Part shown: positions 1 through 64,000 of the stretch, piece after piece
Position numbering within the stretch: the stretch's first letter is position 1
Layout: each line of letters starts with the position of its first letter
Assembly: GCA_945861755.1 (NCBI GenBank)
Contig: CAMAVQ010000005.1
Span: forward strand, 1-64,000
DNA from: Gemmatimonas phototrophica
GTDB lineage: Bacteria > Latescibacterota > UBA2968 > UBA8231
Reading direction: 5' to 3'
DNA length: 64,000 nt
Position numbers and translations under genes: made by a program
Notes under the pieces: model-generated
Database searches by the model: none
Told to the model about the DNA's origin: nothing
Seen by the model: the letters and a program-made list of their open reading frames with translations, nothing else

Positions 1-1143
1 AGCCTGCGATACGATTTCGTCTCCCGCACCAATCAACGGATCTCCACCCCTCGTTTCGACGCGCTGAGCCGGGCGTTCTCCTTTAGCGACCGCTGTTTTT
101 CCGTCTCCTCGGCCACCAGACCCGTGCATACCTCGCTTTTCACCGGATTGTATCCCTTTGAACACGGCGTCACCAGCCAGCGGACTCCGGCCATGCGCCC
201 GGGTATCCCCCACCTTTTTGCCCTCTTCGCCAGCCGCGGTTTCCGGATCGGTGCCTTCTCCGAAGCTGCCGGGATCTTCGCTGGTCTTGACTATGCGCCC
301 TGGATCAGCGCCGTTGATCCGGGCAGGATCCTCCGCTTCATCGGCACCCAGGGTGCGAAGCTGCTCTTTGCCCATTTCTGGGGTTGCCATACCCCGTACG
401 GGGCTGCCGACGGCAGGGCCATGGGCGAAACTGCCCGTCTATTGAAGGAGGGCAGACGCCAGCAGGTGATCCAACAGTACCAGCAGGCGGTGGAAGGCGT
501 GTTCGAAACCCGGATCGCATCACTCTTGGAGCAGATGGACCTGCGCGAGTGGATGGTGCTGATCTGCGGGGACCACGGGGAGAGTTGGACTGCTGAGGAA
601 CCTTACCACGGGCAAACGTTGGACAACTCCGTGCTGCGGGTACCCCTGTACCTGCACCTCCCCAATACTGGCAATCCAGTCCTTGGGAGCCCCCTCGTCT
701 CGCTGGTGGATGTCTTCCCGACCCTTGAGGCCGTCTTCAATCTGCAGTCCGGATACCGGGGATACGGGCGCGACCTCCGGCAGGTGGAGCGGCCGGGGAT
801 GTATCTGGCGCAGATATTTCCGACCCAAGCCCTCGCTGAGGACAGACTCGGAACAGATCGGATCAGGGGAGATTCGCTGATACTAGGGCAAGGCGCCGGT
901 GGACCCCAATGGGCACTTTTCGACAGCCACCGGAAGTTCACCTGCTGGGAGGAAGAAGGGGCGGGCCGGCTGGAACACACCTTGAGCGGCGAGAAAATTC
1001 CCTACGGTGATGCGGAGTCCCAGTACTACCGGGCAGCATACGCGGCGATGGGGGCCAATTCGGGGTATGCCCAACTGCCCGAGCCAACCCAAACAGCTAC
1101 TTCCGTGCTCGACCAGCGCCTACGGGAGTTGGGATATCTGTAA
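1..1143 (+). CDS. Sulfatase / alkaline-phosphatase-superfamily hydrolase (5' partial)
   Basis: The reading frame is open from the first base of the window, so the true start lies upstream and 380 residues are visible. The segment SSATRPVHTSLFTG sits where sulfatases carry their C/S-x-P-x-R active-site signature. No Cys is present, so formylglycine chemistry is unlikely and a Ser or Thr nucleophile is inferred. A later GDHGES motif fits the metal-binding Asp-His pair of the alkaline phosphatase fold, followed by the usual VPLYLHLP strand. The protein ends in RLRELGYL, a typical sulfatase-like C-terminus, so the 3' end looks intact. Substrate is unknown; sulfate esters or phosphoglycerol-type headgroups are both possible. 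It converges on a broken metallophosphoesterase gene. Confidence 0.72.
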   Translation, partial: SLRYDFVSRTNQRISTPRFDALSRAFSFSDRCFSVSSATRPVHTSLFTGLYPFEHGVTSQRTPAMRPGIPHLFALFASRGFRIGAFSEAAGIFAGLDYAPWISAVDPGRILRFIGTQGAKLLFAHFWGCHTPYGAADGRAMGETARLLKEGRRQQVIQQYQQAVEGVFETRIASLLEQMDLREWMVLICGDHGESWTAEEPYHGQTLDNSVLRVPLYLHLPNTGNPVLGSPLVSLVDVFPTLEAVFNLQSGYRGYGRDLRQVERPGMYLAQIFPTQALAEDRLGTDRIRGDSLILGQGAGGPQWALFDSHRKFTCWEEEGAGRLEHTLSGEKIPYGDAESQYYRAAYAAMGANSGYAQLPEPTQTATSVLDQRLRELGYL

Positions 1144-1307
1144 GTGTAGGTCATGGGTCCGTTGAACCCCTCGGCCAGCTGCACCAGGGTAAAGGGAGCA
1201 CAGAAGTCGCCGCAACAGATCAACGCCCCGGCGCCCTGCATCAGCGGCAGGGCCCGGCTCAGTGCCCAGATATTGTCGTGGATGTCCGAGCAAATGGCGA
1301 TCTTCAC
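1144..1307 (-). pseudogene. Truncated YfcE-like metallophosphoesterase (N-terminal remnant)
   Basis: A GTG start overlaps the stop of the acetyltransferase gene (GTGA). The first 50 or so residues read as the N-terminus of a calcineurin-like phosphoesterase: CSDIHDN supplies the first Asp-x-His metal ligands and CCGDFC the second Asp. Similarity stops after GFNGP, exactly where the family continues into its GNxD (FGNND) motif. From there the frame runs into the antisense of the sulfatase gene and stops at 1026. The remaining metal ligands are absent, so the product cannot be an active phosphodiesterase. The break lies within about ten bases of the sulfatase stop codon, so a deletion, an insertion or an assembly join is likely. 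Confidence 0.7.
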
Positions 1308-1870
1308 CGGCGCATCTCCGGAAACTGTTGCTCATACCCCGGCCCCAGGCGCGCAGCGATCAGCCGCCAGCGTTCGGGGTACGAGGAGTGGTCGAGGAGG
1401 GGCGTAAAGCCGAGTCTGAGATAGCTCTTGATTGCCGGCAGACGGAAATCATCGGTGCGCAGGATGACGGGACGGGCAGACAGGGTCAAGGCATGGGTGA
1501 GCGCAGCCGCAGTGACCTTAGCCCCCAATCCCAAACCGCGGTGGCCTGGGTGGGAGGCGACCCAGCCGATTTCCCAATATTCCACCTCGTCCAGGAGGGC
1601 ATCGTGTACCCCGGCACAGGCGGTGAGTTGGCTGCCGGAGGCGACGAAAAACTGCCGATTAAGCCCAACCGCCAGGATGCCGGCGATCCGCTCCAGACTC
1701 CACTCTCCCAACTCGGCGTTGGCATTGAGCAAATCGGCCCACCCTTGCTCATCGCCCTTCTCGAAGCTGCGCAGCTGATACCCTGCGGGCATTCCAGCCA
1801 TCGGGGGCGGCGTGGTGGGCAGGTACCGCATGCGCAACTGGGGCAGATTTTCCTTCTTGGGCTCTCCCAT
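1304..1870 (-). CDS. GNAT-family N-acetyltransferase
   Basis: A protein of 188 residues starting at the ATG at 1870; a TTG one codon upstream is also open. Residues near 103-118 contain the acetyl-CoA pyrophosphate-binding loop of GNAT enzymes (VASHPGHRGLGLGAKV, matching V-x-x-x-P-x-x-R-G-x-G-x-G). Near the C-terminus, IKSYLRLGF is the usual final strand-helix of the fold. It probably transfers an acetyl group from acetyl-CoA to an amine, but the acceptor cannot be read from sequence. It lies 11 bp after the nucleotidyltransferase gene and overlaps the truncated phosphoesterase start, so it belongs to the hemL operon. Confidence 0.8.
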   Translation of the reverse strand: MGEPKKENLPQLRMRYLPTTPPPMAGMPAGYQLRSFEKGDEQGWADLLNANAELGEWSLERIAGILAVGLNRQFFVASGSQLTACAGVHDALLDEVEYWEIGWVASHPGHRGLGLGAKVTAAALTHALTLSARPVILRTDDFRLPAIKSYLRLGFTPLLDHSSYPERWRLIAARLGPGYEQQFPEMRR

Positions 1871-1881
1871 CAATCTGCGTC

Positions 1882-2298
1882 TTAGGCGCCCGAGCCAGGA
1901 GCGGGGGTCGGCGTGCGGAAAAAGGAGGATTTGTATTTCTCCGGATAATAGGGCTCCAGGACCACGATCTGGATCTCGGGAAAGGTCTCCTGCAGCCGCA
2001 GCGGGGGTCTCTGATCGTACCCCAGGGCGATGATCTTTGGCTGAAGATCAGCGACCACCCTGAGGAAGTCCGCACCCTGGTAGCCCAGGCGGACCTGGCT
2101 GGCGATGCCTAGGGCTTCCACCTGCGACCGGCGCTCCTCCTCCTCGTGGTCTGGGCTGCGGCCTTTGAGTCGGCGCACATTTTCGTCACGCGCCACCACG
2201 ACCACCAACTCCTGGCCCAAAGCCGCCGCCTGCTCCAGGAAGGACCGGTGCCCTGGATGCAGATGGTCAAAGGTCCCGCAGCACAACACCCTACCCAT
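1882..2298 (-). CDS. Nucleotidyltransferase, RibL/TagD-like (FAD synthase or cytidylyltransferase family)
   Basis: A compact 138-residue nucleotidyltransferase alpha/beta phosphodiesterase-fold protein. GTFDHLHPGH near residue 8 carries the HxGH nucleotide-binding motif. VVVVARDENVRRLKGR and a later IALGYDQ follow the pattern of archaeal RibL FAD synthase and glycerol-3-phosphate cytidylyltransferase. The usual C-terminal RTSxT signature is reduced to KSSFFRT, so substrate choice is uncertain. FMN adenylylation or transfer of a CMP/AMP group to a small phosphorylated acceptor is expected. The gene begins 5 bp after the SPOR lipoprotein gene ends. Confidence 0.72.
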   Translation of the reverse strand: MGRVLCCGTFDHLHPGHRSFLEQAAALGQELVVVVARDENVRRLKGRSPDHEEEERRSQVEALGIASQVRLGYQGADFLRVVADLQPKIIALGYDQRPPLRLQETFPEIQIVVLEPYYPEKYKSSFFRTPTPAPGSGA

Positions 2299-2303
2299 CG
2301 GTC

Positions 2304-2804
2304 TCAGAGCTTTTCGTTGGCGCGGCGATCCACCCAGAACTCCACCCCTTTTTCCTTCTTGAACAGCCGCCCAAATCGATCTGCCTCCTCCCGGGTCTTA
2401 AAATAGCCGATGCGTACTCTGGCCCCCTTGTTGCCGGCGTTGGCGATCGCATAGGCGGGGTACCCCTCGGCACTCAGCTCTTTCACCCGTTCTCCAGCCA
2501 GGCGCGGCTCATCAAAACTGCCGATCTGGACGGTGAACTCCCCGGCAGGATCGTAAACGATGGGTGATTCGGGCGGCGCGGCACTATCGACTTCCTGGGC
2601 CGTAGCGGCCAGACTGTCAGAGATCCCGGTAGGCCGCAGGGCAGTATCGGCCGCCACTGGTTTCCGCTCCACCTGCTTAGGCTGGGAGAGGAGCACCACC
2701 TCGTAGTCCTCCTTCCCCTTCAACTCGTCTTCCAAATCCACATCCTGGTTGCCGCAGCCGAAAACGACCCCCCCCAGCAGCCAGAGCCACCACCTGCGGC
2801 TCAA
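2304..2804 (-). CDS. SPOR-domain lipoprotein
   Basis: A 166-residue protein. I place the start at a TTG that overlaps the hemL stop codon (TTGA), because the open frame upstream is only antisense to hemL. The N-terminus SRRWWLWLLGGVVFGC is a lipoprotein signal with a Cys after a VFG lipobox-like triplet. An acidic, Pro-rich linker follows. The C-terminal 70 residues form a SPOR domain (FTVQIGSF, then VRIGYFKTREEADRF), which in other bacteria binds denuded septal peptidoglycan. It is probably a periplasmic, membrane-anchored envelope or division protein. Its coupling to hemL seems organisational rather than functional. Confidence 0.75.
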   Translation of the reverse strand: MSRRWWLWLLGGVVFGCGNQDVDLEDELKGKEDYEVVLLSQPKQVERKPVAADTALRPTGISDSLAATAQEVDSAAPPESPIVYDPAGEFTVQIGSFDEPRLAGERVKELSAEGYPAYAIANAGNKGARVRIGYFKTREEADRFGRLFKKEKGVEFWVDRRANEKL

Positions 2805-4093
2805 TGTATGGCCTTTAGGGCTTCGTAGTGGATGTGCAGGGTGGTTTCCACATCGACTTCGCTGTGCACCGCCGAGGGGAAGAGACACTCGAACTGGGAA
2901 GGTGCCATGTAGACCCCGCGCTGGAGAAGCTCCCAGAAGTAGCGTTTGAAACACCCGGTATCAGCGCTGATGGCTGTGGGGTAGTCTACCACCTGGCTTT
3001 CGGTAAAAAACATGCAGAGCATGGACCCCACCCGGTTCAGGGTGTACCGGAGGCCCAGGCTCTTGAGGTTGGCCGCCATCCCCTCCTCCAGTTGCTGGGA
3101 GAGTTGCTCCAATCTGGTGTACACCTCGGGCGTGAGCATCTGCAGTTGGGCCAATCCGGCACTCATCGCCAGAGGATTGCCCGACAGCGTGCCGGCTTGA
3201 GAGATCTTCTTGCCCAGGGGAGAGACGTTTTCCATGATCGCGCGTTTCCCGCCGTACGCGCCCACCGGCAATCCACCTCCCACGATCTTGCCCAGGCAGG
3301 TCAGATCCGGCATCACCCCAAAATATTCCTGGGCCCCGCCAGGACTCAGGCGGAAACCAGTGATCACCTCGTCGAAAATCAACACACAGCCGTCCTGGTC
3401 AGCCAGTTGGCGCAGTTGTTCGAGGAAGCCGGCCCTGGGTGGGACAGTGCCCATGTTGCCGGCCACCGGTTCGACAATGATGGCGGCAATCTGGCCGGGA
3501 TTCTGGCGCAGCGCCTGCTTTACCGCCCCGGCGTCGTTGTAGGGAACCGTGATCGACAGGGCGGCGATCGCCTGGGGGATTCCGGGGCTATCAGGCGCCC
3601 CCAGGGTAAGCGCCGAGGAACCGGCCTTGATCAGAAAACTGTCGCCGTGCCCGTGCCAACAGCCCTCGAACTTGATGATCTTGTCGCGGCCGGTGTACCC
3701 CCGGGCAAGCCTCACCGCCGACATGGTCGCCTCGGTACCGGAGTTGACCATCCGCACCATCTCGATGGACGGCACCATCTGGACGATCTGCCGGGCCAGC
3801 GCGGTTTCCGCTAGCGTCGGTGCCCCGAAACTCGTGCCTCTGGTGCAGGCTTCCTGGACAACCTGCACCACCCGCGGATGGGCGTGCCCGAAGATCAGCG
3901 GGCCCCACGAACACACATAGTCGATGTACTCCCGCCCGTCCAGATCGAAGAGATGCGCCCCCTTGCCGTGGCTGATGACCGGCGGGTTGCCGCCCACGGC
4001 GCCAAAGGCCCGGGCCGGGCTGTTGACCCCGCCTGGGATATATTTTTGTGCCTCGGTGAAGGCTTCAATGGATTTGGGTCCGGTGTGATCCAC
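2801..4093 (-). CDS. hemL: Glutamate-1-semialdehyde 2,1-aminomutase
   Basis: A PLP enzyme that converts glutamate-1-semialdehyde to 5-aminolevulinate in the C5 route of haem synthesis. Visible features are SGTEATMSAVRLARGYTGR, CWHGHGD, the cofactor Asp in FDEVITGFR (D241) and the Schiff-base lysine in LGKIVGGGLP (K269). Two GTG codons compete for the start. I chose the one at 4093 because AGGGGAG lies about six bases upstream; the other, at 4096, is only three bases away. The longer open frame overlaps the divergent response-regulator gene and lacks family similarity. The length of 430 residues is normal. Confidence 0.95.
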   Translation of the reverse strand: MDHTGPKSIEAFTEAQKYIPGGVNSPARAFGAVGGNPPVISHGKGAHLFDLDGREYIDYVCSWGPLIFGHAHPRVVQVVQEACTRGTSFGAPTLAETALARQIVQMVPSIEMVRMVNSGTEATMSAVRLARGYTGRDKIIKFEGCWHGHGDSFLIKAGSSALTLGAPDSPGIPQAIAALSITVPYNDAGAVKQALRQNPGQIAAIIVEPVAGNMGTVPPRAGFLEQLRQLADQDGCVLIFDEVITGFRLSPGGAQEYFGVMPDLTCLGKIVGGGLPVGAYGGKRAIMENVSPLGKKISQAGTLSGNPLAMSAGLAQLQMLTPEVYTRLEQLSQQLEEGMAANLKSLGLRYTLNRVGSMLCMFFTESQVVDYPTAISADTGCFKRYFWELLQRGVYMAPSQFECLFPSAVHSEVDVETTLHIHYEALKAIH

Positions 4094-4166
4094 CACGAAC
4101 TCCCCTCTGAAAGAATCCCTTGCCTGGTGATTCTGGATATGGCAACTTTGTAACCGGAGTCCCCTT

Positions 4167-4577
4167 ATGGCCTGCATCCTGGTAATCGAAGACAACCCGC
4201 AGAATCGCCGCTACCTGGAACGGATCATCCGCCACCGTTCCAGCCATCAGCTGATCTTTGCCGGCACCGGCAAAGAAGCCATCGAAAGCCTGGTAGCCCG
4301 GCGGCCGAACCTGATCTTCCTCGACCTGTTCGTGCCGGACACCGATTGTTTTGAGTTATTTGCCCTCCTGCGCAAACACCCGGCCACTGCCGACATCCCC
4401 ATCGTCATCCACACCGCCGTGCCCCTGGACCCGCTCACCAAAATGCGGGTGGGGAAAATGCGTTTCGAGGGGTTCGTGGAGTTCCCCATCGAAGCCAGCG
4501 AGCTGAATCGCATTATTGCCACCGCCCTCAAGCACAATACCATTCCCACCCAAAAATGGACCCCACCCCAGGCCTGA
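4167..4577 (+). CDS. Stand-alone response-regulator receiver domain
   Basis: A 136-residue single receiver domain with no output domain. It begins ACILVIEDN, giving the acidic pair, and the phospho-acceptor Asp sits in LIFLDLF near residue 52. The conserved Thr is in VIHTAV. At the position of the conserved Lys-Pro the sequence is FVEFPI, so the signalling lysine is replaced by Phe, which should alter phosphorylation-dependent switching. A GGAG Shine-Dalgarno lies seven bases before the ATG. It is divergent from hemL and converges on fliN with a 14-bp gap, so a role in chemotaxis or motility is possible but unproven. Confidence 0.85.
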   Translation: MACILVIEDNPQNRRYLERIIRHRSSHQLIFAGTGKEAIESLVARRPNLIFLDLFVPDTDCFELFALLRKHPATADIPIVIHTAVPLDPLTKMRVGKMRFEGFVEFPIEASELNRIIATALKHNTIPTQKWTPPQA

Positions 4578-4591
4578 CGACCAGGCTCACC

Positions 4592-5053
4592 TCAAAGCAT
4601 CTCCTCGTCGAGTTCCTCGGGAGGCCGGGAGTAGTCCATCATTTTGGTGATACGCACGGCCATCAAATCGGTGACCACCACTACCTCGCCCTCGGCGAAG
4701 GGCCGGTTGTTCACGCGGATGTCGAAGGCCTCGCCCGCCAGTTTGTCCAATTCGATGATGTCCTGCACTTTGAGCTTGGCCAATTCGCGCACTGTCATAT
4801 CCTTGCGCCCCAGTTCCACGGACAGATCCACCTCGACGTTGTTGAGCCGGCTCAACCTGGGTTTGCCCTTGTGGGCCGCAGGAACTTCCAGTTGGGCGAA
4901 CTGGACCGAAGTCACCACCTCCCCATCATCTTGTTCATCTATCCCCCGGTTCGACCGTCCTCCCACCGCGCCGGACCCTTCGTCGAGTTCCTGGTCGAGG
5001 TGAGCCGCATCGCTGAGGGAATCTGCTTCCGGTTGGTCGGCGCTCTCGTTCAT
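4592..5053 (-). CDS. fliN: Flagellar motor switch protein FliN
   Basis: A 153-residue protein. The first 60 residues are acidic and low in complexity. Residues from about 70 to 140 form the SpoA (surface presentation of antigens) domain: NNVEVDLSVELGRKDMTVRE, then RVNNRPFAEGEVVVV and VRITKM. FliN is the C-ring component that acts with FliM and FliG in torque and switching. Here it is the last gene of a unit with proteases and an RNA methyltransferase, rather than lying in a flagellar operon. fliM is about 44 kb away in this same window. Confidence 0.88.
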   Translation of the reverse strand: MNESADQPEADSLSDAAHLDQELDEGSGAVGGRSNRGIDEQDDGEVVTSVQFAQLEVPAAHKGKPRLSRLNNVEVDLSVELGRKDMTVRELAKLKVQDIIELDKLAGEAFDIRVNNRPFAEGEVVVVTDLMAVRITKMMDYSRPPEELDEEML

Positions 5054-5107
5054 CGGCCTGCTGCCTCCTTCTATTCAAGGCGAAAATACCACAAGACCCT
5101 GGCAAAA

Positions 5108-6145
5108 TCAACCTCCCAGGTTCACGCCTTCGATGCCGAGCAGCGGCTCCCCGTCCTCCAACCTCTCCAACATCCAGAGGGTAAACCGCCGGCCCTTCAG
5201 ATTTATCGGCAATCCCGTCACGATCGCGAATGCCCCGCTGGCCTGCAGCAGCGCCGACAGGGCCCTGGACTCGGCAGCCAACACCGCTGCCACACCTCCG
5301 GGGTGGAGGACCCGCGCCATTTCCCCTAACCAAGGGTGATAAGGGGGCTGGAGTTGAGCGGCCATCACCAGATCGGCACTGCCCTCGGCCAGGGGCAGGA
5401 AGGCCGGCTGGCCCCTGACCGCCAGACCACCGAAGCCCGCCCCCTGCCGCAACTCGGGATCAACAGCGATCAGCACACCCCGCCCACCGCTGGCAGCCAA
5501 TTCCCCCAACCCACCTGGACTGCATCCCATGGCCAACAACACTTCCCTGCCCGTGGCCGGCAACAGGTGCCCCAGGCAGCTGACCAGGGGGCCGCCCGCG
5601 CCCCCCTCCTCTAGGCAAAGGCGTGCCCGGTTCGGGCCCAATTGCATGCCCAACACGGCCCGCTGGCCCTCGACCTGCAGTTGCAAACGCAGCAGTGCCC
5701 CCCCTTCTCCCGGACTCAGGCCACGCCGCTCTAACAATGCCTTGATCTGATAGGCCACATCGCCGGTGGAGAACCGTTGGGCACCCTGCATGGTCACACT
5801 CAGCTGAAATCGGCGCTCGTCGGCTTCTGGTTCGCAGGATTTGAGCAGGCGCTGCGCCGCCTGCAGGTCGACCTTTCCGAGCTGGTCCAGCAGGCGTTCC
5901 AATCCAGGCCGACCCACGGTGATACCCTGCACCTGGGCCAACACCCCGCCGAGACTGAGTGGAGTGCGCAGGTCCATGAGCAGGCGCGGGCTGCGCCGGT
6001 GGGTGAAAAACACCCGCCCCTGTCGCTTGCCGCGTTCCAACCTGACTTGGCTCAGTTCCGGCACCCGGCTTTGGAGTTCGTCGGCCACCACCTCTTCGAG
6101 GCCGCTCAGGGCGTTGGCGTAGTATTGAAAGATCTTCCCTTCCAC
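5108..6145 (-). CDS. THUMP-domain RNA methyltransferase-like protein, degenerate catalytic motif
   Basis: A 345-residue protein starting at GTG one base after the M16 peptidase stop. The N-terminal half (ANALSGLEEVVADEL, then a Q-V-R-L-E-R-G-K-R-Q-G-R-V-F-F segment) resembles the ferredoxin-like plus THUMP region of RlmL/Trm14-type RNA methyltransferases. The C-terminal half is a Rossmann methyltransferase with a SAM loop-like AMGCSPGGLGEL. The expected (N/D)PP(Y/F) catalytic motif reads LQPPYHPW, with Gln in place of Asn or Asp. RNA binding is likely; catalysis is doubtful. Target RNA is unknown. Confidence 0.65.
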   Translation of the reverse strand: MEGKIFQYYANALSGLEEVVADELQSRVPELSQVRLERGKRQGRVFFTHRRSPRLLMDLRTPLSLGGVLAQVQGITVGRPGLERLLDQLGKVDLQAAQRLLKSCEPEADERRFQLSVTMQGAQRFSTGDVAYQIKALLERRGLSPGEGGALLRLQLQVEGQRAVLGMQLGPNRARLCLEEGGAGGPLVSCLGHLLPATGREVLLAMGCSPGGLGELAASGGRGVLIAVDPELRQGAGFGGLAVRGQPAFLPLAEGSADLVMAAQLQPPYHPWLGEMARVLHPGGVAAVLAAESRALSALLQASGAFAIVTGLPINLKGRRFTLWMLERLEDGEPLLGIEGVNLGG

Positions 6146-6146
6146 G

Positions 6147-7433
6147 TTACTCCTGTATGCCGCCGGGCAGAATGACCGAATGAGCCCCCATGGCGGGAAT
6201 CAGCACCTCTTCCAAGCAGACGTGCAGGTCCTCGGCGGCCAGCTGCCGATGCACCGAAAACAGGCCAAAGGGATCTCCGCCCCGGCTGACCGAACTGTGC
6301 AACGCGCCAACCCCTCCTTCCACCTGATCGAGACGTTGGACGCTCTGACCATAGGCCCGGCGCGCCGCACGGGGAAATCCGCGTGTCAACAGGTCCCCCG
6401 CTCTGGCCCGCGTCAATTCGTCCATGATCTCCTCCCGCAGCGTATCCGGTTCCGGCGTATCCCCCCCCACTAAACAGAAACAAAACTCGGGCTCCGCGTA
6501 GATCTCGCAGCCAAAACTCTCTGCATCGATCAGCCCACTCTCGTAGTGGCGAAGGTAAAAGTCGCTTGAAGAGCCAAACAGGATATCCAGCACCACCTCC
6601 AATGCCAATTCCCGCTTCAGCAAGACCTCTCCCTGCAAACCCTCCTGCTGGTCCCGAAACCCAACACAAAGCCGCGGCAGAACGATGGGCAGGGTCGCCG
6701 TGGTCACGGTGCCGGGTTCGCCGGCGGCGGCATGGCGGTAAAGCACCGGCCCGGTAGCCCTGGTCGAACCAGCCATCAGGCCCTCAACTACACTGGTTAT
6801 GCTATCGACCGCCAAATCTCCGCCGACGATCAGGGTCATATTGTCGGGACGATAGAAGGTGCGATGGCAAAATTCGAGCAGGGGTGCGTCGATGAGTTGG
6901 ATGCTCTCGGGTGTTCCGGCGATGTCCACCGCCAGCGGGTGTTTCCCGTACAGGGCCTGAAGGACGTTGAAGAAGCTGATCCACTCCAGGTTGTCGCCGT
7001 AGAGCTGAAGTTCGCGGGCGATGATCTCCCGCTCCCGGCTCACCCCCTCTGCACCGAAGCTCGGGTTGCGAACAAAACCCAATAACAGCCCCAGGCAGTC
7101 CTCCAACCGGTCGGTACAGTTGAAGAAAAACGCGGTGTTGGTAAAAGTGGTGTGGGCATTGACCTCCGCGCCCAAAAGGGCAAACCGGTCCCCCACGTCT
7201 CCCAGAGAGCTGGAAAACAGGCGGTGTTCGAGGAAATGGGCCACCCCGTCGGGAACCGACATTGGCTCGGCACCGGGCAAGGCAAAACACCGATCGATGG
7301 AGCCGTACCCCACGGATAGCAGTGCGTGTATGCTGCGAAATCCTGGTTTGGGGAGCAGGTAAAGCTGCAGGCCGCTGGTCAGGGTCTGGCTGTAGACCCG
7401 TTCGCCCAGGAGGCTTTCTTGGTGAAGCCTCAT
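6147..7433 (-). CDS. M16 metallopeptidase, YmfH-like (catalytic partner)
   Basis: A 428-residue M16 (pitrilysin/insulinase) peptidase. The start ATG at 7433 overlaps the stop of the upstream paralogue (ATGA), and translation from further upstream has no family similarity. The inverted zinc motif HxxEH is HFLEH (H66, E69, H70), and the distal glutamate candidates are in REREIIAREL (E136 or E141). It is paired with a paralogue that lacks the motif, like Bacillus subtilis YmfH and YmfF. The active and inactive halves are expected to form a heterodimeric clam-shell peptidase. The natural substrate is unknown. Confidence 0.88.
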   Translation of the reverse strand: MRLHQESLLGERVYSQTLTSGLQLYLLPKPGFRSIHALLSVGYGSIDRCFALPGAEPMSVPDGVAHFLEHRLFSSSLGDVGDRFALLGAEVNAHTTFTNTAFFFNCTDRLEDCLGLLLGFVRNPSFGAEGVSREREIIARELQLYGDNLEWISFFNVLQALYGKHPLAVDIAGTPESIQLIDAPLLEFCHRTFYRPDNMTLIVGGDLAVDSITSVVEGLMAGSTRATGPVLYRHAAAGEPGTVTTATLPIVLPRLCVGFRDQQEGLQGEVLLKRELALEVVLDILFGSSSDFYLRHYESGLIDAESFGCEIYAEPEFCFCLVGGDTPEPDTLREEIMDELTRARAGDLLTRGFPRAARRAYGQSVQRLDQVEGGVGALHSSVSRGGDPFGLFSVHRQLAAEDLHVCLEEVLIPAMGAHSVILPGGIQE

Positions 7434-8722
7434 GGCCGCCAACCACTGTGGGCCGGGTAGAGAAAAAACGAGGTATGCAATTGGACCTTTGCCGCCACCC
7501 TGGCCACGGCATCGCCATCCACTGCCGCGAAGCGCTGCTGCCACGCAGTGCGACCGATCCAGATGCCGGCCAGCAGCTGTTGATAATAGAACCGCACCAT
7601 GCCCTCGCAGCTGTCATCCAGCGCCCACAGGCTGCGCTGCAGCAGTTGGCGGGACAGATCTAACTCCCCGAGGTTCAGGGCCCCCTGGCGCAGCAGTGCG
7701 AGTTGGCGCTCGATCTGCGCTCGCACCTCGGGGTAGGCATCCGGCTCGATGCCGGCTTCGACAAAGAGCAAGCCGCAGAGGGGCTCGAGGTGGGAACCGA
7801 TCTGATAACAGAGGCCGGCTTCCTCTCGCAGGTGGCGAAAGAGCCGGGACTGGGCGTCGCCCCCCAGCAACGCATTGAATAACACCAGGGCCGGGTAATC
7901 CTCGTCTGCCATGGTAATACCGGTTCGATACCCCAGGACCAAGCGGCCCTGACTCAGGTCGTGGGATTCGAACCTTTCCCGAACCGCCCCAGGAAATGCC
8001 GGTACCACCCGCTGCCCGACCGCCGATACCGGTTCCCGCTCCCAACAGATGAGTTCCTGCCCGAGGCCGGCCAGCGCTGCAGGGGCAAAGTTCCCGCTAA
8101 AGAAAAGGGCAATACGACTCTGGGCCAGTAAAGTCCGATGGCTGGCCATGAGGTTCCGAGCGCTGATGGCGCGGAAGTCGGCCGGATCGCCGTAGGCCGG
8201 CAAGGCACAGGGGTCATCCTCCCCCATAACCTCCAGGCACCGCCGGTGGGCGTAGGTGTTCTTGTCGTTGGCGAGGCTGCGAATATAATAGGCCAGTGCC
8301 TTCTTCTCCTGGCTCAGGTACAACCGCTTGAAGCCCTCTCCCTCGCTCTCTGGGTCCGCCAAAACCTCTCCCAGAAAACGGACCCCCTGGGCAAGCAGAT
8401 CCTCCCCATTGGGCAGGAAAGGGCTGGAAACCACCTCCAATCCCAAATGAAGGATTTGGTGGTCGCCCAGAGCCTCAACTTCTACGGCGAATCCCGCACC
8501 GTACAACTCGTCGAGAAATTGGTTCAACTGCTGAAGGCCCGGCAGACGGCGGGTCCCCCGTTCCAGCAACCGGCCGATAAGGGCCAGGCGAGTGTGCTGC
8601 TTTTTTCTTAAAGGCGTAGAAAGAAAGAAATCCACCCGGGTCGATTTGAATCTCGCGGCGGGAAAGGAATAGACCTCAACGGCGTTATCCAGGCCTTGGA
8701 GGGCGAAGTCTTCCTCGGCCAT
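7430..8722 (-). CDS. M16 peptidase-like protein without zinc motif, YmfF-like (non-catalytic partner)
   Basis: A 430-residue M16-family protein that lacks HxxEH in its N-terminal half. The C-terminal half keeps the RLFRHLREEAGLCY segment, whose Arg and Tyr complete the partner's active site in heterodimeric M16 enzymes. This is the layout of YmfF in Firmicutes and of other split M16 pairs. It lies 5 bp from the unknown 366-aa gene upstream and overlaps the YmfH-like gene downstream by four bases, so stoichiometric synthesis of both subunits is likely. Confidence 0.85.
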   Translation of the reverse strand: MAEEDFALQGLDNAVEVYSFPAARFKSTRVDFFLSTPLRKKQHTRLALIGRLLERGTRRLPGLQQLNQFLDELYGAGFAVEVEALGDHQILHLGLEVVSSPFLPNGEDLLAQGVRFLGEVLADPESEGEGFKRLYLSQEKKALAYYIRSLANDKNTYAHRRCLEVMGEDDPCALPAYGDPADFRAISARNLMASHRTLLAQSRIALFFSGNFAPAALAGLGQELICWEREPVSAVGQRVVPAFPGAVRERFESHDLSQGRLVLGYRTGITMADEDYPALVLFNALLGGDAQSRLFRHLREEAGLCYQIGSHLEPLCGLLFVEAGIEPDAYPEVRAQIERQLALLRQGALNLGELDLSRQLLQRSLWALDDSCEGMVRFYYQQLLAGIWIGRTAWQQRFAAVDGDAVARVAAKVQLHTSFFLYPAHSGWRP

Positions 8723-8727
8723 TTCCC

Positions 8728-9828
8728 CTACTGCAGGCGTTTGCGGTACTCGCCCAACTGGTAGAAGGTCACATGTTTGAACTCCTCAAACCCTTCAGTG
8801 AGCACAAAACCCTCAGGGGTCAGGGAGACAAAGCGATTGTGGACCAGGGTTTCCATGACGATTTCGAGGAAGGTCTGGGAGTTGCGGGAGGCGCGATTGA
8901 TGTAGGGGGAGTTGCGCTGGCGGGCGAACAACTCCTCCCAGGAAAAGGAACGCCCTAGATCGGGCTGCAACTGGTCGTCGAAGAAGAGGTACAACACCCC
9001 GATCTGCTGGGGTTGCAGGTAGCGGACGATGTCCCGCAGCAGCACCCACAGACCGCCGAATCGCCGGCTGGCCCTTTCGTAGTCGTTGAGTTCAACGAAG
9101 TGGCTGCGCTGCGCCTGGAAATCTGCCGGGGACACAAAGAGGGGGCGTTCCTCGGTATAACCCTCCAAAAATGCCTCCACCCTGCGGTCCGGGATGGCCC
9201 CGGTATAACAGAAATCTAACTTGGGAATCTCGCCCTCCACCGGCTGGGGCCTGACATAGAACTTGTAGTTTTCGTAGCGACCCACTTCCTGCTGCAGGTG
9301 GCGGCGCACGATCTCGATGCGGTTGCGGTGGGCGCTGTGGTACAGGCCGTCCTCTCTGAGATATTGGACCAGGCTTTGGTACACCACACACTGCCCCACT
9401 TCCAACAGATTTCGGTCGTGGCAGAGGAAACTGCAGTCACTGCCGGCAAAAGCCCCTGCGAAAGCCCGGCGGATACTCTCGCGCTCGCGGGGCCTGGCGT
9501 CGGCTTTGGCGAAATGGACGAGGATACGGTCGATACGGCCAGACGCCAACCCCTGCTCCTGGCAGGTTTCGAACAACTCAAAGGCGCTCTGGATGAGGGC
9601 GGCCTGGCTGCTGGTTCTGAAGGCCAGCCGCCCGACCTCCATACGGGTGGCGACCCCGATGCCCTGGATATCGGTCTGCATCTGGGCGGTGCCCCCGTAG
9701 CGGCCCAGCATCCAGGTGACCTTGGCGTGTCGCCTGGCTAACGCAGAGAATTCGTTGCGCACCTTGCGCGAGTACTGGAAATGGGCGCTGGGTTCAAAGT
9801 GGGCGATGATATCGAAGACCGTGGGCAT
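8728..9828 (-). CDS. Conserved-looking hypothetical protein, 366 aa
   Basis: I do not recognise this family. There is no signal peptide or membrane segment, so it is probably cytosolic. The sequence is rich in Arg, Gln and aromatic residues. Segments such as RKVRNEFSALARRHAKVTW and IGVLYLFFDDQLQPDLG look like ordered helices and strands. The last 50 residues (NRFVSLTPEGFVLTEGFEEF) resemble a winged-helix beta-wing pattern, but that is a weak impression. It sits between the ABC exporter (7-bp gap) and the YmfF-like gene (5-bp gap), so it is surely co-transcribed and could act with the exporter or the peptidase pair. Confidence 0.7.
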   Translation of the reverse strand: MPTVFDIIAHFEPSAHFQYSRKVRNEFSALARRHAKVTWMLGRYGGTAQMQTDIQGIGVATRMEVGRLAFRTSSQAALIQSAFELFETCQEQGLASGRIDRILVHFAKADARPRERESIRRAFAGAFAGSDCSFLCHDRNLLEVGQCVVYQSLVQYLREDGLYHSAHRNRIEIVRRHLQQEVGRYENYKFYVRPQPVEGEIPKLDFCYTGAIPDRRVEAFLEGYTEERPLFVSPADFQAQRSHFVELNDYERASRRFGGLWVLLRDIVRYLQPQQIGVLYLFFDDQLQPDLGRSFSWEELFARQRNSPYINRASRNSQTFLEIVMETLVHNRFVSLTPEGFVLTEGFEEFKHVTFYQLGEYRKRLQ

Positions 9829-9835
9829 GGTTGGG

Positions 9836-11611
9836 TCAGGCTACCTCGGCCAATTTTTCGATGCGTTCGTCCCGCAGGCGCTTCTGCTCCTTGGCCCATT
9901 CGGGATCGTAAAGTTCTCGGTACAGCCCATCCTCCTTCATCAAATCGTCGTGTCGACCCACCTGCTCGACGCGGCCGGCCTTGAGCACGACGATCTGGTC
10001 GGCATTCTTGATCGTCGACAGGCGGTGGGCGATGATGAAGGTAGTGCGGTTTTTCATCAAGTGCTGAAGGGCTTCCTGGACCTTGGCCTCGGAAACGGTG
10101 TCGAGGGCGGAAGTGGCTTCGTCGAGGATCAGGATACGCGGATTGCGGATCAGCGCCCGGGCGATGGCGATGCGTTGGCGCTGGCCGCCCGAAAGCCGGG
10201 TGCCGCTGGAACCAATGAGCGAACGATAGCCATCTGGCATGGTGCAGATGAACTCGTGGGCATTGGCCAGACGAGCTGACTCCTCGATCTCCTCGATGGT
10301 GGCATCCGGTTTGCCATAACGAATATTGTCTAGGATCGTGCCCCGGAAGAGGTAGGTCTCCTGGAGCACCATGCTCATCTGTTCGCGCAGGCTGCGCAGG
10401 GTGTATTCCTGAATATCGCGGTCGTCGATGGTGATTTCGCCATTGCTGCGATCGTAGAAGCGGGCGATGAGGTTGGCGATCGTCGTTTTCCCCGAACCGC
10501 TGGGGCCGACGAAGGCGGTGACCATGTCCGGACTGGCGGTGAAGTCGACGTTCTTCAGCACCTGGTCGCCCTGTTCATAGGCAAAGCTCACGTTGCGGAA
10601 GACCACCGTCCCTGTCTGGATCTGGCGCAACCCGTCCGGCCGGTCGGCGACCTCGGGTTCCATGTCCATGATCTCAAAGACCCGACGAATGCCCACCTTG
10701 GCCGGCAGGATCTGCTGCACTACGCCTATTAATTCGGAGACCGGCGCGTAGAGCATGCTCACATAAGTGAGCAGCAGGAAGTACTTTTCCAGAGGCATGC
10801 CGTCGTCGAGCACCGCAAAACCACAAACTACCGTGACCAATACCTGGCCCACGTAACTGATGTTGCCGGTGGCGTGGCCCCAGATATTGGACAGGTTGCC
10901 GGAGTAGAGGTTGATGTCATAGCTCTCGCGCAACTGGGTGATCAGCGAGCGACTTTCGCGCAATTCGCCCGAGTGCGATTTGACCATCTTCATGGCACCG
11001 AGCACTTCGCTGATCTTGCCGTAGATCTGGGACATCTTCTCCGAGGATTTCCAGGCGTAGTTGGTGATCCGCGCCCGAAAGAAGAAGTAGCCGAGAAAGT
11101 GCAGGGGCATGACCCCCATGGCAACGATGGTGATTTTCGGGCTGTAATAGATCAGCACCCCCAGCAGGACGATAGCTTTGAACGACGAGATCAGGATGTT
11201 GAGCACCGTCCCGGTAACCAAGGAGGTGATCGAATTCACGTCGTTCATCATGCGCGAGATGATCTCGCCCGAACTGCGGGATTCGTAAAACCCCAGCGAC
11301 AAGCGTTGCAGGTGGTCGTACATGCGCCGGCGCAGGTCGAAGACCACCCGGCCCCCCAACACCCGCATTTGATAGGAATAGAGGTAGGACAACAGGCTAG
11401 TGGCGATCTGGATGAGAAAGAGGACGACCACACACTGGATGAACAGGCTCTTGTCCTGATTGGGAAGCGCGGTGCCCATCAACCTGGAAGACCACACCGG
11501 CGAATAGATACCGATGCCGGTGAGCACCAGCAGGACCCCCATGGAAAGCAGTAAGTAGGTCCGATAGGGTACGATGATGTCGTAGATGCGCCGCCAGATA
11601 TTTTGCCGCAT
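9836..11611 (-). CDS. ABC transporter, fused permease and ATP-binding (MsbA-like exporter)
   Basis: A 591-residue half-transporter with an N-terminal six-helix membrane domain and a C-terminal nucleotide-binding domain. Walker A is GPSGSGKTT starting near residue 369, the ABC signature is LSGGQRQR near 473, and Walker B is ILILDEATSALD, followed by the H-loop in IIAHRLST. It should work as a homodimer exporting lipids, peptides or drugs. No C39 peptidase domain is attached. An AGGA Shine-Dalgarno precedes the ATG. The long leader upstream can form two hairpins. Confidence 0.92.
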   Translation of the reverse strand: MRQNIWRRIYDIIVPYRTYLLLSMGVLLVLTGIGIYSPVWSSRLMGTALPNQDKSLFIQCVVVLFLIQIATSLLSYLYSYQMRVLGGRVVFDLRRRMYDHLQRLSLGFYESRSSGEIISRMMNDVNSITSLVTGTVLNILISSFKAIVLLGVLIYYSPKITIVAMGVMPLHFLGYFFFRARITNYAWKSSEKMSQIYGKISEVLGAMKMVKSHSGELRESRSLITQLRESYDINLYSGNLSNIWGHATGNISYVGQVLVTVVCGFAVLDDGMPLEKYFLLLTYVSMLYAPVSELIGVVQQILPAKVGIRRVFEIMDMEPEVADRPDGLRQIQTGTVVFRNVSFAYEQGDQVLKNVDFTASPDMVTAFVGPSGSGKTTIANLIARFYDRSNGEITIDDRDIQEYTLRSLREQMSMVLQETYLFRGTILDNIRYGKPDATIEEIEESARLANAHEFICTMPDGYRSLIGSSGTRLSGGQRQRIAIARALIRNPRILILDEATSALDTVSEAKVQEALQHLMKNRTTFIIAHRLSTIKNADQIVVLKAGRVEQVGRHDDLMKEDGLYRELYDPEWAKEQKRLRDERIEKLAEVA

Positions 11612-11849
11612 GATTCCTGTTGTTGCGACCCAACCCTGGGTAGGGTTGGCGCACAGCTTAGGACCAGGTGAGAGGCCCTGGTCTGCTTAGTCTCAAATGC
11701 GCGGTTTCCGCGGTTTCAATTGGGGTAACTGCAGGGGGGGATTCAGGGACGGTAAACCACAACGAATAGTGGACAAAATGTACTGCCAGCCTCTGAAAAG
11801 AGCAAGGGTTCTTGCCCCTTTTTTACCCCCCGCCTAAGTTAGGAGCACC
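11612..11849. promoter_or_regulatory. Structured divergent intergenic region (ABC exporter / trmJ)
   Basis: A 238-bp gap between divergent genes. It holds two perfect 7-bp inverted repeats close to the exporter start: CCAACCC/GGGTTGG (11630-11636 with 11643-11649) and GACCAGG/CCTGGTC (11662-11668 with 11677-11683). If transcribed toward the exporter they form two stem-loops in its 5' leader. A third hairpin lies near trmJ and is listed separately. I could not pick a convincing -35/-10 pair for either direction, and no known riboswitch consensus is recognisable. Confidence 0.45.
11798..11824 (+). terminator. Hairpin plus T-tract just upstream of trmJ
   Basis: GCAAG (11802-11806) and CTTGC (11811-11815) form a stem with a four-base loop, followed by CCC and a run of six T. 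AAAAG upstream can extend the pairing with the T-rich side. The arrangement resembles a weak intrinsic terminator or attenuator in the leader of trmJ, whose ATG is 25 bases downstream. Confidence 0.4.
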
Positions 11850-12590
11850 ATGAATCCGCTCGACAATGTCAAAGTAGTGCTGGTCGAACCGGCAGCCCCG
11901 GGCAACATCGGGTCTACCGCGCGCGTGCTCAAGAACACCGGGATCTCCAGACTGGTCCTAGTCAATCCTGGCACTTGGGACCTGCCCGAGGCCCGCTGGA
12001 TGGCCCACGGCTCCGAAGAGATCCTCGACAACTGCGAGATCCACCCCGACCTGCCCAGCGCCCTGGCAGACGCCCAGATTGTGGTGGGCACTACCCACCG
12101 CCTCGGCCGCCTGCGCCAGGTCAGTTCTGCGCCCCGCGATACCATTGCCGAACTGGCCGCCATGGCCCATCACCACCGGATTGCGGTAGTCTTTGGGCGG
12201 GAAAAAGACGGTCTATGGCGCGATGAGTTACAGCACTGCCACCAGCTCATCCGTTTCCCCTCCGCAGTGGACCACCCTTCCCTCAACCTGTCCCACGCCG
12301 TGCTGCTTTTCACCTACGAACTCTTCACGGCCCTGCGCACTGCGCGGCCCGCGCCCCGCCGCGACCTGGCCAGTGCCGCCGAACGCCAGCGCCTGCACTT
12401 CCACCTCAGCAGCGTCCTGGAAACCATCGGTTTCCGCCCCTACAACGATGATCCCCAGAACTTCTCCCGGGTCCTGCATCGCTTCCTGAACCGCAGTCAG
12501 ATCGAGAGACTGGACGCGGTGGTTATCCATCGAATCTGCAGCCAAATCCAAAAGTTCGCCGGCCAGCGCCCTGCCCCCGGGTCGGACTGA
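11850..12590 (+). CDS. trmJ: tRNA (cytidine/uridine-2'-O-)-methyltransferase TrmJ (SpoU/TrmH family)
   Basis: A 246-residue SPOUT enzyme that methylates the ribose of position 32 in the tRNA anticodon loop, using S-adenosylmethionine. The three SpoU motifs are clear: motif 1 EPAAPGNIGSTARVLKNTG, motif 2 VVFGREKDGL and motif 3 PSLNLSHAV, which form the trefoil-knot SAM pocket. The C-terminal extension of about 80 residues is the TrmJ dimerisation tail. A TAGGAG Shine-Dalgarno lies just before the ATG. Position-32 specificity is inferred from overall similarity to E. coli TrmJ. Confidence 0.9.
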   Translation: MNPLDNVKVVLVEPAAPGNIGSTARVLKNTGISRLVLVNPGTWDLPEARWMAHGSEEILDNCEIHPDLPSALADAQIVVGTTHRLGRLRQVSSAPRDTIAELAAMAHHHRIAVVFGREKDGLWRDELQHCHQLIRFPSAVDHPSLNLSHAVLLFTYELFTALRTARPAPRRDLASAAERQRLHFHLSSVLETIGFRPYNDDPQNFSRVLHRFLNRSQIERLDAVVIHRICSQIQKFAGQRPAPGSD

Positions 12591-12600
12591 AGGGCCGGGT

Positions 12601-17409
<4,809 letters not shown>

Positions 17410-17412
17410 CAC

Positions 17413-18525
17413 TTAAGACCTTCTCGTCCTTCGGAGATGCGGAGGTACAAAAGGCAACTTCACCACTTCCACCCTGCGGCCTTTCCCTCTCAAGTCGATC
17501 TGTAGCTGAGTGCCCGGATGCCGGTATTCGGGCGCGACGAAAGCCAGGGCAATGCCCTTTTGCAGCACCGGCGAATACGTGCCACTGCTGACCGTGCCCA
17601 CTTGTTTACCACCCTCGTCCAGCACGGCAAACCCCGGCCTCGGAATGCCCGCTTCTTCCAGCTTGAGCCCCACCAGACGTTGGTAGGTCCCCTCTGCCTG
17701 TTGCTGCAGCGCCTCCTTGCCGATGAAACCTCCGGGTTTGCCGAAAGCCAGGGTCCACGCCAGGCCGGCTTCGAGAGGCGTGCGCTCGGGGCCTAATTCG
17801 TGAGCATAGAGGCAGTACCCCATCTCGGTGCGCAGCACATCCCTCGCTCCCAGTCCACAGGGCACCGCCCCATTTTCCAGACAAGCCCGCCAAATCGCAA
17901 CCAGGTTCTGAGTCCCACAGAGGATCTCAAAGCCGTCCTCCCCGGTATAACCACTGCGACTGATCAACACCTCTGCACCCGCCAGCATCGTCTTTTGACA
18001 TTGGAGATAGGCCAGATCCACAGCCTGACTCCAACCCATATCGAGCACCACTTGTTCGGCCAGGGGTCCCTGCAGCGCGAGCATACCGGTTGCCGCACTG
18101 CGGTCCTCGACTTCGACCCCGCTGGAAGGATTCAGGTGACCTAGTAACCAGTCCAGATCCTGGTCCACCCGCGAGGCATTGACCACCAACAGGAACTCCT
18201 GGGCGCCCAAACGGTAAACCAGCAGATCGTCCACCGCCCCGCCCTGTTCGTCACACATCAGGGCATAACACAGGTGGTCGGTCCGCAGAACTTCCAGGTC
18301 CCGTGGCAAAAGGTATTGGAGGAACCGGAGACTTCCCGGGCCCTTGACCAGGAGTTGGCCCATATGCGAGACATCAAAGATACCCACCTGGTGGCGCACG
18401 GTCCGATGTTCTTCGGTGATACCTTGGTACTGGACCGGCATCTCCCAGCCCCCGAACTCGACGAGCCGCGCTCCACTTTGCAGGTGGGCCGCGCGCAAAG
18501 GCGTGTGTTTCAGTTCAAGGCTCAT
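17413..18525 (-). CDS. gcvT: Aminomethyltransferase, glycine cleavage T-protein
   Basis: A 370-residue folate enzyme that moves the methylene group from aminomethyl-GcvH to tetrahydrofolate and releases ammonia. Family signatures are FGGWEMPVQY, VGIFDVSHMGQ, SRSGYTGEDGFEI with the folate-binding region, and GLGARDVLRTEMGY. The start is the ATG at 18525, with the preceding coaE gene ending 11 bp inside it, so the two are translationally coupled. Length is standard. Confidence 0.95.
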   Translation of the reverse strand: MSLELKHTPLRAAHLQSGARLVEFGGWEMPVQYQGITEEHRTVRHQVGIFDVSHMGQLLVKGPGSLRFLQYLLPRDLEVLRTDHLCYALMCDEQGGAVDDLLVYRLGAQEFLLVVNASRVDQDLDWLLGHLNPSSGVEVEDRSAATGMLALQGPLAEQVVLDMGWSQAVDLAYLQCQKTMLAGAEVLISRSGYTGEDGFEILCGTQNLVAIWRACLENGAVPCGLGARDVLRTEMGYCLYAHELGPERTPLEAGLAWTLAFGKPGGFIGKEALQQQAEGTYQRLVGLKLEEAGIPRPGFAVLDEGGKQVGTVSSGTYSPVLQKGIALAFVAPEYRHPGTQLQIDLRGKGRRVEVVKLPFVPPHLRRTRRS

Positions 18526-19138
18526 GTCGGAGCCTCGGTTCCCTTTGCCGTGCCGCGATGTGCTGCCATACCACCTCGGCAGCCCGTGCAAGTTCCTCCA
18601 GGGTACCCTCGTTGCGCACCACCAGGTCAGCGCGGACAGCTTTTTCCTCGGCGGGCAACTGCCAGGTCATGCGTTTATCCACTTCTTCCGGAGTCAGCCC
18701 CTGCCGCGCCGCCGCGCGTTGCCGGCGCAGCGCAACATCGGCATCAACTACTACGATCAAGTCAAATCGATCCTCCACCCCCCACTCAAAGATCAACGCC
18801 GCATCGACCACCACCAACCCCGCTTTCTCCGAACCTTCGGCACTGGCCACCTCCTCCCAGAGCCGTTTCTCCAGAAAGGGGCGCACGATCCGATTGAGCC
18901 GTTCAAAGCCCTCCTGGCTGGCAAATGCCCGCCTGCCCAACTCTTTGCGCACCACCTTGCCCGCACTGTCGGTGATGGCGGTACCAAAACCATCGACCAG
19001 TGCGGCGTTGACCTCGGGGGCCTCGAGCACCAGATGCCCGAGGCGGTCGGCATCCAACGTGGTCGCACCCCGCTGCGCCAAGAGGCGAGCCAAGGACGAT
19101 TTGCCAGAGCCGATGCCACCAGTGATACCTACCACCAT
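18515..19138 (-). CDS. coaE: Dephospho-CoA kinase
   Basis: A 207-residue P-loop kinase that performs the last step of coenzyme A synthesis. Walker A is GITGGIGSGKSS at residues 4-15. The DADRLGHLVL segment after ATTLDA is the dephospho-CoA-binding Asp region. The lid contains RRQRAAARQGLTPEEVDKRM, typical of CoaE. The start is the ATG at 19138; upstream codons in the same frame lie in the clpP promoter region and have no similarity. Confidence 0.93.
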   Translation of the reverse strand: MVVGITGGIGSGKSSLARLLAQRGATTLDADRLGHLVLEAPEVNAALVDGFGTAITDSAGKVVRKELGRRAFASQEGFERLNRIVRPFLEKRLWEEVASAEGSEKAGLVVVDAALIFEWGVEDRFDLIVVVDADVALRRQRAAARQGLTPEEVDKRMTWQLPAEEKAVRADLVVRNEGTLEELARAAEVVWQHIAARQREPRLRHEP

Positions 19139-19209
19139 GGGGTTGTCCCGAATGACAAAGGGGGTGAATGTACCCGCCCTCCTACCTGGCGTCAACGCGC
19201 GCACCGCTA

Positions 19210-19238
19210 TTGACAGCACCAGACCTATCTAGTAAAAT
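19210..19238 (+). promoter_or_regulatory. Sigma70-type promoter of clpP
   Basis: TTGACA at 19210-19215 and TAAAAT at 19233-19238 are separated by 17 bp. The predicted transcription start near 19245 leaves a leader of about 27 bases before the clpP ATG. Confidence 0.75.
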
Positions 19239-19271
19239 CTTTCAGAAATTCACCCCTACCTGGGCGGACTT

Positions 19272-19883
19272 ATGGCCATCGTACCTATCGTTATCGAACA
19301 GACTGGACGCGGAGAACGCGCCTACGATATCTTCTCGCGCCTGCTCAAGGAGCGGATCATCTTTCTCGGGGCCCCTATCGACGACAGCGAAGCCAACCTG
19401 ATCATCGCCCAGTTGCTTTTCCTGGCCTCCGAAGACCCCAGTAAAGACATCTCGCTTTACATCAATAGTCCGGGGGGCAGTATCACCGATGGCCTGGCCA
19501 TCTACGACACCATGCAGCACGTCCCTTGCGACGTGGCCACCCTCTGCGTGGGGCAAGCTTTTAGCATGGCCGCCATGCTGCTTGCCGGTGGGGCCAAGGG
19601 CAAACGCCACACCCTGCCCCATGCCCGCATCATGCTCCACCAGCCCTGGGGCGGTATCGGTGGGCAGGCCGCTGATATCCAGATCCATGCCAGGGAAATC
19701 GTCGAGTGGCGCAACCGACTCAATCAAATCCTTCAAAAGGACACTGGCCAGCCCCTCGAACGCATCGCGCAGGTGACCGAGCGAGATTACTTCCTGTCGC
19801 CCGAGGAAGCCACTGACTTCGGTATCATCGACGGCATCCTTCACTCGGCTGCCACCCTCTCCCCGCCGCAGCCCACTGTCTGA
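19272..19883 (+). CDS. clpP: ATP-dependent Clp protease proteolytic subunit
   Basis: A 203-residue serine peptidase that forms the two-ring tetradecamer of ClpXP/ClpAP. The catalytic triad is S98 in GQAFSMAA, H123 in IMLHQPWGG and D172 in TERDYF. The oxyanion-hole region [14 protein letters not shown] is intact. There is no long propeptide. It is transcribed from a canonical promoter and separated from clpX, which lies on the other strand 2.3 kb away, unlike the usual clpPX operon. It converges on the GGDEF gene with a 12-bp gap. Confidence 0.96.
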
Positions 19884-19915
19884 AACCCGGTGCCCTTAAC
19901 TGTAGATCAGACAGT
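19875..19915. repeat. Perfect 9-bp inverted repeat across the clpP / GGDEF convergent junction
   Basis: ACTGTCTGA (19875-19883, including the clpP stop) is the exact reverse complement of TCAGACAGT (19907-19915, inside the last codons of the GGDEF gene). The loop is 23 bases. There is no T-tract, so it would be a transcript-end hairpin rather than a classical intrinsic terminator. Confidence 0.5.
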
Positions 19916-20780
19916 TGCGCCCAGCTTCCTTGGCCCGATAGAGCCTGGTATCGACACACTCGATCAGGGCCTCGGTATCTGAAAAGTCGTTATCAGGGTA
20001 GGCGACCAGCCCGAGGCTTACGGTAACGCGGATCTGATTCTCCCCCTGGACAAAGCTGTATTCAGCGACGCTCAGACGCACTCTTTCGGCCAGGATCAGC
20101 GCCCCTTCCAGATCGGTGTGCGGCAGAATGATGGCAAACTCCTCCCCGCCGTACCGGGTCAACATATCCTCGCCGCGCATCTGGGCTCGGATCAACCCCG
20201 CGGTCTCGCGCAGCACCAAATCCCCGAACTGATGTCCCAGGGTATCGTTGACCTTCTTGAAATGGTCGAGGTCCAACAAGATAAAGCTGAAGGGATGACG
20301 ATAACGCTTGGCCTCGCCGAACTTGACTCCCAGATGCCCCTCGAGGTACCTTCGGTTGTACACCCCGGTCAGTTCGTCTACCAATGCCTGGGCCTTCATG
20401 CGGTCTAGGCGCTCATTCCCCCGCAGCAATGACTTGATCTTGACGGCCAGGGCCCCTTTCTCCAGAGGCAATGAGGCGAATTCGCTTACCCCTCGGTCCA
20501 ACAATTCCAGTTGCTCGTCGTAGTTTTTGAAGTCCCCGATTATCACCACCGGCACCTCGCTTCCCAGTGGATCGCTTGCCATCCGTTTGAGCAGGACCTG
20601 CTCCTCATTCCCGAGCAGACGGCGGTCGAGTAACAGGATCTCGGTATCGTCCTGATGCAGCCCTTGCATGATCTCCCCTTCTGTGCTTACCGCAATGGCC
20701 TTGGCACCCAACAACTGGAGTACCTCCTGGACCTGCTGCTGGAACACGGTATCGACGGAGGCGACCAGAATCTTGCTCAT
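19896..20780 (-). CDS. Response regulator with GGDEF diguanylate cyclase output
   Basis: A 294-residue protein with a receiver-like N-terminal domain (residues 1-120) and a GGDEF domain (about 130-294). The active-site signature is GGEEF in TRYGGEEFAIILPH, with LLDLDHFKKVNDTLGHQFGD upstream, so c-di-GMP synthesis is expected. The receiver keeps an Asp in LLLDRR, but the acidic pair is reduced to VASVD and the Lys-Pro signature is SLPL, so phosphorylation may not control it. I chose the ATG at 20780, which overlaps the epmA stop (ATGA) and has GAGGG six bases upstream. Confidence 0.88.
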   Translation of the reverse strand: MSKILVASVDTVFQQQVQEVLQLLGAKAIAVSTEGEIMQGLHQDDTEILLLDRRLLGNEEQVLLKRMASDPLGSEVPVVIIGDFKNYDEQLELLDRGVSEFASLPLEKGALAVKIKSLLRGNERLDRMKAQALVDELTGVYNRRYLEGHLGVKFGEAKRYRHPFSFILLDLDHFKKVNDTLGHQFGDLVLRETAGLIRAQMRGEDMLTRYGGEEFAIILPHTDLEGALILAERVRLSVAEYSFVQGENQIRVTVSLGLVAYPDNDFSDTEALIECVDTRLYRAKEAGRNCLIYS

Positions 20781-22099
20781 AGACAACCCTCGGCATCGTC
20801 GAAGGGAAAGGCGATGATTTCATCGATTCGGGGAACATCGGCCAGCAACATAACCAGCCGGTCCACTCCCAGGGCCATGCCCCCGGCCGGCGGCATGCCC
20901 ATTTCCAGCATCTGCAGGAACTCTTCGTCCAGCGGATGCAGCGGATAACCCCGGGCGGCTCGTTTACCTCTCTCCACCATAAAGCGCCGGCGTTGCTCCA
21001 GAGGATCGTTTAACTCGGTGAACCCATTGGCCAACTCCACTCCCCCCAAATAAGCCTCCACCCTCTCGGCAACTTGTTCTCCGTCCACGACTTTTGCCAG
21101 CGCTGCCATCGAGGCGGGATAATCTTTCAGCAGCACCGGTCTGCCGGCTGCCATTGCCGGTTCTACCTTTTCGAGGAAAACCTTAAAGAAAATCTCCTCC
21201 CACGTATCTCTGGTGTCAACACTTGGGCAGTGACCGCGCACCTGGAGGTAGAACTCCTCCCTGGAAGAACCTAGCTTAAGATCCACCCCGGCAAACCGAC
21301 CAAAGGCCTCCTGCACCGTAAGTCTCTCCCAAGGCGGGGTAAGGTCGAGCGGCCGGCCCTGGTATTCGACCCGCGTGGTTCCCTTCACCGCCAAGCAGAC
21401 CGAGGCCACCAATTGCTCCACATCCACCATGATCTCCTCGTAACTGGCGTAGGCCCGGTACCATTCCAGCATGGTGAATTCTGGATTGTGTAATGCAGAA
21501 AGCTCGCCATTGCGAAAACTGTGACTCAACTGGAAGAGGCGCTCGCAGCCGGCTCCCAGCAGACGCTTCATGTGATGTTCGGGCGAGCTGACCAAGCAGC
21601 AAGGAAGGCTGGTCTGCCCCAGGAAGGTGGTCTCGAAAAGGAGTAGATGGGCCTCTTGACCTGGTGTATGGACCAGAGCGGGGGTCTCTACCTCCAGGAA
21701 GCGGGCGGCGGAAAAAAAGCTCCTTATGGCCTGGAGCACTCTGGCGCGCACGAGCAGATTGGCCCGTTTGGCGGCGTTTTTCCGTTCTCTAACCTCCCAC
21801 CCTGCCTGCTCCTCTAGCTGGCGTACCGGTGCCAGCACCCTCAGCGCCGAAACCTGCACCCCGACCTTGCCCATCCGCCCTTCGAGCTCGACAATTTCGC
21901 CGCTGTGCCGCACGACCACCGGGGCCTCCCAACGGCAGGGAAGCTGGCCCCACTCCGCGCAGAGCACCCCTTCTCCTTCGCCACCGCAAATGAGGCGGCC
22001 GTGTAAACGGACCTTTTCACCTTCGGTTGGCAGGGTGTCCGCCCCGTGGGTCGGAGGAAGGCAACGGGTGGGGTAGGGAAGTTCGATTCGAGGTTCCAC
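20777..22099 (-). CDS. epmA: EpmA-like elongation factor P (R)-beta-lysine ligase with N-terminal extension
   Basis: A 440-residue class II lysyl-tRNA-synthetase homologue. From about residue 105 onward it matches EpmA/GenX/PoxA closely: EVETPAL, SPEHHMKRLL, FQLSHSFRNGE, HNPEFTMLEWYRAY, GVELANGFTEL, KRAARG and the motif 3 region AGGMALGVDRLVML. EpmA attaches beta-lysine to EF-P to relieve stalling at polyproline. E. coli EpmA is 325 residues and lacks an anticodon-binding domain; here about 100 extra residues (VRLHGRLICG and following) look like an OB-type beta-barrel. No epmB or efp is in the window. It starts at GTG. Confidence 0.82.
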   Translation of the reverse strand: MEPRIELPYPTRCLPPTHGADTLPTEGEKVRLHGRLICGGEGEGVLCAEWGQLPCRWEAPVVVRHSGEIVELEGRMGKVGVQVSALRVLAPVRQLEEQAGWEVRERKNAAKRANLLVRARVLQAIRSFFSAARFLEVETPALVHTPGQEAHLLLFETTFLGQTSLPCCLVSSPEHHMKRLLGAGCERLFQLSHSFRNGELSALHNPEFTMLEWYRAYASYEEIMVDVEQLVASVCLAVKGTTRVEYQGRPLDLTPPWERLTVQEAFGRFAGVDLKLGSSREEFYLQVRGHCPSVDTRDTWEEIFFKVFLEKVEPAMAAGRPVLLKDYPASMAALAKVVDGEQVAERVEAYLGGVELANGFTELNDPLEQRRRFMVERGKRAARGYPLHPLDEEFLQMLEMGMPPAGGMALGVDRLVMLLADVPRIDEIIAFPFDDAEGCL

Positions 22100-22160
22100 A
22101 AAAAAAAGAAGACCTATATGCCTTGGGAGGCCGATAGGCCGGCTAGTGGCTGAGAGAGTT

Positions 22161-23387
22161 TCAGGCCCTCTTTTTCTTTAAAACCAGGGTTGGTGGACCC
22201 TTGGCTTCGATAAATTCGCGGGTGATGGTACACTCCTTTACGTCCGAGCGGGAAGGAAGCTCGTACATGATCTCGAACATGGCTTTTTCGAGAACAGCTC
22301 TCAACCCCCTGGCCCCCATGGCTTTGGCTTGAGCCAGTTCGACGATCTTCCGCAACGCCTCCTCCTCGAAATGGAGGGTCAAGCCGTCCATCTCAAAGAG
22401 TTTCTGGTACTGGCGGATCAGGGCATTTCGCGGTTTGACTAGGATCTGGAGCAGGGCCGCATTGCTGAGGGGCTGAAGCACGCTGAGCACGGGTAGCCGG
22501 CCGATCAATTCGGGGATCATGCCAAACTGGATCAGGTCCTCAGGTTCAACCCGCGACAACGCCGGGGCTGGGCTGGCGAGGGGAGCCTGCTCCTGGACAC
22601 CAAAACCCATGGCCCGTTGGCCCAGCCTTTGGCCGACGATCTTGTCCAAACCGTCGAAGGCCCCGCCGCAAATGAAGAGGATATTGCGGGTGTTGATCTG
22701 GACCAGCGGCTGTTCCGGGTGTTTGCGGCCCCCTTTAGGCGGCACCCCGGAAATGGTCCCCTCGAGGATCTTCAGCAGTTCCTGTTGCACCCCCTCACCG
22801 GAGACATCGCGGGTGATGGAGGGGTTGCCCGATTTTCGGGCAATCTTGTCGATTTCGTCGATGAACAGGATGCCCCGCTCGGCTTTGCTCACGTCGTATT
22901 CGGCAGACTGCAGGATGCGCACCAGGATGTTCTCAACGTCCTCGCCGACATAGCCGGCTTCGGTGAGCACGGTGGCGTCAACAATGGCAAAGGGCACCTG
23001 CAGAATACGGGCCAGGGTTTCGGCCATCAAAGTTTTGCCCGTCCCGGTGGGGCCGATAAGCAAAATATTGCTCTTGGCCAACTCGACATCCGAGGTTCCG
23101 GAGTAAATACGCTTGTAGTGGTTGTACACGGCAACGGACAGCGCTTTCTTGGCGCGGTCCTGGCCAATAACATGCGCATCGAGGTGGGCTTTGATCTCGG
23201 CCGGTTTGGGCAAGGGCCCGCCATTGATCTTGGGTTCCTCGCGATGCTCTTCTTCGAGCACCTCGTTGCACAGCACCACACACTCGTTGCAGATGTGGAC
23301 TGAGGGGCCGGTAATGAGCTTCTCGACCTGGTTGTACCCCTTGCCACAAAAGGAGCAGGTCACCTCGTTGCGCGGCTTTTTGAGCAT
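22161..23387 (-). CDS. clpX: ATP-dependent Clp protease ATP-binding subunit ClpX
   Basis: A 408-residue AAA+ unfoldase that feeds substrates to ClpP. The N-terminal zinc-binding domain has Cys 11, 14, 33 and 36. Walker A is GPTGTGKT (112-119) and Walker B is ILFIDEIDK. The IGF-type ClpP-docking loop, usually IGF, appears as MGFGVQ. It follows the cold-shock gene by 39 bp and precedes epmA by 61 bp, so the three are probably one transcript. Confidence 0.96.
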
Positions 23388-23426
23388 GAGTCGCCGATGG
23401 TCCTTTCGTCTTGCCCTAAGCTGAAC

Positions 23427-24029
23427 TCAGTTGTCCCCCGGCGGAGCGACCGGTGCTGTCGCCGCTTCGCTCTCTGCCGGGGCCGACGTCGATACTGGGG
23501 CCTGTTCCACCGTCTCGGCCTCCGTATTTCCTGGGGGGTCTTCCCCTGGGACAGTCTCCTTGCCGGCCTTCATCACGTTAATCGCCTGGAATCCTTTGGC
23601 CGTCTTGGTGACCATGAACTCCACCTCATCACCCGGGGCCAGGCTGCGGTCCCAGGATGAGATGTCGCGCCAATGGACAAAGACATCCGTGTTGCTATCA
23701 GTGGAGATGAATCCGTACCCCTTGTCGTTGTTGAACCATTTGACCTTGCCCTTGATCCAGTTATTTTCCAACAGGCTCTCTCCGGCGGCAACCGGCGTGT
23801 TCTCGGTTTCCGGGGCCTTAGAGGACTGTCCGCTTTCCAGCTCCAGAACCCGTTCGCTGAGTTGGCGCGTCAGGCCTTCCCCTCCCTCAGCTCCCACCAC
23901 CAGCCATTCAAAGCCGGCAAATAGACCCAGGACGTACGGGCTGTCTGAGCCATGGAGTTTTCTGGCTTGGCAGATCCTCTGGGCCAGGGAAGAAAGGTGC
24001 GCATGGTCTAGTACCACGGAGACAGACAA
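23427..24029 (-). CDS. Cold-shock-domain protein with N- and C-terminal extensions
   Basis: A 200-residue protein. The central 65 residues, from about residue 92, are a cold-shock domain with the nucleic-acid motifs KGYGFIS (RNP1) and VFVHW (RNP2). This fold binds single-stranded RNA or DNA. About 90 residues precede it and share no family I recognise. The last 40 residues are acidic and rich in Ala, Pro and Thr, probably disordered. The start is a TTG at 24029, chosen because AGGAGG lies about ten bases upstream; a 14-bp palindrome sits between them and could hide the ribosome-binding site. Confidence 0.85.
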   Translation of the reverse strand: MSVSVVLDHAHLSSLAQRICQARKLHGSDSPYVLGLFAGFEWLVVGAEGGEGLTRQLSERVLELESGQSSKAPETENTPVAAGESLLENNWIKGKVKWFNNDKGYGFISTDSNTDVFVHWRDISSWDRSLAPGDEVEFMVTKTAKGFQAINVMKAGKETVPGEDPPGNTEAETVEQAPVSTSAPAESEAATAPVAPPGDN

Positions 24030-24042
24030 GGATACCTATCCT
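24029..24042 (-). promoter_or_regulatory. Palindrome between Shine-Dalgarno and start of the cold-shock gene
   Basis: AGGATACCTATCCT is a perfect 14-bp palindrome. In the transcript its 5' arm overlaps the second half of AGGAGG and its 3' arm ends at the TTG start codon. It could fold as a short hairpin that blocks ribosome loading, or serve as a protein-binding operator. Confidence 0.45.
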
Positions 24043-24098
24043 CCTGTTATTCGTGAAGCTATCCTGTTACCCGACTTCAGAGCTGCATACATTTTGAA

Positions 24099-24127
24099 TT
24101 AATAGCACCACTTTGGTGTTTTGTCAA
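24099..24127 (-). promoter_or_regulatory. Sigma70-type promoter of the cold-shock / clpX / epmA unit, with operator-like palindrome
   Basis: On the minus strand TTGACA (24127-24122) and TATTAA (24104-24099) are 17 bp apart. The spacer contains CACCA-3-TGGTG (24106-24118), a perfect inverted repeat of 5 bp arms, positioned like a repressor operator. The expected leader is about 60 nt. Confidence 0.7.
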
Positions 24128-24132
24128 CTGTA

Positions 24133-25563
24133 CTATCCGGCGCGGTACCCTTTGATTCCTCTATAGATGGTCTGGGTGCTGACCTTGAGGATACCGGTAA
24201 AGGGCACGGCGATCAGCATACCCATGATCCCCAGCAACTGGCTGCCGATGGACACTACCAGCATCACCAACAGCGGATGCAGGTCCACACTCTTGGCGAC
24301 GATGAGCGGCTGCACTACGAGATTGTCGAGCATCTGGATGATCGCAAAGGCGACGATGACATACAGAACCATGGTGCCCCCTCCACCGGTGCTCAGGGCC
24401 ACCACCGACGCAGTGATACCGCCGATCAGGGGCCCCAGGTAGGGGATCACGTTGGCCATGCCAGCCATCAAGCCGATAGGGATGGCGTTGGGCAAGCCGA
24501 TGATGGTGAGGGCAATGACGGAGAGCAAACCGACGATGGCGGTCTCCAACATCTGGCCGCGCAGGTACCCGCCTATTTGGCCGTTGATCTGGTAGATGAG
24601 ACTCAGGCACAGTTCAAAGTAGGCGTTGGGAACCAATTCGATCAGCTCGTGTGTGATCCTTCTGCCTTCCTTCAGGAAGAAGAACACCGCGAAGGGAACG
24701 ATGACCAGTAAGGCCAGACCCGAGAAAACCCCTTCCATAAAAGCACTGGATTTACCCACTAGGGCGTTCATCATCTCCCGCCCCTTCTCGTTGACCAGGG
24801 CCTCAAGGTCCACATCGGCCCCCAAGTAGGACTGCACCGCCGGTTGCATGCCGCTTGCAACTTCGCTCATTTGGGTGATGATACTTGGACCTGCCTTGCC
24901 AAAGTCAATGCCCCCCACTGAGAATTCCAAGGGCTGGGTGTCTGCTTTATGCAGGTATTCGCCCTTGGACCAGAATTCCTCTTCTTCTCCGGCCGCATTA
25001 CCGCGCACCTTGATTTCGAAGGGAGTCCTCATTTCGGACGAAGCAAAACGCAGGATGCCCTCTGCCGGTTCAGTGCTCCTCGGGCTGAAGCGGATTTGGA
25101 AGACCTGCTTGGCCCCTGGGGCCAACTCGACCGGAAAATTCGGCGGGTCCACCAGGGCAAAACGTTTGCCGGGACGCATCCTTTTCCACATCGCGTCCAC
25201 CGAAACACTTTCCTCCCCGGTGTTGGTGAGCGTAAACTCCCTGACCACCGTCGCCTGGCGCAGAAACTGCTCGGTGATATCCATTACCTGATCGGTGAGC
25301 CGTTTGCCAACCGTGAAAAAGCCGAGTACCGCGACCAGGCCAATGGCTGCGAAGATCAGCCCGATGCTGGCCCCCCTGCCCAAGCCGCGGCCTTCCATCC
25401 GATCAACCAGGGGGTTGAGGACATAAGAGACGATGAAGGCGATGACAAAGGGGACGAGGATTTCGCGGATGGCGTAGAGAAACCAGCCGACTCCCAGCAG
25501 GACGAGCAGGGCCAGCAGCATCTTGACCAGGCGTGCCCAACTGAAATTCTTGTCCTGATTCAT
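24133..25563 (-). CDS. AI-2E/PerM-family transporter with inserted Ig-like (ASH/DUF1573-type) domain
   Basis: A 476-residue membrane protein. Residues 10-30, 33-55 and 64-85 are the first membrane helices, and the C-terminal half has the AI-2E family core (GQMLETAIVGLLS, IPYLGPLIGG, GIMGMLIAVPFTGILKV). Between the third and fourth helix groups, residues about 103-190 read as a beta-sandwich of the ASH/choice-of-anchor-D type: REFTLTNTGEESVSVD, FPVELAPGAKQVFQIRFSP, AEGILRFASS, PFEIKVRGNA. Family members of this kind are usually near 350 residues without such a domain. The domain should face outside the membrane. Substrate is unknown. It is 11 bp downstream of the cyclic-nucleotide-binding gene. 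Confidence 0.82.
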   Translation of the reverse strand: MNQDKNFSWARLVKMLLALLVLLGVGWFLYAIREILVPFVIAFIVSYVLNPLVDRMEGRGLGRGASIGLIFAAIGLVAVLGFFTVGKRLTDQVMDITEQFLRQATVVREFTLTNTGEESVSVDAMWKRMRPGKRFALVDPPNFPVELAPGAKQVFQIRFSPRSTEPAEGILRFASSEMRTPFEIKVRGNAAGEEEEFWSKGEYLHKADTQPLEFSVGGIDFGKAGPSIITQMSEVASGMQPAVQSYLGADVDLEALVNEKGREMMNALVGKSSAFMEGVFSGLALLVIVPFAVFFFLKEGRRITHELIELVPNAYFELCLSLIYQINGQIGGYLRGQMLETAIVGLLSVIALTIIGLPNAIPIGLMAGMANVIPYLGPLIGGITASVVALSTGGGGTMVLYVIVAFAIIQMLDNLVVQPLIVAKSVDLHPLLVMLVVSIGSQLLGIMGMLIAVPFTGILKVSTQTIYRGIKGYRAG

Positions 25564-25574
25564 GGGGGCAGTGC

Positions 25575-26162
25575 TCAGGTATTGGTGGAGGTGGGATTGC
25601 CGATTACTCCAGTTTCGGCCCGTTCCTGCCCTTCCTTCAACTGGCGCTCGGCCAGCAGGACCCGCTCCCGGGCCTCTTTGAGCAACCGGTTGGTCTGGCG
25701 CAATCGGAAGGAAATCATCTGGGACAAACGCATGATCACCTTGAGTCCCGTACGGGGGTTACGGTCGATAACTTCGAGCATATCAGGCCGGAAGAAACCG
25801 ATGGCTTGGCAGGGTTCGAGCGCCAACGCCGACGCCGTGCGGGGGGACTCGTCGAGCAAGGCCTGTTCGCCGAAGAAGTCGCCTGGACCGAGGGTGGCTA
25901 AGATGGTCGACTGGCCCTCTGTACCAGCATGGAGGATCTGGACTTGCCCGGAGAGGATAATGAACATGCCAACGCCTTTCTCCCCCTCGCGGACGATAGC
26001 CTCACCGGTGGCAAAGTTCCGATGGTGGAGGATGTCTTCGATCTTGGCGAATTCCCGCTGGTTGAAATCCTGGAAGATGGGAATCCGCTGCAATACCTCG
26101 AAGAGGGTTTCCTTCTTTTCTTGCTGATGGTTGAAGAGTCTGCCCCAAAATGGATCAGCCAT
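25575..26162 (-). CDS. Cyclic-nucleotide-binding-domain protein with C-terminal coiled coil
   Basis: A 195-residue protein with a CAP-like cyclic nucleotide-binding fold from about residue 20 to 140. The phosphate-binding cassette is recognisable as GDFFGEQALLDESPRTAS, including the Glu and Arg that hold a cyclic nucleotide. There is no helix-turn-helix; instead the last 55 residues (SFRLRQTNRLLKEARERVLLAE) form an amphipathic coiled coil. It is probably a regulatory partner, perhaps of the co-transcribed AI-2E-like transporter. ATG at 26162 is chosen; two GTG codons directly before it are alternatives. Confidence 0.8.
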   Translation of the reverse strand: MADPFWGRLFNHQQEKKETLFEVLQRIPIFQDFNQREFAKIEDILHHRNFATGEAIVREGEKGVGMFIILSGQVQILHAGTEGQSTILATLGPGDFFGEQALLDESPRTASALALEPCQAIGFFRPDMLEVIDRNPRTGLKVIMRLSQMISFRLRQTNRLLKEARERVLLAERQLKEGQERAETGVIGNPTSTNT

Positions 26163-26178
26163 CACCACTCGCCTGATG

Positions 26179-26216
26179 AAAAAACGACTCCTTCGACAGG
26201 TCGAAAGAGCCGTTTT
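26179..26216 (-). terminator. Intrinsic terminator after trxA
   Basis: A stem of about 16 bp with two mismatches (arms AAAACGGCTCTTTCGA and TCGAAGGAGTCGTTTT on the minus strand) with a four-base loop, followed by a T-run at 26184-26179. It ends only 17 bases before the cyclic-nucleotide-binding gene's ATG. Confidence 0.8.
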
Positions 26217-26253
26217 GCCCAGCGGATCTGCCCGTCAAGGCGGGCATGAACGA

Positions 26254-26583
26254 TCAGTTTACCAACACCGCGTCCAGTTTTTCGACTATCTGCTTCTTGG
26301 GCACCGCTCCGATGACCTGGTCTGCGACCTTTCCCCCCTTGAAAATGAGCAGCGTAGGAATGCTGCGAATTCCGTAGTCCGTTGCGGTCTTTTGGGCGCT
26401 ATCGACATCTAGTTTGGCCACTTTGGCACGCCCCTGGTACTCGGTGGCCAGAGCCTCGACAACCGGTGCCACCATGCGGCAGGGGCCACACCACACCGCC
26501 CAGAAGTCCACCAGGACCGGGATATCCGATTCCAACACTTCCTTGGCAAAATTTTCGTCGGTCAAGGTAATTGGCTCGCTCAT
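26254..26583 (-). CDS. trxA: Thioredoxin
   Basis: A 109-residue thioredoxin that reduces protein disulfides in the cytosol. The redox pair is C32 and C35 in AVWCGPCRM, and the cis-Pro loop is [13 protein letters not shown]. There is no signal peptide. It has its own canonical promoter and a strong terminator, so it is a monocistronic unit between holA and the cyclic-nucleotide-binding gene. Confidence 0.96.
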
Positions 26584-26637
26584 GCACCCCCTCGTTCCAC
26601 AGCACTTCTGTTGGTTGAATTAGGCAAACACTGGGCT

Positions 26638-26666
26638 AGTATAACCAGCAGTTCACCCCCTGTCAA
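26638..26666 (-). promoter_or_regulatory. Sigma70-type promoter of trxA
   Basis: On the minus strand TTGACA (26666-26661) and TATACT (26643-26638) are 17 bp apart. The -35 hexamer overlaps the holA stop codon. Confidence 0.8.
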
Positions 26667-27691
26667 CCCACCTTGGGAACGATGCACAGGCGCCATACCA
26701 GGAGCTCGAGCAATGCTTCCCCCTGCCGGTGTGCCGTGCTCTTGAGTTTGTCGTCGGCCCAGAGCAAGGCCCCCATCCCTTCCCAAAGTTGGATCGGCTG
26801 GCAAACCCGCGCCTGCTCGAGGTACCGATCCAAAAAGAACGGGGAAATGCCGATTTTGCCGGCCAACTCCTCCTTGGAGAGTCGCTGGCGCATCAAATCC
26901 TGGGCTTTCAGCAGGAGCTGAAAATGCCGGTGGATCATCCACAGCACCCTACTGGGCTCCTCCCCCTGATCCAGCAACGAGCGCAGCAACTGACCGGCCT
27001 TGGCGCGCTGACGCATGCCGATGGCGTGGGTCAGCGCGAAGATATCACCCTGAGGCTGGCCGCCTACCACCAGGTCTACCAATTCGCCGGTGATCTTCGT
27101 CCCCTCGCCGGCGTAAAGGGATAATTTCTCTAGCTCGCCCGCCAGTTCCCTCAACCCAGGCCCCGCGCCACGCCTCAAGCGCTCCACCGCCTCGCCATCG
27201 AGCTTGAGACCTCGCTGAGTGGCGTGTCGCTGGATCCACTGCGGAAGCTGGTTGTCGAAGGGCGGCCGGAATTCGGCGGCCCTGCCTTTTTTTGCTAGTT
27301 GCTGAAAAAAACGGCGGCGCAGATCGACCTTGGCGCCGATGGCGACCAGCACGGTGGTCTCGGCCGGTTTGTCTACCACTGTTTCCAGGCTGCGGCAGTG
27401 ATCGGCGGTCAGTTGTTGGCAGCCCTTGATCACCACCAGTCGATGGGCGGCCAGCATCGGGTAGGAATAATACAGGTCGAGAAAGCGTTCCAGGGAGAAC
27501 TGGTCGGCGTGGAATACTTCGAGATTGAATTCCCTAGCAGTCTCGGGTGCCAGTTTATCCACCAGCCAGGTGCTGGTCGCCTCTCGCTCGTAATCCTCTT
27601 CACCGTGGAGCAGATAGAAAGGCACCTTGGCACCTCCTTCCACCTCCCGGCGCAACTCCTCCGGTCCCTTGCGGGTAGCCGGGCGGGTCAC
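26663..27691 (-). CDS. holA: DNA polymerase III subunit delta
   Basis: A 342-residue clamp-loader subunit. It opens with the typical FYLLHGEEDYE segment that replaces the P-loop in delta, and continues with LDLYYSYPMLAAHRLVVIK and a helical C-terminal collar (RVLWMIHRHFQLLLKAQDLM). Delta opens the beta clamp but does not hydrolyse ATP. I place the start at the GTG at 27691, overlapping the small upstream gene (GTGA). The long open frame further upstream encodes no similarity. Confidence 0.88.
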   Translation of the reverse strand: MTRPATRKGPEELRREVEGGAKVPFYLLHGEEDYEREATSTWLVDKLAPETAREFNLEVFHADQFSLERFLDLYYSYPMLAAHRLVVIKGCQQLTADHCRSLETVVDKPAETTVLVAIGAKVDLRRRFFQQLAKKGRAAEFRPPFDNQLPQWIQRHATQRGLKLDGEAVERLRRGAGPGLRELAGELEKLSLYAGEGTKITGELVDLVVGGQPQGDIFALTHAIGMRQRAKAGQLLRSLLDQGEEPSRVLWMIHRHFQLLLKAQDLMRQRLSKEELAGKIGISPFFLDRYLEQARVCQPIQLWEGMGALLWADDKLKSTAHRQGEALLELLVWRLCIVPKVG

Positions 27692-27858
27692 TTCCCGTCC
27701 TCCACCTCGAAAGGGGCCTCCACCGGTCGCCGCCCGCCGGGCACATCCGGTTGCGGTGGTTGCGGACCGCTCTTGACCACCTTCCACACTGTCGAAACAT
27801 TCCGCCAGACGCGGTAACCCAGATAGGCGATAAACGCCCAGATCGCCAGCTTGATCAC
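27688..27858 (-). CDS. Small single-pass membrane protein upstream of holA
   Basis: A 56-residue product starting at a GTG preceded by AAAGGGG; an earlier GTG at 27882 would add eight residues but lies at or upstream of the transcription start predicted from the likely promoter. Residues 1-18 form one membrane helix (VIKLAIWAFIAYLGYRVW), followed by a basic stretch and a Pro-rich, acidic tail. I recognise no family. The stop overlaps the holA start, so translation is coupled. Confidence 0.6.
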   Translation of the reverse strand: MIKLAIWAFIAYLGYRVWRNVSTVWKVVKSGPQPPQPDVPGGRRPVEAPFEVEDGK

Positions 27859-27885
27859 CCGGTACCCCTTTCTTTGCTCCACTGA

Positions 27886-27915
27886 AAATTAGCTGCTCTG
27901 CGGTCCCCAAGTCAA
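27886..27915 (-). promoter_or_regulatory. Possible promoter of the small membrane protein / holA unit
   Basis: On the minus strand TTGACT (27915-27910) and TAATTT (27891-27886) are 18 bp apart. The -35 hexamer directly abuts the divergent -35 of the dehydrogenase promoter. Confidence 0.45.
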
Positions 27916-27944
27916 TTGACATAGTCTGGGGGGCATAGTACTAT
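27916..27944 (+). promoter_or_regulatory. Sigma70-type promoter of the dehydrogenase gene
   Basis: TTGACA at 27916-27921 and TACTAT at 27939-27944 with a 17-bp spacer; the leader to the ATG at 28049 would be about 98 bases. Confidence 0.7.
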
Positions 27945-28048
27945 GTACGCCATCTCTGAGAATGAATTTTGGCTCTGTCTGCCATGCTCAGCGAACTGCC
28001 TGCATCCTCAGGTGGATCGGCCTCCCGACTGTTTACTGAGACCCTGCC

Positions 28049-29047
28049 ATGCCCGAAAAACTGAGAGTAATCCAGATGGGCCTGGGCCCTATAGGCCAGC
28101 GCCTAGTGCAGTACCTGGCTCAACGCCCCGCTGTCGAACTAGTCGGTGCCATCGATATTGACCCCCAGAAAACCGGTATGGATGCCGGACTGCTTTCCGG
28201 CACTCGGGAGCTAGGCGTTGCTGTTTCCGCCGATGCCGTCTCCGCCCTCCAGCTCGATGCCCAGATCGTAATCCTGGCCACCGGCTCCTCTCTGGTGCAC
28301 ATCCTGCCCCAGCTCGAAGCCTGTCTTCGGGCGGAGAAGTCGGTGGTTTCAACCTGCGAGGAACTGGCCTATCCTTTCGCCGATCACCCCAAAATCAGCG
28401 CACACCTCGACGACTTGGCCCGCCAGCGCGGGGTGGCGGTACTGGGCACCGGGGTGAACCCCGGTTTTCTCATGGATGCCCTGCCACTCTTTCTGTCCAG
28501 CGCCTGCCAACAGGTCGCCGGCGTGGAGGTGCAAAGGCACCAGGACGCGGCCATCCGCCGGCTGCCTTTCCAACGCAAGATCGGCGCTGGACTCAGCCCC
28601 GCAGAATTTGCCTCCCAATACCAGGCCGGGCAGATCCGGCACGTGGGTTTTGCCCAATCCATTCGGCTCATCGCCCACGCTTTTGGCTGGCAACTAGACC
28701 AGGTAGAGGAAAGGGTCGAACCCGTGGTCGCCGAAGACCCCACGTCCAGCACCTTTATCCAGGTCGCCGCCGGACAGTGCGCCGGCCTGCGCCAGGTGGG
28801 CCGCGGCATCTGCAAGGGCAAAACCCTCATCACGCTCGAACTGGAGGCCTACCTAGGACACCCCAACCCCAGGGATACGGTGATCATCCACGGCCAGCCC
28901 AATGTGACTTCCACCATCCAGGGCGGGGTGGACGGGGATATCGCCACCTGTGCCATGGTGATCAACGCCTTGCAGGCTTTGCGGAATGCCCGGCCGGGCT
29001 TGCGCACCATGGCCGAGATCCCGCTCACCCATTGGTTCGGGGCCTAA
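28049..29047 (+). CDS. Dihydrodipicolinate-reductase-like / 2,4-diaminopentanoate-dehydrogenase-like oxidoreductase
   Basis: A 332-residue NAD(P)-dependent oxidoreductase. The Rossmann motif is MGLGPIGQRLVQYLA, followed by an acidic residue in AIDIDPQKTG. The central GTGVNPGFLMDALPLFL segment and the RHQDAAIRRLPFQRKIG region resemble the DapB-like family that includes Ord of ornithine degradation. It is unlikely to be the main lysine-pathway DapB, which has a different active-site motif. The substrate is probably an amino acid or imine. It stands alone between a promoter and the convergent PorV terminator. Confidence 0.7.
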   Translation: MPEKLRVIQMGLGPIGQRLVQYLAQRPAVELVGAIDIDPQKTGMDAGLLSGTRELGVAVSADAVSALQLDAQIVILATGSSLVHILPQLEACLRAEKSVVSTCEELAYPFADHPKISAHLDDLARQRGVAVLGTGVNPGFLMDALPLFLSSACQQVAGVEVQRHQDAAIRRLPFQRKIGAGLSPAEFASQYQAGQIRHVGFAQSIRLIAHAFGWQLDQVEERVEPVVAEDPTSSTFIQVAAGQCAGLRQVGRGICKGKTLITLELEAYLGHPNPRDTVIIHGQPNVTSTIQGGVDGDIATCAMVINALQALRNARPGLRTMAEIPLTHWFGA

Positions 29048-29062
29048 GCGGCAACCGCATAG

Positions 29063-29101
29063 CTAAAAAACAAATAGGGCTGCCCTTTTCGGGGCAGCCC
29101 T
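29063..29101 (-). terminator. Intrinsic terminator of the PorV-like gene
   Basis: A perfect 10-bp stem (AGGGCTGCCC at 29076-29085 with GGGCAGCCCT at 29092-29101). The T-rich tail, including six consecutive T, lies on the minus-strand side, so it ends transcription of the PorV-like gene. Confidence 0.85.
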
Positions 29102-29124
29102 GGCAGATCAACGCGCAACGTCGC

Positions 29125-30066
29125 TCAGAATTCGTACGCCAGGGAGAAGCGGTGGGCGCCGTTGGTCTCGGTTAGTTCCAGCGGGATGTGATAGCTGTAG
29201 TCCAACCACATCTTCTTCCATTGATACCCCAAACCCGCATTCACCGCCCCGCTGCCGTCGGTCTCAAACGCCTTGCTCCCACCTGCCCGCACCATCAAAC
29301 CCTCCACCAGCTTGGTCTCCCCACCCACCACCAACCGCTTGTCCGTCGCCTCACCCCCCAGATCCCGCATCACCCACTCCACACTCACCAGCGATACCCC
29401 AAAATGCTCCGCCACCCCCACATGCAGGTCCATCGGCACCTGACCCGCATCCGAAGGAAGGTTCACCGCCCCCTTCTTGCTGGCCACATTCGGCTTGAGC
29501 AGGTTCACCACCTGCAAGCCCACCACCGCCCCCTGGAAGGGACTCTTCCACAACATCCCCAAATCCAATCCGATACCCCCCTTGCTCGAATTGCTCAGGG
29601 GGTCTGCCCTGCCGTTGTCGGGGGGGATATCCCCGACGCTCCAAAACAGATATTTGCCCGTCAGACCAAAACGCAAGCGCTCCCCCGCCTTGTACGACAA
29701 CCCGAAAAAGGCCCCATTCTCGCTCATCAAATCCGAACCGATCCGCTCATACCCCACCCCCCAGCCCATACGACCACCCAAGGGCTGGGCGTAGCTGAAC
29801 AGGTGCTGACCCAGATCGTCCCCCTCAATCCCACCAAACAATAACGACACATTGGTATACGCCACCTGATGCTTGCTGATCTGGCTCAACCCCGCCGGGT
29901 TGGAGAACAGCGCATCCCCGTTGTCGGCCACCGCCACGAAACTGTTACCCAGCGCCGCCGAACGCGCTCCCGCACCCAAGTGCTGGATGTTCACCACCGC
30001 TTCGGCAGACCACGCGCCGCAGATGAGGATGCTCAGGGCTGCCCACACCTTCGTTTTTCTTTGCAT
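29125..30066 (-). CDS. PorV/PorQ-family outer-membrane barrel protein
   Basis: A 313-residue protein with a Sec signal (MQRKTKVWAALSIL to about AEA). The mature N-terminus has the family hallmark LGAGARSAALGNSFVAVADNGDALFSNPAGL, followed by alternating beta-barrel strands and a terminal aromatic residue (FSLAYEF). PorV shuttles substrates of the type IX secretion system in Bacteroidota, and PorV/PorQ-like proteins are frequent in FCB candidate phyla. The ATG at 30066 has AGGAGG eight bases upstream. Runs of G-rich codons give its coding strand a slightly different look from its neighbours. Confidence 0.8.
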   Translation of the reverse strand: MQRKTKVWAALSILICGAWSAEAVVNIQHLGAGARSAALGNSFVAVADNGDALFSNPAGLSQISKHQVAYTNVSLLFGGIEGDDLGQHLFSYAQPLGGRMGWGVGYERIGSDLMSENGAFFGLSYKAGERLRFGLTGKYLFWSVGDIPPDNGRADPLSNSSKGGIGLDLGMLWKSPFQGAVVGLQVVNLLKPNVASKKGAVNLPSDAGQVPMDLHVGVAEHFGVSLVSVEWVMRDLGGEATDKRLVVGGETKLVEGLMVRAGGSKAFETDGSGAVNAGLGYQWKKMWLDYSYHIPLELTETNGAHRFSLAYEF

Positions 30067-30113
30067 CAGGCTTTCCTCCTTCGCCAAAAGCATGCACCGC
30101 ACTTCCCCTGTTT

Positions 30114-30142
30114 AATATACATTCAAGATCGGCTTGCACCAA
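30114..30142 (-). promoter_or_regulatory. Promoter of the PorV-like gene
   Basis: On the minus strand TTGGTG (30142-30137) and TATATT (30119-30114) are 17 bp apart. Confidence 0.6.
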
Positions 30143-30219
30143 CCTGAACCACCGCCCTTCAAGGTCTGGGTCACCGGGTCCTACTGGACCGGCTGATCTA
30201 CCCCTCCAACCCGAACCAA

Positions 30220-30249
30220 TTGGAAAAAACCAGCCGGTTTGCTTATTAT
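30220..30249 (+). promoter_or_regulatory. Promoter of the Usp-EIIA fusion gene
   Basis: TTGGAA at 30220-30225 and TTATTA/TATTAT at 30243-30249 with a 17-18-bp spacer. The predicted transcript begins within about ten bases of the ATG at 30265, giving a very short leader. Confidence 0.55.
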
Positions 30250-30264
30250 TGGCCTTTAACAGCC

Positions 30265-31548
30265 ATGTCGTCTGCCCAATCAGATCTCCGCATTCTGGTG
30301 CCCCTTGAACACCCGGGGGAGGAAACTCCGCTGGTGCGCCTGGCAGCCACTCTGGCCGCCTCCCGCAAGGGCCTGCTCCACCTGATCCATATCCGCACCC
30401 CGGACACCAGACCTGTCCCCAATGCCCCCCAACTGCTCGAAGAGGCTGCCCGCCTGGCCGGCGAGGAAGGTGTTTGTGCCTTCCCCCACCTCACTGAAGG
30501 CAGGAGCGTCACCGAGGAAGTCCAAGAGGCGGTGCGGCGCTGGAACTGCAATATGATGGTCATGGGCTGGTACCGGCCCTTGGGAAAGGATGCCGTGCTG
30601 GGAGCCCAGAACCGCGCCCTGACCAAGGCGGTGGACGTAGACACCCTGATCTTCAGGGTAGGGGAATACCGCCCGGCCAAACGCATCCTAGTGCCGACCG
30701 GAGGCGGAGCGCACTCGGTGGTCGGCCTGCAGATCGCCCACGACCTGAGCCGGGCCTGGGGTGCCGAGATGCAGATCGTGCGCATCGCCCGCGACCGACA
30801 ATGCCAGCCGGATGATCCGCTGCTGCGCCGCTACTGTGCGCAGTTGCATCAAGAAACCCTGCTGCGCTTGCACCTGCTCGACATCGACGCCCCCGTGACC
30901 ATCATCCCTTCCAGGGACGTGATCTCCCCCATCGTCGCCAGCACCCGCACCCAGGACCTGGTGGTCCTGGGTGCCTCCAACGACTGGCGTCAGGATGAAT
31001 ACCTAGCCGGCTCCATTCCCGACGATATCGCCACCCAGATCCCCAACCCGGTGCTGTTGGTGCGCGCCCACCACAGCCAGGAACTCAACCTCAGCAATGT
31101 GTTCTGGGAGCACACCATCCGCCTGGGGATGCGCCCGAGGGATAAGTGGGATGCCATCACCCAGCTGGTCGATACCCTCGTCGAGGAGCGCCAGGTGCCT
31201 ACCGCGCTGCGCCAGACCGTGCTCGATGCCGCCCTGGCACGCGAGCAGAAATCTTCCACCGCCCTGGGCCACCTGACGGCCATCCCCCACGCCCCCATCC
31301 CCGATCTGCCGGCCATCATCGGCGCACTGGGCATCTGCCCCGAGGGCGTGGATTTCGGCGGCCCGGACGGTCAGTTGGTGAAATACATCTTCCTGCTGCT
31401 GACCCCCCAGCAGAATTACCGCAATTACATTCCCGTCCTCGCCCAGATCGCATCGCTCATGCGTATCAGCCGTATGCGCACCGCCTTTCTCGAGTGCCAG
31501 ACCCCGGCCGAGGCCAAAGCGCTGCTCAGACACGAAGAAAAGCCCTGA
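30265..31548 (+). CDS. Tandem universal-stress-protein domains fused to a PTS EIIA (PtsN-type) domain
   Basis: A 427-residue fusion. Residues about 5-130 and 137-270 are two UspA-like alpha/beta domains (ILVPLEHPGEE, then RILVPTGGGAHSVV and VVLGASNDWRQ). Residues about 280-425 match an EIIA-Ntr domain, with the phosphorylatable histidine at H342 in TAIPHAPIP and the PILAQIASLM-like helix as YIPVLAQIASLMR. Such a protein could couple phosphotransfer state to a nucleotide-binding stress module. No EI or HPr gene is in the window. ATG at 30265 is preferred because the earlier TTG falls in the promoter. Confidence 0.8.
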   Translation: MSSAQSDLRILVPLEHPGEETPLVRLAATLAASRKGLLHLIHIRTPDTRPVPNAPQLLEEAARLAGEEGVCAFPHLTEGRSVTEEVQEAVRRWNCNMMVMGWYRPLGKDAVLGAQNRALTKAVDVDTLIFRVGEYRPAKRILVPTGGGAHSVVGLQIAHDLSRAWGAEMQIVRIARDRQCQPDDPLLRRYCAQLHQETLLRLHLLDIDAPVTIIPSRDVISPIVASTRTQDLVVLGASNDWRQDEYLAGSIPDDIATQIPNPVLLVRAHHSQELNLSNVFWEHTIRLGMRPRDKWDAITQLVDTLVEERQVPTALRQTVLDAALAREQKSSTALGHLTAIPHAPIPDLPAIIGALGICPEGVDFGGPDGQLVKYIFLLLTPQQNYRNYIPVLAQIASLMRISRMRTAFLECQTPAEAKALLRHEEKP

Positions 31549-31552
31549 ACCG

Positions 31553-32482
31553 ATGAGAGATTCCTCTGGACCCGTGCTGGCCGTCATCGACCTGGGGACC
31601 CACACGGCCTTGATGGTCACCGGCCGGCGGCTTGCAGACGGCAGGGTAGAGGTCCTGGACGACACCCACGCCATCGCCCGCCTGGGCAAGGGGGTGGACG
31701 CCCAACGCCGCATCTCGGCCGAAACCATGGACCGCGTATGCCGGCTGCTGGCCGAATACCGGCAGCGCGCCCTCGGCTTGGGCGCCGAACAAGTGCGGGC
31801 CTTCGGCACCTCGGCCCTGCGCGATGCGGCCAACAAGGCCGAATTCATCGCCCGGGTCAGGCAGGATGCCGGGTTGGAGTTGGTGGAGGTCTCGGGCAGC
31901 GAAGAGGCCGGTCTCACCTTTCGCGGCGCTGCTTTTGGCCTTCAGCTACCTTCCCGCTATGCCGTAATCGATATCGGCGGCGGGTCGACCGAAGTGGCGA
32001 TGGGCACCGGAGTGCAGGTAGAGCAATCGGTTTCGGTGGATGTGGGGGCGGTCAGAGTGACCGAACGCTGCTTTCCCCATCTGCCCCCTGCCCCGGAAGA
32101 AGTGGCGAGGGCTACAGAAATGGTCGGCGCGGCGCTGAATCGCCTCTATCCATATCCCCCGGACCTGCCCCTGGTCGGGGTGGCCGGAACAGTGACAACG
32201 CTGGGGGCGATCGACTTGGGCATTCCCCGTTTCGACGCTGAGGAACTCAACGGCCATTTCCTGAGCCTGACGCGGGTCGAGGAATGGTCGGCCCGGCTCC
32301 TGTCATTACCAGTGGACGAGATCCGCCGCATCCCCCAGGTCCACGAGCAGCGCGCCGACATCATCGGGGCCGGCGCCCTCATCCTCCGCCTGGCCTTGAC
32401 CCGCCTGGGTTGTCCTGGGCTGGTCGTCTCCACCCGCGGTATCCGCTACGGACTGCTCTTGCGCGAACTGGGGGTGGACTAG
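31553..32482 (+). CDS. ppx: Exopolyphosphatase / pppGpp phosphohydrolase family (Ppx/GppA)
   Basis: A 309-residue ASKHA-fold phosphatase. The first phosphate loop is [11 protein letters not shown], the second [13 protein letters not shown], and [15 protein letters not shown] completes the nucleotide-binding fold. It lacks the C-terminal HD domain of E. coli Ppx, as do many short homologues. It should release phosphate from polyphosphate or pppGpp. It begins 4 bp after the Usp-EIIA gene, so both are co-transcribed, and its TAG stop overlaps the bcp TAG on the opposite strand. Confidence 0.87.
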
Positions 32483-32943
32483 GCCTGGCCGCCCAGGCTG
32501 GCCAATACATCCTCCACATGGCCTTCTACCTTGACCTTGCGCCATTCCTCGATCAGTATGCCCTGCTCGTCGATAAGGAAGGTGGACCGTTCAACCCCCA
32601 TGAACTTCCTGCCGTACATACTCTTTTCCTTCCACACCCCATACGCTTCGATGGCCTGGTGCTCGGGATCGGCTAGTAGGGGAAAGCTCAGACTGAATTT
32701 GTCCCTGAAGCGCTGATGGCTCTCCACGGAATCCGGGCTGATGCCTAGCACCACGGCCCCCGCCTTTTTGAGCGGCGCCTGTGCGTCGCGAAAATCGCAG
32801 GACTCCTTGGTGCAACCGGGGGTATCATCCTTTGGATAAAAATACAGCACCACCTTCTTGCCTTTGAAATCCGCCAGTTTGACGGTTTGGCCCTCGGCAT
32901 TGGACAACGAAAACGCCGGGGCTTTCTTTCCGGTTTGGGTCAT
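32479..32943 (-). CDS. bcp: Thioredoxin-dependent thiol peroxidase (Bcp/PrxQ)
   Basis: A 154-residue peroxiredoxin. The peroxidatic Cys is C44 in TPGCTKESC and the resolving Cys is C49, the five-residue spacing of the PrxQ class. [14 protein letters not shown] and KYGVW-like [16 protein letters not shown] are family signatures. It reduces hydroperoxides with thioredoxin as electron donor. A GGAGG Shine-Dalgarno precedes the ATG. It follows thiL with a 14-codon open frame in between. Confidence 0.94.
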
Positions 32944-32952
32944 AGGTCCTCC

Positions 32953-32997
32953 TCAATGCGTTAGGATGGAATCGAACCACTGCAGTACGTCTTTCAT
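32953..32997 (-). other. 14-codon micro-ORF between thiL and bcp
   Basis: An ATG overlapping the thiL stop codon (ATGA) opens a frame of 14 codons (MKDVLQWFDSILTH) that ends TGA immediately before the bcp Shine-Dalgarno GGAGG. It may be a translational bridge, a gene remnant or chance. No independent ribosome-binding site is obvious. Confidence 0.3.
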
Positions 32998-34034
32998 ATT
33001 TCCCCGTCCCTACTGGAAAAATGGTCCCAGCCTCGGGCGCGGAGCAGACGGTGTGAGCCGTTCTCGCCTTCGATTTCCAGGCAATCACGTTCGGGCGTGA
33101 TCACCCCCACCTGATGCACGGGCACCTGGTTCACTCCAGCTACACCCCGCTTCACCGCCTCGACCTGCTCCGGCGCACAGGTCACGATCAATTCGTAGTC
33201 ATCACTGGGGCCCAGGAACCATTGCACCGGGTCCTCCCCCCATTCAGCGGTCGCCGCACGCAGGGCCGGGCTGAGGGGCAACTGGCCTGCCCATAACCGG
33301 GCACCCACGCTGCTAGCGGCACATAGATGCCCCAGATCCCCGAGGAAACCATCGCTGGTATCAATGGCCGCGCTGACCAAGCTCTGGCCGGCCAGAGCCC
33401 TGCCCTCGCCCACCCTGGGCACCGGACTGGTGTATGCCTGCACCAGGGGATGGTCCTCTAGTCCCCCGTCCTGGCCGCGCTCTTGCAGAAGGCGCAGACC
33501 TGCTGCTGCCTGGCCCGGATACCCGGTGACGAGTATCGCCTGTCCCGGACGGGCCCCGGTGCGGCGCAGCGCCTGACCGGCAGGCACCTCTCCCATCAGG
33601 GTGATGGAGATGAACTGGCTGCCATCAACCTGGGTCATGTTCCCGCCGACAATGGCGGCATCCCAGGGATTGAGGGCCGCGGCGAATCCTCGGTACCAAT
33701 CCTCGACGTCCTCCACCTGGGTATCTCCCCGCAACCCCAGGGCTACTAGGGCATAACGCGGTTGTCCTCCCATGGCGGCGATATCGCTCAGGTTCACCGC
33801 CATGGCCCGCTGGCCCAACTGGAAAGGCGAGAGGTACTCGGACAGATAGTGTCTGCCTTCGGCCAGTACATCGCAGGTAACCGCCCACTGGCACCCCGGC
33901 TGGGCCTGGAGCAAGGCCGCATCATCGCCGATGCCCAAGCTCAGGCCTGGTGGTCGACATCCCTCCCGATCCAATAGCTGACGGAGCCGGTCGATGAGCC
34001 CGAATTCCCCTATTTCCGCGATCTTTTTGTCCAC
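32994..34034 (-). CDS. thiL: Thiamine-monophosphate kinase
   Basis: A 346-residue ATP-dependent kinase that forms thiamine diphosphate from thiamine monophosphate. Family signatures are LGIGDDAALL, AVNLSDIAAMGGQP, VGGNMTQ (the GGDTT-type loop) and AAIDTSDGFLGDL. Start choice: a GTG at 34034 with GGAAGGAG about five bases upstream; the ATG seven codons earlier has no such site. The product looks full length. Confidence 0.93.
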   Translation of the reverse strand: MDKKIAEIGEFGLIDRLRQLLDREGCRPPGLSLGIGDDAALLQAQPGCQWAVTCDVLAEGRHYLSEYLSPFQLGQRAMAVNLSDIAAMGGQPRYALVALGLRGDTQVEDVEDWYRGFAAALNPWDAAIVGGNMTQVDGSQFISITLMGEVPAGQALRRTGARPGQAILVTGYPGQAAAGLRLLQERGQDGGLEDHPLVQAYTSPVPRVGEGRALAGQSLVSAAIDTSDGFLGDLGHLCAASSVGARLWAGQLPLSPALRAATAEWGEDPVQWFLGPSDDYELIVTCAPEQVEAVKRGVAGVNQVPVHQVGVITPERDCLEIEGENGSHRLLRARGWDHFSSRDGEI

Positions 34035-34157
34035 TGTTCTCCTTCCGCGCCGCATCGAATATACGACCCTCCTTCGGCCTCGGTAAGGCAGGGTGCTGTT
34101 GCGCCAGCCAGCCCCGAGCGCGTTTTTATCCTTTCCCCTCGCGAAAGGAAACCCTGC

Positions 34158-35204
34158 ATGAAACTTGGTCTGGTCGGCTTTCCCCAGGTAGGCAAGCGCA
34201 CCCTTTTTCGCTTGCTCACCGGGCAGGAACTCAACAAGAGCGGCGTGGGTCTAGCCCGGGTCCGCGATCCCCGCTTCGACTGGCTGGTCCAGCTGTACCA
34301 GCCGGCCAAGGCCACCCCAGCCCAACTCGAGTTTGCCCTGGTCCCGGACCTGGGGGAAAAGGGCAACGCTGATGCCTTCAAGGCCCTCGAAAAGGTAGAC
34401 GTGGTGTGCCACTTGGTTCGCGGCTTCGCCGACGATTCGGTTTTCCACCTGGCCGGATCGGTCGCCCCCGAACGCGATATCCGCCACCTGGAGGAGGAAC
34501 TCCACCTAGCAGACCTGATCTTCATTGAAAAAAGGCGGGAACGCCTGCTGAAGGAGAGCAAGCTGAAGGGGGACGCCCAGAAAGCCGCCCAGGAAGAGGA
34601 ATTACTCGTCCGTTTCCAAGCTCACCTCGAGGGAGGTAGTCCTCTGCGCAGCCTGTCGCTGTCTGAAGACGACGAAAAACTCATTGCCAGCTATCCTTTC
34701 CTCACCCTCAAGCCAGTGCTCATCGTCCTCAATCTCGGCGAAGATCAGCTAGAGGACGCGGGTTTGGTTGAGCAGCTGAGAGCCGCCTTTCCGAGCCAGG
34801 GGTACGAATGGGTGGCGGTTTCGGCGCGTATCGAGGAGGAATTGGCCCAGCTCGACGCCGAGGAGCGCCAGGCCTTCCTCAAGGAATTGGGGCAGGAGGA
34901 GCCGGCCCTCGACCGACTCACCCAGGTCTGTTACCAGGCGCTGGGCTTGATCTCCTTTTTCACCGTGGGAGAGGACGAGGTGCGGGCCTGGACCATCCGC
35001 CGCGGTTCCCTGGCCCCGCAGGCCGGGCGCGTCATCCATTCCGACATCGAACGAGGCTTTATTCGCGCTGAAGTGATGAGGTACCAGGATCTCTTTGCGT
35101 TGGGGAGTGAATTAAAAATCAAGGAGGCGGGAAAATTGATGCAAAAAGGCCGCGACTACCAGGTGGAGGACGCGGATATTTTCCACTTCCTGTTCAAAGT
35201 CTGA
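34158..35204 (+). CDS. YchF/OLA1-like P-loop protein with degenerate nucleotide motifs and DUF933/TGS end
   Basis: A 348-residue relative of the translation-associated ATPase YchF. The P-loop reads GFPQVGKRT, so the magnesium-binding Ser/Thr after GK is Arg. The usual G3 region (DIAGL) is replaced by ALVPDLGEKG, and the NxxE-type specificity motif by LIVLNLGED. The coiled-coil domain (EEELHLADLIFIEKRRERL) and the C-terminal DUF933/TGS fold (VRAWTIRRGS, IERGFIRAEV, VEDADIFHFLF) are preserved. Ribosome association is likely; normal nucleotide hydrolysis is doubtful. True YchF should exist elsewhere in the genome. Confidence 0.82.
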   Translation: MKLGLVGFPQVGKRTLFRLLTGQELNKSGVGLARVRDPRFDWLVQLYQPAKATPAQLEFALVPDLGEKGNADAFKALEKVDVVCHLVRGFADDSVFHLAGSVAPERDIRHLEEELHLADLIFIEKRRERLLKESKLKGDAQKAAQEEELLVRFQAHLEGGSPLRSLSLSEDDEKLIASYPFLTLKPVLIVLNLGEDQLEDAGLVEQLRAAFPSQGYEWVAVSARIEEELAQLDAEERQAFLKELGQEEPALDRLTQVCYQALGLISFFTVGEDEVRAWTIRRGSLAPQAGRVIHSDIERGFIRAEVMRYQDLFALGSELKIKEAGKLMQKGRDYQVEDADIFHFLFKV

Positions 35205-35220
35205 ACTGAGGCGCCCGAAC

Positions 35221-36396
35221 TCAGCTTCCGGGGGCAGCTCCTCTCCTCCGCCCCCAGAGGTGCTTCCTGCCTTTCCAGGTGAACAGGCCTAGACTGCCGA
35301 GCAGACCGGCCAGCACCAAGAAAAAGGGCTGCACCAGGGTCCACCACGGGAAAAAACGCCGCAGCTCCCGGCGGTTGAAAAAACCAGTGGCCCGCCAGCA
35401 GAGCATGCCTTCGGCCAGCACCTTCCCCCCCCACACCACCCCGGCACCCCGTGGACTCAGCCCTCCGGTCAAAACCAAGAGCGGCGTGAGGGCCAGCAGC
35501 AGGTTGACGCTGAACGCCACGCCGATGTAGGCGAAAAAACCCGGATTCAGCAAGAGCTGATACGGGGCATTGGAGGCCCAGCGGGCCCGCTGGGCCCAAA
35601 AGGCGCTCCACGAGGGAAGGGCGGGGTGAACCACGAAGGTATCAGCCGAGGTGGCAAAGGCGATGCGCCCACCTCCTTGCCGCCTGATCAGCTGCAGGAG
35701 CAGGACATCGTCGCCGGAGGCGCGGTGTTGCACGGGTCCGTACCCGCCCACCTGGGTGAAGGCCTCGCGGCGAAAAGCCAGGTTCTGCCCCGAGGCCGCC
35801 AGGGCGCACCCTTGTCCGGCACTTCCCAAGGCCGCACCCATCAAGTTGAGGAAGTCGATGGCCTCCAGACCCCATCGCAGCCCTTTGGCCTCCCCCGGTC
35901 TGCCGATCTGGGAAAAACCCACCACCATCTGCACCTCGGGTCCGAATTGGGCTGCCATGCCCGCCACCCAAGCGCAGGGCACCTGGCAATCCCCGTCGGT
36001 GGTCAGGATGATCTCCCCCCTTGCCGCGGCAATTCCCTGGCTAAGGGCCGCCTTTTTCCCCGAGCCCGTCCCCCGGAGTAGGCGCAGGCGCAGCGGACCA
36101 CCGATGCGGGCCACGACGCGGGCCGCAGTGTCATCGGCAGAGCCGTCGTCGACCACGATCACCTCCCAGCACTCGGCGGGGTAGGTCTGCGCCGCCAACG
36201 CCTGCAGCAGGGTGTCGACACGGCTTTCCTCGTCCCGCACCGCCACCACCACGGAGACTTGGGGGGTCCCCTGCCCAGTCGCCGGCTGCGGAGTGATGCC
36301 TCGCCAGAACCAGCCAAGGCCCAGGATATAGGCGGAGGTGACCAGAACCAGCAGCGCCTGGAAATCGGGCTGCCAGTCGCTCAGAAAGGTTTCCAT
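35221..36396 (-). CDS. Membrane-associated family 2 glycosyltransferase
   Basis: A 391-residue protein. One N-terminal membrane helix (about 12-32) is followed by a GT-A domain with VVVAVRDEESRV, VVDDGSADDT, the metal-binding TDGDCQ and an acceptor-side SGDDV. QRARW, the QxxRW-type motif of processive synthases, precedes three C-terminal membrane helices. It probably builds or extends an envelope polysaccharide or glycolipid from a nucleotide sugar. It is the last gene of a four-gene operon with a radical SAM enzyme and a second GT2. Confidence 0.85.
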   Translation of the reverse strand: METFLSDWQPDFQALLVLVTSAYILGLGWFWRGITPQPATGQGTPQVSVVVAVRDEESRVDTLLQALAAQTYPAECWEVIVVDDGSADDTAARVVARIGGPLRLRLLRGTGSGKKAALSQGIAAARGEIILTTDGDCQVPCAWVAGMAAQFGPEVQMVVGFSQIGRPGEAKGLRWGLEAIDFLNLMGAALGSAGQGCALAASGQNLAFRREAFTQVGGYGPVQHRASGDDVLLLQLIRRQGGGRIAFATSADTFVVHPALPSWSAFWAQRARWASNAPYQLLLNPGFFAYIGVAFSVNLLLALTPLLVLTGGLSPRGAGVVWGGKVLAEGMLCWRATGFFNRRELRRFFPWWTLVQPFFLVLAGLLGSLGLFTWKGRKHLWGRRRGAAPGS

Positions 36397-36414
36397 GCGG
36401 GTGGGGGAAAAACG

Positions 36415-37482
36415 CTAACCGCGCAGCTCGTCGACCATCGAGAACATCCCGCGGTATCCCTCGGAACAATTGCGGCACATGGGGATACCCAGGCGATCGT
36501 CTAAAAGGCGCTGACGGAAATCCATGTACGCCCGGCCCCGCCAGATTTGGCGAAAATCCCCGCCGGCAAAGGCCTTGCCCATCTCGAAGTCCACGTCCTT
36601 GTCGAAACAACAAGGAGCCACCGCGCCATTCCAGTTGACCATCGAGCTGTACCAGAGCACCTTGCAGCCACGGGCGGGCTGACCTTTGACGGCCAGTTCT
36701 CCCGCGGTGGAATCGTAGCGACGGAAGGCTTCGCTGTCAGGCAGGAACACCGCAGCCTCTTCCTGGGTGTAGACCTGGGCGGTCTTGACCAGAAACTTGT
36801 CCGCCCCCAGCTCGCGGGCCAGACGCTCGGCCTCCTGCACTTCACCTTGGTTGTGTTTAAAAACGATGAACTGGAGGTTGACCAAGGGGGTGGTCCGGCC
36901 CAGATCTTTCTTAGCCTGGGTCAGCAGGCGGACCCCGGTGAAGACCTTCTCGATCTTACCGCCTACTCGGTAGCGTTCGTAGGTCTCCTGGTCGACCCCG
37001 TCGAGCGAGACGATGATCTCGTCCAGGCCGGCTTCCACCAGCGCGCGGGCTTGCTCGGGGGTCCGGATATAATGGCCATTGGTGCTGGTGAGGGTGGGAA
37101 TGCGCTTCTGGCGGGCATAGCGCACCATCTCGGTGAAGCAGGGGTTGATGAAAGGTTCCCCCTGGTTCCACAGCATTAACAGGATCAACTTGTCGCCTAC
37201 TTGGTCGATCAGGCGCTGAAAATCCTGCAGGTCCATCTTGCCGCGTGGCCGGGTCATCTGACCGTTTCCAGATGGACAGAGGGGACACTTGAGGTTGCAG
37301 AAGTTGGTGGGCTCAACCATCAGCATAAAAGGCTGACCCCAGACCACCGGCCGACCGAGGATCCGCGACAGGCCCAAGGAACTCAGGACCTTGGTGAAGT
37401 TCCACAGCCGTTTCCAGGAAAAGGCATATCCGTAGCGCTCCAGTAAACGCGGAATAACTTTGGGACTTAACAGAAACGCCAT
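36415..37482 (-). CDS. Radical SAM / SPASM-domain protein
   Basis: A 355-residue iron-sulfur enzyme. The radical SAM cluster is bound by C62, C66 and C69 (CNLKCPLC), with the expected following GE-like segment NQGEPFINP. The C-terminal SPASM region has further cysteines in GCKVLW, VAPCCFDKD and MCRNCSEG for auxiliary clusters. Such enzymes modify peptides or small molecules, or sugar units in glycan clusters. Genes on both sides are glycosyltransferases, so a glycan or lipid role is inferred. GGAGG lies three bases before the ATG. Confidence 0.88.
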   Translation of the reverse strand: MAFLLSPKVIPRLLERYGYAFSWKRLWNFTKVLSSLGLSRILGRPVVWGQPFMLMVEPTNFCNLKCPLCPSGNGQMTRPRGKMDLQDFQRLIDQVGDKLILLMLWNQGEPFINPCFTEMVRYARQKRIPTLTSTNGHYIRTPEQARALVEAGLDEIIVSLDGVDQETYERYRVGGKIEKVFTGVRLLTQAKKDLGRTTPLVNLQFIVFKHNQGEVQEAERLARELGADKFLVKTAQVYTQEEAAVFLPDSEAFRRYDSTAGELAVKGQPARGCKVLWYSSMVNWNGAVAPCCFDKDVDFEMGKAFAGGDFRQIWRGRAYMDFRQRLLDDRLGIPMCRNCSEGYRGMFSMVDELRG

Positions 37483-37504
37483 TTTCCTCCCGGGGAAACG
37501 GACC

Positions 37505-38587
37505 TCATTTCCAGCGGAACCACCCCAGCCGCCCGGCCAGGGTGAAGACCAAGACGTATGGAATATACAACACTTCGAGAAATGGCAAATGGTGCAAGAG
37601 TTTTCGCTCTCCAGGGCGCGGGGCGTATCGCCAGAGCAGGATCAGATCGGCGAGCCAACGCGTTCCCCAAATCACCAGAAAAAGTAGCTCCGCTCTTCCC
37701 AGCACTAGCTTGGCCATTCCCACCAGCAAGAGCAGATGGAAAAGATAGACCGCCGTACCCAGGAGCAATGCCGGCCCCTGGTAATGCCCCGCCTTTGAGG
37801 CGTGCCTCAGTTTCTGCTGGAGGAGGGCCCTCCAGGTCTGGGGACCAGGGCTGCAATCGACCACACAGGCATTGTGGACAATTTTCCAGGACGTGCGGGC
37901 CACCAGACGGAGAAAATACACGTCGTCCCCGCCGATCAGATGGCCAATAGCAGAAAAGCCGCCTACTTGCTCATAGACCTCGCGCCGGTACGCAAGATTT
38001 CGGCCGGTGCAGGAGAGCGGCCGGCCCATGCCCATGCTGCCAGCACCCAGAGCTCCCACCGCCAGATTGTCGAGGGCGAGAACCCCCTGCCTGAGCCCAG
38101 GACTGGGCAGGGGAAAGGCGTGGCCGGCGACCAAACCCACCTGAGGACTGAAGAGGGCGACCGTGCGGCGCACCCAGTCTGGGGGAGGTTGGCAATCGGC
38201 ATCCGTGAAGAGCAGTAGGTCCCCTCCGCTGGCATCGATGCCGGCCGCCAGGGCACTTTTCTTGGGGCAGCGAAAACGCGGTTCGCGACCAGCCCGCACC
38301 AGCTTCAACTGCTCACCGCAGCGCGCTTCGACCAAGGGGGCCGTCTGGTCCGTCGAGCGATCATCCACCACCACCACCTCCCACGATCCCCCGTAATCCT
38401 GGACCTGCAGGGCATCAAGACAGGCAGTGACCTGAGCCTCTTCGTTGCGGGCGGCCACGATCACGCTGACCTGGGGACGGTCCTGGACGGTCTGGGCCGG
38501 CTGCCGGCCCAGACCCATATTCAGCCACAGCAGCGCCGCCAGGTACACCGCGCCACTGCTCAGGAGCAGAACCTCCCAAAGCCCCAT
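37505..38587 (-). CDS. Membrane-associated family 2 glycosyltransferase (second copy)
   Basis: A 360-residue GT2 with an N-terminal helix (residues 5-25), GT-A motifs VIVAARNEEAQV, VVDDRSTDQT and TDADCQ, an acceptor motif GGDDV, and a QKLRHASK segment at the QxxRW position. Two or three membrane helices close the protein. It is a diverged paralogue of the GT2 at the end of the same operon. The two may add successive sugars to one lipid-linked glycan. Confidence 0.85.
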   Translation of the reverse strand: MGLWEVLLLSSGAVYLAALLWLNMGLGRQPAQTVQDRPQVSVIVAARNEEAQVTACLDALQVQDYGGSWEVVVVDDRSTDQTAPLVEARCGEQLKLVRAGREPRFRCPKKSALAAGIDASGGDLLLFTDADCQPPPDWVRRTVALFSPQVGLVAGHAFPLPSPGLRQGVLALDNLAVGALGAGSMGMGRPLSCTGRNLAYRREVYEQVGGFSAIGHLIGGDDVYFLRLVARTSWKIVHNACVVDCSPGPQTWRALLQQKLRHASKAGHYQGPALLLGTAVYLFHLLLLVGMAKLVLGRAELLFLVIWGTRWLADLILLWRYAPRPGERKLLHHLPFLEVLYIPYVLVFTLAGRLGWFRWK

Positions 38588-38593
38588 GGCGCC

Positions 38594-41634
<3,041 letters not shown>

Positions 41635-41643
41635 GCCGGGACA

Positions 41644-42876
41644 CTAGACCACTGGGGCCGGGGTCTGGGGCCTCAGGTGCCGGCTCCACCAGCCGATCAG
41701 ACGCAGACAGAGCTGCCCGGCGGCCACGGCCCCCAGCAGCGCGATGCCCGCCTCTGCGGGTAAAACTCGCATCAGACTGGCCGCCAGGGCTAGTCCCACA
41801 TCGTCCAGATCGATGCCGCCGGCCGGCACTGGGCGTTGGCCCCGGTGGGGGCGTTCTGCCGGGACATAACGCACCTCCAGACGGCTGCTCAACCGGGCGG
41901 CCAGTCGCAGCACCAGCACCAGTAGCGCCGCCCAGGCAAAGACACCCAAGTTGACGCCACCAGCCAAAACCCCCTCGCCGAGGAACCAACCACAGCCAAA
42001 GAGCAGGGCGCTCTGGGCAAAACCATAACTCCCGGACATGGCCTCCAGGATGTCCAGCCGGCGCAGGGTGGCATTGATCAGCCAGGCACCCGCCAGCAGC
42101 CCCACCCAAAGGGGTTCCAATCCCAGCGCCGCGGCGACGCCCCCTCCTAAGAGCACCACTCCGGCCAGCAAATAACAGATCACCCAGCCATCGAACTGGT
42201 CGCGGGTGGCGAGGTCCCCCAACAAACCAATCAGACACCCCAGCAAGGTGCTCCAGCACAGCTTGCCCACTGGGCTGTCTACCGTCAGGTTATGTTGGGC
42301 AAATTCCAGGGAGGCCAGCGGGAAGGCATCGCCGTACAATTGGCTAATGCCCAGTGCCGCCAACATCGCACCGCAAAGGGCCGCCAAAGGGGGACGCCCC
42401 GCCTGCTGTTCGGCGCCGGCAGCGGAGATCCCCACCATACAGATGCCGCAGACCACCTCGAGCGCTGACCCGCTGAAGTAGATGGAGCCGACCTGGGGAA
42501 ATTGGTTGACGAGAAAGGCGGCAAGCAACACCGCGGCCATAGCGAGGCCTGCCTGCCCTCCCTCTATTAGGAGCCCCAGGAACCGGTGTTGGTATTCCCG
42601 ACGCAGGTCAAAGGTGCAGCCGGCGGCTAAGCCAATCCACCCACCACAAAAAACCAAGACCACCGAAAGGAGCGCGGCAAAGGAAGGGGCCAGTTGGGGC
42701 AGGAAGGTGTATCCAGACACCACCCCGGCCAGGCCATAGTGCAACCGGGGAGCGGTGAGGGGTGCCCAGAACTCGGTTCCCAGGTGCCTGGCCTGCTGTG
42801 CCAGCATCCGGAGCCCTGCGATCAGAACCAAGCCCAGGCCAAAACGCCCCAGATCGATGAGGTCGGGGGCCATCAT
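41644..42876 (-). CDS. Polytopic membrane protein, possibly cation:proton-antiporter-like
   Basis: A 410-residue protein of about ten to twelve membrane helices with short loops. LVFCGGWIGLAAGCTFDLRRE near residue 85 resembles the helix-loop of some sodium/proton-exchanger-like families (G-x-x-x-G-L-x-F-D-L-R), but I cannot name a family with confidence. A repeated-fold organisation of two halves is plausible. It lies 17 bp after ssb. The 170-aa membrane protein at 50302 has a similar feel but no clear sequence identity. Confidence 0.6.
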   Translation of the reverse strand: MMAPDLIDLGRFGLGLVLIAGLRMLAQQARHLGTEFWAPLTAPRLHYGLAGVVSGYTFLPQLAPSFAALLSVVLVFCGGWIGLAAGCTFDLRREYQHRFLGLLIEGGQAGLAMAAVLLAAFLVNQFPQVGSIYFSGSALEVVCGICMVGISAAGAEQQAGRPPLAALCGAMLAALGISQLYGDAFPLASLEFAQHNLTVDSPVGKLCWSTLLGCLIGLLGDLATRDQFDGWVICYLLAGVVLLGGGVAAALGLEPLWVGLLAGAWLINATLRRLDILEAMSGSYGFAQSALLFGCGWFLGEGVLAGGVNLGVFAWAALLVLVLRLAARLSSRLEVRYVPAERPHRGQRPVPAGGIDLDDVGLALAASLMRVLPAEAGIALLGAVAAGQLCLRLIGWWSRHLRPQTPAPVV

Positions 42877-42893
42877 CACCGGTGAGGGATTGC

Positions 42894-43349
42894 TCAGAAA
42901 GGCAGGTCGTCGTCGGCCATCGGTGCCCCCCCGGGAGGACCGGCGTCGCTACTACTAGGGGCCCCGGCGCCTGGATGCCCAGTATCCCCGCTGAAGCCGC
43001 CATCCCCGCCCCGCCCGTCGAGCATCTGCATATCGTCGACGACAACTTCCGTCATGTACCGTTTCTGCCCGTTGGGGTCATCCCAGGAACGGGTCTGCAA
43101 GCGGCCCTCCACGTAAATCTTGCTGCCTTTCTTGAGGTACTGGCCAGCGATTTCCGCCAACTTGCGCCACAGCACCAGGCGGTGCCATTCGGTGCGCTCC
43201 TGCTTTTGACCGCTGACCTTGTCGGTCCAGCTCTCCGAGGTAGCCAAGCTGAAATTTGCGACCGGCGCCCCGCTGGCCGTGTACTTGACCTCCGGGTCAG
43301 AGCCGATGTTGCCAATCAGAATGACCTTGTTGACACCGCCGCGCGACAT
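42894..43349 (-). CDS. ssb: Single-stranded DNA-binding protein
   Basis: A 151-residue OB-fold protein. [27 protein letters not shown] is the classical start, [12 protein letters not shown] and [17 protein letters not shown] follow. A Gly/Pro/Ser-rich linker leads to the acidic tail DDDLPF, which recruits replication and repair proteins. The ATG at 43349 has GGAG eight bases upstream. It is divergent from the receiver-domain gene. Confidence 0.96.
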
Positions 43350-43467
43350 AAGTAGCACTCCGATCGAAAGAATGGAGAGGATGGGGTCCGCCCTCCGTAC
43401 TGTACTACCGGTTTCGGGGGATCATATGTTAATACTGCCGGCGAACCGAGTCAAGCACAAGCAGGAT

Positions 43468-43495
43468 TTGACACCTCCCATTCCGCACCTAGATT
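43468..43495 (+). promoter_or_regulatory. Sigma70-type promoter giving a nearly leaderless response-regulator mRNA
   Basis: TTGACA at 43468-43473 and TAGATT at 43490-43495 with a 16-bp spacer. The predicted start near 43502 is at the ATG of the receiver-domain gene (43503), and no Shine-Dalgarno is present. Confidence 0.55.
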
Positions 43496-43502
43496 TCACC
43501 AC

Positions 43503-43886
43503 ATGGCAAAGTTCAAACTGCTTTTTGTAGATGACGAGGTCGATTTCCTGAGCACCATTGAGGAGTTTTTCTCCGGCCTGGGGTATACCGTCGTCACGGC
43601 CAGCAATGGTCCGCAGGGCCTGCTGCGCCTGAAAGAGACCCTGCCGGACCTGGTTTTTCTCGATATCTCCATGCCCCACATGGACGGCAGCGAAACCCTA
43701 CGCCTTATCCGCGAGCTTGACCCGAAAGTCCAGGTGATCATCGTCTCCGGGTACGCTTCGGAAAATCTGGCCAGGGAATTATTGGCCCAGGGGGCCTACG
43801 ATTTTTTCCAGAAACCCATCGACCTGTTCCAACTGCACCACACCATCGAGCGCCTGGTTATGCTCAAGGATCTGGCCGAATACTGA
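43503..43886 (+). CDS. Stand-alone response-regulator receiver domain (CheY-like)
   Basis: A 127-residue receiver with all key residues: the acidic pair in LLFVDDEVD, the phospho-acceptor Asp in LVFLDISMPHMDG, Ser in IIVSGYAS and the Lys-Pro of FFQKPID. The C-terminus lacks any output domain. It would act by protein-protein contacts, for example with a flagellar or chemosensory partner, or as a phosphorelay component. No histidine kinase is present nearby. Confidence 0.92.
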   Translation: MAKFKLLFVDDEVDFLSTIEEFFSGLGYTVVTASNGPQGLLRLKETLPDLVFLDISMPHMDGSETLRLIRELDPKVQVIIVSGYASENLARELLAQGAYDFFQKPIDLFQLHHTIERLVMLKDLAEY

Positions 43887-43936
43887 GCGACCAGGCCGAA
43901 GATGAGCTAAATCGCCCCTCAGAAAACGGAAACTGC

Positions 43937-43965
43937 TTGACTTTCCCAGCCACCCTTCTTATCCT
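43937..43965 (+). promoter_or_regulatory. Sigma70-type promoter upstream of a small transcript / ftsA leader
   Basis: TTGACT at 43937-43942 and TATCCT at 43960-43965 are 17 bp apart. Transcription should begin near 43972. Confidence 0.65.
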
Positions 43966-43971
43966 AAAAAA

Positions 43972-44057
43972 AGACTCGCTGATGACTAATTTGCGACTGG
44001 GTCTCCCCCCTGCCGCAAAGACAAATTGTTCTCTTCAGCCAGTCGCTTTTTTGTTCT
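43972..44057 (+). ncRNA. Candidate small RNA or attenuator leader before ftsA (about 86 nt)
   Basis: The stretch is bounded by a good promoter and an intrinsic-terminator-like structure. GCGACTGG (43993-44000) pairs perfectly with CCAGTCGC (44039-44046) and a run of six T follows. AATTTG (43988-43993) can instead pair with CAAATT (44022-44027), which conflicts with the terminator stem and gives an alternative fold. GTCT/AGAC can form an inner stem. No long open frame exists, and it does not look like 4.5S, 6S or tmRNA. It is either an independent small RNA or an attenuator controlling ftsA. Confidence 0.45.
43993..44057 (+). terminator. Intrinsic terminator / attenuator upstream of ftsA
   Basis: An 8-bp perfect stem, GCGACTGG with CCAGTCGC, closes a 38-base loop and is followed by TTTTTTGTTCT. 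The large loop makes it weaker than a standard terminator unless the internal stem forms. Confidence 0.55.
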
Positions 44058-44207
44058 AAGACCTCCGAATCCTCCCCCCGGTTTTTGTCTCTGCGCCACC
44101 GCACTCCCCACTGTTATTGAGCCAAGACTTTCACTCCTCCAATTTGCGATTGCCGGCCGGGGCCCTGCAGCCTCGTGGCGATCCTTTGCATCTCGGGTCA
44201 CTGCCTT
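44058..44207. other. Remaining ftsA leader region
   Basis: This stretch holds no gene I can support. It is pyrimidine-rich, and AATTTGCGATTG at 44141-44152 nearly repeats AATTTGCGACTG at 43988-43999 in the candidate small RNA. CCGGCCGG nearby is a short palindrome. No clear second promoter or Shine-Dalgarno precedes the ATG at 44208. Confidence 0.35.
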
Positions 44208-45422
44208 ATGAGCGGATCACCTATCGTCGTCCTCGACATCGGCACTGCCAAAGTCCTCTGCATGGTAGGCGAAATGCAGCCCGATGACCAATTAAAAATC
44301 CTGGGCATGGGTAGCAGCCCCTGCCGCGGTCTGCGCCGCAGTTCCATTATCGATATGCCCAAAGTGGTAGAAGCCATCTCGGCGGCGGTGGCTGAAGCCG
44401 GCCGGTCGGCGGGCTTGAAAATTACCGGTGCGTATATGGGGGTGGCCGGCGAGAGCGTTTCGGTCCATACCAGCCGCAGTACGGTCGCCATTTCCGGCAC
44501 CTCCACCCCCATCGACGACAGCGACGTTCAGCGCGGCCTGGCCGCCACCGAGCAGGCTTTGCCGGCGGGCAATTCCATCCTCCTCCACCGTTTTATCCAG
44601 AGCTATGCGGTGGACGGCGAATACGTCCAGAATCCCCTCTGGCTGCACGGCAATAAACTCGAGATCGAAACCCTCAGTATTCTCGCCTCCCGCCAGGCCT
44701 GCACCACCCTGCAACGCGCCGCCGAGGAGGCCGGGGTGGAGATCGCTGGCTTCATTCATGAGACCGTGGCTGCCTCGACTGCCCTCATTTCCCCGGACGA
44801 ACGGGAAATGGGAATCGCTCTGCTGGATATCGGCGCGGGCACCTCTGATCTGGCTATCTTTCGCGGGCAACTGCGCCACCTGGCTGAGATCCCCTTTGGC
44901 GGGGACGATCTCACCAAGGACCTCTCGGTTGTTCTCAACATGTCACCGCGCGAAGCGGAACAACTCAAACAACTGCACGGTTATGTGTGTAGCCGTGCGG
45001 AGAAGGCCGACCAGAACATCACCTTCAATACCACGGCCGGCCGGCCCCATACCATCAGTCAGCACCAACTCAAGGAAATCATCGAAGCCCGCCAGCAGGA
45101 GATCTTTGAGTTCGTGCGCCAGGAACTGGACCTCAACCGCTACGGGCAGAAGTTGGCCGCCGGCCTGATTCTCACCGGCGGCGGGGCAATGCTCGAGAAC
45201 ATCGCCCAGCTGGGCGAGGAGATTCTCGGGATTCCGGTGCGGGTCGGTTCAGCGCAGGAGTTTTGCGCCACCGAAGGCTTCGGGGACCCTCAATACGCCA
45301 CCGCCATCGGCCTGATCCGCTTTGCCCTCGACGAGGAGCATCAGGAGACCTCCCTGACCCCAGTCCCACAGTCGGGCAAGAAGTTGCTGGATAAACTGGC
45401 CCGCATTTTCAGCTTTATGTGA
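44208..45422 (+). CDS. ftsA: Cell division protein FtsA
   Basis: A 404-residue actin-like protein that tethers FtsZ to the membrane. Nucleotide-binding motifs are VLDIGTAKVLCMVGE (phosphate 1), ALLDIGAGTSDLAIF (phosphate 2) and ILTGGGAMLENI (adenosine). The 1C domain specific to FtsA is present (ITGAYMGVAGESV), and the last dozen residues (KLLDKLARIFSFM) form the amphipathic membrane-targeting helix. The usual neighbour ftsZ is absent; a tRNA gene follows instead. The ATG at 44208 is chosen, as the open frame upstream has no similarity. Confidence 0.93.
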   Translation: MSGSPIVVLDIGTAKVLCMVGEMQPDDQLKILGMGSSPCRGLRRSSIIDMPKVVEAISAAVAEAGRSAGLKITGAYMGVAGESVSVHTSRSTVAISGTSTPIDDSDVQRGLAATEQALPAGNSILLHRFIQSYAVDGEYVQNPLWLHGNKLEIETLSILASRQACTTLQRAAEEAGVEIAGFIHETVAASTALISPDEREMGIALLDIGAGTSDLAIFRGQLRHLAEIPFGGDDLTKDLSVVLNMSPREAEQLKQLHGYVCSRAEKADQNITFNTTAGRPHTISQHQLKEIIEARQQEIFEFVRQELDLNRYGQKLAAGLILTGGGAMLENIAQLGEEILGIPVRVGSAQEFCATEGFGDPQYATAIGLIRFALDEEHQETSLTPVPQSGKKLLDKLARIFSFM

Positions 45423-45437
45423 CCGTCACTGGATGGT

Positions 45438-45467
45438 TTGACAGTCGAGGCCACACCCGTCTATATT
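45438..45467 (+). promoter_or_regulatory. Sigma70-type promoter of tRNA-Thr
   Basis: TTGACA at 45438-45443 and TATATT at 45462-45467 with an 18-bp spacer; predicted start about 20 bases before the mature tRNA. Confidence 0.8.
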
Positions 45468-45493
45468 TTTTGGCCTACCTACCCTCGGCTCCA

Positions 45494-45566
45494 GCCACCC
45501 TAGCTCAGTTGGTAGAGCAGCTCACTCGTAATGAGCAGGTCTCCGGTTCGATTCCGGAGGGTGGCT
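45494..45566 (+). tRNA. tRNA-Thr (anticodon CGT)
   Basis: A complete cloverleaf: acceptor GCCACCC with GGGTGGC, D-arm GCTC/GAGC, anticodon stem GCTCA/TGAGC with loop CTCGTAA (anticodon CGT, reads ACG), and T-arm TCCGG/CCGGA with TTCGATT loop. CCA is not encoded. It is flanked by its own promoter and terminator, so it is a single-gene unit. Confidence 0.96.
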
Positions 45567-45570
45567 CATA

Positions 45571-45604
45571 AAAAAGGCATCCGGCTGGCACCGGATGCCT
45601 TTTT
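45571..45604 (+). terminator. Intrinsic terminator after tRNA-Thr
   Basis: GGCATCCGG (45576-45584) pairs perfectly with CCGGATGCC (45591-45599), six-base loop, then five T. The upstream A-run makes it functional in both directions. Confidence 0.92.
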
Positions 45605-45687
45605 AAATGATCCTCCCAGGGTTGCCTGCTGAAGCCTCATTGATTTATTATTGAGACCATACTCCTTTGTTGGTCCAAGGATATGCG

Positions 45688-46050
45688 ATGGGTCTCAAAT
45701 ACCTGCTCTCACCTCAGGTAATCTCCTGCATCATCATCCTGGGAATGCTGGTGCTTATCATCCGCTCCATCCTGCTCTATTCCCGCCATATGAGCGAGCT
45801 TCAGCCTCGCCTGACGCACCTAGACCGCGAGATCCGCAATCGGCTGGAGGGCATGGCCGATCGCAAGAACGCAGTAGCCAAATTGACCGCAATCGTGACG
45901 CCGCTGCAGGAAAACGAAGGCCTCCTTCGCTCATATTATGAGGACCTCAGAAACATCGAAGTCGGAGAAGAAAAGCGGGCTCTCGCCCAGCAGCAGGCTT
46001 CTGAGGCAGAGAAAAAGGTGCGGATTTCCCGCAAGAAGATGGGTATCTGA
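45688..46050 (+). CDS. Small membrane protein with coiled coil, function unknown
   Basis: A 120-residue protein. Residues about 8-30 form one membrane helix (VISCIIILGMLVLIIRSILLY). The rest is a charged helix-forming region (HLDREIRNRLEGMADRKNAV and EEKRALAQQQASEAEKKV) typical of coiled coils, ending in a basic tail. I recognise no family. The ATG at 45688 follows AAGGA by seven bases and is preferred over a TTG at 45667. It stands alone after the tRNA terminator and converges on the amidohydrolase gene with a 6-bp gap. Confidence 0.65.
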   Translation: MGLKYLLSPQVISCIIILGMLVLIIRSILLYSRHMSELQPRLTHLDREIRNRLEGMADRKNAVAKLTAIVTPLQENEGLLRSYYEDLRNIEVGEEKRALAQQQASEAEKKVRISRKKMGI

Positions 46051-46056
46051 GGGGTC

Positions 46057-46896
46057 TCAGAGTCGATAAAATGCCTTTGCAGTATCCCAGAACAACTGCC
46101 GCTGTTCCGCGGCGCTGGCTCCCTTCACTGCCTCTTGAACCACCTCCAACCACCGCTGGTAACTGGCCGCCAGGGTACTCACCGGCCAGTCGCTGCCAAA
46201 CATCAGCCGGCCAAAACCAAAACAATCGATCACCTGGTCCAGATACGGACGCAGGTCCTCGGCCTTCCAGCTGGTCCAATCGGCCTCCGTCACCATGCCC
46301 GATACCTTGCACCACACATTGGGTAGCGCCGCCATTTCCCGCAACTGGGCCTTCCACGGGTCCATGATCCGGTCCTTGATGGCGGGCTTGCCGATATGGT
46401 CGAGGACAAAGTTCACCTCCGGGACCTGCCGCACTAGTTCGATGGCCGCCGCCAACTGGGGATGGAAGATGCAGACATCAAAAGTAAGGTCGAGCGGTGC
46501 CAACTTTCGCACCCCAGCCACAAACTCCGGCCGAGCGCAGAAGCGCACATCAGCTTCGCTCTGGATCAGCCGGCGGATGCCTTTAAGTTTGGGGTGCTTC
46601 CCCAGTTTTTCGAGGAATTCGTCCAGCCCCGCCTCTTCCACCGGTGCCCAGGCCACCACCCCGGCCACCGGCCCTTCGGCATCAGCCATGGACAGGATCC
46701 AGCGGGTTTCCTGGATGCCGAAAACAGGTTCGACTTCTGCCTGGACATGCACCGATTGGGTCACACCGGTGCCCTTGATCACCTCTTCGTAATCGCGCAA
46801 GATAAAATCGCGATCGAGGGCAGGCATTTGTTTGAGCCACTTGTAGTTGAAGCGACCGCGATCCCAAAGGTGGTGATGGGCATCGATGATTTCCAT
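46057..46896 (-). CDS. Amidohydrolase (COG3618-type lactonase-like TIM barrel)
   Basis: A 279-residue metal-dependent hydrolase of amidohydrolase family 2. The N-terminal IDAHHHLWD provides metal ligands, followed by FVLDHIGKP and the C-terminal MFGSDWPV, where the Asp acts in catalysis. This combination matches the fuconolactone/rhamnonolactone hydrolase group used in sugar breakdown; the exact lactone is unknown. AGGAGG lies a few bases upstream of the ATG. Only 35 bp separate it from the divergent DUF420 gene. Confidence 0.85.
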   Translation of the reverse strand: MEIIDAHHHLWDRGRFNYKWLKQMPALDRDFILRDYEEVIKGTGVTQSVHVQAEVEPVFGIQETRWILSMADAEGPVAGVVAWAPVEEAGLDEFLEKLGKHPKLKGIRRLIQSEADVRFCARPEFVAGVRKLAPLDLTFDVCIFHPQLAAAIELVRQVPEVNFVLDHIGKPAIKDRIMDPWKAQLREMAALPNVWCKVSGMVTEADWTSWKAEDLRPYLDQVIDCFGFGRLMFGSDWPVSTLAASYQRWLEVVQEAVKGASAAEQRQLFWDTAKAFYRL

Positions 46897-46931
46897 TGGT
46901 GGACCTCCTACGCTGAAAGGTATGTGTTCAC

Positions 46932-47366
46932 ATGAGTCCGGCCGACCTTCCCGTTCTCAACGCCAGCCTGAACACCCTCAGTTTCGTCCTCCTGATTCAA
47001 GGTTACCGCTGCATCCGGAGAAAGGATCGCGAGGGCCACCGGAAGTACATGCTCTGCGCCTTAGTTTCCTCGACGCTGTTCCTCGTCTCCTATCTGGTCT
47101 ACCACTACCTAGTCGGCTCGGTTCCCTATCTCCGCCACGACTGGACCCGCCCCCTCTACTTCGCCATCCTCATCCCCCACGTGATCCTCGCCGCCGGCAT
47201 GGGTCCCTTTATCATCGTCATGGTCTGGCGGGCCTGGCGCGCAGATTTTTCCCGCCACCGGCGCTTGGCCCGCTGGGTATGGCCGGTATGGATCTATGTC
47301 TCGGTCACCGGCGTGCTTGTCTACCTGATGCTCTACCAGCTCAATCAGGCCTCCGGCCTGCGGTAG
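46932..47366 (+). CDS. DUF420 family membrane protein
   Basis: A 144-residue protein with four membrane helices. The family pattern is plain: LPVLNASLNTLSFVLLIQGY, HRKYMLCAL, FLVSYLVYHY, RPLYFAILIPHVILA and RRLARWVWPVWIYVSVTGVLVYLML. DUF420 genes often accompany haem-copper oxidase assembly clusters, where their conserved histidines may matter. Here the oxidase genes are absent. Its end overlaps the ABC permease gene on the other strand by 22 bp. Confidence 0.87.
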   Translation: MSPADLPVLNASLNTLSFVLLIQGYRCIRRKDREGHRKYMLCALVSSTLFLVSYLVYHYLVGSVPYLRHDWTRPLYFAILIPHVILAAGMGPFIIVMVWRAWRADFSRHRRLARWVWPVWIYVSVTGVLVYLMLYQLNQASGLR

Positions 47367-48109
47367 ACGATCCACACCGCCACCGCCAGCATCAGCGCCC
47401 CCCAGCCGACGCTGACCATCAGTGCCTGGACGAAATCCGCGTCTGCCAGCAGGGGGCCCAGTTCCTGGTAGAAACATTTGCGGACCAAAACTTGGGCGTA
47501 AAACACCGGATTGCAGCGCATGGCAAAAGCCAGCCACTCCGACGCACCCTCCACCGGAAACAACGCCCCGGAGATCAACCAGAGCGGAATCATCACGACG
47601 CTCATAACCGCATGGTAGCCGGCCGTGCTGTCCATCAGCCAGGCGATGGCGAATCCCATGCCGGTGAAGCCTATGCCGATCAAGAAAAAAAGGACCAGCA
47701 GGTCGACGACCATGCCGGCCGTCAGCGGGATACCTGCCAGAGGGGCGAAGCAGAGAAAGATCACCGCCTGGACCATGGCGATGACGGTACCGCCGGCCAC
47801 TTTACCCAACACCAGGCTGAGCCGGCTCACTGGGGCAACAAGCACCCCCTGCAGGAAACCGGCGTTGCGATCTTCGATGAGGGTGATGGTGGAGAAAATG
47901 GCGGCGAAGAGCATCAGCATCAACACGATGCCGGGAAAAAAGAACTCGCGATACCCTGTTCCTTCACTGCCCATGCTGAAGCTCTGGGAAAAGCCAGCTC
48001 CCATGAAGAGCCAAAAGAGCAAGGGTTGGACCAGACTGCCGAAGAGCCTAACCGGCTGGCGCACGAAACGCAGCACTTCCCGATGCGCCAACACCCAGAT
48101 ACCAATCAC
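47345..48109 (-). CDS. ABC-2 type transporter permease
   Basis: A 254-residue permease with six membrane helices and an ABC-2 pattern: VRQPVRLFGSLVQPLLFWLFMG, IVLMLMLFAAIFSTITLIEDRNAGFLQGVLVAPVSR and a C-terminal helix. The GTG start overlaps the ATPase stop (GTGA), giving a two-component exporter. Next to DUF420 it may take part in cytochrome oxidase or haem-related export, which is an inference from gene order in other bacteria. Confidence 0.87.
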   Translation of the reverse strand: MIGIWVLAHREVLRFVRQPVRLFGSLVQPLLFWLFMGAGFSQSFSMGSEGTGYREFFFPGIVLMLMLFAAIFSTITLIEDRNAGFLQGVLVAPVSRLSLVLGKVAGGTVIAMVQAVIFLCFAPLAGIPLTAGMVVDLLVLFFLIGIGFTGMGFAIAWLMDSTAGYHAVMSVVMIPLWLISGALFPVEGASEWLAFAMRCNPVFYAQVLVRKCFYQELGPLLADADFVQALMVSVGWGALMLAVAVWIVYRRPEA

Positions 48110-49068
48110 GCTTTCACCTCCTCGGCCTGCAGATGTTCGCCCGTCAGCTGGACGAAGACATCGTCTAACGAGGGATGGGCCAGGGAGAGTGACTTGATCC
48201 TTCCAGCGAATCGTTCCATCAGCGCGTCCAGACTGGTAGGGCCGGTCAGCGTCAGGCGCACTGACTGATCGACGAGCCGTGCTTCAAGGCCCAGAAAACT
48301 GCCTATTTCGCGGCCCAGGGTCTGGGGATCTTCCCCCCGGATCTGCAACACCTCGGTGCCAATATTCTGCTGCAAGCGCCCGGGAAGATCATAGGCCAAG
48401 AGCCGACCGCAGTGCAGGATGGCCACCCGGTCGCAGTCCGCAGCCTCTTCGAGCAGATGGGTGGTGAGCACCACCGTCATCGGTGCCTCGCGGCGCAGGA
48501 GCTCTACCTGGTGCCAGAATTCCCGCCTGGCCACCGGGTCCAGACCCGTGGTCGGCTCATCGAGAATGAGCAGCGGGGGCTGGGAGAGCAGGGCCCTGGC
48601 CAGCTCGACGCGGCGCGCCAGCCCCCCGGACAAGGCGCCGACCAGGGTGTTCCGTCTGTCAGCCAGCCCCAAGCGGTCTAACAACACGCGGGCCCGCTCT
48701 GCCAATAGGGCGCCGGGAATGCGGTACAACATGCCGGCGGCCCGCAGATTCTCCCATACCGTCATCTTGATGTCCAGTGCCGGCTTCTGAAAGACCACCC
48801 CGATCCGCCTTCTGACCTGATCTGCCTGCCTGTACACGTCCATGCCGCCAATAAACACGGTGCCTTGATCCGGCTTGAGTGCAGTCATCAGAATCCGCAA
48901 GAGCGTGGACTTCCCGCTGCCGTTGGGTCCCAACAGGGCGACTTTTTCGCCTGCCTGAACCTCCATACTGACCTCGATCAATGCTTGCTGGGGCACCGTG
49001 GTGCGAGTGCCCGGATAGGTGTGCGAAAGGCCGACTATTTCGATGATGGCTGAGCTGGGCAAAGGCAC
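48106..49068 (-). CDS. ABC transporter ATP-binding protein (ABC-2 exporter partner)
   Basis: A 320-residue ATPase. Walker A is GPNGSGKST, the Q-loop VVFQKPALD, the signature LSGGLARRVELAR, Walker B LLILDEPTTGLD and the H-loop VLTTHLLEEA. The signature LSGGL-type sequence is characteristic of NatA/CcmA-like exporters. About 80 extra residues at the C-terminus form an accessory domain. A GTG start is used; the region is divergent from fliM. Confidence 0.9.
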   Translation of the reverse strand: MPLPSSAIIEIVGLSHTYPGTRTTVPQQALIEVSMEVQAGEKVALLGPNGSGKSTLLRILMTALKPDQGTVFIGGMDVYRQADQVRRRIGVVFQKPALDIKMTVWENLRAAGMLYRIPGALLAERARVLLDRLGLADRRNTLVGALSGGLARRVELARALLSQPPLLILDEPTTGLDPVARREFWHQVELLRREAPMTVVLTTHLLEEAADCDRVAILHCGRLLAYDLPGRLQQNIGTEVLQIRGEDPQTLGREIGSFLGLEARLVDQSVRLTLTGPTSLDALMERFAGRIKSLSLAHPSLDDVFVQLTGEHLQAEEVKA

Positions 49069-49071
49069 CTC

Positions 49072-49099
49072 TTGGGAAAGGCAAGAGCTAGGGTATAAT
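49072..49099 (+). promoter_or_regulatory. Sigma70-type promoter of fliM
   Basis: TTGGGA at 49072-49077 and a perfect TATAAT at 49094-49099 with a 16-bp spacer. A second TATAAT at 49167-49172 lacks a -35 partner. Confidence 0.55.
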
Positions 49100-49214
49100 T
49101 CGGTTCCTAATAACGGGATTAGCCATCCGAAGCGTCAAGGACCGTGCGGTGGACGGCGATTTGTAATATAATTCTATGATTGTTCCTACTTCTCTTCACC
49201 CCACCGCGCTGGCC

Positions 49215-50195
49215 ATGGCTGACGAACTCTCAGACGGGGAAATCCAAGATCTGATATCGGTTGGTAAACGCCGCCCCCCATCGGCAGCCCAGAACACCGA
49301 CCGGACGCCCCTGGGTTACGATTTCAAGAGACCGCAGCACCTGAACAAGGACCAGTTGCGGTTGGTGGAGAACATCCACGAGCAGTTCGCCCGCCTCTTC
49401 TCTTCCTCCCTGGCCTCTTCGATGAGGATGGTGGTGGATGCAGATCTGGCCTTCATCGACCAGATCATGTACAGCGAATTCGCCATGGCCCTGCCCAAAC
49501 CCTGCTCTGCCTATAGTTTTACCATGACGCCCTCCGGCCACCGGGCGGTCTTGTCCTTTGCCCCTTCGCTGCTGATGGCCCTCATTGACCGGGCCTTGGG
49601 CGGCAAAGGTTTGGGTGTTGCCGAAGAGGGACGGGCGCTGACCCAGATTGAGGTGGGCATCGTCAACAAATTGGCCAGCCGGGTGATTGCCAACATCGAA
49701 GCGGCCTGGGAAGCCCGAGCCCCTATCGAGATCACCGACCTGGTCCTCGAGACCAGTCCGGAATTCATTCAAGCTGCGGCGCCGGGAGAAGGAGTGGTGG
49801 TGGTCGCCATCGAAGCCAACGCCAACCGTTCCAGCGGCCTGGTGCAATTGTGTTACCCCCTCAGCGTGTTGGAGCCGCTGCTGCCCAAGCGGGTGAGCCA
49901 CTTACCAGCCCGGGCCAAACAGACCACGGCGCAGAAAAACCTCCAGACCCAGGCCCTTGGTAAAGTCAAGCTCTCTGTGGTCCTCCAGTTGGCCAAAGGC
50001 ACCCTGTCGCTAACCGAGGTTGCCCAGTTGCGCCAGGGCGATACCGTCAAACTGGACACGGCGAAAAACGAACCCGCCGTGGTTATCATCGGCGACCGGC
50101 CCAAATTCCTCGGTCGTCCGGGCTTGCACCAGGGCCGGCGCGCGGTCCAGATCCTCAAAACCATTGACCCTCAGGAGGAGGACCTCTACCGCTGA
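49215..50195 (+). CDS. fliM: Flagellar motor switch protein FliM
   Basis: A 326-residue C-ring protein. The N-terminus ADELSDGEIQDLI matches the LSQxEIDALL peptide that binds phosphorylated CheY, so I prefer the ATG at 49215 to the in-frame ATG at 49176. YDFKRPQHLNKDQLRLVENIHEQFAR is the family hallmark of the middle domain, and the C-terminal SpoA domain (LGKVKLSVVLQLAKGTLSLTEV) contacts FliN. It is monocistronic or heads a short unit with the following two genes; other flagellar genes are absent from the window. Confidence 0.92.
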   Translation: MADELSDGEIQDLISVGKRRPPSAAQNTDRTPLGYDFKRPQHLNKDQLRLVENIHEQFARLFSSSLASSMRMVVDADLAFIDQIMYSEFAMALPKPCSAYSFTMTPSGHRAVLSFAPSLLMALIDRALGGKGLGVAEEGRALTQIEVGIVNKLASRVIANIEAAWEARAPIEITDLVLETSPEFIQAAAPGEGVVVVAIEANANRSSGLVQLCYPLSVLEPLLPKRVSHLPARAKQTTAQKNLQTQALGKVKLSVVLQLAKGTLSLTEVAQLRQGDTVKLDTAKNEPAVVIIGDRPKFLGRPGLHQGRRAVQILKTIDPQEEDLYR

Positions 50196-50301
50196 GGGGC
50201 CCTTCGGGCACGCAACACCATTCAGACACGGCTTTTCTCCTTTCCTGCCGATATATAAATAGAAGAATCAGCCGCATTCCCGGCGCCCGCCCCAATGGTG
50301 T

Positions 50302-50814
50302 ATGGACCCCTACTCTAATTTTGTCCAGCGTTTCCGCCTGATCCTGCCTTTCCTGATGCTCTGGTTCGGAGCCGGGATTGCCCTCGCGTGGTGGAATCCC
50401 CATCCCCGCCTGATGCTGACTGTAGCCCTGGGCATCAGCCTGGGTATCTTGCTGCTGGGACCCTATGCTGCCGCCGCACTCTACATGCTGCGCCTGCAGG
50501 ATATCTGGCAGGGCCACCTGCGCTGGCCCCTCTGCCTGATTCCCCCGCTGTCAACGGTGTTGGTACTCGACCATTTTCTCGCCTTGTCGGCGCAACAGGT
50601 GGCCCTGGCCGGCGCTACTGCCCTGCTGGGAACGGTGATGGGACACGACGCCACCCTGGCGGTGTTGGAATTGAAGACGACTCCAGGTGCCCGGCTCGAC
50701 CGCTGGATGGTGCTGCTCTTCCCGCTGACCATCGGCCTGGCGGTCCTGGGCGGCTACTGCAGTCTGGGATTCGGCACCGGTTCGTACCGCTTCCTCGCCG
50801 CGCTCCTCGGCTGA
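50302..50814 (+). CDS. Membrane protein of unknown function paired with the ARPP-1-like gene
   Basis: A 170-residue protein with about five membrane helices (LILPFLMLWFGAGIALAWW, LMLTVALGISLGILLLG, ALAGATALLG-like, WMVLLFPLTIGLAVLGG). I recognise no family. The ATG is used. Its stop is four bases before the ATG of the ARPP-1-like gene, so the two form an expression unit. An AT-rich patch at 50250-50265 may hold a weak -10 element, without a clear -35. Confidence 0.65.
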   Translation: MDPYSNFVQRFRLILPFLMLWFGAGIALAWWNPHPRLMLTVALGISLGILLLGPYAAAALYMLRLQDIWQGHLRWPLCLIPPLSTVLVLDHFLALSAQQVALAGATALLGTVMGHDATLAVLELKTTPGARLDRWMVLLFPLTIGLAVLGGYCSLGFGTGSYRFLAALLG

Positions 50815-50818
50815 AACT

Positions 50819-52033
50819 ATGCCTGCCTCGCTGACCAAACACCTCGAACAATGCCTGGAAGGGGTGGTGATTGGCCCCCCGCTTTTTGACCCCGCCGGAC
50901 GCCACCCCTGCATGGTGGTTTATCCGCTCTTCCCCAAACACCTCGGCCCTGACCCCACCACCACCATCACCCTGACCGAAGGCCTGAGCCGGGGCGTGCG
51001 CCTGCGGGACACCGGGCAGGTGGACCGCGTACACATGGAGAACCCCCTGGCCGCTTCCATCCTGGTGGGAGAATCCGAGGTGTTGATCGGCGAGACCCAG
51101 ACCCGGGCCCTGCAGGTCAGCTGCCTGATCTCCCCTGGCCAGCGAGTCTCCCTGCCGGTCAATTGCATCGAGGAACGCCGGCTGACCGAGTACCAGGCCG
51201 AGTTCACCCAGGCCGATATCTGCCCGTGGAAGCTGCGCAGCTTCAAACTGGAGCAACTGTCCAGGCACGGAGAGACCCATCAACATCGGATTTGGGACCG
51301 GATCGAATCCTACCTGCAACACGCCGAATCCTCTTCCCCCACGGCCGATCTGCGCGCCGTTTACGGCACCCATTCCTTTGAACTCAACGCCCTGCGCCAT
51401 CGCTATCCCCTGCATCCGGGCCAGATCGGCGCTGCCTGTGCCCTAGGTCAGGACCTCTACCTGGAACTCTTCAACGCCCCCGAACTACTGGAAGACCGGT
51501 ACGATCTACTGCTGAAAAGCGCCCTGGTCGAGGCCGTGGTCACCCCACAGGACCAGATATCCCCTCCCGGGGTGCTGCGGGCCTTCCTCGACCAGCTGCC
51601 CGCAGCCGGCCGGTCCAGCCGATTGATTCAGACCGCCAGCCACCGGGGCAAGGGACGGTCGGCGGTGTTCACCGGCCAGGGTATCACCGGCATGGCGCTG
51701 ATGGCCGACGAGGAGGTTGTCCACCTCTGTGCCCACCTGCGCTGCTGGGGAAAGACCCAGCCTTTTCCGGTGGTGAAACCCCTGTTTGACCAGGCTTGCG
51801 CCGATTGGGGCGAAACCCCCTTTCTCGCACAACTAGCCCAGGACTACCACTTTAGAAGGCGGCGGTACCAGTCCTTCAAGGACCAGCTCGAACCCCTGAC
51901 CCCAACCCTCCCGAAGGATGCGGGCAGTCGCCTTGCCATCCTCACCGAGGAGCTGGAACTTCGCGCTCCCCCTCCCCGTCCCCTGGCCCCAGCCCTCCAC
52001 CATTTCTTCCTGCGATTATTCGAACGGCATTGA
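50819..52033 (+). CDS. ARPP-1/DUF6569-like protein
   Basis: A 404-residue, probably cytosolic protein. Residues about 50-125 follow the ARPP-1 (DUF6569) pattern: TLTEGLSRGVRL, ENPLAASILVGESEVLIGETQTRALQVSCLISPGQRVSLPVNCIEERRL, where families usually show a GEEL-type loop and an I-P-V-S-C-V-E strand. The rest has no recognised domain. ARPP-1 domains are known from genomic surveys as partners of rhodanese and ADP-ribosylation-type proteins; biochemical function is unclear. The pairing with a membrane protein is unusual. Confidence 0.6.
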   Translation: MPASLTKHLEQCLEGVVIGPPLFDPAGRHPCMVVYPLFPKHLGPDPTTTITLTEGLSRGVRLRDTGQVDRVHMENPLAASILVGESEVLIGETQTRALQVSCLISPGQRVSLPVNCIEERRLTEYQAEFTQADICPWKLRSFKLEQLSRHGETHQHRIWDRIESYLQHAESSSPTADLRAVYGTHSFELNALRHRYPLHPGQIGAACALGQDLYLELFNAPELLEDRYDLLLKSALVEAVVTPQDQISPPGVLRAFLDQLPAAGRSSRLIQTASHRGKGRSAVFTGQGITGMALMADEEVVHLCAHLRCWGKTQPFPVVKPLFDQACADWGETPFLAQLAQDYHFRRRRYQSFKDQLEPLTPTLPKDAGSRLAILTEELELRAPPPRPLAPALHHFFLRLFERH

Positions 52034-52039
52034 TCTCCT

Positions 52040-52063
52040 CGGCAGTGCTTGACAGCACTGCCG
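52040..52063 (+). terminator. Hairpin at the end of the ARPP-1-like gene
   Basis: CGGCAGTGCT (52040-52049) and AGCACTGCCG (52054-52063) form a perfect 10-bp stem with a four-base loop. The tail TTCGCGTTTATAT is a poor T-tract. The mltG -35 hexamer begins inside it. Confidence 0.5.
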
Positions 52064-52077
52064 TTCGCGTTTATATC
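52049..52077 (+). promoter_or_regulatory. Sigma70-type promoter of mltG, overlapping the upstream hairpin
   Basis: TTGACA at 52049-52054 and TATATC at 52072-52077 with a 17-bp spacer. The -35 lies across the loop and 3' arm of the hairpin. Confidence 0.65.
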
Positions 52078-52127
52078 ATAGACATTTACCCGAACGCGCC
52101 TCTCCCCGTCCTTGCCCTCAGGAGCCC

Positions 52128-53147
52128 ATGACCCAGGCCGTCCCGACTGCGGCGCAGAAATACCTCCAGAACGGGATTTCGCTGGTACTTCTGGTATTGA
52201 TCGCTCCCATGGTGGTGTGGTGGTACCTGAGCCGCCCCACCGGCCTGGTCACCCCGCTCGAAATCACTGTTTCGCCCGGAATGACTGCCCATGACATTGG
52301 GGCCCTGCTCAAGGAGAGGGGGCTGATCCGCAACGCCACCGTCTTCGCCTGGACCGCCCGTTTGCACGGCCACTCCGAAGACCTGGAGGCCGGCATCTAT
52401 CTGCTCAAGGGCACGCTCACCACCCCCGATATCCTCCGCGAACTGCTCCGGGCGCCCCTGCAACTCAAGCGGGTCACCATCCCAGAAGGCCTTGCCAGTC
52501 CCCAGATCGGGCTGCTCCTTCAACAGCACGGCCTGGCTGATTCGGCCCGTTTTGTCGCCCTGGTACACGACCGGAATTTCACCCACAAACTGGGCATCGA
52601 CGCCCCCTCTCTCGAAGGCTACCTCTTCCCCCAAACCTATATGTTCAACCGCACCACCACCGAGGAAGAGATCATCCGCCGCATGCTGGAGGAATTCGAC
52701 AAGGTGTTCACTGGGTCTTTCTACGCCCGCCTGGACAGCCTGAAACTCTCCCTCAACCAGGCTCTCACCCTGGCCTCCATCGTCGAACGCGAAGCGGTGG
52801 TGCAAAAGGAACGCGCCCTCATCGCCGGTGTCTTCCTGGCCCGCCTGGAACGCAGCATGATGTTGGAATCCTGCCCAACCGTCGAATACGCCATGGGCTA
52901 CCACAAGGAACACCTCGAGAACGCCGATCTCGAGATCGACTCCCCGTACAACACCTACAAGTATCCCGGTCTGCCCCCTGGGCCCATTGCCAACCCCGGC
53001 CAGGCGTCGATCCAGGCGACCCTCTTCCCGACCAAAACGGACTATTTGTATTTTGTTGCCCGCGGGGATGGCACCCACGTCTTTAGCCACACCAACGAAC
53101 AACACGAGGCGGCCAAGCGGGCCATCCGCAACAGCGCCCGCTTCTGA
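52128..53147 (+). CDS. mltG: Endolytic murein transglycosylase MltG
   Basis: A 339-residue inner-membrane enzyme that cuts nascent peptidoglycan strands. A short cytosolic start and one membrane helix (about 16-36) precede a LysM-like region (VSPGMTAHDIGALLKERGLIRN) and the YceG/MltG catalytic domain. The catalytic glutamate is E220 in LASIVEREAV. SPYNTYKYPGLPPGPIANPGQASIQATLFP is the family signature near the C-terminus. It has a canonical promoter. Confidence 0.95.
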   Translation: MTQAVPTAAQKYLQNGISLVLLVLIAPMVVWWYLSRPTGLVTPLEITVSPGMTAHDIGALLKERGLIRNATVFAWTARLHGHSEDLEAGIYLLKGTLTTPDILRELLRAPLQLKRVTIPEGLASPQIGLLLQQHGLADSARFVALVHDRNFTHKLGIDAPSLEGYLFPQTYMFNRTTTEEEIIRRMLEEFDKVFTGSFYARLDSLKLSLNQALTLASIVEREAVVQKERALIAGVFLARLERSMMLESCPTVEYAMGYHKEHLENADLEIDSPYNTYKYPGLPPGPIANPGQASIQATLFPTKTDYLYFVARGDGTHVFSHTNEQHEAAKRAIRNSARF

Positions 53148-53155
53148 TCTGGTTC

Positions 53156-53184
53156 TTGACAAGGTTCCAAAGCGCTCCTATACT
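53156..53184 (+). promoter_or_regulatory. Sigma70-type promoter of the helicase gene
   Basis: TTGACA at 53156-53161 and TATACT at 53179-53184 with a 17-bp spacer, about 40 bases before the ATG at 53224. Confidence 0.8.
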
Positions 53185-53223
53185 CCTTCCCCTCCTCCGT
53201 ATCCCCCCCAATCCGAACGCCCT

Positions 53224-55488
53224 ATGTCCATTCTAGACGGACTCAATCCGGCTCAGCGGCAGGCGGCGCAGAGCACCTCCGGCCCGCTTTTGATCCTTGC
53301 CGGCGCTGGTTCCGGCAAGACCCGGGTGTTGACCTACCGCATCGCCCACCTGGTCTGCGAGCTGGGGCTTCCTCCCTGGAACCTGCTGGCGGTGACTTTC
53401 ACCAACAAGGCAGCCGGGGAGATGCGTTCGCGGGTTGAGACCCTGGTCGGCGGGGCCAGCCAACAACTGTGGATCGGCACTTTCCACGCCATCTGTGCCC
53501 GCCTATTGCGTCAGAGCGCCGAGGCCTTTGGCCTGGACCGAAACTTCACCATCTACGACGAAGAAGACCGCCGGGCCCTAATGCGCCGGGTATTGGAGCA
53601 ACTGCGCATCCCCGAACGCGACCTGGCCCCCCGCGCCGCCATCGCCCAGATCAGCCGCGCCAAAAACGCGATGATTGATCCGGCCCTTTTCGCCCAGGAG
53701 GCCGGCTTCCAGCGCCAGACGATCGCCCAGGTCTACGCCGCCTACGAGGTGGAACTGCGCCGCAACCACGCCTTTGATTTCGACGATCTGATCGCCGAGC
53801 CGGTGCGCCAACTCCAGCGGCACCCCGAGGTGCTGGCCCGCTACCAAGAGCGTTTTCACCACGTGCTGGTCGACGAATACCAGGACACCAACCGCCCCCA
53901 GTATCTGCTGGCCTCCATGCTCGCGGCCGGACACCGCAACCTGTGCGTGGTGGGTGACGACGACCAATCCATCTACCAGTTCCGGGGTGCCGACCTGCGC
54001 AACATCCTCGATTTTGAACGCGACTACCCGGACGCCAAGGTGGTGCGCCTGGAACAGAACTACCGTTCCACCGCCCGCATCCTGCAGGCAGCCAACGCAG
54101 TGATCGGCCACAACCATAACCGCAAAGGCAAGGAGTTGTGGACCCAGGGGCCCGAAGGGGAACCCCTGCGCCTGGTGGAATGCGCCGACGACCGCGGCGA
54201 GGCCCGGTTCGTGGTGCAGACCATCACCCGGTTGGTGCGCCTGGAGGGATTGACCCCCGGCCAAGTGGCGGTGCTCTACCGCACCAATGCCCAATCCCGC
54301 GCCCTTGAGGAGGAATTGCAGCGCTCCGGACTGCCCTATATCATCGTCGGCAGCACCCGCTTTTACGAGCGCAAAGAGGTCAAGGACGCCCTGGCCTACC
54401 TGCGCCTGCTGGCCAACCCCGCCGACGACCTGAGCCTGCTGCGCATCATCAATATGCCCCGGCGCGGCATCGGCGACACCGCCCTCTCCCACCTGCAACT
54501 CTTTGCCCAGCAGCAGCAGTTGGGCCTCAGCGCCGCGCTCAACCAGCTGGCCGAGGTGCCGGAACTCAACCCGCGCAGCCGCAAAGCCATGGAGGAATTC
54601 GCCGGCCTGATCGATCGCCTGGGCAAGTCCAAAGCAGCACTGGATCTGCCCGCCCTGGGTCAGGAGGTGCTGGAGGAGAGCGGGTACCTGGACATGCTCC
54701 AGGAGGACAACTCCCCGGAAGCCGAGGCCCGGCGCGAGAACCTAGAACAGTTGCTGGCTTTCATGAACGAGTTCAGCCACGAACAGGAGGAGCCCACGCT
54801 CGAAGCCTTCCTCGAGGTGATCGCGCTGATGGCCCCCGACGACGGGGTGGGCCAGCCACCGGGGCGGCAGGACGCCGTCTCACTGATGACCCTGCACAGC
54901 GCCAAGGGCCTAGAATTCCCGGCGGTCCTGCTCTGCGGCATGGAGGAAAATCTCTTCCCGACCTCAAGGGCCGTGGAAGAGGAGAAGAGCCAGCGGAATA
55001 GCCAGTCTATTGAGGAGGAAAGACGCCTCTTCTATGTGGGCATCACCCGGGCCGAACGTTTCCTCTGGCTGACCTGCGCCCGCCAGCGCTTCACCTACGG
55101 CTCGCTGGTGGAGGCCACACCTTCCCGTTTCCTGGCCGAGATCCCGCCCCAACTGCTGGAGCTGGAGCAACACGGTCCCAGACCGATGCAACATCGCCAG
55201 GCCAAAGAGCACTTCAAGGCCGAGCCCCCAACCAGAAAGTTCTTCAGCGAAGCGCCGGCGCCCAAAAAAGTGGGCATCCACTACGTTCCCGAACCAGAAC
55301 CGGAATTTGCCGAGTCCGTGGAGGGCGAGGGGTTTCTAGCGGTGGGAAGTTGGGTCCTGCACCCCAGCTGGGGGCGGGGAAAAATCCTGGCCCGCGACGG
55401 GGAAGGCGCCCAGCAACGGCTCTCCATCCGCTTCGGCACCCAGGTCAAACGGGTGATGGTGGCCTACGCCCAGCTGGAGCCAGGCTAA
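53224..55488 (+). CDS. pcrA: UvrD/PcrA-type superfamily 1 DNA helicase
   Basis: A 754-residue 3'-5' helicase for repair and for removing RNA polymerase or recombinase from DNA. Motif I is LAGAGSGKT, motif II VDEYQDTN, motif III VGDDDQSIYQFRGAD, motif IV QNYRS, motif V VSLMTLHSAKGLEF and motif VI RRLFYVGITRA. The last 50 residues (VGSWVLHPSWGRGKILARDGEG) form the Tudor-like PcrA/UvrD C-terminal domain that contacts RNA polymerase. The ATG at 53224 follows the promoter; no obvious Shine-Dalgarno is present. Distinguishing pcrA from uvrD by sequence alone is not firm. Confidence 0.92.
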   Translation: MSILDGLNPAQRQAAQSTSGPLLILAGAGSGKTRVLTYRIAHLVCELGLPPWNLLAVTFTNKAAGEMRSRVETLVGGASQQLWIGTFHAICARLLRQSAEAFGLDRNFTIYDEEDRRALMRRVLEQLRIPERDLAPRAAIAQISRAKNAMIDPALFAQEAGFQRQTIAQVYAAYEVELRRNHAFDFDDLIAEPVRQLQRHPEVLARYQERFHHVLVDEYQDTNRPQYLLASMLAAGHRNLCVVGDDDQSIYQFRGADLRNILDFERDYPDAKVVRLEQNYRSTARILQAANAVIGHNHNRKGKELWTQGPEGEPLRLVECADDRGEARFVVQTITRLVRLEGLTPGQVAVLYRTNAQSRALEEELQRSGLPYIIVGSTRFYERKEVKDALAYLRLLANPADDLSLLRIINMPRRGIGDTALSHLQLFAQQQQLGLSAALNQLAEVPELNPRSRKAMEEFAGLIDRLGKSKAALDLPALGQEVLEESGYLDMLQEDNSPEAEARRENLEQLLAFMNEFSHEQEEPTLEAFLEVIALMAPDDGVGQPPGRQDAVSLMTLHSAKGLEFPAVLLCGMEENLFPTSRAVEEEKSQRNSQSIEEERRLFYVGITRAERFLWLTCARQRFTYGSLVEATPSRFLAEIPPQLLELEQHGPRPMQHRQAKEHFKAEPPTRKFFSEAPAPKKVGIHYVPEPEPEFAESVEGEGFLAVGSWVLHPSWGRGKILARDGEGAQQRLSIRFGTQVKRVMVAYAQLEPG

Positions 55489-55525
55489 AAAAAGGCGCAA
55501 CGCCCCAGCGTACGGGGCGTTGCGC
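55487..55525 (-). terminator. Intrinsic terminator of the DUF362 gene
   Basis: GCGCAACGCCCC (55495-55506) pairs with GGGGCGTTGCGC (55514-55525), a perfect 12-bp stem. The T-run of seven lies on the minus-strand side (55493-55487) and overlaps the helicase stop codon. Confidence 0.9.
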
Positions 55526-55582
55526 GGGTTGGGCAGGGGAAGACGCGCCTGGGGAAGGCCAGAGCGGACATTCGCAGAAGTC

Positions 55583-57715
55583 TCACCTCACCAGCGCCAT
55601 GGCCTTTGCCTGGCTGAGGGTTCCCACCTGCAATCTGGCGAAGTACACCCCGCTGGCCGCGTTGTACCCCGCTGCATCCCGCCCATCCCATATCTGCTCA
55701 TAGGTCCCCACCTCCAGGTTGCCCTCCACCAAGGTGCGCACCCGCTGACCCGCGGCATTAAACACCTCTAGGCGCACGGGACCGGCCTGCTGCAGGGCAA
55801 ACCGTATATGGGTCACCGGATTGAAGGGATTGGGGTAGTTGCCCAGGAGGGCAGAGGCCACCGGCAAGGTTGAGTGCTCCTCCTCGACTGCGGTCACCCC
55901 TTCTCCGGGCAGGAGAAACTCGATGCCGGGCAGTCGGTCCCCGTCCTGGTCCACGAGATGGGCGGAGAGCATGGTGTCGCCGGTGAAGTTGCCGACCTTG
56001 ATCAGCAGGCGGTTCTCCCCTTTCTCCAGGTGAATGGGGATGCGATTGCCAGCCAGGATAAAGGTGCGCCGGGAGGGGTTCTCAAAGATCACCTCCCCAT
56101 TCAGCCACACCTTGGCCCGCTCGTCGTACCCCATCCACAGGAATCCGTCCTGGGCCTGGGGGGACTGGATGAGGGTGAAGGCATAATTGGTGGATTCAGT
56201 GCCTTTCCCGTGCAAATCCCCCAGTTCGAGTAATTCGGCGCTGTACCCCAGGTGTTCGATACGGTCCCAGAGCCCGTCTCCGGCACTCTGCCCTTCTACT
56301 GGTTTGAGGCTGGCCTCTCCTGGCAGGTATTCCCTGGCGATGTCCCCCCCGGTGAAGGGGCCGGCCACCAGCCAACGGCGGATGCCCCTGCCGTAGAAAA
56401 TCCCCCTTTTGGAACCGCCGCGCGATTTGACGAAGTGGTGCTGCACACTCTGGGCCGGACGGCCGACAACCTGGATGTTGTTCACGTTTAGGGTGCCGAA
56501 CCCCTTGACCGCTGCCAGGTACAGGGCTTCGAGATCCAGGGGATTGAATCCCATCACCTCATTGGCGATGGCTTCGGTGGCCACCGGGTCACTGCCGGCC
56601 ACAATGACGTTGTGCTGCACATTCTGCCCCCATTGCGGTCCGTCGCCCTCGGTGCCCCACAAACCTTCGATGATGGTGTACGCGGCAGGGTTATAGGAAT
56701 ACAGGTCGATGTACCCGTGTTCGGGGTTGTTCTGGTAGTGCTGGGCTTTTGAGGTGTTGTCCCCATAGGCGCGCGAGGCCAGGGTACCCACGTAGTTCTT
56801 CAAGCCCAGGGTGGTGCCGTAGATCGTGGTTTTCATCGCCGGTATGGAGATGATCTTGTCGGCGTCGAGGATGGGCTCGGGCATGATGAAGTCCTTGCGA
56901 AAGGTGCCGGTGCCCTCCTGGTGGAAACCGAACTGCGCTCCGGGGTAATCCAGCACCCGCACACCCAGCCGCTGGATCGCCCCTCCGGGCACGGGTTCGC
57001 GGCGGTAGGGGGCGTAATTCAGATCCACGGTATCCACCAAGGTGGCACGGCCCTTGAATCCCTCCAGGATCTTGATATAGGAAAGGTTATCGAATTCTGG
57101 ATAGGTGGCCGACCAGCCGTCCTCTAGGGCGTTGGTGGGGAAGCCGGGCTCCCCGCGGCGGGGAGATTCGGCCCCGCCCTCGGCGATGGTGATACGCCGG
57201 GGGCCCACCTTTTCGATCAGATAATTGACAGCGCTTTTGACCACCCGCAAGTCCGTGATCTGGCCTGGATGCTCGAAGCCATCGGTGTAATACGCCGAAC
57301 TGGGATTGCCCCGGTTGGTGACGATATTGACCTTGAGCAGCACCCAATCATCCTTGGTGATTACCTCGCGGATGGACCGGCCCGATTGATCGAGGTCGAG
57401 AGCCCGGCGCACCAGGGCGTCTACTTGTTCGTAACTGAGCGGCGCGTCCAGGGGGGCCGGCTGGGGCAACTCCTTGTCGATGGAGGCCGAAATGGCCACT
57501 GCCGGATGGCCCTCTCCCAGGGTGAGGGTCCCCGGACGCAGAATGGGCAGACCCTCCACCTGCAGGGGCTCCTCGGCGTCCTGCTGGGATTCGGCAGACC
57601 CCACGAAGAGGGTGTGCACCTGATTCGAGTATAGATCCCACCCGACTAGTCCGGCCAATAACAAGCCCATACTGACATAGGTGGTCGAACTCTGCGACGG
57701 GTTCTCTTTCTTCAT
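55583..57715 (-). CDS. Secreted DUF362 protein with PA14-like segment and T9SS/FlgD-type C-terminal domain
   Basis: A 710-residue exported protein. Residues 12-29 form a signal or anchor helix. From about 100 to 420 lies a DUF362 domain (VLLKVNIVTNRGNPSSAY, ITIAEGGAESPR, TTLGLKNYVGTLASRAYGD). A middle beta-sandwich (GYDERAKVWLNGEVIFEN, LEKGENRLLIKVGNF) resembles carbohydrate-binding/PA14-like modules. From residue 626 (NYPNPFNPVTHIRF) the FlgD-like/type IX sorting domain runs to the end (AKAMALVR). DUF362 proteins are suspected iron-sulfur or metal-linked enzymes, but the cysteine cluster is not seen here. Cell-surface location is inferred. Confidence 0.82.
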   Translation of the reverse strand: MKKENPSQSSTTYVSMGLLLAGLVGWDLYSNQVHTLFVGSAESQQDAEEPLQVEGLPILRPGTLTLGEGHPAVAISASIDKELPQPAPLDAPLSYEQVDALVRRALDLDQSGRSIREVITKDDWVLLKVNIVTNRGNPSSAYYTDGFEHPGQITDLRVVKSAVNYLIEKVGPRRITIAEGGAESPRRGEPGFPTNALEDGWSATYPEFDNLSYIKILEGFKGRATLVDTVDLNYAPYRREPVPGGAIQRLGVRVLDYPGAQFGFHQEGTGTFRKDFIMPEPILDADKIISIPAMKTTIYGTTLGLKNYVGTLASRAYGDNTSKAQHYQNNPEHGYIDLYSYNPAAYTIIEGLWGTEGDGPQWGQNVQHNVIVAGSDPVATEAIANEVMGFNPLDLEALYLAAVKGFGTLNVNNIQVVGRPAQSVQHHFVKSRGGSKRGIFYGRGIRRWLVAGPFTGGDIAREYLPGEASLKPVEGQSAGDGLWDRIEHLGYSAELLELGDLHGKGTESTNYAFTLIQSPQAQDGFLWMGYDERAKVWLNGEVIFENPSRRTFILAGNRIPIHLEKGENRLLIKVGNFTGDTMLSAHLVDQDGDRLPGIEFLLPGEGVTAVEEEHSTLPVASALLGNYPNPFNPVTHIRFALQQAGPVRLEVFNAAGQRVRTLVEGNLEVGTYEQIWDGRDAAGYNAASGVYFARLQVGTLSQAKAMALVR

Positions 57716-57804
57716 GTTGCCTTCCCTTTCGATAAACAGGGCGTTTGTCTTAATTAATATATCGGAATACCAAAAGCAACTCAGCGTTTCTCAATGGCAT
57801 CCTA

Positions 57805-58368
57805 ATGTATATCCCCTGCCCCGCCTTCCTCCTCTGGCTGACCCTGGCCCTTTGCCTCTACCCAGGAGAGGGTGACTGGCTCCAAGCCTCCAGTCGCAAC
57901 CTAGCCCCGGATGCCGTGAGCCTGGCCACCACCTTCAACACCTACTCCGGCGACCTGGCTGCCGTGCAGGACGGCAAATACCCCCCGCAGGAGACCGCCC
58001 CCTTCTTCTGGCACACCAAGGGTATTCTGACCTTTACCTGGCCGGGCGAACTGCCCCTGGAAAAGGTGCGCATTTATGTGGGCGAGATCGGCAACAACTT
58101 TCAGTTGCGCGCCTACCGGGGGGGACACCTCGATGAGACGGGTACGGTGCGGGAACCAGAAGGGGAGCGCACCGCCCTGCTGGAGGAAAACTCCCGGCTG
58201 ATTGACCAGTGGGTGGAAATCCCCTTCAGCGACGGGGTCCTGGCCGACAACCTGGAATTGCGCGCCCTGGGCTCAGTGGTGATCTACGAAGTGGAGATCT
58301 ACGTCCGCACCGGACAGACCCCTGTTGAGCGTCTCGGCTGGGGCCAGGTCAAAGCCCTGCATCGGTGA
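57805..58368 (+). CDS. Secreted protein of unknown function
   Basis: A 187-residue protein with a Sec signal (hydrophobic residues 7-19, FLLWLTLALCLYPG). The mature part is beta-rich with TTFNTYSGDLAAVQDGKYPPQ, FTWPGELPLEKVRIYVGE and LELRALGSVVIYEVEIYV, a pattern like discoidin/F5-8C-type ligand-binding modules (strand pairs with a DGKxPP loop). No catalytic residues are evident. Its stop overlaps the pabAB start (GTGA), an odd partnership for an exported protein. Confidence 0.7.
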   Translation: MYIPCPAFLLWLTLALCLYPGEGDWLQASSRNLAPDAVSLATTFNTYSGDLAAVQDGKYPPQETAPFFWHTKGILTFTWPGELPLEKVRIYVGEIGNNFQLRAYRGGHLDETGTVREPEGERTALLEENSRLIDQWVEIPFSDGVLADNLELRALGSVVIYEVEIYVRTGQTPVERLGWGQVKALHR

Positions 58369-60413
58369 AGACCCTGCTGCTCGACAATTACGATTCCTTC
58401 ACTTACAACTTATTCCACCTCATCGCCGCCGTCCGGGGCGATGAACCCCTGGTGATCGCCAACGACCAGTTCGTCCTCGAAGAAATCCGCACCCTGCCCA
58501 TCGACAGCGTGGTGATCTCCCCTGGACCCGGCCGGCCCGAGCGGGCGCGGGACTTTGGTATTTGCCGGCGGGTCCTGCTGGAGCTGGACCTGCCCCAACT
58601 CGGGGTCTGCCTCGGCCATCAAGGTATGGCCCACACTTTTGGCGGCACCCTTGCGCCAGCCCCCCAACCAGTACACGGCCAGCTCAGCGCCATCCTTCAC
58701 GATCACCCCCCTCTTTTCGCGGGCATCCCCCAGGGATTTGCTGGGGTCCGCTATCATTCGCTCTTGGTCGTGCCCCCGCTGCCGGATTGCCTGGAACCCA
58801 TTGCCTGGACCCAGGAGGGTCTGCTGATGGGCCTGCACCACCGCCACCGCCCCTTGTGGGGCATTCAGTTCCACCCTGAGTCGGTGTGCAGCGAATACGG
58901 CGAGACCTTGGTGCGGAATTTCGCTGCGCATATTCTCCCGAAGGTGCAGGTCCTGGTCCCCGAGCTTCCCTGGCGTACCCCCGATCCGCCCCGGCCTACA
59001 GGCCCGCAAATCCAATGGCACCGCCTCGATCGCTGTCCGGATGCCGAAGCGGTCTTCGCCAGGCTTTTCGCTTCCGCACCCTACGCCTTTTGGCTGGACA
59101 GCAGCGCGGCGCAGGGAGAGGCCCGCTTTTCCTATATGGGCGCGGCCAGCGCATTAGTGCAGTACTGGGCCCAGGGAGCGGAGTTGTGGCTCCAGCGCGG
59201 GTCACACCAGGAAAAACGGCGGCAGCGCCTCTTCGACTTTCTCCGGGAATATCCCCCCCACCCCGTCCACCCAGCGTTGCCCTTCGCCTTCACTGGTGGC
59301 TGGGTGGGATATCTGGGATATGAATTCAAGCGCGATTGCCTCGGCATCTCCTCGCCGAACTCTCCCCATCCGGATGCGGTGTTGCTCGAAGCCGACCGCT
59401 TCCTGGTCTTCGATCACCACCAGGAGGCGCTCTACCTGGTGGCGCTGGGCTCTGAGGCCGAAACGGCCTCCTGGTTTGCCCAGATACAGGACCAACTCGA
59501 CCAGTCGGCTCCCCTCCCACCGGTGCAACCCGCTGCACCCGAATGTGTTTTCCCCTTTCACCTACGCCGTTCCCGCACTGGTTATTTGCGCGACATCGAA
59601 GTGTGTCTCGACGCCATCCGCGCCGGGGAGAGTTACGAGTTGTGCCTGACCAACCAGGTACTCGGTCCCCCGGTCGCGGATGCCTTCTCCTGCTACCGCG
59701 TGTTGCGCCGGCTCAATCCCGCACCCTATGCCGCCTTCCTGCGGCTGGGCGATTTCTCACTGCTCTCCTCCTCTCCCGAACAGTTTCTCCGCATCGACGC
59801 GGCTGGCCAGGTCAGCAGTCGCCCGATCAAGGGCACGCGCGCACGCGGCGTCACCCCCGCAGCGGACCTCCACTTGCGCCAGTCCCTGGCTCACTCCGCC
59901 AAGGACCGCGCCGAGAATTTGATGATCACCGATCTGCTCCGCCACGATCTGGGGCGGGTCTGCCGGACCGGCAGCATCCGGGTCCCCGTGCTGATGGAGG
60001 TCGAGACCTATGCCTCCTGCCACCAGTTGGTCAGCACCATCTGCGGCCAACTGCGCCCGGACCTACACGCGCTCGACTGTATCCGCGCCGCCTTTCCCGG
60101 GGGTTCGATGACCGGGGCTCCCAAGCTGCGTTCTCTGGAACTGCTGGATCAACTCGAGGGCGGCCCGCGCGGCCCTTATTCGGGCGCACTAGGTTTCATC
60201 GGCTTTGACGGCCGTATCGAGTTGAGCATTGTCATCCGCACGGCAGTGTGTTCCGGTGCCGGCACCTCCATCGGCGCCGGCGGGGCCATTGTCGCCCACT
60301 CGGACCCCGAGGAGGAACTGGCCGAACTGCTGCTCAAGGCCAGCCCCCTGGTCCAGGCCCTCACCCTGGCCCAGACCGGGAAAAGGGTTGTCAGTCCTGC
60401 CCAAATCGTGTAG
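58365..60413 (+). CDS. pabB: Fused aminodeoxychorismate synthase, PabA-PabB
   Basis: A 682-residue bifunctional enzyme that makes 4-amino-4-deoxychorismate for folate. Residues 1-195 are a glutamine amidotransferase (LLLDNYDSFTYNLFHL) with triad C82, H170 and E172. The C-terminal part is a chorismate-binding domain (about 210-682) with PIKGTRARG, where K489 marks aminodeoxychorismate rather than anthranilate synthase. GGSMTGAPKLRSLELLDQLE and YSGALGFIG complete the chorismate site. The GTG start overlaps the secreted-protein stop. Confidence 0.92.
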   Translation: MKTLLLDNYDSFTYNLFHLIAAVRGDEPLVIANDQFVLEEIRTLPIDSVVISPGPGRPERARDFGICRRVLLELDLPQLGVCLGHQGMAHTFGGTLAPAPQPVHGQLSAILHDHPPLFAGIPQGFAGVRYHSLLVVPPLPDCLEPIAWTQEGLLMGLHHRHRPLWGIQFHPESVCSEYGETLVRNFAAHILPKVQVLVPELPWRTPDPPRPTGPQIQWHRLDRCPDAEAVFARLFASAPYAFWLDSSAAQGEARFSYMGAASALVQYWAQGAELWLQRGSHQEKRRQRLFDFLREYPPHPVHPALPFAFTGGWVGYLGYEFKRDCLGISSPNSPHPDAVLLEADRFLVFDHHQEALYLVALGSEAETASWFAQIQDQLDQSAPLPPVQPAAPECVFPFHLRRSRTGYLRDIEVCLDAIRAGESYELCLTNQVLGPPVADAFSCYRVLRRLNPAPYAAFLRLGDFSLLSSSPEQFLRIDAAGQVSSRPIKGTRARGVTPAADLHLRQSLAHSAKDRAENLMITDLLRHDLGRVCRTGSIRVPVLMEVETYASCHQLVSTICGQLRPDLHALDCIRAAFPGGSMTGAPKLRSLELLDQLEGGPRGPYSGALGFIGFDGRIELSIVIRTAVCSGAGTSIGAGGAIVAHSDPEEELAELLLKASPLVQALTLAQTGKRVVSPAQIV

Positions 60414-60416
60414 CTT
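60388..60416 (+). promoter_or_regulatory. Possible weak promoter of mtaB-miaB
   Basis: TTGTCA at 60388-60393 and TAGCTT at 60411-60416 with a 17-bp spacer, overlapping the end of pabAB. Only partial match to consensus. Confidence 0.35.
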
Positions 60417-60455
60417 CTTCTGTTTTAACCTCCTTCTGACCATTTGGTCCACCAG

Positions 60456-61765
60456 ATGACCTCCCGACCTCTGCGCGTGGCCCTGCAAAACGTGGGCTGC
60501 AAACTCAATTTTTACGAACTCGAAGCCTTCAAGGCTGGCTTTGCCCGGCAGGGGTATCAGATCGTCCCCTTTGAGGCCGAGGCCGACCTCTATGTGGTCA
60601 ACACCTGCACGGTCACCGGTTCGGGGGACGCCGACTCCCGCAAGGCCGTGCGCCGGGCCCGGCGCGCCAACCCAGACGCCACCGTGGTCGCCACCGGCTG
60701 TTATGCCCAGCGCCAACCAGATGATTTGCGTCAGGCCGGCGCTCACCTGGTGGTGGGCAACGGCGACAAGGCCCGCCTGGTCGAACAAGTTCAGGCCCAC
60801 CTGCGGGGAATACCCCAGCTGGACTTCGATCCACGGCAGCGGCCCCAGACCACCCAGTTTCTCAGCATCGAAGGCAGCGTCGAACAGGGCCGCACCCGGG
60901 GTTCCCTGCAGATCCAGGATGGCTGCGACGAACACTGCACCTACTGTATCATCCCCCAGGTGCGGGGACCCAGCGCCAGCCGTCCGGCCAGCGAGGTGGT
61001 GGCCCAGGCTCAGAGTATGGTCGCCGGCGGATACCGCGAACTGGCCCTCACCGGGGTACACACCGGATCGTACGGGGGCGAAGAGGAAGGCAGCCTGGTG
61101 CGCCTGCTGTCGGACCTGGAAGCCATCGAGGGCCTGGAGCGGCTGCGACTCAATTCTATCGAACCGGGCTACCTCTCCGACGAATTGATCACCCACGCCG
61201 CTGCCTCTCAAAAGCTGTGCCGCCACTTCCACGTGCCTTTACAGAGTGGTGACGACCGCATCCTGCGCCGGATGAACCGCCGCTACACTCGCGCCTATTA
61301 CGCCGGCCGCGTCGAAGCGCTGGCCCACCTAATCCCCGACTGCGCCATCGGCGCCGACGTGATGGTTGGTTTCCCCGGCGAGGCAGAGGAACATTTCGCC
61401 AACACCCGGGCCCTGATCGCCGACACGCCTTTGACCTACTTACATGTCTTTTCCTATTCGCTGCGCGCCGGCACCGCAGCGCAGCAACTGGGTGCCCATC
61501 TCGATGAGGGCACCAAAAGCACCCGCGCCCGGGAACTCATCGCGCTGGGGCACAGCAAACGGCTGGATTTCAACCGCCGTTTTGTCGGCAGGCAATTGAA
61601 GGTATTGGTAGAGGAAGAGCCAGATCCAGCCAGCGGCCTGAGCGCCGGCCTGAGCGACAACTATGTCAAAGCCCTCTTCCCCGGGCGCCCCGGTCAGGTA
61701 AACCAGTTTGTCCAGGTGCGGGTAGCCCAGGCCCGGGAAAACCTCGTCTACGGAGAGTTGGACTG

Positions 61766-61766
<1 letters not shown>
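60456..61766 (+). CDS. mtaB: tRNA t6A37 methylthiotransferase MtaB
   Basis: A 436-residue radical SAM methylthiotransferase that turns t6A37 into ms2t6A in ANN-decoding tRNAs. The N-terminal MTTase cluster uses C15 (VGCKLN), C51 (NTCTVT) and C82 (GCYAQ). The radical SAM cluster uses C157, C161 and C164 (GCDEHCTYC). The C-terminal TRAM region is present. VGCKLN rather than YGCQMN marks the MtaB subgroup. ATG at 60456 is chosen over a TTG at 60444. Confidence 0.92.
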
Positions 61767-63076
<1,310 letters not shown>

Positions 63077-63099
63077 GGTTCGTCCCCGGGAGGATCCCC

Positions 63100-64000
63100 A
63101 TGTCCCGCTGCCGCCTTTTTTTTGCGCTCAGCGCCCTGTTGCTGGCCACCCAGGGGAGCTGGGCCCAACCCCGCCTTCTCGATACCCAGCTCCAGCTTCG
63201 CAAGGTCCTCAGCGTCCCCCGCAACTCGATCTGCCTGGCGAGCAATCCCGTGGACGACCTGCTCTATGTGGCCAATGCCAATGGCGACCTCTCCCGTCTC
63301 GATCCCGAAGCGGCAACCCCGGCCCTGGACAGGATTTATTCTACTGCCGACCACGGGGTCCGGAACGCCGCGGGTTTTGCCATCGGCCCAGACGGCACCT
63401 TCTACCTCACGGAGAACATCGCCCAGGGAACCCACAACATCGTTACCCTCACCAAGGGCGTTATCGACGCCGCCACGGGAGAACGCCGCTGGTCGGTGCT
63501 CGCCCGCACTGAACCCTACCCCCTATGCGGCAATAATTTCGACCACAAAGCCAATGGCATCGCCATCAGCCCCGACAATCGGTACGTGTATCTCAACAGC
63601 GGCTCGCGCACTGACCACGGCGAGGTGCAGGAAAACAAGGGGGCTTTCCCAGGCGTGCGCGAGGTACCGCTGAGTTCGGCCATCTTCCGGCTGCCCACCA
63701 GCGGCGAAGAGTTGGTTTTGCCCGCCGACGACGCTGCCCTGCGGGCCAGCGGCTACCTCTACGCCGATGGGGTGCGCAATGCCTATGACCTGGCCTTTGA
63801 TCCGACAGGCGAACTCTTCGGCACCGAGAACGGACCGGATCGGGATATGGATGACGAGTTGAACTGGCTCCGCGAAGGCCACCATTACGGTTTTCCCTGG
63901 CGTATGGGGGTGTCCGAAAACCCGCAGCAGTTCCCCGCCTACGACCCTGCCAAGGACAAGCTGCTGCCCCCCAACTTCGTCGCCATTCAGCGCGGCACCT
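63100..64000 (+). CDS. Glucose/sorbosone dehydrogenase-like secreted beta-propeller (3' partial)
   Basis: The frame opens at the ATG at 63100, with GGGAGGA upstream, and stays open to the window end (300 codons seen). It starts with a signal peptide (LFFALSALLLATQGSWA). Segments ASNPVDDLLYVANANGDL, GFAIGPDGTFYLTENI, NGIAISPDNRYVYLNSGS, GVRNAYDLAFDPTGELFGTENGPD and ELNWLREGHHYGFPWR match the GSDH/PQQ-type six-bladed propeller of sugar dehydrogenases. It is probably periplasmic and calcium dependent. Cofactor use cannot be decided from the visible part. Confidence 0.82.
   Translation, partial: MSRCRLFFALSALLLATQGSWAQPRLLDTQLQLRKVLSVPRNSICLASNPVDDLLYVANANGDLSRLDPEAATPALDRIYSTADHGVRNAAGFAIGPDGTFYLTENIAQGTHNIVTLTKGVIDAATGERRWSVLARTEPYPLCGNNFDHKANGIAISPDNRYVYLNSGSRTDHGEVQENKGAFPGVREVPLSSAIFRLPTSGEELVLPADDAALRASGYLYADGVRNAYDLAFDPTGELFGTENGPDRDMDDELNWLREGHHYGFPWRMGVSENPQQFPAYDPAKDKLLPPNFVAIQRGT

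Follow-up and report, generated by a model that had tools for sequence, protein, structure and literature searches.

The known system closest to the transporter considered here is the AI-2E family (also PerM or UPF0118; PF01594), with TqsA of E. coli (PDB 7nb6), which is described as an elevator-type pentamer and whose deposited structure contains five identical chains. To our knowledge, the substrates and the control of AI-2E proteins are largely unknown. The ASH fold is best known from cilia and centrosomes, and its canonical repeats open with a strand whose end usually reads DFGxV. Membrane proteins gated by cyclic nucleotides are represented by the CNG and HCN channels. Links to Na+/H+ antiport (PMC7221264) and, from genetic work, to envelope phenotypes (PMC9876793) have been described for other members of the AI-2E family.

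We analyzed two neighboring genes in a window of 64,000 nucleotides of Latescibacterota DNA. Their features are as follows.

24133..25563, minus strand: gene of an AI-2E-family transporter, 476 aa, with an inserted Ig domain (PF01594 in two pieces; Foldseek match to TqsA)
24886..25254, minus strand: the whole insert, residues 104-226, from TM3 to the helix before TM4 (alignment with non-insert orthologs)
24997..25254, minus strand: predicted ASH/HYDIN-type Ig body, residues 104-189, strands within 106-188 (AlphaFold, Pfam, NCBIfam, PDB profile search, and Foldseek)
24886..24939, minus strand: tail TQPLEFSVGGIDFGKAGP, residues 209-226, proposed displaced first ASH strand (near-invariant residues, strands, and permutation scores)
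25575..26162, minus strand: partner gene, a 195-aa cNMP-binding protein with a charged C-terminal tail (PF00027, 88.6 bits; adjacency)
25830..25874, minus strand: phosphate-binding cassette FGEQALLDESPRTAS of the cNMP domain (alignment of partner proteins)

The transporter and its insert

The frame that the sequence-only reading gave, 24133-25563, is confirmed; it lies on the minus strand and encodes 476 residues, and its product matches AI-2E_transport (PF01594) with 197.7 bits (Pfam cut-off, 34.3). The match is split in two pieces, profile positions 3 to 103 and 115 to 325, which flank the insert and confirm the earlier proposal that a standard AI-2E transporter is interrupted here. TqsA (7nb6) was the best Foldseek match of the whole AlphaFold model (mean pLDDT, 75; pTM, 0.56), with an E value of 4.3e-7, a TM-score of 0.63 by target length, and an rmsd of 6.8 on superposition; it was followed by ciliary central-apparatus proteins, HYDIN, VesC, and CEP192. 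The same family is common elsewhere, as a profile search found AI-2E proteins in 13 of the 14 control genomes.

Alignment places an insert of ~120 residues between membrane helices 3 and 4. This stretch of the protein takes up 168 residues, compared with 44 to 50 in the AI-2E paralog of the same genome (contig C16) and in non-insert orthologs from other Latescibacterota families. These proteins without the insert rule out that the region is part of the ordinary AI-2E core fold, an outcome that the sequence-only reading had named as contrary to it. The motifs quoted in that reading are present and the insert is real, but its extent had been put at residues ~103-190; by alignment it is longer, covering residues 104-226, because the linker and the conserved ...IDFGKAGP tail also belong to it. 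The linker, which joins the Ig body to the tail, varies widely in length.

Structure prediction had been suggested as a check on whether the region holds only helices. AlphaFold gave seven strands between residues 106 and 188, both in the whole protein and in the insert modeled alone (pLDDT, 76; most strand blocks, 84 to 93), and Foldseek returned the same Ig-type set for the insert alone as for the whole model. The predicted strands and the superposition on HYDIN (2e6j; rmsd of 2.3 to 2.4 over 87 columns) correspond to a seven-strand PapD-like sandwich. When scanned alone, the insert of the 24133-25563 protein matched Cep192_D4, ASH, HYDIN_VesB, and choice-of-anchor D models, all below the curated cut-offs (Pfam and NCBIfam), and that of a relative (L012) passed Cep192_D4 with 36.6 bits (cut-off, 35.5). 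Among the 27 inserts scanned singly, Cep192_D4 was found in 15 and HYDIN_VesB in 10 at E<=0.01. A profile of all 27 matched the solved structures of Hydin (E value, 1.6e-22) and CEP192 (E value, 2.9e-6) in the PDB, and a profile of the insert body retrieved 60 repeats of large repeat proteins from genomes outside Latescibacterota. DUF1573 (PF07610) remained below its cut-off (11.7 to 15.5 bits versus 26.1). Of the ASH/DUF1573-type label first given to the domain, the ASH part is supported by predicted fold and profile matches, and the HYDIN/CEP192-type models fit better than DUF1573 does. Predicted fold and profile matches together support the insert as an ASH/HYDIN/CEP192-type Ig domain between membrane helices.

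Arrangement, spread, and placement of the insert

A first strand with the DFG motif is missing on the N-terminal side of the insert. A stretch of the DFGxV-strand form, LEFSVGGIDFGKAGP, occurs instead on the C-terminal side, beyond the linker of variable length, and alignment of the orthologs' inserts shows near invariance of F221, G222, and P226. AlphaFold predicted short strands at residues 212-214 and 218-220, even when the membrane part was left out; it also gave isolated bridge residues at 103 and at 224 or 226. When the tail was placed in silico at the front of the insert, the HYDIN_VesB score rose by 2 to 6 bits in four of the five inserts used, and the match reached further towards the profile start; the fifth insert matched no ASH model in either arrangement. 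When the moved tail was compared with 100 shuffled tails, roughly half of the 27 sequences, which are related and not independent, had at most 5 shuffles that beat it, and L019-L025 had no gain from the moved tail. There is thus moderate support for a circular permutation in which the first ASH strand has been displaced to the C-terminal end of the insert. Such a permutation would bring the two ends of the domain side by side, and this would permit insertion into a loop.

The search for the same architecture in related genomes, proposed with the original interpretation, was successful, with 33 intact orthologs carrying the insert in four Latescibacterota families (f1, f2, f4, and one member of f3); two named relatives are Candidatus Latescibacterota. 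Within Latescibacterota, the orthologs of families f5, f6, f7, and f10 lack the insert, as do those of a second phylum (40 genomes covered; most frames of 342 to 390 aa), and the joined architecture was not found in ~320 other sampled genomes, where matches cover one half only. On a core tree built without the insert columns, its presence needs one change (support, 65/88), which is compatible with a single gain, at modest support. For the insert body, the dN/dS values that could be estimated were 0.12 to 0.36, in most cases higher than for the core, and by these ratios the insert is under purifying selection while its body changes faster than the core. Outside the phylum, two AI-2E proteins of family f90 (L061:2573-3925 and L062:2379-3737) have ~65 extra residues in this loop, which form a different and apparently helical insert. 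The AI-2E frames of L005:4001-5388 (G054) and of L046 (G037) are interrupted close to the insert, through sequencing error or gene decay.

Three hydrophobic segments precede the insert in the 24133-25563 protein, and net positive charge is found at the N terminus, in the TM2-TM3 loop, and at the C terminus. In an AI-2E protein of Halobacillus, the N terminus is cytoplasmic by PhoA fusion and the C terminus is outside (PMC7221264). Because of the three preceding segments, the charge pattern, and the cytoplasmic N terminus of the Halobacillus protein, we consider that the insert is probably extracytoplasmic, in the loop between TM3 and TM4. We propose that the transporter of one Latescibacterota lineage acquired its ASH-type Ig domain in this loop, probably in a single event. 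If the protein is a pentamer, five Ig domains would ring its outer face, an arrangement that follows only by analogy with TqsA, and the ring could be a docking or stabilizing surface for an envelope partner. The sensing or docking role that the sequence-only reading gave to the loop is likewise a hypothesis.

The cyclic nucleotide-binding partner

The gene that the sequence-only reading placed 11 bp upstream of the transporter is indeed at that distance. PF00027 is the sole Pfam match of its 195-aa product (88.6 bits; cut-off, 27.5), and Pfam found no HTH in it, the C-terminal element of CRP/FNR proteins. The cassette FGEQALLDESPRTAS is intact in the alignment, with Glu and Arg. The source genome codes for a second protein of the same subfamily (L070:2347-2904, on G000:C3), which is not beside an AI-2E gene.

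The link that had been suspected between both genes is supported well beyond this locus, as the pairing is phylum-wide. A cNMP gene lies directly upstream of an AI-2E gene, on the same strand, at 45 Latescibacterota loci (median start-stop gap, -4, typically an overlap of 4 bases), including loci without the Ig insert, and coordinate comparison showed that all 31 cNMP matches of the second phylum adjoin AI-2E. The nine best cNMP matches outside the phylum, from seven families, all adjoin AI-2E, and five weaker ones do not; the pairing is found outside Latescibacterota in the second phylum (31/31 genomes) and in six further families. The conserved pair spans several phyla independently of the Ig insert, with members at the locus under study (24133-26162), at L041-L051 and L056-L064, and in the second phylum. 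The pair is also kept while the flanking genes change: the order in family f1 is thioredoxin, cNMP, AI-2E, a cold-shock-domain gene, and clpX, and a one-contig f4 genome has a recO-like gene, cNMP, AI-2E, and a valS-like gene in succession (recO-like and valS-like were assigned by eye). At L064:1959-4800 (G081), the pair is followed on the same strand by two more short cNMP-domain frames.

Since the pairing occurs at loci without the insert and in the second phylum, its distribution in the genomes makes it older than the Ig insert, and we therefore keep the two features apart. The partner would be a cytoplasmic CRP-like receptor, with a cNMP domain and no DNA-binding domain, translated together with the AI-2E transporter and most likely acting as its cyclic-nucleotide-responsive regulatory partner. 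Here regulation is what we infer from the pair, as adjacency is no proof of it. Of the papers searched, none mentioned AI-2E and cyclic nucleotide binding together, which does not prove novelty.

With respect to the ligand, the source genome encodes class III cyclases, which, like the intact cassette, favor a cyclic-nucleotide link. In a subclade of genus g3 (L019-L025), the cNMP cassette is altered, with RPAS in all members and FGA in five, and there is no class III cyclase match, or one weak match (G043); as this is one clade, the coincidence counts as one event. The genomes of family f4 mostly have no class III cyclase matches and their cassette is intact, so the presence of cyclases is rejected as a full predictor of the cassette, and the ligand may come from a source other than class III cyclases.

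Alternative readings and comparison with known systems

An assembly or frame artifact could account for the insert, as the broken frames of G054 and G037 might suggest, yet 33 relatives, one-contig genomes among them, carry it in one open frame. This conservation leads us to reject the artifact, whose probability we consider negligible, and together with the fold and profile matches it excludes chance. A more serious alternative is that the Ig domain is a structural passenger, in which case an outside loop tolerant of insertions acquired a domain common in bacteria, which has no specific partner and serves only to stabilize the protein or to keep it at a distance from the envelope, the cNMP pairing being a separate matter. 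The faster evolution of the insert body relative to the core, the highly variable length of the linker, and the different insert at the same place in the two f90 genomes agree with this idea, whereas the retention of the insert in almost all members of four families, under purifying selection, and the near invariance of its fold residues count against it; on balance, we find it possible but rather doubtful.

As both genes are encoded side by side, the insert could also be the docking site of the cNMP protein and hence cytoplasmic, with both features forming one system. We disfavor this as very unlikely, since other families and a second phylum have the gene pair but no insert, and the three membrane segments before the insert and the cytoplasmic N terminus of the family also speak against it. 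The family name and the fold match to TqsA would fit an ordinary AI-2 quorum-signaling exporter with an added sensor domain. LuxS, however, was absent from all 64 Latescibacterota genomes searched and was found, as expected, in 5 of the 14 control genomes. AI-2 export is therefore unlikely, and we reject the quorum-signaling exporter as highly improbable.

The reading that we prefer is a two-gene, cyclic-nucleotide-linked AI-2E transporter module to which one lineage has added an extracytoplasmic docking or stabilizing ASH domain, and we give it about an even chance. More tentatively, the module may represent a widespread, undescribed transporter under second-messenger control, with a free cNMP receptor as regulatory subunit across several phyla and a permuted outer ASH ring added in Latescibacterota. 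If true, the ring and the receptor would allow control of the transporter from both sides of the membrane. Of both findings, the conserved cNMP-AI-2E pairing is more consequential than the architecture of the insert, and its near constancy offers a testable handle on how one large AI-2E branch may be regulated. The insert, which belongs to a lineage of uncultured bacteria, puts the ASH fold within a multi-pass transporter and may illustrate how a domain can become suited to insertion into a loop.

Compared with AI-2E/PerM/UPF0118 proteins such as TqsA, the 24133-25563 protein has the same membrane core, profile, and fold, and differs by the Ig insert of ~120 residues after TM3, by its cNMP partner gene, and by coming from a phylum in whose searched genomes no LuxS was found. 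The insert shares its predicted fold and the N-x-G, F-x-P, and DFG motifs with ASH/HYDIN/CEP192 and bacterial choice-of-anchor D repeats, but it is single-copy, lies inside a multi-pass membrane protein, and apparently has its first strand at the C-terminal end. The partner has the cNMP domain and phosphate-binding cassette of CRP/FNR-type proteins (PF00027), with a charged tail where no HTH was found and a tie to a transporter gene. Last, the proposed principle is that of the CNG and HCN channels, a cNMP domain controlling a membrane protein, with the difference that here the putative receptor is a protein of its own and the membrane component belongs to an unrelated transporter family.
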